NCBI RefSeq assembly: GCF_029960785.1
Contig: NZ_JASBQE010000074.1
Span: forward strand, 1 to 57,500
Direction of reading: 5' to 3'
Origin: Polyangium sp. 15x6
GTDB taxonomy: Bacteria; Myxococcota_A; Polyangia; Polyangiales; Polyangiaceae
Length of the DNA stretch: 57,500 nucleotides
Both the position numbers and the translations under genes were made by a program. Positions 1-57,500 of the stretch are shown piece after piece. The notes below the pieces were generated by a model, which saw only the letters and a list, made by a program, of their open reading frames with translations, did not search any database and was not told the DNA's origin. The number at the start of each line of letters is the position of its first letter. Position 1 is the first letter of the stretch.

Positions 1-1
1 T

Positions 2-559
2 GCGTACGCGAGGGCAACCGCGCCGCCGCCGCCGCCTGCGCACGCGGGGCCGTCCACGCCGCCGCCTGCTGCGGTCCCCACGCCGTCCGCGCCGCCGCCT
101 GCGGTCGCTCCGCCGCCCGCGGCTCCGACGTGGCAGCCCCCGAACGACAACGAGCCGACGCCCATCGCGCCCGCGGCGGCCTTGGCTGCGCCTCCGCCGA
201 TGGTCGTGGCGCCTCCGGCATACGTCCAGGCCGAGCCGGCTCCCCAGCCTGCGTACGTGGATCCGCAAGCGCAGCAGCAGCAGGCGTACGCGCAGCAGCA
301 GCCCGCGCAGACGCCGGAAGAGGCGTACGCGCAGCAGCAGGCGTACGCAGCGTACTACGCGCAGCAGCAGGCCTATGCGCAACAGCAAGCCGCGCAAACG
401 CCGGAGGCGTACGCGCAGCAGCAGGCGTACGCGGCGTACTACGCGCAGCAGCAGGCGTACGCGCAGCAGCAGCAGGCGTACGCGCAGCAGCAAGCCGCGC
501 AGCAGCCGGCCCAGGGCGAAGAGCTCGAAGAGGCCGAGCTCCTCGACGACGAATCCTGA
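2..559 (+). CDS. C-terminal part of a Pro/Ala- and Gln/Ala/Tyr-repeat protein (5' truncated by window edge)
   Basis: The reading frame is open from the window edge to a TGA at 557-559, so the true start lies upstream. The visible 185 residues begin with a Pro/Ala-rich stretch (about residues 1-85). They continue into tandem AYAQQQ-type units with AAYYAQQQ variants and end in an acidic tail (GEELEEAELLDDES). A 28-29 residue block is duplicated in tandem. No catalytic motif is visible. Such low-complexity tails occur on myxobacterial surface, gliding-related and regulatory proteins, but the fold-bearing part lies outside the window, so function cannot be assigned. The next gene converges on it 33 bp away. 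Confidence 0.75.
   Translation, partial: AYARATAPPPPPAHAGPSTPPPAAVPTPSAPPPAVAPPPAAPTWQPPNDNEPTPIAPAAALAAPPPMVVAPPAYVQAEPAPQPAYVDPQAQQQQAYAQQQPAQTPEEAYAQQQAYAAYYAQQQAYAQQQAAQTPEAYAQQQAYAAYYAQQQAYAQQQQAYAQQQAAQQPAQGEELEEAELLDDES
284..454 (+). repeat. Coding tandem duplication encoding AYAQQQ-rich units
   Basis: Two head-to-tail blocks, 284-370 (29 codons) and 371-454 (28 codons), encode almost the same peptide: AYAQQQ, then a PAQTPEE or AAQTPE spacer, then AYAQQQAYAAYYAQQQ. Shorter AYAQQQ units flank them. The copies differ by synonymous changes (for example gcctatgcgcaacag against gcgtacgcgcagcag), so the duplication is not brand new and the protein sequence appears to be kept under selection. 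Confidence 0.8.
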
Positions 560-592
560 TGAGCTCGAGGGGGCGGTCCCGCCGCCCCCGCC

Positions 593-1525
593 TCACCAGA
601 ACACCGACCTCCGCTCCTTCAGCCCGCGGTTCAACATCGACTGGATGGTCGCCTTCACGCGGAGGACCTTCTCTTCGATGATCGCGTCGTCGTCGTCGGG
701 ATCGCCGTCGAAGCGCATGGGCTCGCCGAACGTGATCCTGTAGCGCGTGGGCAAGGGGAGGATCCCGCCCGGCAAGAGGAGCTGCGGCAGGATCGGAAAG
801 CTCGGCAAGTGCAGCGTCTTCGCCACGCGACGGAGATTGCCGAGCGAGACGTACTGCTCCTCCGCGCCGATCACGGCCACGGGCACGATCGGCGTGTTCG
901 TCTCGAGCGCAAGGCGCATGAAGCCGAGCCCGAAGTCCGTGAGCTTGTAGCGCTCGGCGAACGTCTTCGTCACGCCCCGCACGCCCTCGGGGAACACGAG
1001 GATCGCCTCGCCGAGCTCGAGCAGCCGGCGCGCGTTCTCGGGCACGCCCACGACCTGCCCCACACGCGAGAAGAACGTCGAGACGAACGGGAGCGTCTGC
1101 GACCACTTCTCCACCATGCTCCGCACGATGCGCGGCGGCTCCGCGTCGAGGAACATCGAGGCCGCGATGATCACGCCGTCCATCGGGATCTGCCCCGAAT
1201 GGTTCGCCACGAGCAGGACACGCGACGCGGGCACGCGCTCGATCCCGCTGACGATCGTGCGGAAGTAGAACCGGTGGAAGAACGCCGTGACACCGATCGC
1301 GTACTTCGCCCACTCCGGATCGAGCCCGAAGGGATCGACGCCGCCGCCTCCCAAGGGGATCGGGACACGACGCAGGCGCTCCTCGAAGTCGCGGCCGAGC
1401 AGCTTGATCCCGAGCTCGCCGATTCCGTCTTGGGCGACGCCGAGGGCCGAGCGCGCGATCGGGAAGGCCTCGTGCGTCGCGAAGGTCGAGAGCCTGCCGA
1501 GGGTGCGCGCTGCTGCATCCAGCAT
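593..1525 (-). CDS. PlsC-like lysophospholipid/glycerol acyltransferase family protein
   Basis: Predicted membrane-associated acyltransferase that moves an acyl chain from acyl-CoA or acyl-ACP onto a glycerolipid-type acceptor; the acceptor is unknown. The protein (310 aa from this start) carries the block I signature ANHSGQIPMDG (catalytic His and Asp) and the acceptor-site FPEGVRG motif. A longer frame to an ATG at 1609 exists. Its first 28 codons have many A/T third positions, unlike the rest of the gene, and neither start has a clear Shine-Dalgarno sequence, so the ATG at 1525 (MLDAAARTLG) is preferred. The gene is divergent from the SDR gene at 1624. A second, different acyltransferase lies at 8689-9594. 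Confidence 0.85.
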   Translation of the reverse strand: MLDAAARTLGRLSTFATHEAFPIARSALGVAQDGIGELGIKLLGRDFEERLRRVPIPLGGGGVDPFGLDPEWAKYAIGVTAFFHRFYFRTIVSGIERVPASRVLLVANHSGQIPMDGVIIAASMFLDAEPPRIVRSMVEKWSQTLPFVSTFFSRVGQVVGVPENARRLLELGEAILVFPEGVRGVTKTFAERYKLTDFGLGFMRLALETNTPIVPVAVIGAEEQYVSLGNLRRVAKTLHLPSFPILPQLLLPGGILPLPTRYRITFGEPMRFDGDPDDDDAIIEEKVLRVKATIQSMLNRGLKERRSVFW

Positions 1526-1623
1526 GCATGCGAACGTAGCAAACCGAGGGCAACGCAGCACAGCGTGAAGTGCTTGACGTGACGTGCTCCCGAGCTTCAC
1601 GGTGAGCATCGGGGATCGGGGGG

Positions 1624-2676
1624 ATGAGCGTGACGAACGGGGGAGGCGAAGCGACGCGCATCGCGCCGCGGCTCACGATGCGGCCGCCGCGCAGGGCGAG
1701 CGTGAGCGTGGATGGGGACTCTTTACGCGAGCCGAGCGTGGAGAGTGATCGTTCGCATTTGCCGGTGCTCATCACGGGCATCTGCGGGCGGCTCGGGCGC
1801 AGGCTCGCCCGGCACCTGCACCGCGAGCGGCCGGTGATCGGCATCGATCGTCGATCGTTTGAGGGCAAACCGAAGGACATCGTCCATCACCAGCTCGACA
1901 TCCGCCGCAAGAAGACGCAGGACGTCTTCCGCCACGAGCGACTCGCCGCCGTCGTGCACCTCGGCGTCATGCACGATCCGCGCGAGAGCCAGGTCGAGCA
2001 CCACAGCTGGAACGTCGTCGGCCTGCAGCGCCTCCTCGAGTACGTCGCGCACTACGACATTCCGAAGCTCGTCGTTCTTTCGAGCGCCAACGTGTACGGC
2101 CCTCGCCCGGACAACCCGCAGTTCCTCACGGAGGACGCGCCTCTCCTCGGCGGGGCCTCGTTCAGCGAGATCCGCGATCTCATCGAGGTCGACATGCTCG
2201 CGCAGTCGTTCTTCTGGAAGAGGCCGCGCACCGAGACCGTGATCCTCCGACCCGTCCACATCCTCGGCGCCGTGCGCAACGCGCCTTCGAACTACCTGCG
2301 CTTGCCCGTCATCCCCACGCTGCTCGGCTTCGATCCGATGGTGCAAGTCATCCACCAGGACGACGTCGTCAGCGCCATCGCCCGCGCGCTCATGCCGGGC
2401 GCGCGCGGCATCTACAACATCGCGGGGCCGCCGCCGCTGCCCTTGTCGCGCCTCGTCGGCATGACCGGACGCTCGCGTGTCGCCATCCCGCATGGGATCG
2501 CGCAGGGCGTCGTCCGCAAGCTCTGGCAGTACCGGGCCACCTCGTTCCCCGCGCCGGAGATCGATCACATCCGCTACGTGTGCATGGTCGACGACACGCG
2601 CGCGCGAAACGATCTCGGCTACGCGCCCACGCACGATCTCGCGCAGACCGTGGCCGCGATCGACGACGTCTGCTGA
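1624..2676 (+). CDS. NAD(P)-dependent epimerase/dehydratase-like (extended SDR) protein
   Basis: The protein has 350 aa. After about 45 non-conserved residues comes a Rossmann beta-alpha-beta with a TGICGRLG glycine motif (Gly52, Gly55, Gly58), as in extended SDR/NAD-dependent epimerases. SSANVYGP matches the strand before the usual catalytic region, and LRPVHILG matches the substrate-side strand. The expected Tyr-x3-Lys pair is not where it should be; the segment reads GASFSEIRDLIEVDM. The protein may therefore be a non-canonical or non-catalytic nucleotide-sugar/dinucleotide binder. An internal ATG at 1678 (MRPPRRASVSVDG) is an alternative start. Substrate unknown. Confidence 0.8.
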   Translation: MSVTNGGGEATRIAPRLTMRPPRRASVSVDGDSLREPSVESDRSHLPVLITGICGRLGRRLARHLHRERPVIGIDRRSFEGKPKDIVHHQLDIRRKKTQDVFRHERLAAVVHLGVMHDPRESQVEHHSWNVVGLQRLLEYVAHYDIPKLVVLSSANVYGPRPDNPQFLTEDAPLLGGASFSEIRDLIEVDMLAQSFFWKRPRTETVILRPVHILGAVRNAPSNYLRLPVIPTLLGFDPMVQVIHQDDVVSAIARALMPGARGIYNIAGPPPLPLSRLVGMTGRSRVAIPHGIAQGVVRKLWQYRATSFPAPEIDHIRYVCMVDDTRARNDLGYAPTHDLAQTVAAIDDVC

Positions 2677-2753
2677 GGCGCCGCGGCTCTCCGCGCGCAT
2701 CCGCCGTCCGTCCGGGCGTCACGCGGTGATACGTTCGGCGTCCATCTCCCGCC

Positions 2754-5264
2754 ATGTCTCTCCTGCCCGCGCTTTTCGCGGTGACCACCCAGGTGGCCAC
2801 GCCGCACCTCACCGCGACGCGCGTCTCCACGCCACCGGTCCTCGACGGCCGCCTCGACGAGCTCACCTGGAAACGCGCCAAGGGCAGCGACGCCTTCACG
2901 CAGAAGCTCCCCACGCCCGGCGACAAACCGCGTTACCGCACGCTCGTGCGCGTCGTGTACGATGACGAGGCCGTCTACGTCGGCATCGACTGCGAGCAGA
3001 CGGACGACGAGATCATCGCGCGCCTCACGCGGCGCGATCGCCAGGTCGAGGCCGACGCCGTGACGGTCACGCTCGACACGCGCGGTGATGGCCGGAGCGC
3101 GCTCGAGTTCGAAGTCAACGCGGCCGGCGTCCTCTCCGACGCGCTGCGCTTCAACGACACCGAGATCTCGCGCGAGTGGGACGAAATCTGGGACGCGCGC
3201 ACCGCGCGCACCAAACACGGCTGGTCGGCCGAGTTCAAGATCCCGCTCCGGATCCTGCGCTTTCGCGATCTACCCACGCAGAGCTTCGGCCTGCAGGTCC
3301 GTCGCCGCGTCTCCATGCTGCAGGAGGTCGACGAGTGGACGTTCATCCCGCGCGACGCCGGCGGCGAAGTGTCGCGCTACGGCAAGCTCGACGGCCTCTC
3401 CGGCCTCCGGCCCAAGGCCGCGCTCGAGCTCAGGCCCTTCCTCGTCGGCGCTCTCCGCTACAGCGAGAGCGAGGCCGAGAGCCGCGGCGCCGGCGTGTTC
3501 CCCGCGGGCTCGGCGGGGCTCGATCTGAAGTGGCATCCCTCGCAGAGCCTCACCCTCGACGCCACGATCTTCCCGGACTTCGGTCAGGTCGAGGCCGACC
3601 AGGTCGTCCTCAACCTCAGCAACTTCGAACGGTTTTTCCCGGAACGCAGGCCGTTTTTCCTGGAGGGCTCGGACAACCTCGCGACGCCCTTCAAGCTCGT
3701 CTACACGCGCAGGATCGGCCGCGCGCCGGGCACGCCGGCCGTGCGCGACGACGAGGAAGCCGTGGGATCTTCGACGCCGGCCACGGTGTACGCCGCGGCG
3801 AAGCTCTCGGGCGAACTCGCGGAGGGCGTGTCGGCATTCGAGCTGCTCGGCGTCACCGCGCCCGTCCTCGTCGACGTGAAGCGCGGTGACGGCAGCTTCG
3901 TCTCGCGCGTCGCCGAGCCGCTCGCCGCGTTCAAGGTCCTTCGCCTCCGCAAGGACTTCGGCCCTCGCGCCTCGCTCGGCTTCATGGCCACGGCGAAGAG
4001 CCGCTTCGAGACGCCGTCCGCGTACCCCACCGTCGGGGCCGCTTCTGGCAGCGGCCAAACGCGCGTGCTTTGTCCCAAGGAACAACTCGTCGCGCAGGGC
4101 GCGCGTTGCTTCCACGACGCCTACGTGGCGGGCGTCGACGGCCGCTGGCGTTCGCCCGGCGGCGAGTACGTGATCAGCGGACAAGCCATCGCCTCGCTCG
4201 TGCATGACGGCCCGCCGCGCACCCTGCCCGACGGCACCGTCATCTCTTCCGGCGACATCGGCCCTGCGGTGCAGGCGCGTGTCGCGAAGGAGGGCGGCAA
4301 GCACTGGACCTTCAACGCCGAGTACGCCGGGCATGGCCGCAAGGTCGACTACAACGACGTCGGCTACATGCAGCGGCAGAACCTCCACGCGTTCACCGCG
4401 TCCGTCCGCTACCGGACGCTCGATCCGTGGTGGGTGACGCTCGAGACCGAGACGTTCGTCGACGCGGTCGAGCGCGACACGCTCGACTGGCTCACGCAGG
4501 AGCGCATGCTCGTGCTCGGCAACTACACGCGCTGGGCGAACTTCTGGGAGAGCTTCACCGCCATCCACGCCAAGCCCTCGCGCTTCGACGATCGCGAGGT
4601 CGGCGATGGCACGGCGCTCGAGCGCGCGCCCCTCTTCGGCGGCGAGCTCTGGGTCGCGACCGATGGCCGGCGCCTCGTGAACGGCGAGGCGTGGGTGATG
4701 GTCCAGGGCATCGAGACCGGCATCAACGTGGAAGCCGACGGCCGTTTGTCCGTGCGTATCCTGCCGCAGCTCGACCTCGATCTGATCCCGACCTTCCTCT
4801 ACACGCGCGGCGAGCCGCGGTACGTCACGACGATCGGCGCGGGCCACGTCTTCGGCCGACTGCGGGCGCAGAGCCTCGGGCTCACGATGCGCGCGACGTA
4901 CACGTTCACGCCGCGGCTATCGCTCCAGGCCTACGCGCAGGCCTTCCTCGAAGCGCAGAGCTTCGACGGCTTCACCCTTTCGAAGGCGCGTGGACCGGGC
5001 AAGGTCGCGCGCCTCGCGGAGCTCCTGCCGTTCGGATCGCCGCTCGACGACGATCCCGACTGGGAGGGCGGATCGATCAACGCGAACATCGTCCTGCGCT
5101 GGGAGTACCGGCTCGGCTCGACGTTGTTCCTCGTGTACACGCACGCGCAAGGCGACGGACGCGCGCCTCTCGGCCGGCGCGCAGCGGGCTTCGACTTCGG
5201 ATGGCTCGGCCCCCGCGCCTCCGAAGAAACGTTGCTGGCCAAACTATCTTACTGGTGGGGCTGA
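2754..5264 (+). CDS. CBM9-like domain / DUF5916-type outer-membrane protein
   Basis: The 836 aa protein starts with a short hydrophobic leader. Residues about 18-190 form a carbohydrate-binding family 9-like domain (STPPVLDGRLDELTW, then VVYDDEAVYVGIDCEQ). The long remainder is rich in alternating strands and Tyr/Trp/Arg girdle residues and contains FFPERRPFFLEGSDN, a hallmark of the DUF5916 family. Family knowledge suggests an N-terminal glycan or ligand-binding module followed by a beta-barrel in the outer membrane. The last codons (LLAKLSYWWG) end in an aromatic strand, as expected for a barrel protein. It stands alone, followed by a multi-hairpin element. Substrate unknown. Confidence 0.8.
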   Translation: MSLLPALFAVTTQVATPHLTATRVSTPPVLDGRLDELTWKRAKGSDAFTQKLPTPGDKPRYRTLVRVVYDDEAVYVGIDCEQTDDEIIARLTRRDRQVEADAVTVTLDTRGDGRSALEFEVNAAGVLSDALRFNDTEISREWDEIWDARTARTKHGWSAEFKIPLRILRFRDLPTQSFGLQVRRRVSMLQEVDEWTFIPRDAGGEVSRYGKLDGLSGLRPKAALELRPFLVGALRYSESEAESRGAGVFPAGSAGLDLKWHPSQSLTLDATIFPDFGQVEADQVVLNLSNFERFFPERRPFFLEGSDNLATPFKLVYTRRIGRAPGTPAVRDDEEAVGSSTPATVYAAAKLSGELAEGVSAFELLGVTAPVLVDVKRGDGSFVSRVAEPLAAFKVLRLRKDFGPRASLGFMATAKSRFETPSAYPTVGAASGSGQTRVLCPKEQLVAQGARCFHDAYVAGVDGRWRSPGGEYVISGQAIASLVHDGPPRTLPDGTVISSGDIGPAVQARVAKEGGKHWTFNAEYAGHGRKVDYNDVGYMQRQNLHAFTASVRYRTLDPWWVTLETETFVDAVERDTLDWLTQERMLVLGNYTRWANFWESFTAIHAKPSRFDDREVGDGTALERAPLFGGELWVATDGRRLVNGEAWVMVQGIETGINVEADGRLSVRILPQLDLDLIPTFLYTRGEPRYVTTIGAGHVFGRLRAQSLGLTMRATYTFTPRLSLQAYAQAFLEAQSFDGFTLSKARGPGKVARLAELLPFGSPLDDDPDWEGGSINANIVLRWEYRLGSTLFLVYTHAQGDGRAPLGRRAAGFDFGWLGPRASEETLLAKLSYWWG

Positions 5265-5271
5265 AATCTCT

Positions 5272-5373
5272 TGCATCGACCGCATCGCGGTCGATGCACC
5301 CGAGGTCCAGGGCTGGCCCTGGTCCGGGTCGAGGGGCGGACAGCCCCTCGTCGGGTCCGGGGTGAAACCCCGG
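5272..5373 (+). repeat. Modular four-hairpin intergenic element, copy 1
   Basis: Four perfect hairpins lie in a row between two convergent genes. They are 5272-5298 (12-bp stem, loop ATC), 5307-5322 (CCAGGGC/GCCCTGG), 5331-5349 (GAGGGGC/GCCCCTC) and 5357-5373 (CCGGGGT/ACCCCGG). The order and linkers (GGTCCGGGTC after hairpin 2) are the same as in the copy at 14222-14326, while the first stem has an unrelated sequence. The element could act as a bidirectional terminator for the genes ending at 5264 and 5384. Its regularity points to a dispersed repeat family. Confidence 0.8.
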
Positions 5374-5383
5374 CGCTACGCCG

Positions 5384-6958
5384 TCAGAGCCCGGTACACG
5401 CCGCCGGCGTCGGATTCGCCTTGCAGTACGCGGCGTCCTTCGGCGCGCCCACGATGAGCATCGCGTCTTGCGACACGAGCCTCGGGCGTGAGTTCGTCAC
5501 GGCCTTGCATGTCTTGCCGTCGGACGTCTGCGGCTCGGCGAGCGCACACACGCCGGCCTCGTTCGGCACGCTCCAGGCTTGCCCCGTCGGATAGACGAGG
5601 TTCATCGAGTACTGCCCTTCCGGCAGGCAGCCGTAGACGATGTCGAACGGGCGCCCGAAGCGCGCCGCGAGGCTCTGCTTCAAGGCCTCTTCATCGGCGA
5701 TGATCGCCGTCCCGTCTGCGGCCGTCTTGCGGCTCAGCACGAACACGCCCTTCTTCGATGCATCGACCGGATCGATGCAGATCGCTGCTGGCCGCACCGC
5801 GACCGTCACCTCGGGCTCGGCCGACTGGAACGGCGGGTTCATCGGATCCGGCATCGCGGGCGGCAGCTTCGTCGCCGTGAGCAGCAGGTTCTTCAGGAGC
5901 GTCAGCCCCTGCATGATCACGCGCGGCCGCGCTTGCGTCTCGATGCGCTTGTCGTTTGCGAGCCGCGGCGCGTTGATCTTCGAGAACACGGACGTCGGGT
6001 AGAGCTGCGGCACGTTCGCCGACTCGACCACGTGATCCTCGTTGTTGAGCAGGCCGTCGCCGTTCACGTCCTCGACCGCCATGTAGAGCGTCGCGGCGGG
6101 ATCCTTCACGGGCATGAAAAACGGCGTGATGGCGGCTGCGTCGATCTCGGTCGGATCGACGCCCGCCGAGAACGTGATGCGGATGAACGACGCGTCGTTC
6201 GGGGGGAACGTGGCGAACTCGAAGTCCGACGGCACCACGACCTTGCGCGGATCGGTGTTGCCCGCGACGCTGTCGTCCACGGCCGACGGGTAAAACACGG
6301 GGCGTTCGAGCGGGAGCACTTGCCCGAGCGTCACGCCGACGCCGGGCACGTGCACGCCGACCGGCGGGATCACGAGGTTTCCCTTGCCGTCGGGCTCGCC
6401 GACGTTGACCTCCGTGTACTCTGGCGCCGCGCCCATGAGCACCTCGGCTGCGTTGTCGATCGCGCCGCCGCCCACGTCGCCGGCCGTCGGCAGGTTCGAG
6501 ATGGAGAAGGCCGGGTTGAAGTCGCCATCGCGATCGTAAAACCCGCGGAACTGGTACGTCCCGCCGCTCAGCGGCGCGATCGTCCACGTTCCGCTCGCGG
6601 TGACGTTCGGCGCCGAAGGATCGGGGCAGCGGAGCTTGCCGTCCTTGTCGAAGACGAGTTTGTCGCGGATGCTCGCGAAGAGCACGTCCCCCGGGATCGC
6701 GTCGAGGCTCGCGGCGCCCGTGCCGAGGCCCGAGGGCGGCGGCAGGAGGCGCTTGTCGAACGCGAGCACGACGGCCGCGCCGACGACCCGGCCGTTCTCC
6801 GTGCACGGCGGCGGACCCGCGTAGGTCAGCGTTCCTTCGACGACGCCCGCCGGACCGCTGAACCCGGGGATATCTGGGACGAAGGTGTCGAGATCGCCGC
6901 ACCCGGCGAGCGCGAGGAGCAGCAAGGCAGGGAAGGGAAGCGCGAGGGAGCGGCGCAT
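5384..6958 (-). CDS. Large predicted lipoprotein of unknown function
   Basis: The 524 aa protein starts with a signal peptide and lipobox (LLLLALAGC, Cys at about residue 20), so it is expected to be anchored in the outer membrane or inner-membrane periplasmic face. The mature part resembles beta-sandwich segments: VEGTLTYAGPPPC, then YQFRGFYDRDGDFNP and later VEDVNGDGLLNNEDH. The last is a DxNxDG-type, possibly Ca2+-binding loop. No enzymatic motif was recognised. The N-terminal repeat-like section may be a carboxypeptidase-regulatory-like fold (inference). It is monocistronic and convergent with the DUF5916 gene across the hairpin element. Confidence 0.8.
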   Translation of the reverse strand: MRRSLALPFPALLLLALAGCGDLDTFVPDIPGFSGPAGVVEGTLTYAGPPPCTENGRVVGAAVVLAFDKRLLPPPSGLGTGAASLDAIPGDVLFASIRDKLVFDKDGKLRCPDPSAPNVTASGTWTIAPLSGGTYQFRGFYDRDGDFNPAFSISNLPTAGDVGGGAIDNAAEVLMGAAPEYTEVNVGEPDGKGNLVIPPVGVHVPGVGVTLGQVLPLERPVFYPSAVDDSVAGNTDPRKVVVPSDFEFATFPPNDASFIRITFSAGVDPTEIDAAAITPFFMPVKDPAATLYMAVEDVNGDGLLNNEDHVVESANVPQLYPTSVFSKINAPRLANDKRIETQARPRVIMQGLTLLKNLLLTATKLPPAMPDPMNPPFQSAEPEVTVAVRPAAICIDPVDASKKGVFVLSRKTAADGTAIIADEEALKQSLAARFGRPFDIVYGCLPEGQYSMNLVYPTGQAWSVPNEAGVCALAEPQTSDGKTCKAVTNSRPRLVSQDAMLIVGAPKDAAYCKANPTPAACTGL

Positions 6959-7022
6959 CCAGGATAGGGGACCTCATCGACGCACGGCCGTCAAGCCGCG
7001 GCCGGTTTGTCGCTCGCGGCGG

Positions 7023-7253
7023 TCAGCCGGCCGCGCGCTTCGACATGGCGTCGAGCACCTCCTGGATCTCCGGGAACCGCCCTGCCGACTGCTTCGAGAA
7101 GATCAGCTCGCCGTCGACGATCACGTCGAACTGACTGGGCTTTCCGATCTCGAGCTTGCTGTCGACGTCGAACGCATCCTTGATGGCGGCCGCGAAACTC
7201 ACGGCCCGGGGCTTGTAGTTTCAGACGTGGCAGTACTTGATCACGACGTTCAT
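7023..7253 (-). CDS. Probable selenoprotein of the SelT/SelW/SelH (Rdx) family with in-frame TGA as Sec codon
   Basis: Reading TGA (7221-7223) as selenocysteine gives a 76 aa protein. It begins MNVVIKYCHV-Sec-NYKPRA, continues through a FDVIVDGELIFSK strand and a GRFPEIQEVLDAM helix, and stops at TGA 7023-7025. The thioredoxin-like Rdx family has a CxxC or CxxU redox motif after the first strand, followed by GYKxR. Here Cys8 and Sec11 fill those positions, and the length is typical of the family. A strong ribosome-binding site (GAGGAGG) lies 5 bases before the ATG. The frame after the TGA keeps the GC-rich third-position bias. The product is probably a small cytosolic thiol/selenol redox protein. 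It is the last gene after the acyltransferase and DUF2330-like genes. The alternative is a Cys-coding homolog broken by a nonsense change, which is less likely given the exact position. Confidence 0.82.
7194..7222 (-). promoter_or_regulatory. Candidate bacterial SECIS stem-loop just after the in-frame TGA
   Basis: In the mRNA, GAAACU at the TGA can pair with AGUUUC 18 bases further on. Inside, AC/GU pairs and a GCC/GGC stem close a small loop with G, centred about 15-17 bases from the U of UGA. Bacterial SECIS elements lie immediately 3' of the Sec codon with an apical loop at about this distance, so position and size fit. This is a hand fold, not a computed one. Confidence 0.45.
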
Positions 7254-7312
7254 GGAGGCCTCCTCGGAAATCCATGGATGCAGCCGCGGGCGAGCGCAAG
7301 GGGCAAGCCGCT

Positions 7313-8692
7313 TCACGCCGAAGGACGTTCGTCTCTCGCGAGCCAGAGAGCGAGGGCGACCGTGAACACGAGCGCCGTGGCCGCGACGAGGACGCCGCGC
7401 GTACGCTTGCCGCGTGAACGTGCGCGCGGCTTCTCGCGCGCTTTTTCCGCCGTGGGACGAACCTCGGGCGGCTTCTGCGTGGGCGCCGAGAGCGTGCCGG
7501 GCTCGCCGTCCGCGGGCAGATCCTCGCGGTCGAAGATCGCGTCCTCGGCGAGCGCGCGTCGCACGTCCCGGTCGAGCCAGTGCGAGATCCACATGCGTTT
7601 GCCTTCGGGGAGCCCGAGCGCGCGGAGCCGTTCGGGTGTCATGGCGCGCGCGACATCCTCCGCTTTTGCCTCGAAATCGTGCAGCAGACGCGCCGATGCG
7701 GGCGGATCCTTCCACACGTACCGCGAGGGCCCGACGAGCACGACGTGCGTGCGGCGCGCGGGCGTGCGCGGCGGCTTGAACGCGAGATCCGCGGAGAACT
7801 TCCAGCCCTCGTCCGTCCGCGGGAACTGCCGCGCGCGGAGGGTCGTCACGACACACCTCGAGAGCTCGCGCGTCGTCTCATCGCCGTCACGCTCGCCCGG
7901 GGATCGCAACGATGCCGTGTCGCCTTTCGGCCGGATCGAAGCCTCGATCGTCACCTTCGTGGCCTCGGGGCGATGTTCGAGGAACCGCTCGTAACAATCG
8001 AGGATCGGCCCGCTCCGCGCGCGGAGGACACGCGCGATCGCCTCGCTGCTCGGCGCCACGGCTTTCGGTTCGGCCCGCACCGACTCCACCACGAGCGGGA
8101 GCACCGCGCCTTCCTGCGCTTCGTCCGGAGGTGGCTCCGCGCGCGGCGGTTCGCGACGCGCGACGATCACGCGAGGCGTGTCGAACGAGACGTGCGCGGC
8201 CGGCGTCATGATCTCCAGCGAGCCTCCCGGCGGCGTGACCACGTCGAGCACGGCGAACGAAAAATTCCGATCCACGTAGCTCTTCGTCCACGCCGCGTCG
8301 AACGGCTGCTCGCCCGCGGAGGGGCCGACGACGAAGCCCGAGAGCGTCGATCGCTCCATCACCCACGCGGCCGGAGGCGCCGGCGCGCGTCCGCGGGTGC
8401 GTCGCTCGTACGGTTCGACGAGCGCATGCACGAGCGCGGCGAGATCGAGCTTCGGGAGCGGCTCGATCGTCGGCGTACTCGGCGTCGGCAAGCCGAGGAG
8501 CACGCGCGGCGCGGCGGGCGCGAGGCGCGCGGCGTAGAGCACGTGCTCACGCCCGCTCGCCTCGTCGTGACTCACGATCACGTAGTCCTCGTGCACCACC
8601 GGCGACGGCGTCGCGCCGCCCACGGCCACCGCGCTCGCCGGGGAGGCGAGGGCCACGATCGAGAGCGCGACGAGCGGCGCGAGCGTCTTCAT
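7313..8692 (-). CDS. DUF2330-like secreted/membrane protein with AgmX-like segment and C-terminal anchor
   Basis: The 459 aa protein has a signal peptide (ends near ASPASA). It then has a VIVSHDEASGREHVLY segment like DUF2330 proteins of myxobacteria. A middle segment, GPILDCYERFLEHRPEATKV, resembles the AgmX/TonB-like C-terminal domain. A Pro/Lys/Arg-rich linker and one terminal membrane helix (GVLVAATALVFTVALALWL) follow. The helix near the C-terminus plus a cleavable leader predicts a periplasmic body held in the inner membrane. The start overlaps the stop of the upstream acyltransferase as ATGA, so the two are translationally coupled. Function unknown; the domain names are family resemblance by eye. 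Confidence 0.7.
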   Translation of the reverse strand: MKTLAPLVALSIVALASPASAVAVGGATPSPVVHEDYVIVSHDEASGREHVLYAARLAPAAPRVLLGLPTPSTPTIEPLPKLDLAALVHALVEPYERRTRGRAPAPPAAWVMERSTLSGFVVGPSAGEQPFDAAWTKSYVDRNFSFAVLDVVTPPGGSLEIMTPAAHVSFDTPRVIVARREPPRAEPPPDEAQEGAVLPLVVESVRAEPKAVAPSSEAIARVLRARSGPILDCYERFLEHRPEATKVTIEASIRPKGDTASLRSPGERDGDETTRELSRCVVTTLRARQFPRTDEGWKFSADLAFKPPRTPARRTHVVLVGPSRYVWKDPPASARLLHDFEAKAEDVARAMTPERLRALGLPEGKRMWISHWLDRDVRRALAEDAIFDREDLPADGEPGTLSAPTQKPPEVRPTAEKAREKPRARSRGKRTRGVLVAATALVFTVALALWLARDERPSA

Positions 8693-9594
8693 GAGGCCGG
8701 GAACAAGCCGTGGCGCCCTTGCAGCTTCAGATCGTTCATCGTCCGCTGCATCGCGCTTCGTACGCGTTCGAAAAGATCCTCCACCGCGTCGGGATCCTCG
8801 GCCGCGGAGGGCGGCAGATCGGTGCGGATCGGCGCGAGGATCCGCGTGTGGATTTTCACGGGCGGCGGCAGGTGCGGCAGCGGAATGCCCGCGATGATCC
8901 CCCACGGCAGCGCCACGCCGAGCGGCGCCACGTTCGATCGCGCGAGCATCGGCAGCTTGAGCGCCTCCGCGATGCGCCGCCCATCGGTCCAGATGTAGAG
9001 CGAGTGATGCGCGCCCACGCTCACCACGGGCACGATCGGCACCTGGTGCCTGAGCGCCGTGCGCACGAAGCCGCGGCGCTTGCCGAACTCGATCTCGTAG
9101 CGTCGCGAGAACGGCTTGCACGCGTCGATGTCGCCGCCCGGGAACACGAGCACCGCCGCACCTCGATCGAGCGCGCGCGCCGCGTTGTCGGGGCTCGCCG
9201 CGATCGCGCCCGCGGCGTTCAGCCACGCGCCCGCGCCGGGGAAGCGGAACGGCACGTCGTGCATCAGCCCGTACGAGACACGCGCGGGCGAGTAAAGCCT
9301 CCAGAACGCGAGCATGTGACAGAACATGTCCGGCGTTCCGGTCATCGCGTTGTGGTTGCCGACCACGAGCGCGGGCCCGGGATCGAACGGCTCTTCGAGC
9401 TCGGTCTCGGCGCGGAAGTAGTGGTCGTAGAGCATCCCGAGCAGCGGCATCGCGCGCTCGATGAAGCGCGGATCGCGAGCCTCGAGATCATTCGGGCGCA
9501 CCTTCGCGCGCGCCTTCTCCGCGAGCGCGGCGAGCCCGTCTTTCAGCGCGTCGACGGGAGGGACTGGCTCATGTGGAACGACGAAAGCAACCAC
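8689..9594 (-). CDS. Glycerol/diacylglycerol-type acyltransferase (PlsC/DAGAT-like) protein
   Basis: Predicted to acylate a lipid acceptor at the inner membrane. Visible motifs are VGNHNAMTGTPD (His and Asp of block I, with wider spacing than classic PlsC) and VLVFPGGD, where the usual FPEG is FPGG, as in DAGAT-like and mycobacterial relatives. The frame extends to a TTG at 9621, but its first codons are poor in G/C third positions. A GTG at 9594 preceded by GAGG is preferred (301 aa). Its stop overlaps the next gene's start (ATGA), forming an operon with the DUF2330-like and probable selenoprotein genes. Confidence 0.8.
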   Translation of the reverse strand: MVAFVVPHEPVPPVDALKDGLAALAEKARAKVRPNDLEARDPRFIERAMPLLGMLYDHYFRAETELEEPFDPGPALVVGNHNAMTGTPDMFCHMLAFWRLYSPARVSYGLMHDVPFRFPGAGAWLNAAGAIAASPDNAARALDRGAAVLVFPGGDIDACKPFSRRYEIEFGKRRGFVRTALRHQVPIVPVVSVGAHHSLYIWTDGRRIAEALKLPMLARSNVAPLGVALPWGIIAGIPLPHLPPPVKIHTRILAPIRTDLPPSAAEDPDAVEDLFERVRSAMQRTMNDLKLQGRHGLFPAS

Positions 9595-9761
9595 GCATTC
9601 CTCGTATACCGAAACCAACAAAAGCGTGCCAAGACCCGCGCCTTGCGTTGGCTTCGAAAGCCGTCGCGCGCCTCGCCCCTTCGTCCTTTTTTCCTCGAAT
9701 TCGTGCGACGATGGCTCGTCGATACCCCGGCGCCGCGCCCCATCGCGCGGCAGGAGGATTC

Positions 9762-10250
9762 ATGATGTCCGCGCGTTCGATCTTCGCCGTCGCTTGCTCT
9801 TTTCTCGCGCTCAACGTGTTCGCTTGCGCCAAAGGTTCGACCGGCGGCGTGGGCGGCGGAGGCGGCGAGGGAGGCGACGACTGGGGTGGTCCTGGACCCG
9901 GCTCGAGTTCGAGCAGCAGCGGCTCGGGTGGCAGCGGCGGGAGCGGCGGCGGCGTCCCCATGACCACCTGCGACATGACCACGTCCGACTGCTCCACGTG
10001 CTCCGTGTGTTCGCGCGAGAGCGCCGACGGCCTCTGCTTGTCCGAGTACGGAGCCTGCGCCGACAGCCTCGATTGTAGTGACTTCGTCACGTGCATCGAC
10101 GGGTGCGCGGATGGCGACACGGCCTGCTTCACGAGCTGCGAGTCGGCTTACCCGACCGGGGCGAACCTCTTCAACCAGTACGCCTCGTGCGTGATCTGCA
10201 ACGACTGCTTCGTGCGCTGTGACGGCGCGAGCGCCTGCAGCGCGCCCTAG
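9762..10250 (+). CDS. Small Cys-rich lipoprotein
   Basis: The protein has 162 aa. Its start is fixed by AGGAGG four bases upstream of the ATG at 9762. A signal peptide with lipobox (LNVFAC) is followed by a Gly/Ser linker (residues about 28-65). A domain with many cysteines follows (CDMTTSDCSTCSVC, then CADSLDCSDFVTCIDGC, then CVICNDCFVRC). This arrangement, a lipid anchor plus spacer plus disulfide-rich head, recurs in myxobacterial surface lipoproteins and suggests an exported, disulfide-bonded head of unknown role. Its TAG stop overlaps the TAG of the convergent gene in one CTAG. Confidence 0.8.
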   Translation: MMSARSIFAVACSFLALNVFACAKGSTGGVGGGGGEGGDDWGGPGPGSSSSSSGSGGSGGSGGGVPMTTCDMTTSDCSTCSVCSRESADGLCLSEYGACADSLDCSDFVTCIDGCADGDTACFTSCESAYPTGANLFNQYASCVICNDCFVRCDGASACSAP

Positions 10251-10873
10251 ATCCCTTCGAGCCGCACCTTCTGGCCGGCGCGCACTCCATGCCGCCGGCA
10301 GTACCCCGCGTTCACCTCGACCACGTAACGCGACGGACACGGCACCGAGAACGTCGAGTCGTTCATCGTCGGCGTGTTCTCCTCGATCCCCACGATCGTG
10401 CCGTCCGCGTCCACGAACAGCATGTCGAGCGGGATGCACGTGTTGTGCATCCAGAACTGGTGCACCTCGTTCCGCTCGAAGACGAAGATCATCCCGCGCT
10501 CCTCGTCCATGTGCTTGCGGTACATGAGCCCGCGGGCGCGCTCGTGATCCCGCTGCGCGATCTCCACGGTGACCGTCTGGTCCTTCACGTCGGCGAACAC
10601 CACCTTGCCCTCGCGCAGCACGGGCGGCTTGGCGAGATCGTCGGGCGGACACGCCGGATCGGGGCCCGGTTGCGCGAGCGTGCGCTTGGGTTTGTCCTCG
10701 GTCGGGTGGATGCACCGCGCCTTCGAGGGGCGATTTTCCGAGGCCTGGGCTTCTTGCCCGATCGGCTCGGGGCGCGCGTCGCGCGTGGGCGGTACCGGCT
10801 CCTCCACGCGCGGCTCGCAGGCGACGACCAGAAACCCGAGCGACAGGGCGATGCAGAGCTTCGTGACGGCCAT
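10247..10873 (-). CDS. DUF192-domain lipoprotein
   Basis: The protein has 208 aa with a signal peptide and lipobox (LGFLVVAC). A Pro-rich, low-conservation stretch leads into a DUF192 domain from about residue 95. This shows VTVEIAQRDHERARGLMYR, then MIFVFERNEVHQFWMHNT, IPLDMLFVD and VVEVNAGYCRRHGVRAG, all characteristic of the family. DUF192 proteins are small exported beta-barrel proteins without an agreed biochemical function. The start at 10873 (MAVTKLC) is chosen because the signal sequence begins there. The gene is convergent with the upstream lipoprotein and divergent from the cyclophilin gene. Confidence 0.88.
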   Translation of the reverse strand: MAVTKLCIALSLGFLVVACEPRVEEPVPPTRDARPEPIGQEAQASENRPSKARCIHPTEDKPKRTLAQPGPDPACPPDDLAKPPVLREGKVVFADVKDQTVTVEIAQRDHERARGLMYRKHMDEERGMIFVFERNEVHQFWMHNTCIPLDMLFVDADGTIVGIEENTPTMNDSTFSVPCPSRYVVEVNAGYCRRHGVRAGQKVRLEGI

Positions 10874-10950
10874 GGCTCGGGCCCCTTCGTAGCACGATGC
10901 GAGCCCGCGCTTGACCTTCGCCTCGCCTCGCCGCAAGGGAAAGATCTCCT

Positions 10951-11775
10951 ATGAAACTTCCCTCGATCCAAAGCCCTGCTTTCGCCGCCTTCGCCGCGGC
11001 TTCTGCCCTGGTCGTCACCGCCCTCGCGAGCGGCTGTGAGTCGAGCCCTCCCGAGCCCACGGCGGCCCCCGAACGCAAGACCGATGGGCTGATCCAGAAC
11101 AAGGAAGCGCCCGGCCAGCCCGAGAAGAGCGCCCGGCCGCGCATCCAGCTGCCGAAGCCCACGAAGAAGAAGGTCTCGGCCAAGCCCGTTGCCGAGGTCA
11201 AGCCGAGCGAGGACGATCCGGTCAAGGGCAAGTGGACCCTCGCCGACGCCACGAAAGGCCTGCCCGCGGGCAAGAGCCTCGTGGCCACCATCGAGACGGA
11301 CCAGGGCAACCTCGAGTGCACGCTCTTCGAGGACAAGGCGCCCATCACCGTCGCGAACTTCGTCGGCCTCGCGCGCGGCGTTCGCCCGTGGAAGACGCCC
11401 GAGGGCAAGTGGGAGAAGAAGCCCGCCTACGACGGCACGATCTTCCACCGCATCATCAAGGGCTTCATGATCCAGGGCGGCGACGCCAAGAAGAACGGCT
11501 CGGGCGAGGCCGGGTACGTGATCCCCGACGAGGTCTGGGAGGACGCGAACCACGATCGTCCCGGCCTTTTGTGCATGGCGAACCGCGGGCCGAACACGAA
11601 CAGCGCGCAGTTCTTCATCACGGACGAGGCGGCGTTCCACCTCGACGGCGGCTACACGATCTTCGGCGAGTGCGCGCCGGTGGACGTCGTGCACAAGATC
11701 GCCTCCGTTCCCGTGGTCCGCGAGAAGCCGGAGAACCCGCCCGTCATCAAGAAGGTCACCGTCACCCGCAAGTGA
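10951..11775 (+). CDS. Lipoprotein peptidyl-prolyl cis-trans isomerase (cyclophilin type)
   Basis: Predicted periplasmic proline isomerase assisting folding of exported proteins. The 274 aa protein has a signal peptide with lipobox (ALASGC) and a charged linker. A cyclophilin domain runs from about residue 110 to the end. Family motifs are FHRIIKGFMIQGGD (the catalytic Arg region), NRGPNTNSAQFFIT and LDGGYTIFGE. The usual Trp/His of the last motif is Tyr, as in many bacterial forms. An insertion around KTPEGKWEKKPAYDG is typical of bacterial lipoprotein cyclophilins. Confidence 0.92.
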   Translation: MKLPSIQSPAFAAFAAASALVVTALASGCESSPPEPTAAPERKTDGLIQNKEAPGQPEKSARPRIQLPKPTKKKVSAKPVAEVKPSEDDPVKGKWTLADATKGLPAGKSLVATIETDQGNLECTLFEDKAPITVANFVGLARGVRPWKTPEGKWEKKPAYDGTIFHRIIKGFMIQGGDAKKNGSGEAGYVIPDEVWEDANHDRPGLLCMANRGPNTNSAQFFITDEAAFHLDGGYTIFGECAPVDVVHKIASVPVVREKPENPPVIKKVTVTRK

Positions 11776-11841
11776 TCTTTTCTGCGCCGATCCCGCCTCG
11801 TCCTCGCGGCGCGCGCGAAAAAATTCGGTTACGCTTCGGGC

Positions 11842-12393
11842 ATGCAGAAGCGGCTTATCTTGGTAGCCGCCGCGCTTGGCCTCATCGTCCCGGCCGCGGG
11901 TCTCGGCGGGTGCGGCAGCTCGATCGTGCGGGAGACGGAGGGCCAGGGCGGCGGCGGCGGCGAGGGCGGGGACTCCTCGAGCAGCACCGCGACGGGCCCC
12001 ATCTGGGACGCGGGCAAGGACGCGTTCGACGAATACATCGATCCCGGTTGCCCCTCCACGCCGCCGCCGATCGAGGACTTCCAGTGTGATCCCTTCGATC
12101 AGCTGAACAGCGGCTGTTTCCCCGGCGATGGGTGCTTCATCTTCGTCTCGTACCCGAGCGAACCCTGCGGCCAGGAGGTCTACGGCGCGTTCTGCGCGCC
12201 CGCGGGCTCCGGCGTGCAGGGGGATCCGTGCGGCAGCAACACGGGCCTCTGGTGCGCGGCGGGGTTTGCCTGCGTCGTGACCGGCTCGGGCACGCAGTGT
12301 GTTCAGCTCTGTCCGCTCGATGGAAACGACGGCTGCCCGTCCGGCCTCGTGTGCGAGCCGATCGACGTCGAAGGGTTCGGCGGATGCCTGTGA
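11842..12393 (+). CDS. Cys-rich lipoprotein of unknown function
   Basis: The 183 aa protein has a signal peptide and lipobox-like LGGCG. A Gly/Ser-rich linker (EGQGGGGGEGGDSSSS) leads to a head domain with at least a dozen cysteines spaced as CxPxxGC, CGSNTGLWCAAGFAC and CPSGLVC. These resemble small disulfide-knotted or EGF-like repeats. The head is expected to be exposed at the envelope. The last 10 bases overlap the start of the next gene (12384), so the two are probably co-translated. Function not recognised. Confidence 0.8.
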   Translation: MQKRLILVAAALGLIVPAAGLGGCGSSIVRETEGQGGGGGEGGDSSSSTATGPIWDAGKDAFDEYIDPGCPSTPPPIEDFQCDPFDQLNSGCFPGDGCFIFVSYPSEPCGQEVYGAFCAPAGSGVQGDPCGSNTGLWCAAGFACVVTGSGTQCVQLCPLDGNDGCPSGLVCEPIDVEGFGGCL

Positions 12394-14009
12394 AGCGTTT
12401 GCGGAAGGCGCGCGGCGGACGAAGCCTGATCGGACTCTCACTCGCCGCGCTCTCGGGCACGTTGGTGGCCGCGGGGATCGTGGCGGGCGGCTGCGGCGCG
12501 CGCACGCCGCTCGACGTCGGCCCGCCCCAGCCTCCTTGCTTCGTCGACTCGGATTGTCCCGGCCACAAGAACCTCTGCGAGCCCGTCTACTGCGACCTCG
12601 CAGCGGGCGCGGAGGCGGGCGCCCCGCGGAACGGCGGCCTCTGCGTCGATCTGCCGCCCATCGTTTGCGACGACAACGATCCCTGCACGGACGACGCGTG
12701 CGTCCCGAAGACGGGGCAGTGCACGTACGAGATCGCCACGCGGGACAACGACGGCGACGGCTTCCGCGGCCCGCGCCCCGGCACGCAGCCGGGTGATCCG
12801 AACGCGTGCGGCGACGACTGCGACGACAAGAGCGAGCTCGCGTATCCAGGCGGCACGGAGGTCTGCGACGGCGTCGACAACGACTGCAACGGCGTCGTCG
12901 ACGACGGCGCGACGTACATCCCGCTCCTCAACGAGCCCATCCGCCTCTCGGGCGACATCGCGCCCGCAGGCACCGGCGGCCTCGCGTGGAGCGGGACCTC
13001 GTACGCGGCGGCGTACACGGGCACGGTCTCCGGCTTCTCGATGCGCCTCAACATGCTCGCGCCGACCGGTGTCCCGCTCGGCCCCGAGGCGCCGATCGTC
13101 TTCCAGAACGGCGACAACGCGGGCGGCCCGATCGTGTGGGTCGGCGATCGATACGGCATCGCGTGGCAGGATCGTCGCAGCGGCGACTACGAGGTGTACT
13201 TCACGCTGCTCGACGAGAGCGGCGCGAAGGTCCTGCCCGACACGCGTCTCTCCTTCGCCGAGGGTTTTTCGATCAACGTGTCGCTCGGCTGGACCGGCGG
13301 CGAGTTCATCGTCGCGTGGCAAGACGAGCGTGAGGGCCTCTTCGATCTCTACGCGCAGCGCCTCTCCATCGACGGCGCTCCGATCGGCGGGAACGTGAAG
13401 CTCACGCAGGCCTTCAACGTGGGCAACGAAGCGCCGCAGATGGCGGCCGGCCTCTCGTCGATCGGCGTCGCCTGGGCGCCCGGCGACGCGCTCCAGCACT
13501 TCATCCAGTTCCAGGTCTTCAACCAGGATCTCACGCCGCGATCGCAGGCCGTCTCGCTCACGCAGGGGAGCAGCGACTCGGTCTACCCCACGGTCGTCTG
13601 GAACCAAGATCGGTACGTCGTGGCGTGGTTCGACAAGACGGCAAACCCCAAGGCCATCTACGGCGCCGTCGTGGACGAGGACGGCAACATCCTCGTCGAG
13701 CCCAAGGCGCTCACGAACCCAGGCTCCTTCCGCTCGCGTTACCCGAGCCTCAAGGCCCTCGGCGATCGCGTGCTGCTCGTCTACGCCGACGATCGCGATC
13801 AAAACGACGGCTACGAGCTCTACGCGCTCATGCTCGACCAGAGCCTGAACCCCTCCGGCCCCGAGCAACGCGTCACGTTCGCCAAGCGCGACAGCATCTA
13901 CCCGATCGCCACATTCGGCCCCGACGGCAACGTCGGCATCCTCTTCCGCGACGACCGCGAAGGCGATCAACACGTGTTCTTCACGCGGCTCGGCTGCATC
14001 GTGCCTTAG
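12384..14009 (+). CDS. Lipoprotein with MopE-type putative metal-binding motif and repeat domain
   Basis: The 541 aa protein starts inside the preceding gene (ATG 12384, 10-bp overlap). Signal sequence and lipobox (AGIVAGGC) are followed by a Cys-rich part. A MopE-like stretch follows: DNDGDGFRG, CGDDCDD and EVCDGVDNDCNGVVDDG, known from copper-binding MopE and common in myxobacterial surface proteins. The remaining roughly 340 residues show repeated blocks of the type VAWQDxR and VVAWFDK with IYGAVVDEDGN. They look like a beta-propeller or similar strand-repeat fold (inference). Likely an outer-surface lipoprotein; the metal is not established. Confidence 0.82.
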   Translation: MPVKRLRKARGGRSLIGLSLAALSGTLVAAGIVAGGCGARTPLDVGPPQPPCFVDSDCPGHKNLCEPVYCDLAAGAEAGAPRNGGLCVDLPPIVCDDNDPCTDDACVPKTGQCTYEIATRDNDGDGFRGPRPGTQPGDPNACGDDCDDKSELAYPGGTEVCDGVDNDCNGVVDDGATYIPLLNEPIRLSGDIAPAGTGGLAWSGTSYAAAYTGTVSGFSMRLNMLAPTGVPLGPEAPIVFQNGDNAGGPIVWVGDRYGIAWQDRRSGDYEVYFTLLDESGAKVLPDTRLSFAEGFSINVSLGWTGGEFIVAWQDEREGLFDLYAQRLSIDGAPIGGNVKLTQAFNVGNEAPQMAAGLSSIGVAWAPGDALQHFIQFQVFNQDLTPRSQAVSLTQGSSDSVYPTVVWNQDRYVVAWFDKTANPKAIYGAVVDEDGNILVEPKALTNPGSFRSRYPSLKALGDRVLLVYADDRDQNDGYELYALMLDQSLNPSGPEQRVTFAKRDSIYPIATFGPDGNVGILFRDDREGDQHVFFTRLGCIVP

Positions 14010-14019
14010 GCCGCCGCGC

Positions 14020-14123
14020 CGGGGCGCCGCCCCGGACCCCGCGGGGGGCTGTTCGCCCCTCGACCCGAACCAGGGCAAGCCCTGGACTCGGGTTGGAAGA
14101 ACCGCGCGATGCGCGGTTCTTCC
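14020..14123 (-). repeat. Modular four-hairpin intergenic element, copy 2 (reverse orientation)
   Basis: This is the same module as at 5272-5373, but inverted. Going left to right it contains CCGGGGC/GCCCCGG (14020-14036), GGGGC/GCCCC (14045-14059), CCAGGGC/GCCCTGG (14070-14085) and a 13-bp stem with GAT loop (14095-14123). The stem sequence of the last hairpin is unique to this copy. It follows the stop of the MopE-type gene directly. Confidence 0.8.
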
Positions 14124-14221
14124 ACAGGCCGGTGGCAAGACCACAGACAGCGTTGCCGATCGAAATGTCAGCGCGGCTGTCTTGATGGGCGGCGTTGTTG
14201 CTGATCTTGCCTCGGCCTGTT
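14124..14221. other. Spacer between two facing hairpin elements, itself an inverted repeat
   Basis: The spacer has no ORF with coding character. Its ends pair: acaggccg (14124-14131) with cggcctgt (14213-14220), and ggcaaga (14134-14140) with tcttgcc (14205-14211). Further in, agacagc (14145-14151) pairs with gctgtct (14176-14182). Together with the flanking elements, nearly all of 14020-14326 can form secondary structure. No gene is seen in the whole stretch 14010-14344. Confidence 0.6.
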
Positions 14222-14326
14222 CGATGAACTGCGCATCGCGCAGTTCATCGACCCCGGGTCCAGCGCTTGCGCTGGTCCGGGTCCAGGGGCGGATAGCCCC
14301 TGGTGGGGCCTGGGGCAACGCCCCAG
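14222..14326 (+). repeat. Modular four-hairpin intergenic element, copy 3 (forward orientation)
   Basis: A 13-bp stem with ATC loop (14222-14250) comes first. CCAGCGC/GCGCTGG (14260-14275), CCAGGGGC/GCCCCTGG (14283-14303) and CTGGGGC/GCCCCAG (14310-14326) follow. The linkers GGTCCGGGTC and the loop sizes match copy 1. Base changes in the stems are compensated on the other arm, which argues that structure rather than sequence is kept. The copy ends 18 bp from the mvaB stop and faces copy 2. Confidence 0.8.
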
Positions 14327-14344
14327 CGCAGCGGCGGCCCGAGG

Positions 14345-15325
14345 TCAGCTCGGCCGACGCCGGAATGCGCCGGCTTTGTGCACCTTGCCTGGCAGCGGGC
14401 GACCGAGCACTCGCTCGGCGACGTTGCCTGCTTCGATGAGTTTGTCGAGGTCGATCCCCGTCTCGATCCCCATCCCGTGCAGCATGTACACGAGATCCTC
14501 CGTCGCCACGTTTCCTGCGGCGCCCGGCGCGTAGGGACAACCTCCGAGACCTCCCACCGACGCGTCGAAGTCACGCACGCCGAGCTCGAGCCCGACCAAG
14601 ATGTTCGCGAGCGCCGTCCCGCGTGTGTCGTGCAGGTGCAGCGCGAATTGATCCACCCGCATCGCGTCGAGACAACGCAGCACGATGTCGCGCGTCTGCT
14701 TTGGCGTCCCCACGCCGATCGTGTCGCCCAGTGACACCTGGTAGCAGCCGAGCTCCAGGAGCTTCTTCGTGATCTCGACGCTGCGCTCCGCGGACACCGG
14801 GCCCTCGTATGGACATCCCCACACCGTCGACACGTACCCGCGCACGCGCAGGCCTGCTTCGATCGCTGGCGGCACGATCTCCGAGAACACCCCCAGCGTC
14901 CGATCGATCGACTTGTTGATGTTCTTCTGGTTGTGGGTCTCGCTCGCGCTCATGAAGACCGCGATCTCGCCGAGCCCCGTGGCCAGTGCGCGCTCGAGAC
15001 CCTTTGCGTTCGGGCAGAGCGCGCTGAACGTCACGCCCTCGGGCGGCCGCATCTCGCGCGCCAGATCCTCCGCGTCGGCGAGCTGTGGCACCCACTTCGG
15101 CGACACGAAGCTCGTGATCTCGAGCCGCTTCACGCCAGCTGCGACGAGTGCGGCGACGAGCTGCTTCTTCGCGTCGAGCGGGACGACCACGGCCTCGTTC
15201 TGCAGGCCGTCACGCGGGCTCACCTCGTAGATCGACACCCGATCGGGCGTGTGGGCGAACAGATCGTGCGGGGCGACGCTCGAGCTCGAGGGGCGATCCG
15301 TCATGGGGTGACCATTGTTCGGCAT
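14345..15325 (-). CDS. mvaB: Hydroxymethylglutaryl-CoA lyase
   Basis: Cleaves HMG-CoA to acetyl-CoA and acetoacetate, the last step of leucine catabolism. The 326 aa protein is a complete TIM-barrel of the HMGL-like family. It begins with VSIYEVSPRDGLQNE, whose Arg and Asp are catalytic/metal residues. It continues with LEITSFVSPKWVPQ, the metal ligands in LHLHDTRG and the signature loop GGLGGCPYAPGAAGN with the active-site Cys. The gene follows purF on the same strand with a 29-bp gap, so the two may share a transcript although their pathways are unrelated. No other leucine-degradation gene is in the window. Confidence 0.93.
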   Translation of the reverse strand: MPNNGHPMTDRPSSSSVAPHDLFAHTPDRVSIYEVSPRDGLQNEAVVVPLDAKKQLVAALVAAGVKRLEITSFVSPKWVPQLADAEDLAREMRPPEGVTFSALCPNAKGLERALATGLGEIAVFMSASETHNQKNINKSIDRTLGVFSEIVPPAIEAGLRVRGYVSTVWGCPYEGPVSAERSVEITKKLLELGCYQVSLGDTIGVGTPKQTRDIVLRCLDAMRVDQFALHLHDTRGTALANILVGLELGVRDFDASVGGLGGCPYAPGAAGNVATEDLVYMLHGMGIETGIDLDKLIEAGNVAERVLGRPLPGKVHKAGAFRRRPS

Positions 15326-15354
15326 GCACGGGCGCCGTCAACGCGTTGTGCGCG

Positions 15355-16818
15355 CTAGCCGTGTACGAGCCGGAGGTGCCTCGATTTCGGGTTCGGGTTG
15401 AACGGCACAGGGTAGGTACCCGAGAAGCAGGCGGCGCAGTATCCGTTCTCGGCCGCCTCCCCGCTGCTCGTCGCCGGCGGCCCGTCCGGTGAGGCCCCAC
15501 GCTCGATGTTGCTCACCGACGTCACCAGCCCTTCGAGCGACAGGTATCCGAGCGAGTCTGCGGTCACGTACTTGCAGATTTCGTCGAGGGTGTGCGTGGC
15601 CGCGATGAGCTCCGCGCGCGTCGGCGTGTCGATCCCGTAGAAGCAGGGCCAGCGCGTCGGCGGGCTCGAGATCCGCAGGTGCACCTCGCGTGCCCCGGCG
15701 TCGCGCACCATCTTCACGATCTTCCGGCTCGTCGTGCCCCGGACGATCGAGTCGTCCACGACCACGACGCGCTTGTTCGCGAGCGCTGCGCGGTTCGGCG
15801 AGAGCTTCAGCCGCACCCCGAAGTGCCGGATCGACTGCTGCGGCTCGATGAACGTCCGGCCCACGTAATGACTGCGGATCAGGCCCATCTCGAAGGGCGC
15901 GCTCGCGCGCTCCGCGAAACCCACGGCTGCGGGCACCCCCGAGTCGGGCACGGGCACCACGACGACGTCCTCTGCGGCATTCCCGCCTGGAACGGGCGAC
16001 TCCTCGGCGAGCTTGCGGCCGAGCGCCTTGCGCACCTCGTACACGCTCGCGCCTTCGATGAGCGAGTCGGGACGCGCGAAATACACGTGCTCGAAGATGC
16101 AGAGCTTCCGCGTCCGCGGGGCGAAGGGCCGGAGCGATCTCGTCCCGTTCGCGTCCACGATCACCATCTCGCCTGGCTCGATGTCTCGCACGTACGTCGC
16201 GCCGATCAGATCGAACGCCGTCGGCTCGCTGGCGATCACCACTGCATCTACTCCGCCGTGCGACAGACGCCCCATGCAGAGCGGGCGGAAGCCCATCGGA
16301 TCCCGCACGGCGATGAGCTCACGCTCCGTGAGAAACAGGATCGAGTACGCGCCTTCGACCTGCCCGAGCGCCTCGGCCACGCGGCTCTCCACCGTCGCCT
16401 GCGTGCTCGCGGCGATGAGGTGCACGATCACCTCCGTGTCGCTCGCGCTCTGGAAGATGCTCCCGCGCGCCTCCAGCCGATCACGCAGCGCCTCGTAGTT
16501 CGTCAGGTTCCCGTTGTGCCCGACCGCGACCGACCCGCGCGCGTAATCCACCGCGAATGGCTGCGCGTTGCGGATGTGCGAACCGCCGGCGGTCGAGTAC
16601 CGCACGTGGCCGATCGCACGGTCACCGCGCAGCGCTGCGAGATCCGTCGGGGAGAATCCTGCTTGCACGAGGCCCATCGACCTGTGCGGCGTGAGCCGCT
16701 CCCCGTCGCTCGTGACGATCCCCGCCGCCTCCTGACCTCGGTGCTGCAGCGCGTGCAGCCCGAGGTAGGTGATGTTGGCGGCCTCGGGGTGGCCATAGAT
16801 GCCGAACACACCGCACAT
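15355..16818 (-). CDS. purF: Amidophosphoribosyltransferase (first committed step of purine synthesis)
   Basis: Converts PRPP and glutamine to 5-phosphoribosylamine. The 487 aa protein starts MCGVFGIYG, so the Ntn glutaminase nucleophile Cys2 follows Met directly with no propeptide. [11 protein letters not shown] completes the glutaminase site. The PRPP loop is [12 protein letters not shown]. Cys residues in [18 protein letters not shown] and [11 protein letters not shown] match the four ligands of the [4Fe-4S]-type (Bacillus-like) PurF, so the enzyme may be oxygen-sensitive. Regulation is expected through purine nucleotides as in the family. No riboswitch was seen in the 114 bp upstream. Confidence 0.96.
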
Positions 16819-16932
16819 GCGGCGTCTCTTTAGTACGAAAGCGAGAGCCGGCCACGCGAGGTGGCCCTTGCGGGGCGGGGAGGGGTGGAGAGGGCGGAAA
16901 GGCCGGGAGAAAACAGCGCTCGCGGGCGAGCG

Positions 16933-17658
16933 CTACTTCTTCGCGATGCCCCAGACCTTCGTGATGATGTCGCCCTCGAAGGGATCACCGTGGCACGTGC
17001 CGCACTCCATGTCCTTCTTGTCGGCGCGCGTGAGCTTGTCCTCGTACTGCTCGTCCATGAACTTCTCGAGCGCCTTCTTGTCGGAGTGATCGAGGTTGTG
17101 CTCGTTGCCGTCGTGGCATGTGTCGCAGAAGACCGCGCCGCCCTTCTCGTCGCGCAGCGCGACGACGAAGTTCTTCCACATGCCGCGCGTGATCTTGATC
17201 TTGCGCGTCTCGGCCTTGTAGTCGCCCTCGACGTGGCAGCCGTTGCAGTCCTTGTAGCCGAGCGCCTTCTGGAAGAGCGGCATCAGCTTCTTCTTCTGCG
17301 CGAGGCCGATCTTCGGCAGGTCCTGGAGCTTGTCCGGGGCGAGGCCGATCTTCTTGATGTCCTCGAGCATCTGGCTCTGGCGGATGTTCGTCGACGGCTT
17401 GCCGGAAGGAGCCGGAGGCGTCGCGGCGGTCCCGCCCGTACCCGTCTCCGCGGGCTTCGCGTCGCCGGCGGGCTTCGCGTCGCCTTCGGGCTTCGCGTCG
17501 GTCGCGCCGCCCGTCTCGGCGGGCTTGTCGGTCGCGGTCCCGTCCGTCTTTTGATCGTTGGCGGTGTCGGGCGGAGGCGTCGAACCGCCGCCGCAAGCCG
17601 CGGCGACGCCCGACAGGGCGAGAGCAAAAACGAGGGCGAGGTGCTTCGTGGCTACCAT
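16933..17658 (-). CDS. Multiheme c-type cytochrome-like lipoprotein (three CxxCH)
   Basis: The 241 aa protein has a signal peptide and lipobox (LSGVAAAC). A low-complexity linker rich in Gly/Thr/Lys/Pro with repeated DAKPEGDAKPAGDAKPAE follows. The C-terminal domain has three heme-attachment motifs: CNGCH, CDTCH and CGTCH. A periplasmic, lipid-anchored tri-heme electron carrier is inferred. The first and second CxxCH lie about 55 residues apart. No oxidase or reductase gene lies beside it. The next upstream gene on the strand encodes a cNMP-binding protein. The start at 17658 is set by the signal sequence. Confidence 0.85.
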   Translation of the reverse strand: MVATKHLALVFALALSGVAAACGGGSTPPPDTANDQKTDGTATDKPAETGGATDAKPEGDAKPAGDAKPAETGTGGTAATPPAPSGKPSTNIRQSQMLEDIKKIGLAPDKLQDLPKIGLAQKKKLMPLFQKALGYKDCNGCHVEGDYKAETRKIKITRGMWKNFVVALRDEKGGAVFCDTCHDGNEHNLDHSDKKALEKFMDEQYEDKLTRADKKDMECGTCHGDPFEGDIITKVWGIAKK

Positions 17659-17732
17659 GGTGTCTCGGGCAGACACTACACGACCCGCCTCGCAGGACGG
17701 AAGTCCAAGGCGCGAAACTCGCGCCCGTGCCT

Positions 17733-18203
17733 TCAGAATTTGCCCGTGACCGTGAGGAACGTGAGCTTGTCGTTCGTCTCGCGGAGCCGTTGCGTCAGCA
17801 TCCGGACGAAGCTCCAGAGCACTTCGTAGGCGAGATCCTTGTGCAGGAAGAGGAGGTCCTCGAAGGCGTCCTTGGGCACCGTGAGCAAGCGGCAGCGCTC
17901 GTGGACACGCGCGTCGGCCGAGCGCGGCGCCTCGTCGAGCAGGCTCATCTCGCCGAACACCGAGCCGGGCCCGAGCACCGCGAGCGCTTCCTCGCCCATG
18001 CCGGGCACCTCGCGGCTGATGCGCACCTTGCCTTCGATGATGATGTAGAGCTTGTCGCCCGGATCTCCGTGCTGGAAGATCTTCGTCCCGAGCGCGTGGG
18101 ACTCTTCGTTTGCGACGCGCGAGATCAGCTCGAGCGCCTGGGTGGTGAGCCCCTCGAACAGGGGCACCTTGCTGAGCTTCTCGATGCGTTCGGCGACGTC
18201 CAC
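17733..18203 (-). CDS. Cyclic-nucleotide-binding domain protein (no DNA-binding domain)
   Basis: The 156 aa protein is made almost entirely of one Crp/PKA-type cNMP-binding domain. VPLFEGLTTQALELI is followed by IFQHGDPGDKLYIIIEGKV and the phosphate-binding cassette VFGEMSLLDEAPRSADARV (Glu-x5-8-Arg-Ser). It ends in a helix after the domain and lacks a helix-turn-helix, so it is not a Crp regulator by itself. Such single-domain proteins act as nucleotide sensors or partners in larger complexes. It starts at GTG 18203 and lies 74 bp upstream of the multiheme gene. Confidence 0.88.
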   Translation of the reverse strand: MDVAERIEKLSKVPLFEGLTTQALELISRVANEESHALGTKIFQHGDPGDKLYIIIEGKVRISREVPGMGEEALAVLGPGSVFGEMSLLDEAPRSADARVHERCRLLTVPKDAFEDLLFLHKDLAYEVLWSFVRMLTQRLRETNDKLTFLTVTGKF

Positions 18204-18272
18204 GTGTCCGCGGAGGATAATGAGGCGCCGTGCGGAAAGGAAGCGCGGTGACTCGGCCGCGCCCGATCGTGG

Positions 18273-19202
18273 TCAGCGCGTGAAGCGCACGCGGATCGGC
18301 GGCGTCGGCGCCGTTATCGGGGTCCCGGTCCGGTCGAGCGCCGGCGTGTACCGCCTCGACAGGGCGCAGAGGCGCGCGGCACGGCCGAAGCCGTAGCCCG
18401 GATCGCTCACGACCTTCACGGCCTGCGGCGACCCGTCCGCTCGCACCGTGATGATGATCGACACCACGGCTTGATCGATCTGCTCGGCATCGGCCTCGGG
18501 CGGGAAGGGGCAATCCCACGCGGAGCTACCGACGAGGTTCGCGGCCTTCGACAGATCCGGCCCCGTGGGCGCGGGCGGCGGCCCGCCTTTGCCCGTACCC
18601 GTGCCGCCCTCTTTCCCATCGAGCGACGCGGCCTTGTTGTACGTCGGGGTCTTTCCGGTCCCCGCCGCGCTCACCATCCCGTAGCTCGGTCCGGTCCCTT
18701 CGCCGCTCACGAAGCCTTGCCCCGTCATGTCCACGGGCTCTTCTTCGTCCGGCTCCTGCGTGAGCACCTTCGCGGCCTGCGAGGGCGGCGGCGGCGGCTC
18801 CGGATCCTTGTCGGGGACCTCTTCTTCCGGCGCCTTCTCGGCCTTCGGCGCTTGCACCGGCGGCGGCACCTCCGGCTCCGGCTCGGGCTCCGGGGGTTTT
18901 TCCTCGGGCTTGGGTTTGTCCTCGTTCTTCGGCGTCAGATCGATGTCGTACTCGGTCCAGAAGAACTCGTGCAGACCCTGACGCATCTCCACGACCGCGC
19001 GCCGCATGTCGAAGAGGGCGGTCATCGCGCGTGCGGAGGCGTAGCCGTGCGAGAGCAGCGCGAGCACGAGCCCGATCGCCGTGCCCGTCTTCGCCGCGCG
19101 ATCACCGAGCGCGACGACGGGCGCGAGCGGATCACGGTCGCGCTCGGCGGTGTGGTGGAACTGGCCTCCCCCCATCACGACTCTGTTCGCCGCCGAGCTC
19201 AT
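18273..19202 (-). CDS. TonB-like energy transducer (AgmX-type) protein
   Basis: The 309 aa protein has one N-terminal membrane helix (TAIGLVLALLSHGYASARAM). A long Pro/Glu/Lys spacer (PKPEEKPPEPEPEPEVPPP and more) spans the periplasm. The C-terminal TonB-like fold contains DQAVVSIIITVRADGSPQAV and SRRYTPALDRTG. It should transmit proton-motive force from the ExbB/ExbD pair encoded just upstream on the same strand to outer-membrane receptors or a transport complex. An upstream TTG (19220) exists, but GGAG lies before the ATG at 19202. Substrate receptor not in the window. Confidence 0.88.
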   Translation of the reverse strand: MSSAANRVVMGGGQFHHTAERDRDPLAPVVALGDRAAKTGTAIGLVLALLSHGYASARAMTALFDMRRAVVEMRQGLHEFFWTEYDIDLTPKNEDKPKPEEKPPEPEPEPEVPPPVQAPKAEKAPEEEVPDKDPEPPPPPSQAAKVLTQEPDEEEPVDMTGQGFVSGEGTGPSYGMVSAAGTGKTPTYNKAASLDGKEGGTGTGKGGPPPAPTGPDLSKAANLVGSSAWDCPFPPEADAEQIDQAVVSIIITVRADGSPQAVKVVSDPGYGFGRAARLCALSRRYTPALDRTGTPITAPTPPIRVRFTR

Positions 19203-19278
19203 GATCGATCCTATCTCCAAGGTTCAAGCATGGAGCTCCGCGTGGCCTTCCGGAGCCCCTCGAGTTCGAGCGAAGCTA

Positions 19279-19739
19279 TCACGGCGTCACGGGCGTAGGC
19301 GGCGGGGCCGGGGCCGCCTTGCCGTCGTCGGCGGGCACGGGCGTCACGCCGAAGGCGATCTTCGTGATTCCGGCGCGCTTCAGGATATCGAGCGCGTGAA
19401 GCACGCGGCCGTGCTGGACCGTCTGCTCCGCGCGGATGACGGCGCGCAGATCGGGCGTCTTCGCCTGCGCCTCCTTCGCCTTCGGGAGCGCGGCGTCGTC
19501 GTTCGGCAGCTTCTGGCCGTCGATGACCATGTCACCGTTCGCGCGGAGCTCGACGCTGAAGACCATCTGCACTTCTTGCCCCGACGCGGCCTTCGGCAGG
19601 TCGAGCGGCAGAGCCTGCGACACGATGATCTTCGCCGTCACCATGAAGATGATGAGGAGCACGAGGGTGATGTCGACGAGGGGGGTGACGTTGATCCCCT
19701 CGACCATGTTGTCCTCGTTGTTCGAGCTCGACGCGGCCA

Positions 19740-19740
<1 letters not shown>
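19279..19740 (-). CDS. ExbD/TolR-family proton channel component
   Basis: The 153 aa protein has the family layout. A short cytoplasmic N-terminus precedes a single membrane helix whose essential Asp lies in VTPLVDITLVLLIIFMV, and a periplasmic domain follows (about residues 60-140). It ends in a Pro-rich tail (APAPPPTPVTP). Its ATG overlaps the stop of the upstream ExbB-like gene (TGATG), so the pair is translationally coupled. Works with ExbB- and TonB-like products as an ion-driven motor; ExbD and TolR cannot be separated from this alone. Confidence 0.9.
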
Positions 19741-20549
<809 letters not shown>

Positions 20550-20651
20550 CTTCCGGTTGTGCCTTTCCGTCGTCGTGGGCCGTTGCAGCCCGGGCTTTTG
20601 ATCTGGTTCACACGCCCTCTCCACGAGCGTCGAGGCGGGCGCGAAGTGGCG

Positions 20652-21755
20652 CTAAGCGGGATCGGAAGGCTCGGAGGAGGACTCGTCGCCTTCTTCGCCA
20701 CCGTCCGCGTCGCTGGCGCGGTGGGTCGCATCAACGATCTGACAGGCGGTGGCGAGGACCGTTGTGGCGTAGCCACCCTTCGGTAGCACAAAAGAAACGG
20801 TGAGCCCGCCGGATGCGTCAATCGGACGCACCAGCATGTCGGCGACCATGAGCCGCAGCGGCCGCCGGGTGCCCTCGCCGAGGGCGCGGAAGGCCTCGAG
20901 CCGGCTCGCGTCGGGCAGCACCGTGGCGAGCACCTCGCGCTCGATGTCCCGCGGCGCGCCCTCGGGCCAGCGCATCTTCGCGCCGAACATCGGCCCCGTG
21001 GGCGAGATGGCCCCGGCCTCGGCCCGCGCCCTCGCGTCGTCGAGGTCCCGCCCCTCTGCGGGGACGGCGAAGATCCCGCCGGAGTCGTGCTTTTTCGCCA
21101 GATCCCCCGGCAGCACCGCGGCCCAGGTCCCGGCCTCGACCCGCCGGGCGAGCACCTCGTTGAACAGCATCGACTGCAGGGCCGAGAACAAGAGCCGCTG
21201 CTCGCGCCGATCCCGCGGCCCCCGCTCCTCGCCGCGCAGCCAGGCGAGCGTCCGCGCGGGGTTCTGGCCGTCACGCCCGAACCGTTGCGGTCCAAACGAG
21301 TTCGGCACCCCCACGCGGCCTGCTTCCGCGAGCTTCTCCCCCACGCGGGCGGCGTCGCCCTGCGCGAGATCTCGCAGCGTGATCGTGAACCGGTTCCCCA
21401 CGAGGTGCCCCGGCTTGAGCTTGTTTCCGTGCCGGGCCGCGCCGAGGATCTCCACGCCCGGCAGCGACGCCTGCGCGAGCTTCGCCTCTGCGTCCTCCGC
21501 GATCGGCACCTGGATCGAGATCGTCTGCGTGGTGATCGCGTGCCGATCCTTCATCCCGGCCCAGCCCGTGCCGCGTGGATCGGCGCCGAGGCAGCGCGCG
21601 AGATCACGCGCCACGTCGGGCGTGTTTTTTCCGGTCTTGCGCAGGGTGACGTAGAGGTGCTCGCCCTTGCCGCTCGGCGCGTACGCGGGGATCTCCTCGA
21701 CGACGAAGTCCTCGGGGCTCGTACGGATCCTGGCGATCGGAAGGGGCGCCTGCAT
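20652..21755 (-). CDS. truD: tRNA pseudouridine(13) synthase
   Basis: Converts uridine 13 of tRNA-Glu (and some other tRNAs) to pseudouridine. The 367 aa protein shows TruD motif I with the catalytic Asp70 in WAGMKDRHAITTQ. NSFGPQRFGRDGQNP and the C-terminal FVLPKGGYATTVL are also typical of TruD. Length is within the family range. It lies 102 bp upstream of the ExbB-like gene on the same strand. The last 20 residues form an acidic extension (GGEEGDESSSEPSD) that is not needed for the fold. Confidence 0.95.
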   Translation of the reverse strand: MQAPLPIARIRTSPEDFVVEEIPAYAPSGKGEHLYVTLRKTGKNTPDVARDLARCLGADPRGTGWAGMKDRHAITTQTISIQVPIAEDAEAKLAQASLPGVEILGAARHGNKLKPGHLVGNRFTITLRDLAQGDAARVGEKLAEAGRVGVPNSFGPQRFGRDGQNPARTLAWLRGEERGPRDRREQRLLFSALQSMLFNEVLARRVEAGTWAAVLPGDLAKKHDSGGIFAVPAEGRDLDDARARAEAGAISPTGPMFGAKMRWPEGAPRDIEREVLATVLPDASRLEAFRALGEGTRRPLRLMVADMLVRPIDASGGLTVSFVLPKGGYATTVLATACQIVDATHRASDADGGEEGDESSSEPSDPA

Positions 21756-21871
21756 GGGCGGCAGAGGTTGACCGAAAACCGAGGCCCGTCCAAGCGGCCA
21801 CGGCGGATTTGCCCTCGCCGGAAGCTTTCGGTATGAGTCGACGAGGCGGCTCGCTCGTCCTTCGTGGCGCC

Positions 21872-22627
21872 ATGAAGCCCATCGTCTTTTTCCGCTCTCC
21901 TCAGGCTCTCGGCCTCGCGGCCGTCGCGCTCCTCGCGGCGACCTTACCGACGCCGTCGGAGGCGGAGGCGAAGGGGAAGAAGTGTGCCGAGGGCATGGTG
22001 CGCGTGGCCGACAAGTACTGCATCGACACGTACGAGGCGCACGTCGTCGAGATCGTCGGCAAGAACAAGACGAAGGCGCACTCGCCGTACCAGTCGGTCT
22101 CGGGCCTGCGCGTGAAGGCCGTGAGCAAGAAGGGCAAGGTCCCGCAGGCGTACATCAGCCGCGATCAGGCCGAGGAGGCCTGCAAGAACGCGGGCAAACG
22201 CCTCTGCGCCGACGACGAGTGGATCGGCGCCTGCAAAGGCAAGAAGCCCACGACGTTCCCGTACGGGAGCGATCACGTCTCCGGCGTCTGCAACGACGGC
22301 GGTTTTTCCTCGTTCAACGCGCTTTACGGCGTCGCCGGCGGCCCGCCGCCGCAGGAGGCGTACACGTTCGCGAACATGAACGACGAGCGCCTCAATCAGA
22401 TGAAGGGCACGCTCGCGAAGAGCGGCGCGTACAAGAAGTGCAAGTCGAGCTACGGCGTCTTCGACATGGTCGGCAACCTGCACGAGTGGACCGCCTCGAA
22501 GTCGGGCACGTTCCGCGGCGGCTACTACCTCGACACGCACCAGAACGGCGACGGCTGCGACTACAAGACGACCGCGCACAACGCGCGGTACCACGATTAC
22601 TCGACCGGCTTCCGCTGCTGTCAGTGA
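21872..22627 (+). CDS. Secreted FGE/SUMF1-like (sulfatase-modifying factor family) protein
   Basis: The 251 aa protein has a signal peptide (cleavage near SEAEA). An FGE-sulfatase fold follows: CIDTYEAH, then VPQAYISRDQAEEACKNAGKRLC, WIGACKG, FDMVGNLHEWTAS, FRGGYY and a terminal STGFRCC. Short secreted members of this fold are often not formylglycine enzymes, and no sulfatase gene is in the window, so a binding or structural role is possible. The ATG at 21872 (MKPIVFF) is taken as start because a signal peptide begins there. A second fold member is at 51774-52949. Confidence 0.82.
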   Translation: MKPIVFFRSPQALGLAAVALLAATLPTPSEAEAKGKKCAEGMVRVADKYCIDTYEAHVVEIVGKNKTKAHSPYQSVSGLRVKAVSKKGKVPQAYISRDQAEEACKNAGKRLCADDEWIGACKGKKPTTFPYGSDHVSGVCNDGGFSSFNALYGVAGGPPPQEAYTFANMNDERLNQMKGTLAKSGAYKKCKSSYGVFDMVGNLHEWTASKSGTFRGGYYLDTHQNGDGCDYKTTAHNARYHDYSTGFRCCQ

Positions 22628-22634
22628 CGCGTGA

Positions 22635-24164
22635 TCACAGCTCGTGCGGCATCAGATCGCGCGGGCTCCGCCAGTACTGAAGCGGCGAGTACGCCAGCAT
22701 GTTCGACACGCGCGACGTGTAGATGCAGGCGAACTCCTCGACCTGATCGCCGAAGCTACTCGGCTCGATCGACTCCTTCAGCAGCGAGCCCCAGTAGGGG
22801 TGGAAGCGCTGATCGATCTCGCGTTCGAGCTTCGTCGCCTCCGCGTCCACCGCGCGCAGCATGCCCCGGATCCGCTCCACGGCGCGCTTCGCCCGGCCTC
22901 GCTCGGCCTCGTACGAGATCCCGCTCCCGTTCGTGCTCCCGTGCCCGTTCTTCACGGCCTGCGCCGCGTCCTCGATCTTGCGCGTCAGGTCCTTGTACCG
23001 CTGCTGGTAGTACCGGAGCTGATCTTCGAGCTCGTCCCTTCGCTGCTCGAGCTCCGCGCTCTTCTGGTGCTCCTCGCGGCACATCTCGTGCGCGATCACC
23101 TCGGCCTCCATCTCCTGGATGATCATCGCCGTCCGCCAGGCCGACTCTTTCTTGGACCTCAAAATATCGCCGTAGATGTGATCGCCGACGTAGAGGATCC
23201 GGTCGCCGCCGATGCCGAGCGCGGCTTCGAGATCGTGGAGGTTGCCGCCCTCGTAGATCACGCCTCGTTCGAGCGGGTACGTCGCGGGCCGCAGGTTGTC
23301 ACCGTCCCGCTCCAAGAGCGGCCTGCGCTCCTGGAAGAACGCCGGCTTCTGCGCCGCCACGATGATCAGGTCGAAGTAGTGACGGAAGCTCGGGTACTCC
23401 GGCATCGCGTCGCCGAGCAGGTACGTCATCATCCGCTCGGTGTACGGCCAGCGCGAGTTCGTCAGCAAAAACAGCCGTTTGCCCGCCGAACGTAGCTTGT
23501 GCAGCGTCGGCGCGAGCAAGGGGTCGCGCTCGATGAACCGCGGCAGATCCCCGAGCACCACGTCCAGGATGGATCCGTCGCGGTGCGCCTCGTCGATGCA
23601 CTCGCGGATGTCCGTGAACAGGGTCGCGTAGTCGAGCTCGATCCGTCGCGCCTCGAACGCCTCCACGATGCCCGTGTAGAGCGCGACCTCGCTCAGCGCG
23701 TAGAGCGTGTCGATGAAGTGGTAGCGGCCGGTGTTCGGCTTGACGCGCTTCTGGTGGTAGAGCGACCGGAGCTCCTCTTTCGTGAGCTCACGCAGGCCGT
23801 GGTAGCCTTTGTGGACCACCTTGAAGCGGTCCATCTTGAGGACGTTCCCGGCTTTTTTGTCGATCAAGAGCCCGCGGAGCGGGAAGTCGATGGGCCAGGT
23901 GATCCCGCGGAGGATGTCCTCGTCGTAGCCGCGCTTGGCGAGCTTCGGGATCACGGCCTCGATGGACAGCTTGTCCATCTCGACCTGGTTGTAGATCGCC
24001 AGGGTGTAGTCCATGTCGAACCCCACCCAGTCGATCCCCGCCATCTTCAGGTTGCGGTTCACGAACACCCGCCGCGTGCGCGGGATTCGCGCGGGCGCGG
24101 TAGGGGTGAGATGCCCCTCGAACGGTAGAGAGAGCTGTTCGAACGCCACGGGACCCACAGCCAT
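22635..24164 (-). CDS. HAD-superfamily 5'-nucleotidase (cN-II-like, PF05761 type)
   Basis: Predicted cytosolic hydrolase of nucleoside monophosphates (IMP/GMP in the eukaryotic relative cN-II). The 509 aa protein has HAD motif I GFDMDYTLAIYN (nucleophile Asp50, acid/base Asp52), motif II in FLLTNS and motif IV in LYVGDHIYGDILRSKK. Length and the cap region fit the 5_nucleotid family. The last roughly 120 residues include a coiled-coil-like Glu/Gln/Arg-rich helix (ELEQRRDELEDQLRYYQQRY). A good ribosome-binding site (GAGGTAGG) precedes the ATG. It converges with the FGE-like gene, 7 bp apart. Confidence 0.93.
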   Translation of the reverse strand: MAVGPVAFEQLSLPFEGHLTPTAPARIPRTRRVFVNRNLKMAGIDWVGFDMDYTLAIYNQVEMDKLSIEAVIPKLAKRGYDEDILRGITWPIDFPLRGLLIDKKAGNVLKMDRFKVVHKGYHGLRELTKEELRSLYHQKRVKPNTGRYHFIDTLYALSEVALYTGIVEAFEARRIELDYATLFTDIRECIDEAHRDGSILDVVLGDLPRFIERDPLLAPTLHKLRSAGKRLFLLTNSRWPYTERMMTYLLGDAMPEYPSFRHYFDLIIVAAQKPAFFQERRPLLERDGDNLRPATYPLERGVIYEGGNLHDLEAALGIGGDRILYVGDHIYGDILRSKKESAWRTAMIIQEMEAEVIAHEMCREEHQKSAELEQRRDELEDQLRYYQQRYKDLTRKIEDAAQAVKNGHGSTNGSGISYEAERGRAKRAVERIRGMLRAVDAEATKLEREIDQRFHPYWGSLLKESIEPSSFGDQVEEFACIYTSRVSNMLAYSPLQYWRSPRDLMPHEL

Positions 24165-24325
24165 CCTACCTCATCCGCAGCACATAGGCGCGCCGTCCAC
24201 GTTGCACGCGTGCGTTCTTGTTCCAGCCCGCTCTTCTTCGCTCGCTCGTTCGGCTTCTCCGTGGGCCCGTGCCCGCTCGGCCTCCGTGCGCTATCGTCCG
24301 CCGGCACCCTCCGTCCCAGGCAGCG

Positions 24326-25216
24326 ATGACGAAGAACAGGGAGAGCGGTCCGCTCCGGCGCCCCACCTCGTGGTGGCTCGGCATGCTGAAGAGGCGGGCC
24401 GAGCGGATGTACGAAGAGAAGCTCGATCTCCGTGAGCCCATCGTGTGGGCGTCCGAGGTGGAGCGGCAGGCGGCCATCGCCTTCTTCAACGCGGCCTTCC
24501 GCGCCGAGGAGTCGGGCCTGCGCCAGGCGCACGAGCTCGCCGACGAGATCGCGACCTGGGATCCCGACCTCGCCGAGTGCCTGCGCCTCTACGGCAACGA
24601 GGAAGGCTGGCACCGCGAGCTCCTGACCGAGTTCCTCGCCTACCTCGGCGGCGAAGTCCGCCCCATGGGCCGCGTCACCGGCACGTTTTACCGCCTCTAC
24701 GGCCGGGCCAAGCGGATCGAGACCATCGTCCTCACGAACCTCATGTTCGAGACGATCGGCTCGACGACCTACCGCCTCGCCTTGCGCCGCGCGCGCCACC
24801 CGGCCGTGCGCCACGTGCTCACGATCCTCACGCGCGACGAGTCCTTCCACGTCCCGCTGAACGTGCACTTCCTCCGCGAGACGCTCGCGCGAAACCCCGG
24901 CGCCTCGCGCCTGCGCCTGCAGGTGATCCACGACGTGCTCTACGTCGCGCTGCTCCTCTCGTCCTACGCGAGCCGCCGCCGCGCCGAGGCCTTCGATCAC
25001 ATCCCGTTCCGCGTCCTCTGCCGCGCCTATGCCGAGCACCTCGCGCGCCTCTTCGTGAAGGAGGACGACCTCCGCCTGCGGCCGCCGCAGCTCCTGCTCT
25101 GGCTCTTCGGCCTCACGGACGAGGCGCTGCGTGAAGGCGAGGACACGTCGGCCGTGAGCGTGCGCGCCGCCGAGGCCGCCGTGGATCGCGAGCGCGTCGC
25201 GGTCACGGCGCTGTGA
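24326..25216 (+). CDS. Di-iron ferritin-like protein (E/ExxH/E/ExxH), oxidase or oxygenase candidate
   Basis: The 296 aa protein has four helices carrying the complete di-iron set: Glu61/62 in FRAEESG, Glu93-x2-His96 in NEEGWH, Glu142 in MFETIGSTTY and Glu172-x2-His175 in DESFH. This is the arrangement of ferritin-like di-iron oxygenases, desaturases and N-oxygenases (AurF-like); the exact family cannot be fixed by eye. A basic N-terminal 30 residues precede it. Its TGA overlaps the GTG of the ABC ATPase gene (GTGA), so it is co-translated with an exporter-like pair. A substrate carried by that transporter is an attractive guess, but only that. Confidence 0.8.
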   Translation: MTKNRESGPLRRPTSWWLGMLKRRAERMYEEKLDLREPIVWASEVERQAAIAFFNAAFRAEESGLRQAHELADEIATWDPDLAECLRLYGNEEGWHRELLTEFLAYLGGEVRPMGRVTGTFYRLYGRAKRIETIVLTNLMFETIGSTTYRLALRRARHPAVRHVLTILTRDESFHVPLNVHFLRETLARNPGASRLRLQVIHDVLYVALLLSSYASRRRAEAFDHIPFRVLCRAYAEHLARLFVKEDDLRLRPPQLLLWLFGLTDEALREGEDTSAVSVRAAEAAVDRERVAVTAL

Positions 25217-25911
25217 GCGTCCCGGCCATCCGCACCCGCGGCCTCTCCCGCGTGCACGACGGCGGCCGCGACGCGCGCCGGGCCCTCGTGGACGTGGAGA
25301 TCGCCATCGAGGAGGGCGAGTTCGTCTGTGTCCTCGGCCCGAGCGGATCGGGCAAGAGCACCCTGCTCGCCGTGATCGGCGGGCTCGATCGGGGCTACCA
25401 GGGACAGGTCGAGCTCTTCGGGGAAGACATCGGCCGCGTGAGCGACGCGGCCCTCGCGCGCCTGCGCGGCGAGCGCATCGGCTTCGTCTTCCAGCACTTT
25501 CACCTCCTGCATCACCTCACCGTGATCGAGAACGTCACGACGCCAGCGCTCTTCGATCCGCGCGGCGACGAGGAAGCTTGCCTCGCGCGCGCAAAGCACC
25601 TCCTCGATCGAGTTGGCCTCGCCGATCGTGCCGGCGACACGCCCGCGGAGCTCTCGGGCGGGCAGCGACAACGCGTGGCGATCGCGCGCGCGCTTTTGCG
25701 CAAACCGAAGCTTTTGCTCTGCGACGAGCCCACCGGCAACCTCGATGCCGACACCGGCGCGCGCATCATCGAGCTCTTCGAAGAGCTCCACCGCGAAGAG
25801 CGGCTCACGATCGTGGCCGTCACCCACGAAGAGCGCCTCGCGCGCGCCGCGACCCGCATCCTTCGCTTGCACGACGGCCGCGTGGACGCCTCGAAAGAAG
25901 AGCCCGCATGA
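25213..25911 (+). CDS. ABC transporter ATP-binding protein (LolD/MacB type)
   Basis: The 232 aa ATPase is complete. Walker A is GPSGSGKST (residues 42-50) and the Q-loop is in FVFQHFHLLHHLTV. The signature is LSGGQRQR, Walker B is LLLCDEPTGNLD, and the switch His is in AVTHE. TPAELSGGQ and the EPTGNLD form place it in the LolD/MacB/FtsE-like family that pairs with MacB/FtsX-type permeases. It starts with GTG inside the stop of the di-iron gene. Its stop overlaps the permease start as ATGA, so the three genes form one coupled unit. Confidence 0.93.
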   Translation: MSVPAIRTRGLSRVHDGGRDARRALVDVEIAIEEGEFVCVLGPSGSGKSTLLAVIGGLDRGYQGQVELFGEDIGRVSDAALARLRGERIGFVFQHFHLLHHLTVIENVTTPALFDPRGDEEACLARAKHLLDRVGLADRAGDTPAELSGGQRQRVAIARALLRKPKLLLCDEPTGNLDADTGARIIELFEELHREERLTIVAVTHEERLARAATRILRLHDGRVDASKEEPA

Positions 25912-27299
25912 AGCTCGCCGCCCTGGTCCGCCTCGTGCGCCGCGACCTCGCCCGCGCGCGCCGCGCCCTCGCCGGCAGCGCCTTCGGCATCGCCGCGGGC
26001 ACGGCCACGCTCGTGTTTTTCCTCGCCCTCGGCCTCGGCGTGCGCGCCGTCCTCCTCGGCGAAGTGTTTCCGATCGACCGGATCGAGCTCGAACCCCCGA
26101 AGGCCAAGGATCCGGGCCTGCTCGGCTTGCTCCTCGGCGGCGGCGGCGAGCCCACGGGCATCCGCCCCGACGACGTCGACGCGCTCGGCCGCGTCCCCGG
26201 CGTCAAGCGCGTCCTGCCCAAGCTCTCCTTGGCCTTCCCCGCGAGCGCGCGCGGCGGCCGGGAGATCCTCGGCCATGACGTCGGCGCGAGCGAGCTGCCC
26301 GGCGACGGCATCGATCCCTCGCTCGCCGCGGGCGACGTCAAGCCCGGCCTCTTCGTCGATCCGATGGACACGCCCGGACCCGCCTGCGCCGACGACGCCG
26401 CCTGCACCGGCGGCGCGTACTGCGAGCGCGCGGAAGGCGCCGCCGAGGGCCGCTGCTCCGCGCCCGTGCCCGCGATCGTCAGCCGTTACCTCGTCGAGAT
26501 CTTCGACAAGAGCATCGCGCCGGCGCACGGCTTCCCCGCCGTCGGCGAGACCCTTCTCAGCCGCGCGCAGGGCATCACCTTCACGGTTCGCCTCGGCGAG
26601 AGCCTGCTCGGCCGCGCCAAGCAGGGCAGCCCTCGCACCATCAGGGCCCGCATCGTGGGCATCTCGGGCAGCGCCACCGACCTCGGGCTCACGTTCCCGC
26701 TCGGCGTCGTGCGCCGGTGGAACCGCGAGTTCGGCGGCGAACGCGCGGCCGAGCGGTATTCGAGCGCCGTCGTGGAGGCGCGCTCCGGCGCCGAGGTCGC
26801 GGACGTCATCGACGCGGGCGCGCGCATGGGCTTGTCCCCGAAGGACACGCGCGCCCGTGACGTCAGCGTCCTCGTCTCGGGCGTGATGGCGCTGCTCTCG
26901 CTCGTCGCGGGCGTCGTCCTCGTCGTCAGCGCGTCGAGCATCACGCAGACCTTCCGCGCGCTCGTCCTCGAACGTCGCAGCGAGATCGCCCTCTATCGCG
27001 CGGTCGGCGCCACGGCGGGCGAGATCGGCGCGTGGACGGTCTCGCTCGCAGCCGTCGTCGGCTTCTTCGCGGGCGCCCTCGGCCTCCTCGTCGCGCGCAT
27101 TCTCGCGTTCTTCGCCGACTGGGCCGCAGCGGAAAAGCTCCCGGACTTCCCCTTCAAGCCCGACACGTTCTTCGCATTCCCCTGGTGGCTCTGGCTCCTC
27201 GGCATGGGCTTTTCCGTCCTGTTTTCGGTCCTCGGCGCCATCGGACCTGCGCGGGCCGCCGCGAAGGTCGATCCGGCGCGGGCCCTCGCCGGCAGCTAG
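25908..27299 (+). CDS. MacB/FtsX-type ABC permease with Cys-rich periplasmic insertion
   Basis: The 463 aa protein has one N-terminal membrane helix (SAFGIAAGTATLVFFLALGL), a large periplasmic domain of about 245 residues and three C-terminal helices. The C-terminal region contains RSEIALYRAVGATAGEIG, the conserved coupling segment of FtsX/MacB permeases. A short insert with four cysteines (Cys160, 166, 172, 183) sits in the periplasmic part; it resembles the small disulfide repeats of lipoproteins in this window. With the ATPase it should form a mechanotransmission-type or lipoprotein-release-type transporter. Only one permease is encoded here, so a homodimer is likely. Confidence 0.88.
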   Translation: MKLAALVRLVRRDLARARRALAGSAFGIAAGTATLVFFLALGLGVRAVLLGEVFPIDRIELEPPKAKDPGLLGLLLGGGGEPTGIRPDDVDALGRVPGVKRVLPKLSLAFPASARGGREILGHDVGASELPGDGIDPSLAAGDVKPGLFVDPMDTPGPACADDAACTGGAYCERAEGAAEGRCSAPVPAIVSRYLVEIFDKSIAPAHGFPAVGETLLSRAQGITFTVRLGESLLGRAKQGSPRTIRARIVGISGSATDLGLTFPLGVVRRWNREFGGERAAERYSSAVVEARSGAEVADVIDAGARMGLSPKDTRARDVSVLVSGVMALLSLVAGVVLVVSASSITQTFRALVLERRSEIALYRAVGATAGEIGAWTVSLAAVVGFFAGALGLLVARILAFFADWAAAEKLPDFPFKPDTFFAFPWWLWLLGMGFSVLFSVLGAIGPARAAAKVDPARALAGS

Positions 27300-27332
27300 C
27301 AGGCTGCTTCGAACCACGCGGCGACGGGGTCC

Positions 27333-27399
27333 GGACCGGGGGGTCGTGTCACGAAACCATTCGGAAGGGGGGTTTGGACCGGGGGGTCGGTGGTTTCGT
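27333..27399. repeat. Small direct and inverted repeats after the ABC operon
   Basis: The 14-mer ggaccggggggtcg occurs at 27333-27346 and 27376-27389. The copies frame an inverted pair, acgaaacc (27351-27358) and ggtttcgt (27392-27399). The block lies 33 bp after the permease stop and could be a terminator or a regulator site for the gene at 27517. Nothing else is recognisable in 27300-27516. Confidence 0.45.
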
Positions 27400-27516
27400 C
27401 AGGACGCCTCGGGGGTCGTATCCACCTCGCCGGTGGTTTCCTTGGCGGCATGGGTGCTCCGCGCCGACGCGACCCCGTCACACTTCGCCGAGCTCCGCCG
27501 ATAGAGGGACAGCGCC

Positions 27517-28323
27517 ATGCTTCGATCCCTCCGCCTCCTCCTCGTCCTCGCCGCGATCCTCTTTGCCGCGACCTCGGCCCAGGCGGCCGAGCCGCTCGTC
27601 GTCCAGGTCATCGTCCCTCTTTGCTCGAATGACCAGATCGATTGCGGCAGCAACGCCGCCGGGGACCCCGACCGCCTCGACACGAACCTCTACTGGGGCG
27701 CCGCCTTCGGCCATCGCCGCTACTTCGACCGCAAAAAGAGCGGTTTTTCCCGCGTCGACGTCATGGGCGCCGAGGGCGCGCGCCTCGAACGTGTGGTCTA
27801 TCGCCGCAACGTCTCGGCCGAGCCGTTTGGCGGTAAATCCGGTGAAACCCTCGAACAGATCGTCGTCCTCGACGCCTACCACGGCGATTCCATCGACCGC
27901 GCCGTCGAGGCCTTCTGGCGCCTCGCGACCCGCGGCGGACGTATTCGATTCCACGACGGCGGCAAAGAGCGTGACGTGCGCATCTCCGTCGCCGGCTACG
28001 CGGGCCACAACCGCCTCATGGATGGCGTCCGCCTCTCACCGCCGCCCGGCCCCGAGGAGCGCGGCCGCGCCGTTCCCTCGTTCGTCCTGGCCTGCGACTC
28101 CGAGCCCTATTTCGGCCCCGCGTTGCGCGCCGCCGGCTCGGAGACGTGGCTCATGACGCGCTCGCTCATGGCTCCCGAGGGATACGTCCTCGACGCCGTC
28201 GTCACCGCGATCGGCGAGCACGCGCCTCCTACCATCATTCGTGACCGCGCCGTCGCCGCCTACGCGAAATGGCAAAAGCTCTCCCGCCGCGCCGCGGGCA
28301 CCATCTTCGCAAAACCCCGCTGA
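27517..28323 (+). CDS. Secreted protein of unknown function
   Basis: The 268 aa protein has a clear signal peptide ending near AQAA. The mature part begins LVVQVIVPLCSNDQIDCG with two closely spaced Cys and contains LYWGAAFGHRRYFDR, then ETLEQIVVLDAYHG, VEAFWRLATRGG and ETWLMTRSLMAPEGYVLDA. The mix of alpha/beta segments and conserved-looking His/Asp residues suggests an enzyme-like fold, but I do not recognise a family. It is monocistronic; its TGA directly abuts the TAG of the convergent DTW gene with no spacer. Confidence 0.75.
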   Translation: MLRSLRLLLVLAAILFAATSAQAAEPLVVQVIVPLCSNDQIDCGSNAAGDPDRLDTNLYWGAAFGHRRYFDRKKSGFSRVDVMGAEGARLERVVYRRNVSAEPFGGKSGETLEQIVVLDAYHGDSIDRAVEAFWRLATRGGRIRFHDGGKERDVRISVAGYAGHNRLMDGVRLSPPPGPEERGRAVPSFVLACDSEPYFGPALRAAGSETWLMTRSLMAPEGYVLDAVVTAIGEHAPPTIIRDRAVAAYAKWQKLSRRAAGTIFAKPR

Positions 28324-28986
28324 CTACCGCCCGCCCCGCGGATTCTCCATCGCCACGCGCGCGGCGTTCGTCCGAACGTACACCGTCCGCTCCAGGAACG
28401 CCTCGAAGGCCTGCATCATCCGCGCCTCGACCTCCGGCCCCTCCAGGATCCCGAGCGCCTGCGCAATCGCCTCCATCGTCGACATCGTCCCCTCGCGCTC
28501 GCTGCGCCGCAGCGCCCCGAACCGCGTGGTTTGTCCTTCCGGCAGCTTCACCGGCAGAGCCTTCTGCGCGTCCGGATCCCGCCGCGAAATGCGCCGCGCC
28601 TGCCCCCACGTCCCATCGGGCACCATCAGCACGGCGCGCCCTCCCTCCACGAGGTCTGCCGAGAGCACGCGCGCCTCCGCATCCGGGAACAACAAGAGCA
28701 CGCGCCCCTCGGGCAAGGGCGCCGCGGGCTCTCGGCTCGGATCGCCGTGCACGCGCACGATCGTCTCGGGAATCATCCGCGCCACGAGCCGCCCCGTATT
28801 CGAGCTCTTGAAGCGCTCCAGGTGGTGCACCAGCAGGACGAGCTGCGTCCGCACGCTCGTGGGCGCGAGTTTGTCGCAAATGCAGAGCGACGGCGGCAGC
28901 CAGCACGCCTCGCACCGCAAAATACGCCGCGTCCGTATTGGCTCTTGCCCCGGGGGCGCCTCGGGCGGCGGGACGAACGCGCCCAT
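28324..28986 (-). CDS. DTW-domain protein, probable tRNA-uridine aminocarboxypropyltransferase
   Basis: The 220 aa protein has the zinc-like CEACWLPPSLCICD cluster at its start, then LVLLVHHLERFKSSNTGRL and the DTW-type core VPDGTWGQARRI. Known DTW proteins (TapT/DTWD) transfer the 3-amino-3-carboxypropyl group of S-adenosylmethionine to uridine in tRNA to form acp3U. It begins 2 bp after the stop of the GH13 gene, so it is the last gene of the MoaD/AOR/GH13/DTW operon. A functional link to those upstream genes is not obvious. Confidence 0.88.
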   Translation of the reverse strand: MGAFVPPPEAPPGQEPIRTRRILRCEACWLPPSLCICDKLAPTSVRTQLVLLVHHLERFKSSNTGRLVARMIPETIVRVHGDPSREPAAPLPEGRVLLLFPDAEARVLSADLVEGGRAVLMVPDGTWGQARRISRRDPDAQKALPVKLPEGQTTRFGALRRSEREGTMSTMEAIAQALGILEGPEVEARMMQAFEAFLERTVYVRTNAARVAMENPRGGR

Positions 28987-28988
28987 CG

Positions 28989-30452
28989 TTACCTTTTTTT
29001 GACCTCGAACAGATGCGCGCCGTACGCCGGCAGCTCCACGTAGAGCCCGCGCCGATCGTCGAGCAGCTCGTCCCCGCTGCGCCGATATTCCTCGCCGCCG
29101 ATGTGGTCGACGAGAGCCACGTTTCTCCCGGCGATCCCCGCGAGATCCAGCGTCAATTTGCATTGCCCGCGCGACGGACCGAAGTTCACCACGACGATCA
29201 CGGCGCTCATCCGCGAATCCCAGCGATACGCGACGAACGATTCGAAGCTCGTGCTCCCGGGCCCCACGGCGCGCGGCGGCAGCATCGCGAAACGCCCGCG
29301 CCGGAGGACGTCGAGCTTCATCGCCTCGAGCAGCGATTGGTGGAACACGACGCTCGCCTCGTCCACGCGCTCGTCCGCGCGCCGCGCGAGCTGCACCGGC
29401 GCCCGGGTCTTTCGCCCTTCGAGCTGCCCGTCGTGGAAAAACCGCATCCCCGGCGCGGTCCCGAGCAGCACCGTGGCCGCCTTGCGCCGATCCGGCGGCA
29501 GCATCGCCGCGACCCGCGGCTCGTCGTGGTTCTCCAGGAATCGCGCCGAGCGCGCCTGATAATCGAACGACCCGCCGAGATGCCCGCGCACCGCGTGCGC
29601 CGATCCGTGCAAGAGCCGGTCGTACATGCTCTTGTCGTACGTGTAATCGAACCCGAGCGTCTGCAGCCGCCATTCGAGATCCCAGTACGCCTCGGCGAGC
29701 AGCACGAAATGCGGAAATCGCTCCCGCACCGCGTCGATCGCCTCGGCCCAGAACTCGCCCTCGGCCTCTTGTGTCCCCTCGGCCCGCCGCGCGTGCGCCC
29801 ACGTCCGCCGAAAGACGTCCGAGAGCACGAGCATCGCCATGTCGCACCGCACGCCGTCACAACGCGAAGCGACGTCGAGGAGCGCCTCGATCGACGCCCG
29901 CCGCGTCTCCTTGGCGCGGAAATCGAGCTGCGCGGTGTCGGTCCACGGCGGGAAATACGGATCCTTGCCGCAAGCGATCTGCCCGTTCGCCTCCCGAACG
30001 AAGAGCTCCGGCCGCTCCGTGATCCAGTGGTGATCCCGCGCCAGGTGATTCGGCACGAAATCGAGCAAGAGCCCGATGCCCCGCGCCCTGAGCCTCTCGC
30101 GCAGCACGGCGAGCGCCTCGTCCCCGCCGAGCGAGGGATCCACCGCGTACCGCGCCACCGCGAACGGCGATCCGATCACGTCCGAAGGCCCGAGATCGGG
30201 CAGCGCCCGCTCGTATTCGGCGCGGAGCCCCGGCATCTCCCGCGAGATCTTCGGCCCCACCGCGCCGAGCGTCCACACGCCCATCAGGTACACGTAATCG
30301 AAGCCGAGCCGCGAAAGCCGATCGAGCTCCTCGTCGGGCACGTCCGCGAGCGTGACGCGCGCGCCCTTCACGCGCCCGAGATCGTGGAGCCACATGCGCG
30401 CGAAGATCTCGTACAGGGCCGGGCTGTGGACGCTCGTATCACCAAGGATCAT
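28989..30452 (-). CDS. GH13 (alpha-amylase family) glycoside hydrolase/transferase
   Basis: The 487 aa protein is a TIM-barrel alpha-glucan-acting enzyme with all four GH13 regions: DFVPNH (131-136), VRCDMAML with nucleophile Asp204, LLAEAYW with acid/base Glu254 and FLENHDEPR with Asp310. A C-terminal beta-domain (from about residue 390) follows. No signal peptide is present, so it acts in the cytoplasm. Its ATG overlaps the upstream aor stop (ATGA), an odd coupling of glucan chemistry to a tungsten-type oxidoreductase. Specific substrate unknown; maltose/trehalose-type or amylase activity are possible. Confidence 0.9.
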   Translation of the reverse strand: MILGDTSVHSPALYEIFARMWLHDLGRVKGARVTLADVPDEELDRLSRLGFDYVYLMGVWTLGAVGPKISREMPGLRAEYERALPDLGPSDVIGSPFAVARYAVDPSLGGDEALAVLRERLRARGIGLLLDFVPNHLARDHHWITERPELFVREANGQIACGKDPYFPPWTDTAQLDFRAKETRRASIEALLDVASRCDGVRCDMAMLVLSDVFRRTWAHARRAEGTQEAEGEFWAEAIDAVRERFPHFVLLAEAYWDLEWRLQTLGFDYTYDKSMYDRLLHGSAHAVRGHLGGSFDYQARSARFLENHDEPRVAAMLPPDRRKAATVLLGTAPGMRFFHDGQLEGRKTRAPVQLARRADERVDEASVVFHQSLLEAMKLDVLRRGRFAMLPPRAVGPGSTSFESFVAYRWDSRMSAVIVVVNFGPSRGQCKLTLDLAGIAGRNVALVDHIGGEEYRRSGDELLDDRRGLYVELPAYGAHLFEVKKR

Positions 30453-32287
30453 CGGTTCTTCCCCCTGAGCAGGGACGCCATCTCCCGCGCGACCTCCGCC
30501 GGGACGAACCCGCGTTCGTCGAGGCCGCGCCGCGCATGATACGCCTTGATCGACCGGGCGAACCCCTCACGATCGATCCCCGCGCCCTTCGCGGCGCCGC
30601 CGGGCAATTTCTCCTCGAAGAACCGCGCGGGCAGCGTGTCCTCCGCGGGCGTCCACCCCTCGCGCTCGTTGAACAGCCGCCGCACGAGCGTGATCCGCCC
30701 CGCCGCGCGCGCGAGTTCCTCCGCCTCGAACGGCAGGCCCGTCACCGCCTGCAGCATCTCCGCCGATTCCCCGAAAAAATCCTCCATCGCCCGGCGCAGG
30801 AATTTGCACAGAATCAGCGCATCCATCACCGCCGCCCGATCCTCCGCCGCCACGGCGTGCGCCGCCGATTCCTCGCTCGCCTCGAACCGATTCACCTTCC
30901 CCGAAAAATCCGCCTCGTACGCCCCGCTCCGGTTGTGGTCGGCGCCGCGCGTCCCCACGGCGAACCCGAGCGCCATCGTTTGCAGCGCGCGCGGCTCGTA
31001 GCCCGGGATCTCCAAACCCTTCACGTGCGGCGCGAACGACGGCGCCTCGCCGCCCACGATCTCCGCCGCGCGCCGGCTCCCCTCCGCGAGCAGATCCCCG
31101 AGCGCCGTACGTCGCCGCGCGATGTCCTCGAGCAAAACGAGCATTCGCTCTCCCGCGCCGAACCCGAGATCCCGCGCCTCCTCGGCGAGCATACCCTTGG
31201 GGAAGAGGCCTCGCTCGGCGCACTCCATGGCGAACGCGATCGTCCCGCCCGCCGAGATCGTGTCGATCCCGAGCTCGTCACAGGCCGACGACGCCCGCAA
31301 GACCACCTCGGGATCCCCGATCCCACAAAGCGGCCCGAGCGCGAACAGGTTCTCGTATTCCATTTTGACGGGCCGCTCGCCCGGACGAACCTCGAAGAAA
31401 TGCTCGCAGCCGATCGTGCAACTCTTGCACGAGCCCCGGCCTCGCTCGCGCGTCTCGTGCAGCACCTCGCCCTCGATCTTCCGCGCCTCCTCGAACGTGC
31501 TCGCCTGGAAATTGCGCGTCGGCAGCGCCGCGAGCCGGTTGAACGTCGAGAGGTTCGCCACCGTCCCGAGCGAGCGATATTTTTCCGTTGCAGGTCCAAG
31601 CGATCGACGCGCGAGATCCTTCGCGATGCGCAGCGTCGCCTCCGCATCCGCGAGCGGCACGGGCCGGCTTCCGCGCACGCCGATCGCCTTCACGCGTTTC
31701 GCGCCGAGCACCGCCCCGAGCCCGCCGCGCCCCGCATGACGCCCCTCGTTCGCGATGCCCGCGTACCGCACGAGCCGCTCGCCAGCGACCCCGATCACCG
31801 CGAATCGATGCGATGGATACGCCTTCCGGAGGCGCTCGCTCGCCTCTGAAATGGTAAAATCACGCCCCCACAGCTCGGGACAAGGCACGACCTCCGCGCC
31901 CTCCTCGTCGACGAGCACGATCGACGGCTCCGCGGCCTCCCCGACGATCACGATCGCATCGAGCCCCGCGCGTTTGCCCGCGATGGCGAACGACGACGAC
32001 GACAGCCCGTCCGAGATGCGCCCCGTGAGCGGCGATTTCGCCACGAACGCGAGCTTCGCCGAGGTCGTGAGCGGCGTGCCCACGAGCGGCCCGAACGCGA
32101 GCACCAGCGCGGCCTCGGGCCCGAGCGGATCAAAACATGGCGGCGTCTCGCGCGTGAGGAGCAACGCGCCGAGCCCGACCCCACCGACGACGGCGCGCCG
32201 CGTCGCTTCGTCGAGCGGCACGTGCTCGGCGCTCGGGCGGCCGAGGTCGACGCGCAGGTATCGCTCGAAATAACCGCCGCGCCCCAT
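30449..32287 (-). CDS. Aldehyde ferredoxin oxidoreductase (tungsten-pterin family)
   Basis: Oxidises aldehydes to acids with reduction of ferredoxin or a similar carrier, using a bis-pterin tungsten cofactor and one [4Fe-4S] cluster. The 612 aa protein matches the family length. Cys287, Cys290 and Cys294 (CKSCTIGC) and Cys494 (LILCKFL) give the cluster pattern, with numbering nearly that of the archaeal archetype. RHAGRGGLGAVLGAK and LGPLCGIGDPE are further family segments. It is preceded 9 bp upstream by a MoaD-like gene, a typical partner for cofactor synthesis. Finding it in a probable myxobacterium suggests microaerobic or fermentative use. Confidence 0.94.
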   Translation of the reverse strand: MGRGGYFERYLRVDLGRPSAEHVPLDEATRRAVVGGVGLGALLLTRETPPCFDPLGPEAALVLAFGPLVGTPLTTSAKLAFVAKSPLTGRISDGLSSSSFAIAGKRAGLDAIVIVGEAAEPSIVLVDEEGAEVVPCPELWGRDFTISEASERLRKAYPSHRFAVIGVAGERLVRYAGIANEGRHAGRGGLGAVLGAKRVKAIGVRGSRPVPLADAEATLRIAKDLARRSLGPATEKYRSLGTVANLSTFNRLAALPTRNFQASTFEEARKIEGEVLHETRERGRGSCKSCTIGCEHFFEVRPGERPVKMEYENLFALGPLCGIGDPEVVLRASSACDELGIDTISAGGTIAFAMECAERGLFPKGMLAEEARDLGFGAGERMLVLLEDIARRRTALGDLLAEGSRRAAEIVGGEAPSFAPHVKGLEIPGYEPRALQTMALGFAVGTRGADHNRSGAYEADFSGKVNRFEASEESAAHAVAAEDRAAVMDALILCKFLRRAMEDFFGESAEMLQAVTGLPFEAEELARAAGRITLVRRLFNEREGWTPAEDTLPARFFEEKLPGGAAKGAGIDREGFARSIKAYHARRGLDERGFVPAEVAREMASLLRGKNR

Positions 32288-32296
32288 GCTCGGTTT

Positions 32297-32557
32297 CTAA
32301 CCGCCTGCGTCCGCGGACACCAGCACCACGACGTCCTCGTCGCCGAGCGGCGTCTCCAGATTGGCCGTGATCTGCGCGCCGTTGAGGGCCACGAGCCAGC
32401 CCGGCGCGAGGCGTCCGCCCGCGACGATGAGCGGCTCGAGCGCCGGGCACGCGGTGCCGAGGGCGGAAAGCGCCTCGCCGAGCGAGCGCGCGGCGACCTC
32501 GATCGCCTCGCGACCGGCGCGCAGCCGGGCCACGCCGTAGAGCTCGATGGTCACCAC
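32297..32557 (-). CDS. MoaD/ThiS-family sulfur carrier protein
   Basis: The 86 aa ubiquitin-like protein has a GTG start (MVTIELYGVARLRAG). The fold has a central LNGAQITANLETPLGDED-type segment and ends in the essential Gly-Gly (SADAGG, last two residues). MoaD donates sulfur for molybdopterin. This copy is fused transcriptionally to a tungsten-type aldehyde oxidoreductase, so it is probably dedicated to its cofactor. The partner MoeB/MoaE is not in the window. Confidence 0.9.
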   Translation of the reverse strand: MVTIELYGVARLRAGREAIEVAARSLGEALSALGTACPALEPLIVAGGRLAPGWLVALNGAQITANLETPLGDEDVVVLVSADAGG

Positions 32558-32639
32558 ACGGCAAACCTACCAGCACACCGCACGAGCGCCCTCGAATCTC
32601 GCGAGGTTTTTCCTCGCCTGGACCTTTGACGCATCCCGT

Positions 32640-32653
32640 CACGAACATTCGTG
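32640..32653. promoter_or_regulatory. Palindrome with weak -35-like box in the divergent intergenic region
   Basis: CACGAA-CA-TTCGTG is a perfect 14-bp palindrome in the 238-bp gap between moaD (minus) and the chalcone-isomerase-like gene (plus). It is followed by TTGACG at 32666-32671. It might be an operator shared by the two divergent genes. This is a motif call by eye with no conservation evidence. The rest of 32558-32795 shows nothing recognisable. Confidence 0.3.
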
Positions 32654-32795
32654 GAAATTCGTCGCTTGACGTTGCGTGGCTTCTCATGGTTTCACGTCAA
32701 ACGAAGGCCGTGGGTCATTCCGGCAGCCCGCGCACGCGTTTTGCGGGCCGGGGCGGTCATGAAAGCCACCACCCCCATCGGCGGAGGTCAGCGCG

Positions 32796-33332
32796 ATGCA
32801 ACTTCGTAGGCGACAGCTTCCCCTCTTCTTCTCGATCCTCGCGGCTCTCTTCCTGTTCGGCACGGGCGCCTTCGCCGAGGACTGGAAACTCACGGGCACC
32901 GGGACCCGCGTCAAGACCGTGGTCCTCGTCGACGTGAACGTCTACCAGATCTCGCACTTCATCAAGGGCGCGGTCGAGAAGTCGAAGAAGGCCGTGATCG
33001 ACGCCGACATCGACAAGAAGTTCGAGTGGACGATGAAGCGCGACGTGGATCACGAGAAGGTCGTGCAGACGCTGCGCGACGCGTTCGCGATGAACGGCTA
33101 CGCGGACAAGGGCAAGATCGACAAGTTCCTCGCCGCCTTCTCGCGCGAGCTCAAGGAGAACTCCAAGATCTCGATCGTATACGACTCCGCGAAGAAGGCC
33201 ACGACGGTCTCGGTCGGCGGCGGCGGCAGCGCGACGGTCGACGGCGTCGACTTCATGAAGGGCGTCTGGGCCATCTGGTTCGGCAAGATCGATCAGCCGA
33301 AGCTCGGCGACGCGCTCATCAGCAAGCTGTGA
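32796..33332 (+). CDS. Secreted chalcone isomerase-like protein
   Basis: The 178 aa protein has a signal peptide ending near TGAFA. The rest matches the bacterial chalcone isomerase-like family: WKLTGTGTRVKTVVLVDVNVYQ, a central KFEWTMKRDV, and the ending MKGVWAIWFGKIDQPKLGDAL. Bacterial members lack proven isomerase activity and are thought to bind fatty acids or similar ligands in the envelope. It is a single-gene unit ended by a clear terminator at 33363-33417. Confidence 0.82.
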   Translation: MQLRRRQLPLFFSILAALFLFGTGAFAEDWKLTGTGTRVKTVVLVDVNVYQISHFIKGAVEKSKKAVIDADIDKKFEWTMKRDVDHEKVVQTLRDAFAMNGYADKGKIDKFLAAFSRELKENSKISIVYDSAKKATTVSVGGGGSATVDGVDFMKGVWAIWFGKIDQPKLGDALISKL

Positions 33333-33362
33333 ACGAAACGCGGCGCGCTCTGCACCGCGAAT

Positions 33363-33417
33363 AGGCCGGCCGCTCGTCAACCTTGGAGACAAGGAGACGA
33401 GGCCGGCCTTCGTTTTT
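33363..33417 (+). terminator. Rho-independent-type terminator
   Basis: AGGCCGGCC (33363-33371) pairs with GGCCGGCCT (33401-33409). The inner TCGTC (33374-33378) pairs with GACGA (33396-33400), with a two-base bulge and a 17-base loop. TTCGTTTTT follows at 33409-33417. It terminates the chalcone-isomerase-like gene and separates it from the aminotransferase gene. Confidence 0.65.
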
Positions 33418-33467
33418 CCCGGCGTCCTTGCTCGTCGCGTCCCTCGGCGACAAGCTCCGCGCCTCGC

Positions 33468-34670
33468 ATGGCCCGCGCACCTTTTACCCGGCGAACCGAC
33501 TGGGATCGCACCGAAAATCCGCTGACCACCCTGCTCGTCGACGCAAGACGCGCGGGCCGCGAGCTCGTCGATCTCACGGAGTCGAACCCCACGCGCGCCG
33601 GGATCGTCGACACCGAGCCGCTCGTCGCCTTGCTCGGTCATCCCCGCGGCACGACGTACGCGCCGCTTCCGCTCGGCCACCCGAAAGCACGCGCGGCCGT
33701 CGCTGCTTCGTTCCACGAGCGCGGCTTGCCCGCCCGCGAGGACCGCGTGGTCCTCAGCGCGAGCACGAGCGAGGCGTACACGTGGCTCTTCAAGCTGCTC
33801 TGCGAGCGCGGCGATCAGGTCCTCGTCCCGGCGCCTTCGTATCCGCTCTTCGAGTTCCTCGCCCGGCTCGAAGACGTCGAGCTCGTCACGTACCCGCTCG
33901 TGCGCGAGGAGAGATTCCGTATCGATCTCGGCGCGCTCGATCGCGCCGCCGAAGAGGCTCGAGGGCACGCGCGCGCGATCGTCCTCGTGCACCCGAACAA
34001 CCCCACGGGCACCTACGTGCGTCGCGACGAAGCGGCCGAGGTTTCACGCATCGCCGCGCGTCACGGCATGGCGCTCATCGTGGACGAGGTCTTCGCCGAG
34101 TATCCGCACGGCGTCTTGCCCGCGGATCGGCTCCCGAGCTTCGCGGGCGAGCGCGAGGCGCTCACGTTCGTGCTCGGCGGCCTCTCGAAGAGCCTGCTCC
34201 TGCCGCAATGCAAGCTCGGCTGGACGCTCGTCTGCGGCCCCGACGCGCTTTGCGACGAGGCGATCGCGCGGCTCGAGCTCATCGCGGACACCTACCTCTC
34301 GGCCTCGACCCCGGTGCAGCTCGCGCTCCCGGAGCTGCTCGCCGCGCGCGCCTCGGTGCAAGGGCCGGTCCGCGCGCGCACGGCGGAAAACCTCGCGACG
34401 CTCGATCGCGCGCTCGCGGCGGCAGGCGAGGACGCCGCGGTTCGGCGCTTGCCCACGGACGGCGGCTGGTGCGCGATCCTCGAAGTTCCGCGGACACGCG
34501 ACGAGGACACCTGGGTTGAAACGCTCGTGCGCGAGCACGGAATCGTCGTTCATCCGGGCTATTTCTTCGACATGGAGCGCGAGGGATTTCTCGTGGTCAG
34601 CCTGCTGCCGCGCCCGGAGATCTTCGCGCGGGCGATCGAGATCGTCGTCGCGTCCGTCGCGAAAGGTTGA
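33468..34670 (+). CDS. PLP-dependent aminotransferase, class I/II
   Basis: The 400 aa protein has the fold-type I aminotransferase layout. TESNPTRAG lies near the N-terminus and PSYPLFEFLARLE next to the cofactor. HPNNPTGTYV holds the substrate/PLP Asn, IVDEVFAEY the ring Asp, and GGLSKSLLLPQCKLGW the Lys that binds PLP. A terminal domain carries the substrate carboxylate Arg in LLPRPEI. It starts an apparent operon with a flavin monooxygenase and a Rieske oxygenase (22- and 1-bp gaps). Substrate unknown. Confidence 0.92.
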   Translation: MARAPFTRRTDWDRTENPLTTLLVDARRAGRELVDLTESNPTRAGIVDTEPLVALLGHPRGTTYAPLPLGHPKARAAVAASFHERGLPAREDRVVLSASTSEAYTWLFKLLCERGDQVLVPAPSYPLFEFLARLEDVELVTYPLVREERFRIDLGALDRAAEEARGHARAIVLVHPNNPTGTYVRRDEAAEVSRIAARHGMALIVDEVFAEYPHGVLPADRLPSFAGEREALTFVLGGLSKSLLLPQCKLGWTLVCGPDALCDEAIARLELIADTYLSASTPVQLALPELLAARASVQGPVRARTAENLATLDRALAAAGEDAAVRRLPTDGGWCAILEVPRTRDEDTWVETLVREHGIVVHPGYFFDMEREGFLVVSLLPRPEIFARAIEIVVASVAKG

Positions 34671-34692
34671 GTGCCGCGACGGATCGCCTAGG

Positions 34693-35835
34693 ATGCGCCG
34701 CATGCGCGAAGAGACGGAGGTCATCGTCGTGGGCGCCGGTCCGTCGGGGCTCTCCGTCGGGGCGTGCTTGCGGTCCCGCGGCATCTCGTTCGAGATCCTC
34801 GAGCGATCGGGCGAGGTGGGGTCGTCCTGGCGGAACCATTACGAGCGGCTCCACCTGCACACCGTGCAGCGCTTTTCCGCATTGCCAGGCATGCCCTGGC
34901 CCGCCGGGACGCCGACCTACCCGTCGCGGGCGCAGATGGTCAGCTACCTCGACGCGTACGCCGGCGCCTTCGATTTGAATCCGCGGTTCGGCGAGGACGT
35001 CCGCTCGGCGCGGCGCGTCGACGGCGGGTTCGTCCTTCGCACCGAAGCGAATGAGTACCACACGCGTGGGCTCGTCGTCGCCACGGGGTACAACCGCGTC
35101 CCCAACGTCCCGACCTGGCCGGGCGAGGCCTCGTTCGGCGGCCCGATCCTGCACAGCTCCCGCTACAAGAACGGCGATCCTTGGCGGGGCAAGCGGGTCC
35201 TCGTCGTCGGCGCGGGCAACTCCGGCGCCGAGATCGCGCTCGACCTCTGGGAGCACGGCGCGAAGCCCGCCCTCTCGGTCCGCGGCCCCGTGCACGTCGT
35301 GCCGCGTGATTTGACGGGCGTCCCCTCGCAGATCAGCTCGCTCTTCCTGTTCTCGCGCCTGCCGCCCAAGGTCGCCGACGCGATCTCGCTCTTCGCCCTC
35401 GATCGAATGCTCGGGGACCTCACGCCGTACGGTTTTACGCGGCCGAAGCTCGGACCGATCTCGCAGGTGATCGTCGAGAAGCGCATTCCGCTCATCGACG
35501 TGGGGACGCTGGAGCTCGTCAAGCAAGGGCAGATCGATGTGGTGAAGGACGTGCGCTCCTTCGACCCCGGCGAGGTGCATTTCGTCGATGGGACGACGCG
35601 CCCCTTCGACGCGGTCGTGCTCGCGACGGGGTATCGGACCGGGATCTCCGAGTATTTCGAGGACGCGGAGGGTTGGCTCGACGAACGTGGGTATCCGCGT
35701 TATTTCGGCGAGCCGGTCCCGGGGGCGCCGGGGCTCTTTTTCATCGGCTTCCGGAACCCGCTCACGGGCGCGCTCCACGACATCGCGATCGAGGCCCAGC
35801 GCGTCGCGGATCATCTCGCGGGGGAGAAACGTTGA
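34693..35835 (+). CDS. Flavin-containing monooxygenase-like FAD/NADPH enzyme
   Basis: The 380 aa protein has two Rossmann glycine motifs, VVGAGPSGLSVG for FAD near residue 13 and VVGAGNSGAEIA for NADPH near residue 175. Between them lies SFGGPILHSSRY, which fits the FxGxxxHxxxY fingerprint of FMO and related Baeyer-Villiger enzymes. ATGYR closes the fold. It should hydroxylate or oxygenate an N-, S- or C-centre. An ATG at 34702 is an alternative start. It sits between the aminotransferase and the Rieske gene. Confidence 0.9.
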   Translation: MRRMREETEVIVVGAGPSGLSVGACLRSRGISFEILERSGEVGSSWRNHYERLHLHTVQRFSALPGMPWPAGTPTYPSRAQMVSYLDAYAGAFDLNPRFGEDVRSARRVDGGFVLRTEANEYHTRGLVVATGYNRVPNVPTWPGEASFGGPILHSSRYKNGDPWRGKRVLVVGAGNSGAEIALDLWEHGAKPALSVRGPVHVVPRDLTGVPSQISSLFLFSRLPPKVADAISLFALDRMLGDLTPYGFTRPKLGPISQVIVEKRIPLIDVGTLELVKQGQIDVVKDVRSFDPGEVHFVDGTTRPFDAVVLATGYRTGISEYFEDAEGWLDERGYPRYFGEPVPGAPGLFFIGFRNPLTGALHDIAIEAQRVADHLAGEKR

Positions 35836-35836
35836 A

Positions 35837-36826
35837 ATGGCCGAGCTCGATCACTGGCACCCAGTGCTCTTCGCGGACGAGCTCGGCCGGAAGCCCGCGC
35901 ACGTCCGCGTCTGTGATCGCGAGCTCGTCCTGTTCCGCGCCTCGGATGGAACGGCGACGCTCGGCGCGCTCGCCGACGTGTGCCCGCACCGGGGCATGCG
36001 CCTCAGCGAGGGGCGTGTGGAGGGCGGGCGGCTGGTTTGTCCTTACCATGGCTGGTCGTTCGCGCCGGACGGCGAGGGCAAAAGCCCCGCCACGCCCGCG
36101 GCGCGCCCTTGCGCGGACGCCTTCGACGTGGTCGAGCGATACGGCCTCGTCTGGATCAAGCGCCGCGGCGCAGAAGCCGCGTTCCCCGCGCTCGACGTGA
36201 GCGGATATCACCTCATCGGCAAGACGCGGCAGCGGGCGGAGGCGCCGCTCGAGGTCACGCTCGACAATTTCATCGAGGTCGAGCACACGCCCGAGGTCCA
36301 CGCGCTGCTCGGGTATCCACGCGAGCGCATGGCGGAGGTCACGTGCGAGGTGACGAGCACGGAGACGAGCGTACGCGTCTACAACGAGGGCCCGCAAAGA
36401 GCGCTCCCGCGGCCGCTCTATACGCTGCTCCAGATCGAGCCCGGTGATGCGTTCGTCGACGACTGGACCACGTGGTTCTCGCCGGTCTACACCGTCTACG
36501 ATCAATACTGGCTCGATCCGGCGACGGGGCAGCGGCGGCCGAACGCTCTGCGGATCGCGATCTTCTTCGTGCCCGTCACGACGGGACAGACGGACATCTT
36601 CGCGCTCTCGTACGCGCTCGCAGCGCCGTGGGACCGTTATGGCCTCAATGCCTTCGCGTATCTGCTGACGCGCGCCTTCGTGGTGATGGAGCTCCGGCGC
36701 GACGTCGCGCTCCTCGGCAAACTCGCGGACAAAAGCCCCGAGCTTCGCGGCAGATCGTTGAGCCGCTTCGACAAACCGCTCGGACTCGCGCGAAAACGCA
36801 TCGAGACGATCTATCGCGGCGGCTAG
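35837..36826 (+). CDS. Rieske-type oxygenase, alpha-subunit-like
   Basis: The 329 aa protein carries a [2Fe-2S] Rieske domain: Cys49-x-His51 in CPHRG and Cys68-x2-His71 in CPYHGW. The second part has LDNFIEVEHTPEVH with His150 and His155, a mononuclear-iron site. The arrangement is of Rieske non-heme oxygenases that hydroxylate or demethylate aromatic or amine substrates. No dedicated reductase or ferredoxin gene is adjacent. The start lies 1 bp after the FMO stop. The stop overlaps the convergent gene in one CTAG. Confidence 0.9.
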   Translation: MAELDHWHPVLFADELGRKPAHVRVCDRELVLFRASDGTATLGALADVCPHRGMRLSEGRVEGGRLVCPYHGWSFAPDGEGKSPATPAARPCADAFDVVERYGLVWIKRRGAEAAFPALDVSGYHLIGKTRQRAEAPLEVTLDNFIEVEHTPEVHALLGYPRERMAEVTCEVTSTETSVRVYNEGPQRALPRPLYTLLQIEPGDAFVDDWTTWFSPVYTVYDQYWLDPATGQRRPNALRIAIFFVPVTTGQTDIFALSYALAAPWDRYGLNAFAYLLTRAFVVMELRRDVALLGKLADKSPELRGRSLSRFDKPLGLARKRIETIYRGG

Positions 36827-37671
36827 ATCGCCCGATGCGCGCGCTTCACCTCGTCGGCCGCTTCGAGCGCCGCTTCCATTTCCTGCACGAGCTCGTCGGC
36901 GGCTTCCTGCTCCTTCGCGGCCTGCGCCTCCCGCATCGAGGCGTCGAGCCGCGCCGATGTTTTTCGAAGCGCCTCGGCGACCCGCTTTCCTTCCGCCGAC
37001 GCCGGATCCACGCGCCGCTCGCGTAACGACCGGATCGCCGCGTCCACCGCGGGCGCGAGCGGCGCTGCCAGCACCGGATCGGCGCGCCGGAGCTGCTCCT
37101 TCACGCCGCGCGCGAGCGCGAGCATCTGCCCCGCGGGCGAGCCGTCCCGCTTCTTTTTCCACGTCCACGCGGCGAACCCGACCACCGCGGCGATCGCAAC
37201 GCCCGCGCCTGCCTGCAAATACGGCATCACGCCCGGCGCGACCTCCACCACGGGCGGCGGCGGCAGCACCGCCTCGACGCCCTGGCCGACGAGCGAGCCC
37301 TTGAACTCCTCCCAGCCCATGAGCCGCTTTTGCAGGGCGATTCGCTTGTTCACCACGAGGCACGGCGCCTCGACGCCCGCCGCCGCGCACGCCTCCGCGC
37401 CCGAGCCCGTCGCGACGAGCTCCATTTCGTGCGTGTCGACACTTCGTTTCGTCAGGTGAAACCCGCCCGATTCCACCTCGACGAGCCCGACCGGATCGAT
37501 CGACGCGCCCCCGGGCGCCTCCTTCGGCCAGGTCGTCGTGGCTGCATCGAGGATCGAGCCGTCGTGCTTCGACGTGTAGAACCCGCGCAGGGTGATGGTT
37601 TGTCCCGCCGTGACATCCACGTGCACGGCGGGTTGGTCGAGCGGGATCCTGAGGACGATCGGATCGGACAT
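36823..37671 (-). CDS. Single-pass membrane protein of unknown function
   Basis: The 282 aa protein has an N-terminal domain of about 130 residues (MSDPIVLRIPLDQPAVHV, mostly strand-like, with one Cys pair). A Pro-rich linker (PPPPVVEVAPGVMP) leads to one membrane helix (LQAGAGVAIAAVVGFAAWTW). A cytoplasmic-looking helical, Glu/Ala-rich C-terminus follows and is coiled-coil prone (AAKEQEAADELVQEMEAALE). Lacking a signal peptide, it may be type I- or type III-oriented. No family recognised. It lies 12 bp downstream of the VWA lipoprotein gene on the same strand, so they are likely co-transcribed. Confidence 0.75.
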   Translation of the reverse strand: MSDPIVLRIPLDQPAVHVDVTAGQTITLRGFYTSKHDGSILDAATTTWPKEAPGGASIDPVGLVEVESGGFHLTKRSVDTHEMELVATGSGAEACAAAGVEAPCLVVNKRIALQKRLMGWEEFKGSLVGQGVEAVLPPPPVVEVAPGVMPYLQAGAGVAIAAVVGFAAWTWKKKRDGSPAGQMLALARGVKEQLRRADPVLAAPLAPAVDAAIRSLRERRVDPASAEGKRVAEALRKTSARLDASMREAQAAKEQEAADELVQEMEAALEAADEVKRAHRAI

Positions 37672-37683
37672 GCTCGTCTCAGC

Positions 37684-39519
37684 CTAACGCAGGTGCGAGC
37701 GGCTCGCGGTCTCGAGCAGCATGGCGAAGAGGAGCGGATCACCCATGCCCGTGCTCTGCGCCGCGTGCTCGCGCATGCGGGCGAGGCGATCGGCGTCCTT
37801 CAGGAAGAGCGGCTCTTCGAGGGTCTTCGCCGCTTCGCGCAGGATCGTCTCGCGCTCGGTGAGCAGGCTGATCGCGTAATTCTTGTCGCCCCCGGCGACG
37901 TTCTGGGCCGCGCGCGCCAGCGTCTCGCCCGCCGCGAAACCCTGGATCGTGCGGGCCACGGAGCCGTCGATCGTCGCTCCGCTCGCCGCGTCGGAGTCGG
38001 CCCACTCGACGTCGATCGGGAACTCCTCGGTCACGTTTTTCTTGGAAATGCGGTCCTTGTACTTGAGCTCGACCAGCGCGAGCTGCGACTTGCCCACGCC
38101 GGCGCCCGCGCGGAGCTGGAAGAGCAGCGCGTGGCTATCGCCAGCGGCGAAGGCGGGAATGAAGAATCGCATGCCGCCCTCGGTGTCCTCCTTGCGGTCC
38201 TGCTTGATGTTGTCGCGCTTCGCCGCCTGCTCGTCCGCCGCGACCTCCTGCGCCCGCACGCGCTGCGCCTCGGCCTCGGAGAGCCGGCGCGAGCCGTAGA
38301 CCTTCAGCAGATCGAAGCCCTTTTTCAGGCGCACGCGGACCTCGACGGCCGTCGCCGCGGGGTCGAGGCGCTTGTCGAGCTCGGTGCCGAGCGCCGGGGC
38401 GATCTGCGCCGCGTCGCGCAGGTAGTAATAACCGCCCGCGCCGTCCTCGGCGATCGCGCTCATGAGCGCGCCGTCGTAGTCGGCGCCGAGGCCGAACGTG
38501 CTCGTTTGAATGCCCTTCTGGAAGGCGTCGAGCGCGAGCTTCGAGATGCCGCTCGCCGACTTGATGCCGCTGTTCGCGCGGCCGTCGGAGAGCAAGAGGA
38601 CGACCTTCACCGCGTCCTCGGGGATGGTCTTCGTCTCGGCCTGCGCATACCCGAGCTCGAGGCCGCTCGAAATGTTGGTGCCGCCGCCCTCCTTGATCTC
38701 GGAGATCACCTTCTTGATGGCCTCGCGGCGCGCGCCGACGGGGCCGTCGGGGATCTTCACCTCGGCGTCGCTCGAGAACGTCACGAGGGAAAAATCGTCG
38801 GTCGGGGCGAGCTTGTCGACGAGCGCGCTCGCGGCCTCGCGGGCCTGCTTGATCGACTCGCCTTGCATCGAGCCGCTCACGTCGAGGACGAGGTGCACGG
38901 AGAGGTGCGGGCGCTCGGCGGGTTTGTCGGGGCTCGATTTCAGCGTGAGGCGGAGGTGGAACGGGCTGCCCGAGGGCGGGAGCTTTCCGCGTTCGAGGCC
39001 GGCCTGGATGCCGAGGGCCTTGCCCTTCGGGACCTCGAAGCCAGTGACGTAACGGGCGCCGACGTCCGAGACGAGCTCGCGCTCGCCCGGCGGGATGATG
39101 CCCCGCGCGACGGCGGATTCGAACGCGGCGAGGTGGCCGCCGCCGGGGCGGTATGTCGTGGCAAACCGGCCGTTCGGGTCGATCGTGGGCGCGTCGCTCG
39201 CGGCGGGCGGGATGAGCGCCTGGGTCGGGGCTTCCGGCGGGGCGGCGCCGCCGACCTTCTTGCCGGCCGCGGCGGCCTCGCCCGGCCCGCGCGTCCCGTC
39301 GCCGCCGCGGATGTCGTACTTGCGCGCCTCCGCCTCCTTGGGATCGGCGGCCAGGAAGCCTTGCTCGCCCTTGGCTCGGGTGTTCGGCTCCGCGGGCGCC
39401 TGCGCGGGCGCTTCCTCGTTGCTCGGGGCCGCCTTCGTGCACCCGCCTCCGCCGAGGACGCTCGCCAGGCAAAGGCTTCCGAGGATCATCGAGGTACCGC
39501 TCTTCGACATGCGCGACAT
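37684..39519 (-). CDS. VWA-domain lipoprotein
   Basis: The 611 aa protein has a signal peptide with lipobox-like LGGGGC, then a Pro/Ala/Glu linker. A von Willebrand A domain follows with the MIDAS motif VLDVSGSMQGESI (Asp-x-Ser-x-Ser), a Thr in GGGTNISSGL and Asp in LLLSDGRANSG. The C-terminal half resembles a domain often following VWA in YfbK-like proteins. Mg2+-dependent protein binding at the envelope is inferred. Two ATGs lie upstream (39525 and this one); GAGGG with an 8-base spacing favours 39519. The gene at 36823 follows closely. Confidence 0.88.
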   Translation of the reverse strand: MSRMSKSGTSMILGSLCLASVLGGGGCTKAAPSNEEAPAQAPAEPNTRAKGEQGFLAADPKEAEARKYDIRGGDGTRGPGEAAAAGKKVGGAAPPEAPTQALIPPAASDAPTIDPNGRFATTYRPGGGHLAAFESAVARGIIPPGERELVSDVGARYVTGFEVPKGKALGIQAGLERGKLPPSGSPFHLRLTLKSSPDKPAERPHLSVHLVLDVSGSMQGESIKQAREAASALVDKLAPTDDFSLVTFSSDAEVKIPDGPVGARREAIKKVISEIKEGGGTNISSGLELGYAQAETKTIPEDAVKVVLLLSDGRANSGIKSASGISKLALDAFQKGIQTSTFGLGADYDGALMSAIAEDGAGGYYYLRDAAQIAPALGTELDKRLDPAATAVEVRVRLKKGFDLLKVYGSRRLSEAEAQRVRAQEVAADEQAAKRDNIKQDRKEDTEGGMRFFIPAFAAGDSHALLFQLRAGAGVGKSQLALVELKYKDRISKKNVTEEFPIDVEWADSDAASGATIDGSVARTIQGFAAGETLARAAQNVAGGDKNYAISLLTERETILREAAKTLEEPLFLKDADRLARMREHAAQSTGMGDPLLFAMLLETASRSHLR

Positions 39520-39679
39520 GGTCATATCCCTCAGGCTCGAGATGTCGTGTTCGGTGCGGTTCGACGGAGCAGGGCCGCGGACGATCTATGGCGGCGTGGC
39601 TGATCTTCGCCGATTTTCGAGCGCATGGGGAGCGGGAACTCTCGGCGAAGGTCGTTGTCGAAGCGTCGCCGGGCGAGTG

Positions 39680-39837
39680 GAGCATCGACTGCTTCGATGC
39701 TCGGAAGATCGCGAAGCGATCTTCCCTCGGGGGGTGAATCGGCCGGGCTTTGCCCGGACGAGAGGGGGACGCGAGGCGTCCCCCTCGGGACAAGAGAGCT
39801 AGAACATCGAGCGATTGCAAACCGCTCGATGTTCTAG
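39680..39837. repeat. Array of five perfect hairpins between VWA and DUF-type genes
   Basis: The stems are 39680-39702 (9 bp), 39703-39725 (10 bp, loop GAA), 39743-39757 (CCGGGC/GCCCGG), 39762-39786 (11 bp, loop GAG) and 39799-39837 (15 bp). The last covers the stop codon of the gene ending at 39834. The third hairpin of the modular elements is not found, so the array is related in style only. The rest of 39520-39833 shows no gene. It probably ends transcription on the minus strand from the gene at 39834-40394. Confidence 0.7.
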
Positions 39838-40394
39838 CGGGCGCCGAGGCCCATGGCCGTGTCGAAGGCGAAGAGGAAGCTGCCTTGCAGGGCGACGCCC
39901 GCGCCGGCGCCGCGGACCCAGTCGTTCTTGCCAAACCCGATCATCAAGGCCCCGGCCGTCACGTAAAGGACGTCGAGCCCTGCATTCATGAGGAAGATCG
40001 TGCGCGCCCTGCGATCCTCGGCCTGCCAGTAGGAAATAGGTTTGTCGAGGCCACGCTGCTTCGCGAGGCCGCGGTAGCCGAACCCGGCGATGACGCCGTC
40101 GACCGCGCCCCAGGCGACGTTCTGGATGCCGATCGAGCGTGTGTAGTCGTCGCCGCCCGTGGCCCAGAGCGCGGCGCCCGTGGCGATGCTGGCGACGGCC
40201 CAGCTCGTGAGCACGGTCATCGCGCGCGTCTGCGTTTCGAGGTGCGCCTCGCGCGCGGCGATGGCCGCGGGATCCGGCCCTTTCGGCGCAGGCAGGGGCA
40301 CGGGCGCGAGCGCGGGGGCGGGCGGCTCCGCGTGCGCGATCGCGGGCGCGAGGAGCAAGGTGAGGGCGTGGATCCCGAGGGCGCGCCGTGGCAT
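39834..40394 (-). CDS. Small membrane protein of unknown function
   Basis: The 186 aa protein has a signal peptide ending near AIAHA. A Pro/Ala spacer and about four hydrophobic segments follow (for example TVLTSWAVASIATGAALWA and TIFLMNAGLDVLYVTAGALMI). A repeated GxGY/GAGAGVALQG-like pattern suggests helix packing. It resembles a DUF-type family of myxobacterial membrane proteins but is not identified further. Divergent from the alpha/beta hydrolase gene with 11 bp between starts, so the promoters must overlap. Confidence 0.7.
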   Translation of the reverse strand: MPRRALGIHALTLLLAPAIAHAEPPAPALAPVPLPAPKGPDPAAIAAREAHLETQTRAMTVLTSWAVASIATGAALWATGGDDYTRSIGIQNVAWGAVDGVIAGFGYRGLAKQRGLDKPISYWQAEDRRARTIFLMNAGLDVLYVTAGALMIGFGKNDWVRGAGAGVALQGSFLFAFDTAMGLGAR

Positions 40395-40405
40395 CGTGGT
40401 TTGGA

Positions 40406-41689
40406 ATGTACCAAGACCAAGCGCTCCCCCGAAGACCCTTCCTCGGCCTCGAGTTACGCGCGCGCCCCGCGGAGGGCGCCTCGGAGGGCCTCGAGGTCGT
40501 GCGGGTAGCCGAAGGCGGGGCCGCCGCGCTCGCGGGCGTGCGTGCGGGCGATCGCCTGGTGGCGCTGGGAGATGTGACGGTGTCCGAGCCGCGCGCGCTC
40601 GTCGCGCTCGTCCGAGGCCTCGTGCCCGGCGCCCCGCTCCATTTCGAGATCGTGCGGGACGGCGCGCGCGTGACGCTCCCCGGCAAGGCCACGCCGCTGC
40701 CGGTCGAGCGTATCGCGGGCGCGGAGGTTCGTCTGGGACACGTGACCGTGCGGGAATCGTGGCGGCAAAGGACGCTCGTTGCGATTCCCACGGCGGGCCG
40801 TCCTCCTTTCACGACCGTGGTTTTTCTTTCGGGCCTTGGCACGGCCTCGTGCGAGCTCCCGCAGGACCCGGATGATCCCATGCGCGCTTTGCTCTCGGGC
40901 CTCGCGGACGCGGGCATCGCCACGATGCGCGTCGAGCGGAGCGGCGTGGGCGACAGCGAGGGTCCGCCCTGCCAAACCACGGGGTTCTTCGACGAGGTGG
41001 AGGCCTACCGGGCCGCGCTCGAATCGCTCGCGCAGGACCCGCTCGTGGGGCGGATCGTGATCTTCGGCCATAGCCTCGGGGGCATGATCGCGCCGATCCT
41101 CGCAGGCGAGGGAACGCAGGCGCGCGGCGTCGTCGTGTTCGGCACGTCCCAGCTCAAATGGGTCGACTGTATGGTGCGGGCGACGCGGCGGCAGCGCATC
41201 CTCGCCGGGATGGAAGGCGAGGAGCTCGAGAGGTACGTCGCCGCGTGGAGCGAGATGCATGCGAGCGTTTGTCGGGAAGGTATGTTCCCGCGGGACGTCT
41301 TCGCGAAGCGCCCCGAGCTCGCCTGGCTCGAAGGGCCCTCGTGCCACGGCGAGACGATGTTCGGCCGTCACGTCTCGTTGTTCCAGGAGATCGAGCGCCT
41401 CGATCTGCCCGGGCTCTTTCGGACGACGAACGTGCCCGTGCTCGTGCTGCACGGGAGTTACGATTATGCCGCGGCGCCGGACGAGGGGCGGATGATCGCG
41501 GACGAGATCGCGGCCGCGTCGCCGGGGCGGTCGCACTTCGTGCTCCTCGACAAGGTGGGGCACGACATGCGCCGGCACGAGAGTTACGCGCAGAGCTACA
41601 AGAACCCCCGTGCCGGCGTGTGGGACGACGGGCTCCTCCGCGCGATGCTCGAATGGCTCTCGCACGAGGGGCTCGGGCCCGCCGCCTGA
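40406..41689 (+). CDS. Alpha/beta hydrolase with N-terminal PDZ domain
   Basis: The 427 aa protein begins with a PDZ domain (residues about 10-85; RPFLGLELR, then VAEGGAAALAGVRAGDRLVALGD). An alpha/beta-hydrolase fold follows, with nucleophile Ser in IFGHSLGG, oxyanion segment LSGLGTA and a late His in VGHDMRR. The PDZ may place substrate or a partner peptide next to the hydrolase. No signal peptide or membrane helix. A GTG 18 bases upstream is possible, but the ATG at 40406 is preferred. Its TGA directly abuts the stop of the convergent radical SAM gene, forming TGATCA. Confidence 0.85.
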   Translation: MYQDQALPRRPFLGLELRARPAEGASEGLEVVRVAEGGAAALAGVRAGDRLVALGDVTVSEPRALVALVRGLVPGAPLHFEIVRDGARVTLPGKATPLPVERIAGAEVRLGHVTVRESWRQRTLVAIPTAGRPPFTTVVFLSGLGTASCELPQDPDDPMRALLSGLADAGIATMRVERSGVGDSEGPPCQTTGFFDEVEAYRAALESLAQDPLVGRIVIFGHSLGGMIAPILAGEGTQARGVVVFGTSQLKWVDCMVRATRRQRILAGMEGEELERYVAAWSEMHASVCREGMFPRDVFAKRPELAWLEGPSCHGETMFGRHVSLFQEIERLDLPGLFRTTNVPVLVLHGSYDYAAAPDEGRMIADEIAAASPGRSHFVLLDKVGHDMRRHESYAQSYKNPRAGVWDDGLLRAMLEWLSHEGLGPAA

Positions 41690-42988
41690 TCAGCGAAGAT
41701 CCTCGTCGACGAGCGCCCACGAGGCGCGATCGAACGGAAGCCCCTCGGCCGGCGCGACCCGCATGACCCGCTCGCGTTTGCCGAGGCGCTGCATTTCGAG
41801 GGCGCGGTGATGGCAATACGGGTTGTTCCCCGGTTTGCCGAAGAGGGCCGTCGCCATCCAGGTGCATCCGCCGCGACAAACCTCGCCGTAATAACACGTG
41901 CGGCAATACCCCCAGCGCTCCTCCTCCGTGCGATCCCGCATGTGGCGGAGCGCGGACGAGCGCTCCCAGATGTCGCGCAGGGAAGCCTGCCGCACGTTGC
42001 CGCCGACCCAGGACTCCGTGGGCAGCGAGGGGCAGCCCTTGACGTCGCCGTTCGACTCGATGCCCAGCGTGGAGCGGCCGGCGCTGCACGAATCGGCATG
42101 TTTTTCCGTGGTGTAGCTGCGCAGGAGGTGCTCGAAGGGCCCGTAATAACCGACGTTGTTGCCGGCGAGCATCTTGACGCGCGCGGCGTCGGCGCGCGCC
42201 TTGAGCGAGGCGAGCAGCGGGAAGAGCTCCAGGAGATCGTACGGCTGCAAAAGGACGTCCGGCTCGTCGGCGGCGCGGCCGACCGGGACCGTGAGCTGCA
42301 CTTGCCAGCCGTGCGCGGAGACGTCGAGGATCAGATCGAAGACATGCGGGAGCTCGCAGAGGTTCAGGCGGTTCACCTGCGTATTGACCGCGACCGGGAT
42401 CCCGGCCTCGCGGCCATTGCGGAGCGCCTGCACGGCCGCCGCGTACGAGCCCGAGAGCCCGCGCAGCCGATCGTGGGTGGGCTCGGTGCCGTCGATGGAG
42501 ACGGCGATGCTCTGCACGCCGGCCTCCTTGGCCAAACGCGCGCGCTCCGGGGTCATGCCGCGGCCGCCCGTGACGAGCGTGCTTTGCATGCCCGCACGGC
42601 GTATTTCCCGGACAACCTCGGTCCATCCTTCGTGCAGGTATACTTCGCCGCCGATGAGCGCGACCTCGCGCACGCCGAGCGCCGCCATCTGCCGGACGAG
42701 ATCCGTGGCCTCCGCGGTCGTGAGTTCGTCTGGGCGCGACGCGCCCGCGCGCGAGCCGCAATGGCGGCAGGCGAGGTCACAGGCGAGCGTCAGCTCCCAG
42801 ACCGCGTAAATGGGGCGGCATTCGAGATCGATATCGCGGACCTCGCGCGCGAGCGGGAGATGCTTGCCCCGCGCCTCGCTCGCCATCTGCCCGGCGCGCG
42901 GCAAGAGCGGCAGGCCTCGGGGCCGCGTCGCTTGCATGACGGCGCGGCGCTTCTCGGGATCGAGCGGATCGTTCGGCCGATCTTCCAC
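41690..42988 (-). CDS. Radical SAM/SPASM maturase B
   Basis: The 432 aa protein has the radical SAM [4Fe-4S] motif CDLACRHC (Cys70, Cys74, Cys77) and GGEVYLHE. A SPASM-type C-terminal part follows with many Cys: CSAG, GDVKGCPSL, CRTCYYGEVCRGGC and NPYCHH. SPASM enzymes usually form thioether, C-C or other bonds in peptides. It is a paralog of the protein at 43409 and is preceded by the small zinc-ribbon lipoprotein gene. It starts with GTG 2 bp after that gene's stop; a shorter ATG start at 42937 is possible. Substrate inferred to be that small protein or its relatives. Confidence 0.88.
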   Translation of the reverse strand: MEDRPNDPLDPEKRRAVMQATRPRGLPLLPRAGQMASEARGKHLPLAREVRDIDLECRPIYAVWELTLACDLACRHCGSRAGASRPDELTTAEATDLVRQMAALGVREVALIGGEVYLHEGWTEVVREIRRAGMQSTLVTGGRGMTPERARLAKEAGVQSIAVSIDGTEPTHDRLRGLSGSYAAAVQALRNGREAGIPVAVNTQVNRLNLCELPHVFDLILDVSAHGWQVQLTVPVGRAADEPDVLLQPYDLLELFPLLASLKARADAARVKMLAGNNVGYYGPFEHLLRSYTTEKHADSCSAGRSTLGIESNGDVKGCPSLPTESWVGGNVRQASLRDIWERSSALRHMRDRTEEERWGYCRTCYYGEVCRGGCTWMATALFGKPGNNPYCHHRALEMQRLGKRERVMRVAPAEGLPFDRASWALVDEDLR

Positions 42989-42990
42989 GG

Positions 42991-43365
42991 TCAAACGCGC
43001 AGGATGTCGCAGGCCTCGTCCGGGAAGACGCATCCATAAGGCGGACAGACGTTGTCCACGCACGGGCCGCCGCCGGGGTGGCGCTCCCGGCTTTCGTCGA
43101 TCGCTTTCTGGCGCTCCCTTGCGAGCTCCTCTTCGGTCTGGACGTCGTTCGGGCCACGGGCCGGCTGGTTGTTACATCCCGCGACGGCCACGGTCGCGGC
43201 GATCGCGGCGCCGACGAGGTAACGCTGGGCGCGCGAGAGCTCCGGCGTGAGGGCGTGCGGAGGCGCGCCCGGCTCGGCGGAAATGGCGAGGCCGCAGAAG
43301 GGGCACGAGGTCTCGCGGGGGAAGACGTGCCGCTTGCAAGACGGGCAGAGGACCATGGAAGGCAT
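42991..43365 (-). CDS. Zinc-ribbon, membrane-anchored small protein with Y-G-x4-D motif (candidate maturase substrate)
   Basis: The 124 aa protein begins with a zinc ribbon, Cys7-x2-Cys10-x10-Cys21-x2-Cys24. A hydrophobic segment (residues about 48-63) ends in Cys64 (VAVAGC, lipobox-like). A charged helix and a Cys-rich C-terminus follow (Cys102, 107, 112, 119). Within the latter lies PPYGCVFPDE, a Y-G-x4-D motif (Tyr110 to Asp116) also found in the protein at 44784. A good ribosome-binding site (GAGGAG) precedes the ATG. It lies between the two SPASM genes, with the radical SAM gene starting 2 bp after its stop. Role as modified peptide/lipoprotein is inference. Confidence 0.75.
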   Translation of the reverse strand: MPSMVLCPSCKRHVFPRETSCPFCGLAISAEPGAPPHALTPELSRAQRYLVGAAIAATVAVAGCNNQPARGPNDVQTEEELARERQKAIDESRERHPGGGPCVDNVCPPYGCVFPDEACDILRV

Positions 43366-43408
43366 GGCGAGGCTCCTCGGGAGAGGACAACGCAGCGAGC
43401 CGCCCTTG

Positions 43409-44695
43409 TCAATCGGAAGCGATCGGCAGCCTGCGCCGCGGCGCGTCGCCGGTCAGCGGGCTCGCCGTTTCCGCCCCGAGCGGCTCCTCGACGAGCTCGA
43501 AGAGGCCGAAGTCGTAGGGCCGTTGCGGCGCGTTTTCCCGCTTCTCGATGCGCTCGCGCACGCCGCGTTTCTCGAGCTCCTTCACCCGGTGATAACAGAA
43601 GGGATTGTTCCCGCGTCGCCCCAGCGTGCAATGGGTTGTCCACGAGCAGCCTGCGCGGCAATACGGGGCGAAATAACAGGTCCGGCAGAATCCCCAGAGC
43701 TCGTCCTCCGTCCGCTCGCGGGCAAACCGGAGCGCCTCTCCGTGCTCCCAGATGGCGTCGAGCGAGAGCGCGCGCACGTTGCCGCCCGCGTAAGGCGCCG
43801 TGGGCAGCGAGGGACAGCCCTTCACGGTCCCGTCGGATTCGATGCCGATGCCGGAAATGCCAGCGCGACAGCCGCTCCAGTAGGCCTCCTGGCCGCCCGG
43901 TCGCGAGCGGAGCAGGGCCTCGTGCGGGCCGTAATAACCGAGGTTGTTGCCCGCCACGACGTCGAAGATCCATCCCTTGCCCTGGGCCTCGCTCGCCGCC
44001 TCGCGCTGGATGGCCGCGAGCGTGTCGATGATCGGCACCACGTGCCACGGCTCGACGATCCATTCGGGCCGATCCGCCGCGCGTCCCATCGGCACCGTGA
44101 GCTGCACCTGCCACGCGAGCGCACCCCGAGCGCGGATGTCGGCCGCGATCTCGCGCAGGACGCCCATGTTCAGGCGATTGATCTGTGTATTCGCGGTGAG
44201 AAGGAGGCCCGCGGCGGCGCCCGCGTCGAGCGCGCGCATCGCGGCGGCGTGGCTGCCTCGGTTGCCGCGGAGCTCGTCGTGAATCGGGGCCGTCCCGTCG
44301 ACGGAGACGCCGAGCACCGTGAGGCCGGCGTCGCGGAGCTTTCGCGCCCGTTCTACCGTCATGGCGCGGCCGCCCGTCTGCATGACGACGCGCAGCCCAT
44401 GCCCGGCGAGGCGCCCGATGACCGTGTGGATGTCCTCGCGGAGATACGCCTCGCCGCCGATGAGCACGACCTCGCGGCAGCCAAGGCGGGCGAGGCTGTC
44501 GGCGACGTCGAGGACCTCGGTCGTGGAGAGCTCGGCGCTGCGGGCGTGGCCGGCGCGGGACCCGCAATGCTGGCAGGGCTGATCGCATTTCATCGTCAGC
44601 TCCCAGACGGCGAAGAGCGGGATGGGCGCGTCGCCGTCCTCGGGCCTGCGCGCGCGGGGGGCGGGGGTCGTCTCGGGGCTCGCAGGCTCGGCCAT
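43409..44695 (-). CDS. Radical SAM/SPASM maturase A
   Basis: The 428 aa protein has CDQPCQHC (Cys37, Cys41, Cys44), a GGEAYLRE motif, and a SPASM tail with CRAG, GTVKGCPSL, CRTCYFAPYCRAGC and NPFCYH. It shares long stretches with the gene at 41690, such as VWELT...CGSRAG, WQVQLTVP.GRAAD and AGNN.GYYGP, so the two are paralogs. Both probably act on related substrates. It is the first gene of the minus-strand unit A, zinc-ribbon protein, B. Its start is 88 bp from the divergent small-protein gene at 44784, which should share the promoter region. Confidence 0.88.
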   Translation of the reverse strand: MAEPASPETTPAPRARRPEDGDAPIPLFAVWELTMKCDQPCQHCGSRAGHARSAELSTTEVLDVADSLARLGCREVVLIGGEAYLREDIHTVIGRLAGHGLRVVMQTGGRAMTVERARKLRDAGLTVLGVSVDGTAPIHDELRGNRGSHAAAMRALDAGAAAGLLLTANTQINRLNMGVLREIAADIRARGALAWQVQLTVPMGRAADRPEWIVEPWHVVPIIDTLAAIQREAASEAQGKGWIFDVVAGNNLGYYGPHEALLRSRPGGQEAYWSGCRAGISGIGIESDGTVKGCPSLPTAPYAGGNVRALSLDAIWEHGEALRFARERTEDELWGFCRTCYFAPYCRAGCSWTTHCTLGRRGNNPFCYHRVKELEKRGVRERIEKRENAPQRPYDFGLFELVEEPLGAETASPLTGDAPRRRLPIASD

Positions 44696-44783
44696 GGGCG
44701 CCGAGCTTAACCGTTTCGTGCTTTCGTGTCGCGGGGCGCGAGGGCGCTTGACGAGGCTGCCGGGTCGTTGCGATCATCACGAC

Positions 44784-45068
44784 ATGCCTCCCAGCCTCGT
44801 CCTCTGCTCGGCCTGTGGGTGTCATGCGCGATCGACCGAGAGCGAGTGCCCTCATTGCGGCGCTCGCCTGCGCGGCGAGGGCGGCACACCGCTCCGCAGC
44901 GCGGCGGCGCTCCTGCTCGGGCTGACCCTCGCGGCGGCGGCGGCCGAGGGCTGCGTGATGACCGCGGCCTATGGCGGTCCGCCGATCGACGGATCGGGCG
45001 GAGGAGGGAAGGGCGGCGCGGGAGGCGCGGGCGGCGCGGGCGGCGCCGAGGATGCCGGGACGGATTGA
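44784..45068 (+). CDS. Zinc-ribbon small protein with lipobox-like segment, AAYGGPPID motif and Gly-rich tail
   Basis: The 94 aa protein has Cys8-x2-Cys11-x10-Cys22-x2-Cys25 and a hydrophobic segment (LRSAAALLLGLTLAAAA). Cys57 in AAEGCVM comes next, then Tyr63-Gly64-x4-Asp69 (AAYGGPPIDG), and it ends in a Gly/Ala-rich tail. Its ribbon spacing and Y-G-x4-D motif equal those of the protein at 42991. It looks like a second precursor for the same maturases. No strong ribosome-binding site was found, so the start is less certain. It is followed after 18 bp by a third ribbon gene. Confidence 0.7.
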   Translation: MPPSLVLCSACGCHARSTESECPHCGARLRGEGGTPLRSAAALLLGLTLAAAAAEGCVMTAAYGGPPIDGSGGGGKGGAGGAGGAGGAEDAGTD

Positions 45069-45086
45069 AGCAAGGGGGCTCCGACC

Positions 45087-45452
45087 ATGTCCACTTCGAC
45101 CCGACCGTGTACGATGTGCCGTGCCTTGAATTCGCTCAAGGACCCTCATTGCCGGGTGTGCAATTGGTTTCTGGGATACTCCGCGGAGGACCGCCCGCCC
45201 CCTCCTGAATCTTGGCCGGAGCCGCCTCCGGTCCCTCCTCCGTGGGATCCATCGAGCGGCGCACCGCCGCCGGTCCCGGGGTATGGCGCGCCGCCGCTGC
45301 CGGCCAACGCGTCGATTGTACGGGAAGAAGGATTCGGCCCGCCGCCCATGCCGCCGAATCCTCCCACCTTGGGCCCCTCGCCGCCGGATTGGGTTCCGCC
45401 GGGGTTCATGCCCCCGCCGAATCCCCCGGACGACGAGGGCGAAGAGAAGTAA
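45087..45452 (+). CDS. Zinc-ribbon, Pro-rich small protein
   Basis: The 121 aa protein has Cys8-x2-Cys11-x10-Cys22-x2-Cys25, with the same spacing and positions as the protein encoded 18 bp upstream. From about residue 35 it is almost only Pro/Gly/Ser (PPPPESWPEPPPVPPPWDP, then YGAPPLP, PPGFMPPPNPP) and ends acidic. It lacks the membrane segment and the Cys lipid site. AAGGGGG is a convincing ribosome-binding site. It may be an adaptor or scaffold for the ribbon/maturase system. Confidence 0.72.
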   Translation: MSTSTRPCTMCRALNSLKDPHCRVCNWFLGYSAEDRPPPPESWPEPPPVPPPWDPSSGAPPPVPGYGAPPLPANASIVREEGFGPPPMPPNPPTLGPSPPDWVPPGFMPPPNPPDDEGEEK

Positions 45453-45454
45453 GC

Positions 45455-46114
45455 TCAATCGCCTGCGCACACGCCCGCGCTGCACACCTGGCCGCTCGGG
45501 CAATCGCAATCCACCTGGCAGGGGATCTGCGGCGCGGGAGGCGCCTCGCAATAGCCGCCGACGCAGCTCTGGCCCGTCGGGCATTCGCACGACGCCGCGC
45601 AGGCGACCTTGCACGCGCCGTCGATGCACGACGAGCCGCTCGGACAATCACAATCGGCCACGCAGTCGACCGGCTCATAGCCCCCTTCGCCGCCGGCGCC
45701 ATTGCCGCCGGTGCTGTACCCGCCGGCGCCGACGCCGACGCTGCCGTAGCCGCCGGCCCCGTCGTTGCCGGAAGGGTTCGGCAGCGGCGCGCCCGGACAA
45801 TCGTAGGCGCCGAGATCCACGCACCCCGCCTCGATCACGCAGATGCAGCCCGTCTCCACCAGATAGGGCGTCGACGCGTGCTTCGCATTGCAGCCATCGA
45901 TGCACGCGACGTGCGCGCTCCCGTCGATGGCCCCGCAGCCGGCGAGGTGATCACACATGTCGAAGCAGATCCCGGCCGGCCCGTACTCGCCCTCGCCGGA
46001 CCCGTCATCGTCCCACGAGCCGTTCCCGTGCTCGATGTAGCACCCGCCCGTGACCGTCACCATGGACAGAAACAACCCGAGAGCCCAAGCGTGGGCCGCG
46101 CGACGCGTCATCAT
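45455..46114 (-). CDS. Lipoprotein with EGF-like/Cys-repeat domains
   Basis: The 219 aa protein has a lipobox (VTGGC, Cys at about residue 25). A Gly/Ser/Tyr-rich linker follows. Then come three tandem Cys repeats (CVADCDCPSGSSCIDGAC, CAASCECPTGQSCVGGYC, CQVDCDCPSGQVCSAGVC), each a C-x3-C-x-C-x5-C-x4-C unit, typical of small disulfide-bonded modules. The start is supported by GAGGTG 4 bases upstream. It is convergent with the small-protein operon at 45087, and its own upstream region (46115-46352) holds nothing else. Confidence 0.82.
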   Translation of the reverse strand: MMTRRAAHAWALGLFLSMVTVTGGCYIEHGNGSWDDDGSGEGEYGPAGICFDMCDHLAGCGAIDGSAHVACIDGCNAKHASTPYLVETGCICVIEAGCVDLGAYDCPGAPLPNPSGNDGAGGYGSVGVGAGGYSTGGNGAGGEGGYEPVDCVADCDCPSGSSCIDGACKVACAASCECPTGQSCVGGYCEAPPAPQIPCQVDCDCPSGQVCSAGVCAGD

Positions 46115-46352
46115 TCGTCACCTCGAACGGTGGTAGGTTTTTCCCGACGAAGGCTCGCCACCCGCGCGCCTCCCGTCGATTCGTCCGTGGGTGCCCCGTA
46201 CCCCGCCGTTCGTTCAAACCTTTTCTGTTTGTGCGAGATGGCACATCATGAGGAGCCCCCGGAACGTCCTGCCGGACCGGTTCACCCCGGAGGGCACGAA
46301 ATCGACGTTGGGCGTTGAACGAAGGGCATCTTTCCGGGCACGAAGGGGGGCG

Positions 46353-46955
46353 ATGAGGGCCCTCGATCTGCTTGCGCCTCTCTTCTTCTCGCGCCCCACG
46401 GCCAGCGCCGCCCGGGCCGAGGAAGAGCTCGTGGAGCGGCTGCGTCGCGGCGAGAGCTCCGCGATCGCCGAGGTGTACGACGAGCACTACGCCACCGTGC
46501 GCGCCTTCGCCCGCCGCCTGACCGGCGATGACGCGGCGGCCGAGGATCTCGTCCACGACGTGTTCGTCAGCTTGCCCAGCGCGGCGCAACGCTTCCGCGG
46601 TGAGTCGTCGCTCAAGACGTTCCTCGTCTCGATCGCCGTGAACCACGCCCGCCATCACCTGCGCTCGGCCGCGCGACGTCGCGCGGCCCTCGAGAGGCTC
46701 GGCCGCGAGCCTTTGCCGGACGCGCCGAACCCGGAGCGAGACGTGAGCCGCGCCGCGCTGGCCCGCGCGCTCGACCGCGCCCTCGATCAACTCCCCGTAC
46801 CGCAACGTGTGGCGTTCGTGCTCTGCGAGGTCGAGGATCGCAGCGCGCGCGAGGCCGCCGAGATCATGGGCGTGCCCGAGGCCACGGCGCGCACGCGCCT
46901 GTTCCACGCGAAGCAGAAGCTCAGGGCCCTGCTCGAAGAGGAGGAGAGCCAATGA
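46353..46955 (+). CDS. ECF-type RNA polymerase sigma factor
   Basis: The 200 aa protein contains sigma region 2 (YDEHYATVRAFARRLTGDD with the AEDLVHDVFV core-binding helix). Region 4 is also present (LPVPQRVAFVLCEVEDRSAREAAEIMGVPEATA, helix-turn-helix). No region 1.1 or 3 is present, as expected for the ECF group. The ATG at 46353 has a GGGGGG site close upstream. It is coupled by an ATGA overlap to a membrane/TPR protein, probably its regulator. Upstream, 46115-46352 has no recognisable gene and should hold the promoter. Confidence 0.9.
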   Translation: MRALDLLAPLFFSRPTASAARAEEELVERLRRGESSAIAEVYDEHYATVRAFARRLTGDDAAAEDLVHDVFVSLPSAAQRFRGESSLKTFLVSIAVNHARHHLRSAARRRAALERLGREPLPDAPNPERDVSRAALARALDRALDQLPVPQRVAFVLCEVEDRSAREAAEIMGVPEATARTRLFHAKQKLRALLEEEESQ

Positions 46956-47779
46956 ACGACGACGTGCTCCGCGCTGCGACCCGCGCGCTCCGCGAAGAGG
47001 CCGACGCATCGATGGGCCGGCAAGACGAGACGCGCGCCCGCGTACTCGCCACGCTGAAGGCGCGTCGCGCGCGCAAACTCACGGCGATCCGCGTGATGGT
47101 CCCGCTCGCCGCCGTGCTCGTGGGTTCGGTCGCGTGGGCCGAGGCGACGCACCGATTGCCGGACGTCTGGTACGAGCTCAAGCACGATCTCGGGTTCGGT
47201 CGAGACGCAGAAGAGGCGCCCGCGGAGGTGATGCCGAATCCGCCGGCCGCGGTGCCCGTCGCGAAAAACGTGAAGGGGGCGGCCCCGGCGGACGTGCCCG
47301 CGGAGAAGGCGGAAGCACCCGCGGAGAAGGCGGCCGAGCCCGAGGTTCCGCCGCCGAGCGAGCCCCAGGTCGCGTCCGTCGATACCGTTGGTACTCCAAT
47401 GGTTGCGGCTCCAAGGATTGCGGCAGCGGAGCCCCCGAAGCCGAGCGAGAAGGCTGCCGAAGCAGCCGAAGCCCCCGCCGCCGCGCCTGCGCCTCGGGTC
47501 GACACGGACGACGCGCTGTACCGCGCGGCCCATCAGGCCCATTTCGTCACGCGTGATCCCGCCGCCGCGCTCGCGGGATGGGACGCCTATTTGCGGGCAG
47601 CGCCGCGTGGTCGTTTCGCGCCCGAGGCGCATTACAACCGCGCGCTTTGCCTCGTGCGGCTCGGGCGAACGGCCGAGGCCGAGCGGACGCTCGAGCTCTT
47701 CGCCTCGGGCTCGTTCGGCGGTTATCGCAAGGCCGAGGCGAAAGCGCTGCTCGACGCGATGCGCGGCCCCACGCCGTGA
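46952..47779 (+). CDS. Membrane protein with TPR-like C-terminus, possible anti-sigma partner
   Basis: The 275 aa protein has an N-terminal cytoplasmic region rich in Arg/Ala/Glu (residues 1-45), a membrane helix (IRVMVPLAAVLVGSVAWA), and a long Pro/Ala/Glu linker. Its C-terminal domain looks like tetratricopeptide repeats (FAPEAHYNRALCLVRLGRTAEAERTLELF). Zinc-binding anti-sigma motifs (HxxxCxxC) are absent, so it is not a classical ZAS factor. Its ATG overlaps the sigma factor stop (ATGA), which suggests it controls that sigma factor or senses its envelope signal. Confidence 0.75.
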   Translation: MNDDVLRAATRALREEADASMGRQDETRARVLATLKARRARKLTAIRVMVPLAAVLVGSVAWAEATHRLPDVWYELKHDLGFGRDAEEAPAEVMPNPPAAVPVAKNVKGAAPADVPAEKAEAPAEKAAEPEVPPPSEPQVASVDTVGTPMVAAPRIAAAEPPKPSEKAAEAAEAPAAAPAPRVDTDDALYRAAHQAHFVTRDPAAALAGWDAYLRAAPRGRFAPEAHYNRALCLVRLGRTAEAERTLELFASGSFGGYRKAEAKALLDAMRGPTP

Positions 47780-47840
47780 TACCCTTCGAATCGTACGCGC
47801 CGAAAGAACGAATGGGTCGCCTCCGGGCACGAAGTCCGCG

Positions 47841-49508
47841 ATGAACCGAAACGACGCCGCCACGAGGGCCTCGCGCGCCATTCTCCTCGCGCTCCGCGTC
47901 TCCTTGCTCGCCGCGGGCCCGCTCGCCATTTCCACGTATGCCGGCGCGGCGCTCGCCGAGGAGCCCGCGAGCAGCGCCGTCGTCCTCGTCGTCGAGGGTT
48001 TGCCCTGGGACGTGGATCCGGAAGCCGTGCGCGCGGCGATTGGTCGCGAGATTGGCAAGACCGTCGTCCTTTCGGGCGCGGCGCCCGCGGGCAAAGCGTC
48101 CTTCGTTCTGCGCGGCGAGGGCGGGCGGCGCGTGACGCTGACGTATCGCGCAGGCGGCGAGGGAGCGAGCGTCGGTCGTACGATCGATCTTCCGGACGAC
48201 TCCGATCGCGCGGCGGAGACGTTGGCCTTGCTCGCCGGAAACCTGGCGCGCGACGAGGCCGCCGAGCTCGCGGCATTGCTCGGCAAACGGCCCGAGGACG
48301 AACCAGCGGTCGAGCCGAGCGAGCCGCCGAGTGATGCGCCGAGCGACGCGCCCGTCGAGCCTCCCCCCGTCGCAGAAAACAGCGAGCCTCCGGCGCAGGA
48401 GCCACCCGCGAAGGTGACTCCGCCAAAAAACACCCCCGCGCCTCGCAAGGCTGCGCCTGCGCCGGCTCCCGTGCCTGCGGTCGGGCCCCCCGCCACGCCC
48501 ACGCGGACGCCCTCGCTCGAAGAACTCGCGCCTTGCTGGCGTCACGATGCCACGCAATTTTTTGCAGGCGCCAACGTGCTTCCGCGAGTCGGGACGTCGA
48601 CGAGCCGGGGGTCGAACGTCGTGCACAACGTCTCGGCGAACTTCCTCGCCGGTTATGCCACGGGCCTCGATGGCCTCGAAGTCGGCGTCGGATTGAACAT
48701 CGAGCGCGAATTCGCCTGCGGCGTGCAGCTCACCGCCGTCGCGAACATCGTGGCCGGCCCCGTGCGCGGCGTGCAAGCGGCGAGCGGATTCAATTTCGCA
48801 TCCTCGCTCCGCGGCGTGCAGATGGGCGCCATCGATATCGCCGCGGGTCCGGTCTACGGCGTGCAGATGGGCGCCCTCGACATCGCCGGCGACGTGGTCG
48901 GCGCTCAAATAGGCGCGTTGAACATCGCGGGGGGGGCCGTGTCGGGGGTGCAGATCGGCGCCGTCAATGTGGCCACGGGCCCCGTGAAGGGCGTGCAGCT
49001 CGGGCTCGTCAACTATGCGGACCGCTCCAGTTTGTCGTTTGGCCTGATCAACATCATCCGCCGCGGCCGCCTGCACATCGATCTCTGGGGGCAGGAGACG
49101 GGCATCGTGATGGCCGGCATCGAGCACGGCGGCGATTACATGCACAACATCTACGGCATCGGCACGCGCCTCGTGGGGAGCGAGCGGCGACTCGCACTCA
49201 GCTTGGGCCTCGGCGGGCACGTGCAGATCTCGAAGCGGTTCTCCCTCGACCTCGATCTGCTCGGTTATTCGCTCCACGAGATGCCGAGCCTCGCGCCCAC
49301 CGCGTTCCTCGTGCAGGTGCGCGCGGTCGCTGCTCTGGAAATCGGCGCGCGCCTCGGCGTCTTCGCGGGCCCGAGTTACACGGTCGTGAATGCACGTTCG
49401 GTGGAAGACGCCCTGCTCGCGCCTTACGACAGCTCCGGGCTGGATCCGACCAATGCGAACCCCATTCTCGGCTGGCCCGGCCTCACGATTGGCATGCGGA
49501 TGTTTTAA
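47841..49508 (+). CDS. LA_2272-type surface repeat protein
   Basis: The 555 aa protein has a signal peptide, an alpha/beta domain of about 110 residues and a long Pro-rich spacer. A C-terminal domain from residue 230 follows. Between about 293 and 405 it shows repeats of the form GVQ(M/I)GA(I/L/V)(D/N)(I/V)A, a regular beta-solenoid-like pattern typical of the LA_2272 surface repeat family of Leptospira and myxobacteria. It ends in strand-rich segments (SYTVVNARS, LTIGMRMF), which fits an outer-membrane barrel or anchor. It follows the sigma/TPR pair by 61 bp on the same strand and may be controlled by it. Confidence 0.82.
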   Translation: MNRNDAATRASRAILLALRVSLLAAGPLAISTYAGAALAEEPASSAVVLVVEGLPWDVDPEAVRAAIGREIGKTVVLSGAAPAGKASFVLRGEGGRRVTLTYRAGGEGASVGRTIDLPDDSDRAAETLALLAGNLARDEAAELAALLGKRPEDEPAVEPSEPPSDAPSDAPVEPPPVAENSEPPAQEPPAKVTPPKNTPAPRKAAPAPAPVPAVGPPATPTRTPSLEELAPCWRHDATQFFAGANVLPRVGTSTSRGSNVVHNVSANFLAGYATGLDGLEVGVGLNIEREFACGVQLTAVANIVAGPVRGVQAASGFNFASSLRGVQMGAIDIAAGPVYGVQMGALDIAGDVVGAQIGALNIAGGAVSGVQIGAVNVATGPVKGVQLGLVNYADRSSLSFGLINIIRRGRLHIDLWGQETGIVMAGIEHGGDYMHNIYGIGTRLVGSERRLALSLGLGGHVQISKRFSLDLDLLGYSLHEMPSLAPTAFLVQVRAVAALEIGARLGVFAGPSYTVVNARSVEDALLAPYDSSGLDPTNANPILGWPGLTIGMRMF

Positions 49509-51601
49509 GCGCGCGCCGCGACCGACGACAAGACACGCTCGAGCTCGGTCGGATCGATCGGCTTCGTCATGTGCAGATCGAAGCCCGCTTCCCGCGCGCG
49601 GCGGCGATCCTCCGCGTGCCCGTACCCGGTCTGCGCGATGAGGTACGCCCTCGCCGTCGTCGGATCGGCCCGCAGCGCCCGCGCGAGCGCATAGCCGTCC
49701 ATTCCCGGCAAACCGAGGTCGCAGAGCACGACGTCCGGCGCGAGCCTGCGCCCCACGTCGAGCCCCGAAGGCCCGGTATATGCGACCTCGGCGCGATACC
49801 CGAGGAGGACGAGCAATTTCTGGAGGATGTCCGCGGTGTCGCGGTTGTCCTCGACCACGAGCACCCGCAAAGTCTCGTCCCGCGAAGGAGAGACGGGCCG
49901 GGCGGGCGCCGGTTGTCCGATGGAACGCGCTGGCGCGGACGAGAGAGGCAGCCGCACGCAGAAGGTCGAGCCGCATCCCGGCCCCTCGCTGTGGGCCTCG
50001 ACGGATCCGCCGTGCAGCGTGATCAGGCTCCGTACGAGCGAGAGCCCGAGCCCGAGGCCGCCGCGCTTTCGATCGAGGCTGCTGTCGGCCTGGCTGAAGG
50101 TCTCGAAGACACGCGGGATCATGGACGGCTCCATGCCGATCCCCGAATCCTGCACCACGATCGTCGCGCTGTTCGTCGCCGGATCCGTCACGAGGCAAGC
50201 GAGCACCTGTCCGCCCGCGTCCGTGAATTTGAGCGCATTGTGCAGGAGGTTGCCGATGACCTGCGCCAGGCGCGTGTGATCCCCGAGGGTCCAGACGGGC
50301 TCGTCCGGCAGCGAGACCAGAAGCTCGATGCCATTGCCCCGGAACGCAGGCCCGTAATCGTCGGCCACCTGGCGGACGATCCGCGCGAGGTTGCACGGCT
50401 CGCTGCGCAGCTCGATCTTGCCGCGGGCGACGCGCGATACGTCGAGCAGGTCGTCGATCATCCGGGCCATGTGCGTGACCTGCCGCTGGATCATCTCGCG
50501 CGTGCGGACCACGTCCGGCGCGGTGCCGCCCGTGATGTCGAGGACCTGAATGGCCGTACGAATGGGGGCGAGGGGATTGCGCAATTCGTGGGCGAGCATC
50601 ACGAGGAACTCGTCCTTGCGGCGATCGGCCTCGCGGAGCGCCTGCTCGCTCTCGCGCAGAGCCTGCTCGGCGCGCTTTCTCTCCGTGACCTCTTGCACGA
50701 CCACGTTGATGCCGAGGAGCGTGGACGCCTCGCCATGCACGGGGTGGACGCTGACCAGCCAATGCCGATCCCCCTCGGGGCGCTCATGACGGAGCTCGCA
50801 ATTCGTGACCGCCTGCCCCGTGTCGAGGACCTGCTGGCACAAATCCTTGAACGGCGTGGCCTCGGGGATGAACTCGCCGAGCGTGCGGCCGAGATGCTCG
50901 GATACGGGCCGGCCGGTGATACGCGCGAGCGTCTCGTTGACGTGCACGTACCGGAGCTCTCGGTCGAGAAAGCAGAGGCCCACCGGCGCGGTGGAATAGA
51001 CGTTCTGGAGGAGGGTGAGGTGGCGCTGCGCCGTCTGTTCGCTCGCCCGCAGGTTCCGGACCAGGCGATTGCGTTCGAGCACCGCCGCGACTTGATCGCT
51101 GAGGAGTTGCATGATCTGGAGCTCGTCGGCGTGGAGGCGCGAGCGCTTGGTACTGGCGAACGCCAGGGTGCCAAGCAGGCGGCCGTGCGACATCAGCGGA
51201 TATCCCGCATAGGCCAGCACGCCCGACTTTTTCAGCTCCGCACCCTGACAAAGGTTCGAATGCTGGAGATCGAGGGCGATGAGAGGTCTTCGGGTCGCGG
51301 CGATGGTCCCGGACATGTACTGGCCGAACGAGATCTGCCGGTATCGTAGCTTGTCCTCGGCCGAGATTCCCCCGGCCGATTCGAGGACGAGGGTGTCCGG
51401 CGCTTCGCCGACCATGTAATTGAAGTAAAGCTCGACGCCGAGGTCGGTCGCCAGCTCCTCGAAGAGCGACCCGAACAGCTCCGACGGCTCGTCGCAGAGG
51501 ACCAGCCGACTCGCCGCTTTCGCCAGGATACGCAGATGCGTGGGCTCGGCACGCGTGTGCTCGGGCGTCTCGGTGGCGAGGGCGAATTTCCGGTGAGGCA
51601 A
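49505..51601 (-). CDS. Hybrid sensor histidine kinase/response regulator (GAF-PAS-HisKA-HATPase-REC)
   Basis: The 698 aa cytosolic protein has a GAF domain (about residues 25-180) and a PAS domain (about 195-310). The HisKA box has phospho-His338 in MLAHELRNPL. An HATPase domain follows with N boxes around HNALKFTD, VVQDSGIGM and KRGGLGLGL (to about 550). A REC domain carries phospho-Asp628 in VVLCDLGLPGMDG and the conserved Lys680. Without membrane helices it should sense an internal signal. A TTG start (51601) is used because an in-frame stop lies just before it. Its stop overlaps the surface-repeat gene in TTAA. Confidence 0.9.
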   Translation of the reverse strand: MPHRKFALATETPEHTRAEPTHLRILAKAASRLVLCDEPSELFGSLFEELATDLGVELYFNYMVGEAPDTLVLESAGGISAEDKLRYRQISFGQYMSGTIAATRRPLIALDLQHSNLCQGAELKKSGVLAYAGYPLMSHGRLLGTLAFASTKRSRLHADELQIMQLLSDQVAAVLERNRLVRNLRASEQTAQRHLTLLQNVYSTAPVGLCFLDRELRYVHVNETLARITGRPVSEHLGRTLGEFIPEATPFKDLCQQVLDTGQAVTNCELRHERPEGDRHWLVSVHPVHGEASTLLGINVVVQEVTERKRAEQALRESEQALREADRRKDEFLVMLAHELRNPLAPIRTAIQVLDITGGTAPDVVRTREMIQRQVTHMARMIDDLLDVSRVARGKIELRSEPCNLARIVRQVADDYGPAFRGNGIELLVSLPDEPVWTLGDHTRLAQVIGNLLHNALKFTDAGGQVLACLVTDPATNSATIVVQDSGIGMEPSMIPRVFETFSQADSSLDRKRGGLGLGLSLVRSLITLHGGSVEAHSEGPGCGSTFCVRLPLSSAPARSIGQPAPARPVSPSRDETLRVLVVEDNRDTADILQKLLVLLGYRAEVAYTGPSGLDVGRRLAPDVVLCDLGLPGMDGYALARALRADPTTARAYLIAQTGYGHAEDRRRAREAGFDLHMTKPIDPTELERVLSSVAARA

Positions 51602-51773
51602 TTGAACCGATCAGGCGACGCCGAGGATTCCACCTCGGTACGGTCCCGTTCCCTGTGCCGTCGAGTGTACTGCGAGGCAGGCACTGCGCCACGTCGACGC
51701 TCGTGGAGGCCGAGGCGGATCGGAGCGTATTGCCGTCAGGCAGGAGACTCTCGATGTTGCCGATTTTCGGCTT

Positions 51774-52949
51774 TCAGATGTCCTTGCAGCAGCGGAAACC
51801 GAGGTGGTAATTCGCGTGGCTGTTCTCGCTCGCGAGGCGCGTCTCGTGCCAGCTCGGCGCGCGCCAGCGGCAATCGTCCTCGTGGGCCTCGATCGTCGCG
51901 AAGACGAACCAGCTCCCCTTCATTTCCGTGAATCCGAGCCCCCCGCTCACGGCGAGCTCCTCGGGCAACGTGGGCAGGTTCATGTGCTCGGCGGCATTGC
52001 CGTGCATGTCGAAGACGCCGAGCGGGCTCCGGCAAGCCGGGAAGGCGCCGGCGGGATAGGTGTTCGAGCCGCACTGGTCGTAGCCGCCGCCCGGACAACC
52101 GGGGGTGCGGCTGCTCGACGTGCCGCAGAGGGCGTGGTTCTTCGCGGCGCCGTAGGCCCAGACCTTTTCGCGTTTGTAGTTGTGGTACCAGGTCGCCTCG
52201 GCGCGCGGGCGCCCCCATTCGTACTCGGCTTCCGGCGTGTGGACCGCGCCCGCGCAGGCGCCCTCCCATTCGTGCGTGTCGCAGATACGCTTGCCGATCG
52301 CGCGGCAGAGCGCCGCCGCCTCGCTCGCGCGCACGTGCACGACCGGGTATTCGCAGGGCAGGTTCGGGAATTCGAGCTGGTCGATGCAGACCCGCGCGTC
52401 GGCCTCGGTTTGGCCGGACGAAGGATCGTGGAGCGGCACCATGGAAGGAGCCCCGCAGGCGGGCACGTTCGCCTCCGTGACCCCAGCCTCGAGGCGGATG
52501 CGCCGGCACTCCGAGCGCGACATCGGGTGGCGCGAGATCACGGGGTTGCCCTGGCCGAGCACGGGCGAGGCGTCGAAGATGGCGCGTACCGCGTCAATAT
52601 GCGTCTCCGACAAACCAAGGCCGACGCGCATGCGATCGAGCAGGCGCGCGCGCTGCGCGTCGAGCGTCTCGGGCTCCTGGTCGAGATCGTCCGGGGCGAG
52701 CGCGCGGGGCGGCGGAGGCTCGGGGACGAGCGACGCGAGCCTGCGCCCTTCGAGGCGCCGCTGCGGAGGAAGGGTGACCGAGAGGACGAGCGTCGCGGCG
52801 GTCCCGACCGCGAGGAGCACGAGCGTCGCTTCGGCCAGGGCGCGCCGTCCGGGGCGCGTCGCCTTCGGCGCCTCGACGAGCGTCGAGGCGAGGGGCGGCA
52901 CGGAGTCGGGGCGGGGAGGATCGAGGGACGTCACGATCGCGCCGCTCAT
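51774..52949 (-). CDS. Membrane-anchored FGE/SUMF1-like protein
   Basis: The 391 aa protein has an N-terminal cytoplasmic tail, one membrane helix (LAEATLVLLAVGTAATLVLSV) and a periplasmic body. The body has an FGE-sulfatase fold: SRHPMSRSECRRI, CEYPVVHVRASEAAALC, GKRICDTHEWEGAC, FDMHGNAAEHMNLP and LGFRCC. Two Cys-rich stretches (for example RTPGCPGGGYDQCGS) suggest disulfides. A catalytic formylglycine-generating activity cannot be claimed. The same fold occurs secreted at 21872. It lies 172 bp upstream of the histidine kinase gene. A GTG at 52958 is an alternative start. Confidence 0.82.
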   Translation of the reverse strand: MSGAIVTSLDPPRPDSVPPLASTLVEAPKATRPGRRALAEATLVLLAVGTAATLVLSVTLPPQRRLEGRRLASLVPEPPPPRALAPDDLDQEPETLDAQRARLLDRMRVGLGLSETHIDAVRAIFDASPVLGQGNPVISRHPMSRSECRRIRLEAGVTEANVPACGAPSMVPLHDPSSGQTEADARVCIDQLEFPNLPCEYPVVHVRASEAAALCRAIGKRICDTHEWEGACAGAVHTPEAEYEWGRPRAEATWYHNYKREKVWAYGAAKNHALCGTSSSRTPGCPGGGYDQCGSNTYPAGAFPACRSPLGVFDMHGNAAEHMNLPTLPEELAVSGGLGFTEMKGSWFVFATIEAHEDDCRWRAPSWHETRLASENSHANYHLGFRCCKDI

Positions 52950-52989
52950 TGTGTCCACGCCTGCCCGGCGTGGCCAAGAGAGCGGCGGC

Positions 52990-53757
52990 CTAGCCGCGCG
53001 CGCGGACCGGGTTGCGCAAGGTCCCCACGCCCTCGACCTCGACCTCCACGACGTCGCCGGCCGCGATGGGACCCACGCCGTGCGGCGTTCCAGTCGCGAT
53101 CAGGTCCCCGGGTTCGAGCGTCATGACGCCGCTGATGTACGCGATGAGCCGCGCGATCGAGAAGATCATGTCGCGCGTATTCCCGTCCTGCCGGATCTCC
53201 CCGTTCACGCGGCAACGCACGGCGAGCGCGCTCGGATCGATCCCGGTGACGAGGAGCGGGCCCGTGGGGCAGAAGGTGTCGAACCCCTTCGCGCGCGTCC
53301 ACTGGCCGTCCTTCTTCTGCAGATCGCGCGCCGTGACGTCGTCGACGCACGTGTAGCCGAAGACGAAGTCGAGCGCGCGCTCCTCCGAGACTCGTCGGCA
53401 ACGCGCGCCGATCACCACGCCGAGCTCGGCCTCGTGATCGATGCGGCTGCTCTCCTCGGGCAGCTCGATCCCATCGCCCACGGCGACGATCGACGAGGGC
53501 GGCTTGAAGAAGAGGAGCGGCTCGGCCGGGACGTCGTTGCCGAGCTCGGCGGCGTGCGCGCGGTAGTTCCGACCCACGCACACGATCTTGGTGGGCGTGA
53601 CCGGCGCGAGCAGGCGCGCGCCGGCGAGCGGCACTTCCTCCCCGGTCTCGGATGCTCGCTCCCAGGGCGCGCCCGCGAGCAAGCGGAGCTTGTCCCCGTC
53701 GAGGCGCGCGAAAGCCGCGCGCCCCTCGCCTCGATCGATGCGTGCAAACGTGGTCAT
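52990..53757 (-). CDS. Fumarylacetoacetate hydrolase family protein
   Basis: The 255 aa protein is a single FAH domain with [17 protein letters not shown], the metal ligands in [12 protein letters not shown] (Glu/Glu) and [15 protein letters not shown], and [14 protein letters not shown]. The family includes fumarylpyruvate and acylpyruvate hydrolases and 2-hydroxyhepta-2,4-diene-1,7-dioate isomerases, used in aromatic ring breakdown. Substrate not predictable here. It is divergent from the SurA-like gene (31 bp between starts). Confidence 0.92.
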
Positions 53758-53788
53758 CGTGCCTCCGAGGAGCGTAGCATGACAGGTG

Positions 53789-54370
53789 ATGTCGCCCTTC
53801 CGGATCACCATGGCATTCCTCTTCGCGTTCGGCGTGATGCTCGCGGCATCCACGCCCGTCCGAGCCGAGCCCGTTCGTCGTGTCGTGGTCGATCGGATCG
53901 TCGCCGTGGTGGATCGCGAGGTGATCACGCTCGTCGAGGTGCGCCGCCGCGCCGCGCCGCTCCTCCGGGGGCTCGCCTCGGTCGATGAGGCGACACGGCC
54001 GGTCGCCGAGGCCCGCATGTACCGCGAGCTCGTGAGTCAAATGGTCGACGAGCGGCTGATCGCGCGGCGCGCGCGGATGGCGTCGATCGTGGTGGCGGCG
54101 AGCGAGATCGACGCGGCGATCGACTCGCTCGCGCAGAAGAACAACCTCTCGCGGGATGCCTTGCTCGCCGAGGTCCGCACGGCCGGGCACTCCGAGGCCG
54201 ACTACCGGGACGATGTTCACAGGCAGCTCCTCCTGTTCAAGTGCTTGCGCGTGTACCTCGCGGGGAAGAAGAAGGGGCTCGCGGAGCTGAACGACGCGCT
54301 GGTGCAGGAGGCGTCGCGCGCGATGCTCGAGGAGAGCAAGCGCGAGGTGCACATCGAGGTGCGACTGTGA
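53789..54370 (+). CDS. SurA N-terminal domain-like periplasmic chaperone
   Basis: The 193 aa protein has a signal peptide (ends near TPVRA). [19 protein letters not shown] follows, the typical start of the SurA chaperone domain, and then a helical part of about 120 residues. No parvulin (rotamase) domain follows, so only the N-terminal chaperone half is present. It should bind unfolded outer-membrane proteins. The stop overlaps the GTG of the next gene (GTGA), coupling it to a POTRA lipoprotein. Together they look like an outer-membrane biogenesis pair. Confidence 0.8.
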
Positions 54371-55476
54371 ACACGCGCGCCGGCCTGATCCTCGCGGCGT
54401 TCGTCGCCCTGAGTGCACCAGCATGCGGCGGCGCGGGCCAGGGCACGCGCACGACGGCGCCGGCCAAGGACGCAGGCGCGAAGAGCGAGCCGGCTCGTGC
54501 GCAGGATCCTACGGTCGTCTGTGCAGACACGCGCGAGAGCGGGCCCGCGGATCAGATCGCTCGGATCGAGATCCAGGGCGCCGGTGTGCCTCCGGAGCTC
54601 TGCGCGCGCGTGAAGCACGGGATCGGCAAACCCTTGGACGAGCAACGAGTCGACGACGACGTCCGCGCGCTCTACGCGGACGGCCGGATCGAGGACATCA
54701 TCGTCCACCGCGAAGAGGGCCTCCGCACGGTGCTCGTCTACGGGGTGCGGATGCGGCCTCGCGTCGTCGCCTTCGAGATCGAGGGTGCGGATCCCTCGGG
54801 GGCCTTGCCTGCGGGCGTGGTCGTCGAACGACCCGAGGTCGCCGATCCCGGGCTCGTCTACGCGATGACATCCGACGCGACCCGCAAGATGCTGGACGCC
54901 GGCTACCTGCACGCCAAGGTCGACTTCGAGATGACGCCGCGCGACGGCGGCGTGGCCCTCGTCATCCGCGCCACGCCCGGACCCCGCGCGATCGTGCGCG
55001 CCGTGCGCTTCGAAGGACCTTCGTCCGATCGCGCGCGAGAGCTCTCCGCCTCGATGCGAACGACCGCGGGAAAGCCGCTCGATCGCCTGGCACTCGAGCG
55101 CGACGTCCTCGTGATCCAGGCCGATGGTTACGACAAGGGCCGCCTCACGACGAACGTCGCGGCGCCCGATATCGTCGCGTCGGACGACGGCGCCGCCGTG
55201 GAGATCGTCCTTCGCGTGACCGAAGGCCCCATCTTTCGGCTCCGTAAGGTCACCTTCGAGGGAGATCTCATCGGCCCGGTGAAGACCTACGAGCGCGACT
55301 TCTGGACCCTGAAGTCCGGCGCGATCTTCTCGCGCACGAGCGCCGCGGCAGACATCGAGCGCATCCGCGCCTTCCACGAAGCCCGCGGCAGCGTCGTCGA
55401 CGTGAACCCCTCGGTCGAGCTCGACGCGGCGCATGAGACGGTCGACGTGACGGTACGCATCGAGCAGCGGCGCTAG
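54367..55476 (+). CDS. POTRA-domain lipoprotein (BamA-like without barrel)
   Basis: The 369 aa protein has a GTG start, a signal sequence and lipobox (LSAPAC, Cys20). Three to four POTRA-like beta-alpha-alpha-beta units follow: IARIEIQGAGVPPELCARV, AVRFEGPSSDRARELSASM and VTFEGDLIGPVKTYERDFW. It ends where BamA-type proteins start their barrel. A membrane-anchored POTRA scaffold could dock with the BAM machinery or with a separate barrel. Coupled to the SurA-like gene by GTGA. Confidence 0.8.
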   Translation: MNTRAGLILAAFVALSAPACGGAGQGTRTTAPAKDAGAKSEPARAQDPTVVCADTRESGPADQIARIEIQGAGVPPELCARVKHGIGKPLDEQRVDDDVRALYADGRIEDIIVHREEGLRTVLVYGVRMRPRVVAFEIEGADPSGALPAGVVVERPEVADPGLVYAMTSDATRKMLDAGYLHAKVDFEMTPRDGGVALVIRATPGPRAIVRAVRFEGPSSDRARELSASMRTTAGKPLDRLALERDVLVIQADGYDKGRLTTNVAAPDIVASDDGAAVEIVLRVTEGPIFRLRKVTFEGDLIGPVKTYERDFWTLKSGAIFSRTSAAADIERIRAFHEARGSVVDVNPSVELDAAHETVDVTVRIEQRR

Positions 55477-55512
55477 CTCTCGCTCGGCGGGGCTTCGCTA
55501 CCATGCGCGGCC

Positions 55513-57075
55513 ATGCGCAAGCTCCACGCTTCTCTCGCTTTCCTCTCCGTCTTCTTCGCCGCCGCCGTGGCGAGCGCAGCCGACGTCGAGGCGGACCCGT
55601 CGAACTACCGCGACCTCCTCGACACGTTGAAGCCCGGCGACACGCTCGTCTTCGCCCCGGGCACGTACACGCAAGGCCTGCCGATCACGAACCTGAACGG
55701 CACCGAGGCCGCGTGGATCACGGTCCGCGGCCCTGCCTCCGGCGCGCCCGCCGTCTTCGAAGGCAACGCCTGCTGCAACACCGTCGAGCTCGTGAATTCC
55801 TCGTACATCGCCGTCGAGAACATCACCGTCGACGGGAAGGGCATCGCCTCTGTGTTCGGCGTCAGCGCCAAGAACGGCACGAACAACGTCGTCCACCACG
55901 TGCGCATCGAAGGCTGCACCTTCGTCGGCCAGAACGGCTCGCAGCAGACCGTGGCGATCTCCACGAAGACCCCGACCTACGGCTGGATCGTGCGCCGCAA
56001 CGTCATCGACGGCGCCGGCACGGGCATGTACTTCGGCAACTCGAGCCACGCCGATCCCTTCGTGGGCGCGGTCATCGAGTACAACCTCGTCAAGCGCACG
56101 ATCGGCTACGGCATGCAGATCAAGAACCAGAACGCCTGGCCCGCGCACGCTGCGCTCCCGAACGTCGACGCGCCGCGCACGATCATCCGGCACAACGTCT
56201 TCCTCAAGGATGACCAGCCGAGCCCGGACGGCCCGCGGCCGAACCTGCTCGTCGGCGGCCCGCCCCCGAGCGGACCCGGCGCCGGCGCGTTCGCGGAGGT
56301 CTACGGGAACGTCTTCGTGCACAACATGAGCGAGCCGCTCGTGCAGGCGACCGGCCGCGTCTCCGTGCACGACAACCTCTTCGTCGACGTCGCCGACACG
56401 GCCCTCCGGCTCGCGGAGCACGAAGGCTTCCCGCTCCTCTACGCCCGCGTCTACGACAACACCTTCTACGCCGCGAAGCGCGCCGTCGTCTTCGGCAGCG
56501 AGGCGACCGAGGGAGATCTCGTCGCGGGGAACCTCGTGTTCGCGGACGAGGCCGTCTCGGGACCGAGCATGGGCACCGGCTCGAACCTCGTCGACGTCGC
56601 GGCGAACGCAGGAAGTTACGTGCAGAAGCCGTCGATCGCCCTCGGCGACATGGACTTCTACCCGCTGCCCGGCAAGGCCGAGACGAGCCCGCTCGACACG
56701 AGCGAGTTCGTCGACGATCCCGAGCACGCGTGCGACTTCAACGGCAGCCCCCGCAAGGACTTCGCGTTCCGCGGTGCGTACGCGGGCGCGGGCACGAACC
56801 CCGGATGGAAGCCGGCCGAGGCCATCAAGCCGGAGGTCGTCTGCGGAGGCGGAAGCGGAGGCGCGGGCGGAAGCGGAGGCGGAAGCGCGAGCGGAAGCGG
56901 AGGCGGAGGCGGGAGTGCAGGCGCAGGCGGCGACGGCGGTGGAGGTGGAGATGCGGGAGACGACGGGGGCTGCGGATGCCGTTGGGGCGCGAACGAGCCG
57001 GCGGGGCCTCTGGTGTCTGGGTTGCTCGGCCTCCTCTTGATCCTCGGCCGCCGCCGCCGTTGCACCTCGGCCTGA
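55513..57075 (+). CDS. Right-handed beta-helix protein with MYXO-CTERM-like sorting tail
   Basis: The 520 aa protein has a signal peptide ending near ASAAD. A parallel beta-helix domain follows, with Asn/Val-rich rungs such as VELVNSSYIAVENITVDG and NTFYAAKRAVVFGS, as in pectate-lyase-like or polysaccharide-processing folds. A long Gly/Ser linker then leads to a terminal GCGCRWG, a hydrophobic helix (LVSGLLGLLLILG) and RRRR. That C-terminus matches the MYXO-CTERM surface-anchor signal (Cys, helix, Arg cluster). Enzyme activity unknown. Confidence 0.88.
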   Translation: MRKLHASLAFLSVFFAAAVASAADVEADPSNYRDLLDTLKPGDTLVFAPGTYTQGLPITNLNGTEAAWITVRGPASGAPAVFEGNACCNTVELVNSSYIAVENITVDGKGIASVFGVSAKNGTNNVVHHVRIEGCTFVGQNGSQQTVAISTKTPTYGWIVRRNVIDGAGTGMYFGNSSHADPFVGAVIEYNLVKRTIGYGMQIKNQNAWPAHAALPNVDAPRTIIRHNVFLKDDQPSPDGPRPNLLVGGPPPSGPGAGAFAEVYGNVFVHNMSEPLVQATGRVSVHDNLFVDVADTALRLAEHEGFPLLYARVYDNTFYAAKRAVVFGSEATEGDLVAGNLVFADEAVSGPSMGTGSNLVDVAANAGSYVQKPSIALGDMDFYPLPGKAETSPLDTSEFVDDPEHACDFNGSPRKDFAFRGAYAGAGTNPGWKPAEAIKPEVVCGGGSGGAGGSGGGSASGSGGGGGSAGAGGDGGGGGDAGDDGGCGCRWGANEPAGPLVSGLLGLLLILGRRRRCTSA

Positions 57076-57082
57076 TCGCCCG

Positions 57083-57499
57083 TCACATCGCGACGACCTC
57101 CACGGGGACGTCCCGCTCCTTTCCTTCACGGATGACCGAGAGCTTCACCTGGCGGCCCGGCCCGACGTGATCGAACGCGTCGAGCAGCTCCTCGTTCGTT
57201 CGCACGCGCTTGCCGTCGATCGCCACGATCACGTCGCCGAGCACCACGCGCTTGCCGCGGGTCACGCGCACGCCCTCGAGCCCGGCCTTCTCCGCGGGCG
57301 AGCCCTCGATCACTTCATAAATGACGACGCCCTCGATCCCTGCGCGTCGCGCCGCGCGATCCAAGGTCGGGCTCACCTGCACGCCGATCCCGGCGACCGA
57401 AGCGCGACCCTTCTCGATGAGCTGGGGAACGAGCCGGGCAACGGTGTCGACCGGGATCGCGAAGCCGATGCCCGACGACGCGCCGCTCGGGCTGTAGAT
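57083..57499 (-). CDS. HtrA/DegP-type trypsin-like serine protease, C-terminal PDZ part (5' truncated)
   Basis: The frame is open to the right window edge and encodes 138 residues. It starts in the end of a trypsin-like domain (SPSGASSGIGFAIPVDTV). A PDZ domain follows (residues about 45-138), with VVIYEVIEGSPAEKAGLEG, then VILGDVIVAIDGKRV-like and LLDAFDHVGPGRQVKL segments. The catalytic Ser lies outside the window. Periplasmic quality control is the expected role. No signal peptide can be judged. Confidence 0.85.
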   Translation of the reverse strand: MYSPSGASSGIGFAIPVDTVARLVPQLIEKGRASVAGIGVQVSPTLDRAARRAGIEGVVIYEVIEGSPAEKAGLEGVRVTRGKRVVLGDVIVAIDGKRVRTNEELLDAFDHVGPGRQVKLSVIREGKERDVPVEVVAM

Positions 57500-57500
57500 C

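Follow-up and report, generated by a model that had tools for sequence, protein, structure and literature searches.

Zinc-ribbon lipoproteins as predicted substrates of splicease-like radical SAM/SPASM maturases in Polyangium and other Myxococcota

Tyramine excision is a rare route to beta-amino acids and reactive ketones in ribosomal proteins. The NCBIfam family TIGR04103 (nif11-class peptide radical SAM maturase 3) is of the PlpX splicease type, and we take IPR026482 to be its InterPro entry. PlpX has been assigned to IPR026482 (PMC11002830). It works with a partner, PlpY, its precursors carry a Nif11 domain as leader, and a splicease of this type is recognized by loss of C8H9NO (135.07 Da) at an XYG motif. 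Splice tags of PlpXY given in PMC10533398 include YGLPI and YGVVFPG. A review from 2022 notes that natural spliceotides had yet to be isolated and that the biological role was unknown at that date (PMC8868522). The GDL system (TIGR03913) has DUF1842/DUF1843 peptides. A Chromobacterium operon with DUF1842/DUF1843 genes and a GDL maturase resembles the locus described here in that a radical SAM/SPASM maturase lies beside small repeated partners; it differs in being of the TIGR03913 type, and splicing is not claimed for it in the available text of that paper (PMC12114271).

The window analysed here is a stretch of 57,500 nucleotides from Polyangium sp. 15x6. The first-pass annotation had placed two maturases and three small proteins in it, and all five ORFs are present, with the gaps of 43, 2 and 88 bp that it reported. 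On the minus strand are maturase A (428 aa, 43409..44695), ribbon lipoprotein 1 (124 aa, 42991..43365) and maturase B (432 aa, 41690..42988), which starts with GTG at 42988 (an alternative ATG is at 42937). Ribbon lipoprotein 2 (94 aa, 44784..45068) and ribbon protein 3 (121 aa, 45087..45452) are encoded divergently on the plus strand. The GC content at third codon positions is 0.86-0.88 in the three minus-strand genes, and 0.81 and 0.73 in the two divergent genes. The same arrangement was found in two other Polyangium genomes (L014 and L015), and thus it is not an assembly artefact.

Maturases A and B are radical SAM/SPASM maturases. In maturase A the Radical_SAM and SPASM matches both exceed the Pfam cut-off, and an AlphaFold model of maturase B has a pLDDT of 86.7. 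The full Cys sets noted earlier were confirmed: the three cysteines of the CxxxCxxC motif, together with seven SPASM cysteines (C301, C319, C362, C365, C371, C375 and C392 in maturase B) are invariant in 34/34 aligned maturases. The two enzymes are indeed paralogues, but the statement that they share long identical stretches was too strong, as they are diverged (48% identity over 395 aligned positions) and no run of identical residues exceeds nine. TIGR04103 scored 424 bits with A and 467 bits with B, both under its cut-off of 725, and TIGR03913 gave near-equal scores of 419 and 452 bits, both under its cut-off of 591.75. Among the 34 aligned maturases only these two families passed 1e-60, each matching 34/34. 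The next-best family gave only 149 bits (A) and 178 bits (B), and an anaerobic sulfatase maturase or a cofactor enzyme was rejected. In the tree, a branch with an SH-aLRT of 97 grouped the Myxococcota enzymes with TIGR04103, TIGR03913, Aureibacter and Tropicibacter enzymes; on its opposite side were MftC, PqqE, TIGR04053, TIGR04133 and an Agathobacter enzyme. The idea that the two enzymes differ in the modification they make found no support, since one motif type is common to the predicted substrates; A and B probably perform the same reaction on different substrate subsets.

Of the three small proteins described as zinc-ribbon proteins, the ribbon is clear in those of 124 and 94 aa, but the 121-aa protein contains CxxC...CxxC without the RH..CPFC signature. 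Ribbon lipoprotein 1, a predicted substrate, consists of the ribbon, a hydrophobic segment with Cys64 in a VAGC lipobox, and a core that ends CPPYGCVFPDEACDILRV. A nearly identical core, CPPYGCVFPDEACDTFRV, is found at the end of a ribbon protein encoded at another place in the genome (L147). The predicted modification site is Tyr110-Gly111 in PYG (43033..43038, minus strand), with both columns conserved at 90% or more in an alignment of 19 rows. In ribbon lipoprotein 2, also a predicted substrate, the ribbon (ribbon-model match E 1.3e-15) and hydrophobic segment are followed by Cys57 and then TAAYGGPPIDG; the protein is conserved in L014 and L015. The pattern of its relatives points to YGGP (Tyr63-Gly64) in AYGGPP as the modification site (44970..44981, plus strand). 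Its AEGC lipobox is non-canonical, and ribbon protein 3 has no lipobox Cys. Ribbon protein 3 is Pro-rich, with a GYG site in PGYGAPPLP (Tyr-Gly codons at 45282..45287, plus strand), and showed no evident hydrophobic segment, no Pfam match and no match to the ribbon model. Its PGYGAPPLPANA is conserved in L014 and L015 while the remainder varies, and it is a possible substrate, of weaker standing than the other two. An XYG site adjoining the maturases is thus present in all three proteins. Searches of the window small proteins with NCBIfam and Pfam gave no Nif11 or nitrile-hydratase type leader, and no match to TIGR04134 (cut-off 39.8 bits).

Ribbon proteins of the Myxococcota have a common layout, in which an N-terminal zinc ribbon is followed by a hydrophobic segment with a conserved Cys at its end and then by a core with typically one to five X-Tyr-Gly motifs, XYGxP for most. 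The sequences themselves show this layout, the linkage in the genome, and the motif with its place on the C-terminal side of the Cys. At 64 of 78 loci a maturase has ribbon proteins no more than 4 kb away, 115 in all. By the first pattern the other 14 had none; re-examination recovered a ribbon in three and cut-off YG tails in two, leaving nine with neither. YG accounted for 264/305 core Tyr in the 115 proteins, compared to a mean of 48 and a maximum of 67 in 500 shuffles, and YGxP for 219 core Tyr versus 23/3685 Tyr in 909 neighbouring ORFs. YG is present in 109/115 of these proteins; one of the remaining six is cut by a contig end and five have IY[SA]A. Ribbon proteins away from every maturase carried YG in 62/62 cases, covering 57/58 sites, and that of the 58th site also has YG. 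The motif lies N-terminal to the Cys in only 2/177 ribbon proteins. This Cys is invariant in 24/24 aligned proteins and preceded by G, A or S in 175/177; the strict lipobox pattern was matched by 56/178. Twin-arginine export was considered and rejected, with RR ahead of the hydrophobic segment in only 27/115.

The comparison with TIGR04103 was made with one sequence, a SPASM enzyme on a Nostoc plasmid that scores 853 bits (cut-off 725) and is 49% identical to maturase B over 87% of its length. The adjoining Nif11 precursor ends ALYGLPPELF, the same X-Y-G-x-P motif as in the ribbon proteins; two further precursor-like genes nearby have no YG. Unlike PlpXY, the window-type system has a ribbon and lipoprotein signal in place of the Nif11 leader, and many substrates scattered through the genome. 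It also differs in that no PlpY was found: a tblastn search with the 71-aa ORF that follows the Nostoc enzyme, a presumed PlpY, had no match below E 0.09 at the 78 loci. A PlpY partner that has diverged or is encoded elsewhere is conceivable.

The enzymes of the TIGR03913 system are equally close, and those examined bear a zinc ribbon of the same kind, but at their C-terminus; maturases A and B end before it, and the ribbons are on separate proteins. The position of the ribbon varies further, being N-terminal on a Tropicibacter enzyme and on a separate ORF in L212. TIGR03913 peptides carry a Tyr motif (LYGVPI, PYGP, PYGA or YAA), but those examined lack both a ribbon and a lipoprotein signal. 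Seven GDL-type peptides at three TIGR03913-type loci had YG in three, [LM]YAA in three and MYMATV in one. The link to the Bacteroidetes system TIGR04133/TIGR04134 proposed in the first-pass annotation was right in kind, for 3/3 TIGR04134-type lipoproteins examined have xYGxP near a Cys like the ribbon proteins (CEYGTP, CEYGSP and SCYGMP). However, these are without a zinc ribbon, and TIGR04133 is much more distant, scoring 134 and 157 bits with maturases A and B, far under its cut-off of 425. TIGR04103 and TIGR03913, and not the Bacteroidetes system, are therefore the nearer relations. A viral-contig scan returned no TIGR04133 relatives.

The small ribbon proteins are most likely the substrates of the maturases, and the earlier proposal of a radical SAM peptide or lipoprotein maturation system has strong support from co-location, co-occurrence and the common motif. 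Homology together with the motif suggests tyramine excision, and we regard as probable a splicease system acting at XYG of ribbon-tagged lipoproteins. The N-terminal zinc ribbon would be the recognition leader, and the maturase would excise tyramine, giving an exported part with alpha-keto-beta-amino residues. The lipoprotein signal would consist of the hydrophobic segment with its Cys; signal peptidase II would cut off ribbon and signal as one, so that export would also strip the leader. The exported lipoprotein would then display one to five electrophilic ketoamides, which at the surface might be protease inhibitors or covalent traps. Ribbon recognition, lipidation and the function of the ribbon proteins are inferred steps of this scheme.

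Chance placement of ordinary zinc-ribbon membrane proteins beside radical SAM genes is scarcely credible. Zinc ribbons are common, and the Pfam matches of these ribbons are weak and generic. However, the ribbon proteins are not widespread without a radical SAM partner: 93/93 genomes with a strong ribbon match (E<1e-6) hold a high-scoring maturase, and 98/106 ribbon-positive genomes fall within the 120 of 377 genomes that have one (Fisher p about 3e-58). Neither this value nor the counts given here are corrected for kinship between genomes. Seven weak ribbon matches (E 2e-6 to 7e-5) came from genomes without a listed maturase. Conversely, a class-1 ribbon match is missing in 22/120 high-maturase genomes; a deeper search of ten of these gave no class-1 match better than 2.8e-4, and a second ribbon class was shown in only some. 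The TIGR03913-type enzymes bear their own ribbon, and therefore a ribbon can serve the enzyme instead of marking a substrate. We consider it quite improbable that the separate ribbon proteins act as carriers for the maturases or regulate them, with the true substrate elsewhere, as they are scattered and numerous (two genomes have 26 and 27 copies), their remote copies keep YG throughout, and a repeated YGxP core would be superfluous for a carrier.

A more substantial alternative, though one that we think unlikely, is that the ribbon proteins are substrates whose YG is modified by another SPASM reaction, such as a Tyr cyclophane or cross-link, epimerisation, or C-H functionalisation of Tyr or Gly. 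SPASM enzymes catalyse many reactions, both maturases fall under the TIGR04103 cut-off, and the solved structures closest to the maturase B model are SkfB, PqqE and SuiB, none of them a splicease. Moreover, the described PlpX motif is XYG, whereas five substrates have IY[SA]A and three of the seven GDL-type peptides have YAA. Against this, Tyr is strict and Gly near-strict (FGxP at 1/247 Phe and WGxP at 0/20 Trp), and the closest annotated PlpX-type enzyme adjoins a precursor in which the YGLPP-like motif recurs. A three-residue cyclophane at Tyr is disfavoured because the Gly that follows YG in 64/264 sites has no beta carbon.

The second ribbon class has C-Y-G invariant in five aligned proteins. 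Its model matched 240/377 genomes, a tally not used as a count of the class because of the generic Asp-rich tail in the model; the 30 loci examined were top-ranked (non-random), and five were the model's own rows. Within the splicease reading, the residue X of this class would be the Cys expected to bear the lipid, and splicing would then remake the N-terminus of the lipoprotein. We tentatively propose a genome-wide protein-splicing programme in the Myxococcota, in which the zinc ribbon and lipoprotein signal may form a portable splice-and-export leader on up to about 27 lipoproteins per genome, placing alpha-keto-beta-amino residues at the surface, and in which one XYGxP logic may unite TIGR04103, TIGR03913, TIGR04133 and this group.

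Compared with known spliceases, the ribbon/lipoprotein leader and the genome-wide substrate set look new. Our literature search returned nothing that describes zinc-ribbon lipoproteins as substrates of a splicease; the group may already be listed by Scott et al. 2022 (Chem) or Richter et al. 2024, which lay outside its reach. If the proposal is true, a rare protein-splicing chemistry extends to dozens of surface proteins per cell. It provides many predicted natural substrates, with as many as 27 ribbon proteins in one genome and some of them in named strains; their predicted location is the membrane or surface, as lipoproteins, and a mass signature is at hand. Testable hypotheses follow: the ribbon may be a transferable tag, and the proteins may act as protease inhibitors or in adhesion.

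Two ORF-clustering passes around the maturases gave no convincing PlpY-like or other conserved neighbour. With ORFs of 40-200 codons within 1.5 kb, the largest cluster, at 24 loci, looks like antisense frames over the maturase start, judged from two members. With ORFs of at least 100 codons, clusters at up to 7 loci resemble shadow frames of close relatives, and a protein-kinase-like cluster was present at 14 loci, at a median distance of 3.5 kb.

In the window, maturases A (43409-44695) and B (41690-42988), both radical SAM/SPASM enzymes, are encoded on the minus strand with ribbon protein 1 (124 aa) between them, and the small genes for ribbon proteins 2 (44784-45068) and 3 (45087-45452) are divergent from the maturases. 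A and B share 48% identity. Polyangium sp. y55x31 contains the same five genes, and its B is 97% identical. A third maturase of the window's genome (contig C275, 4561-5835; the same positions in locus L011) is about 50% identical to B; no ribbon gene was seen directly adjoining it, and its upstream gene resembles, by eye, a hybrid histidine kinase. Beside ribbon protein 3, the minus strand at 45455-46114 encodes a protein with Cys-rich repeats of the myxobacterial family TIGR04201 (38.5 bits against a cut-off of 25). A PDZ and alpha/beta hydrolase protein (40388-41689, plus strand) is convergent with maturase B, the stop codons directly abutting.

The best NCBIfam matches were TIGR04103 and TIGR03913, with 424 and 419 bits for A and 467 and 452 bits for B (cut-offs 725 and 592); the next-best family scored 149 (A) and 178 bits (B). 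TIGR04103 and TIGR03913, and no other family, were matched at 1e-60 or better by all 34 maturases of an alignment that included A, B and the third Polyangium maturase; the ten expected Fe-S cysteines are invariant across it. In a quick tree, a branch with SH-aLRT 97 separated the Myxococcota enzymes, one TIGR04103, two TIGR03913, the Aureibacter and the Tropicibacter enzymes from five other SPASM enzymes on very long branches; the branching order at the base of the Myxococcota/TIGR04103/TIGR03913 group had no resolution. A and B fell apart, and A joined the third maturase with a support of 95, a grouping flagged by the program as possible long-branch attraction. TIGR04103 is the family that covers the PlpX type of splicease, and the InterPro entry of PlpX corresponds to it. 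PlpX is described in a review (PMC11002830) as excising tyramine at Xaa-Tyr-Gly in Nif11-type precursors.

We examined 78 loci of related enzymes drawn from genome records, some of close relatives, and the counts are uncorrected for kinship. Within 4 kb of a maturase, 115 ribbon proteins were found in 64 of these loci, 107 of them on the maturase's strand; seven more pattern matches, including two homologues of ribbon protein 3, were excluded. Among the 14 loci without a pattern match, three held a ribbon that the pattern had overlooked, two had YG tails cut by contig ends, and at nine of the 78 neither the pattern nor a second look found a ribbon protein. The usual (class 1) layout is L-x-P-C-x-x-C-x-R-H-V-R...C-P-F-C, a linker, R-L-S-R-A-A with a hydrophobic stretch, and a Cys; all 24 aligned rows share C7, C10, H13, C21, P22, C24 and the later Cys. 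AlphaFold was confident in the ribbon (residues 1-30, with block means of 85-90) and placed a helix at 46-61 with low confidence; confidence was mostly low in the remainder too, except in part of a helix at 78-94.

Across 377 Myxococcota genomes, maturases (E up to 1e-60) were found in 149 and ribbon proteins (E up to 1e-4) in 106. Of these 106 genomes, 98 belong to the 120 whose maturase reached 1e-140 or better and one to the 29 with a weaker maturase, and seven, all with weak ribbon matches, lie outside both groups; the Fisher test of this co-occurrence is uncorrected for kinship. At a ribbon E below 1e-6, a high-scoring maturase was present in 93 of 93 genomes. The class 1 ribbon was absent from 22 of the 120 high-scoring maturase genomes, and a deeper class 1 search in ten of them gave a best E of 2.8e-4.

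A Tyr-Gly motif recurs after the ribbon. In the 115 proteins near maturases, 264 of 305 Tyr residues are followed by Gly and 219 lie in YGxP, as compared to a mean of 48 YG and a maximum of 67 in 500 shuffles of the cores. FGxP occurs once among 247 Phe and WGxP never among 20 Trp of the same cores. In 909 neighbouring ORFs of at least 250 codons, which include unreal frames, YG was found at 354 and YGxP at 23 of 3685 Tyr. Six of the 115 proteins have no YG, one cut by a contig end and five carrying IY[SA]A. YG precedes the Cys in just 2 of 177 ribbon proteins; thus, the motif is nearly always within the part that would be exported. The window proteins carry YGCVFP, YGGPP and YGAPP.

The same motif was found remote from maturases. 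The remote search model A3 covers ribbon and signal, and its rows contain some tail residues; cut at the Cys, it still matches all 63 proteins that a ribbon-only pattern picked out at 58 of 60 sites from 12 genomes (YG in 63/63, YGxP in 60). A fuller maturase search of these genomes removed two sites as not remote: L174, which adjoins a maturase and holds the same protein as L087, and L148, 3.6 kb from one. The other 58 of the 60 sites either stand on contigs that lack a maturase or lie 40 kb or more away from one; on draft contigs, the true distances may differ. At 57 of these 58, YG is present in 62/62 and YGxP in 60/62 proteins, and the 58th also holds a YG ribbon protein. Two genomes have 26 and 27 ribbon proteins (E up to 1e-4). 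In one genome, G295, six maturase genes are spread over five contigs and accompanied by at least 14 ribbon proteins; thus, the maturases themselves multiply too.

In a second class, Cys directly precedes Tyr-Gly. Such a protein was found in four of six maturase loci read; of the two that came from the 22 genomes without a class 1 ribbon, L108 has one and L120 does not. T-L-x-A-C-Y-G is conserved in five aligned proteins, and the third Polyangium maturase has a second-class protein about 3.6 kb away (MACYGLPPC / CYGLPP). The second-class model returned 30 loci, with CYG in 20 ORFs and YG in 29; minus five model rows, the counts are 15/25 and 24/25, the exception looking like a wrong frame. Proteins of this class (TLMACYG) were noted at L227-L256, L148:302-979 (C275), L096, L105, L108, L110, L111, L115 and L117, and an Asp-rich DGDG...GDGxDxNCDG tail is frequent. 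The X of XYG in this class is presumed to be the lipid Cys itself.

The ribbon proteins are very probably the substrates, and XYG is, with good though slightly lower confidence, the modification site. Tyramine excision appears the likeliest chemistry, at roughly two chances in three. The ribbon would act as a recognition leader, the proteins would be lipidated, and signal peptidase II would remove the leader. Because spliceotides are stated to inhibit proteases in works citing Scott et al. (PMC10373908, PMC11117315), a role of the exported products as surface protease inhibitors is a guess worth testing.

Related systems carry similar motifs. The published PlpXY tags include YGLPI and YGVVFPG (PMC10533398). 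On a Nostoc plasmid, a TIGR04103 enzyme adjoins a Nif11 precursor ending in ALYGLPPELF; YG is absent from two other precursor-like genes in the vicinity. TIGR03913-type enzymes of Azospirillum, Aureibacter (535 bits, below cut-off) and L013 have a C-terminal ribbon that looks the same as the window ribbons, and the end of the TIGR03913 model weakly matches the latter (E 0.009 and 0.019). Seven small peptides beside these enzymes comprise three with YG (LYGVPI, PYGP, PYGA), three with [LM]YAA and one with MYMATV. The Tropicibacter enzyme has its ribbon at the N-terminus instead; its cluster on a T. oceani plasmid (L125:109-8316) also includes, by annotation, another radical SAM protein, a phosphotransferase and two peptidases, one trypsin-like and one of the M23 type. 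At L212:2622-4379, a GDL-type maturase is preceded by a peptide with MYGVALNEAIARGNL and followed by a separate small ribbon ORF, which would make the ribbon a detached subunit. In three TIGR04133 systems (L209, L213, L214; one scored here, two taken as annotated), each TIGR04134-type lipoprotein carries xYGxP directly at a Cys or shortly behind it (CEYGTP, CEYGSP, SCYGMP), hinting that TIGR04133 enzymes may share the XYG site. The L013 cassette, TIGR03913 with two substrate-like genes, is in a predicted viral contig (IMG/VR, 1-7730) and may be prophage cargo, because its neighbours resemble, by eye, a tail protein, a DNA methylase and a recombinase.
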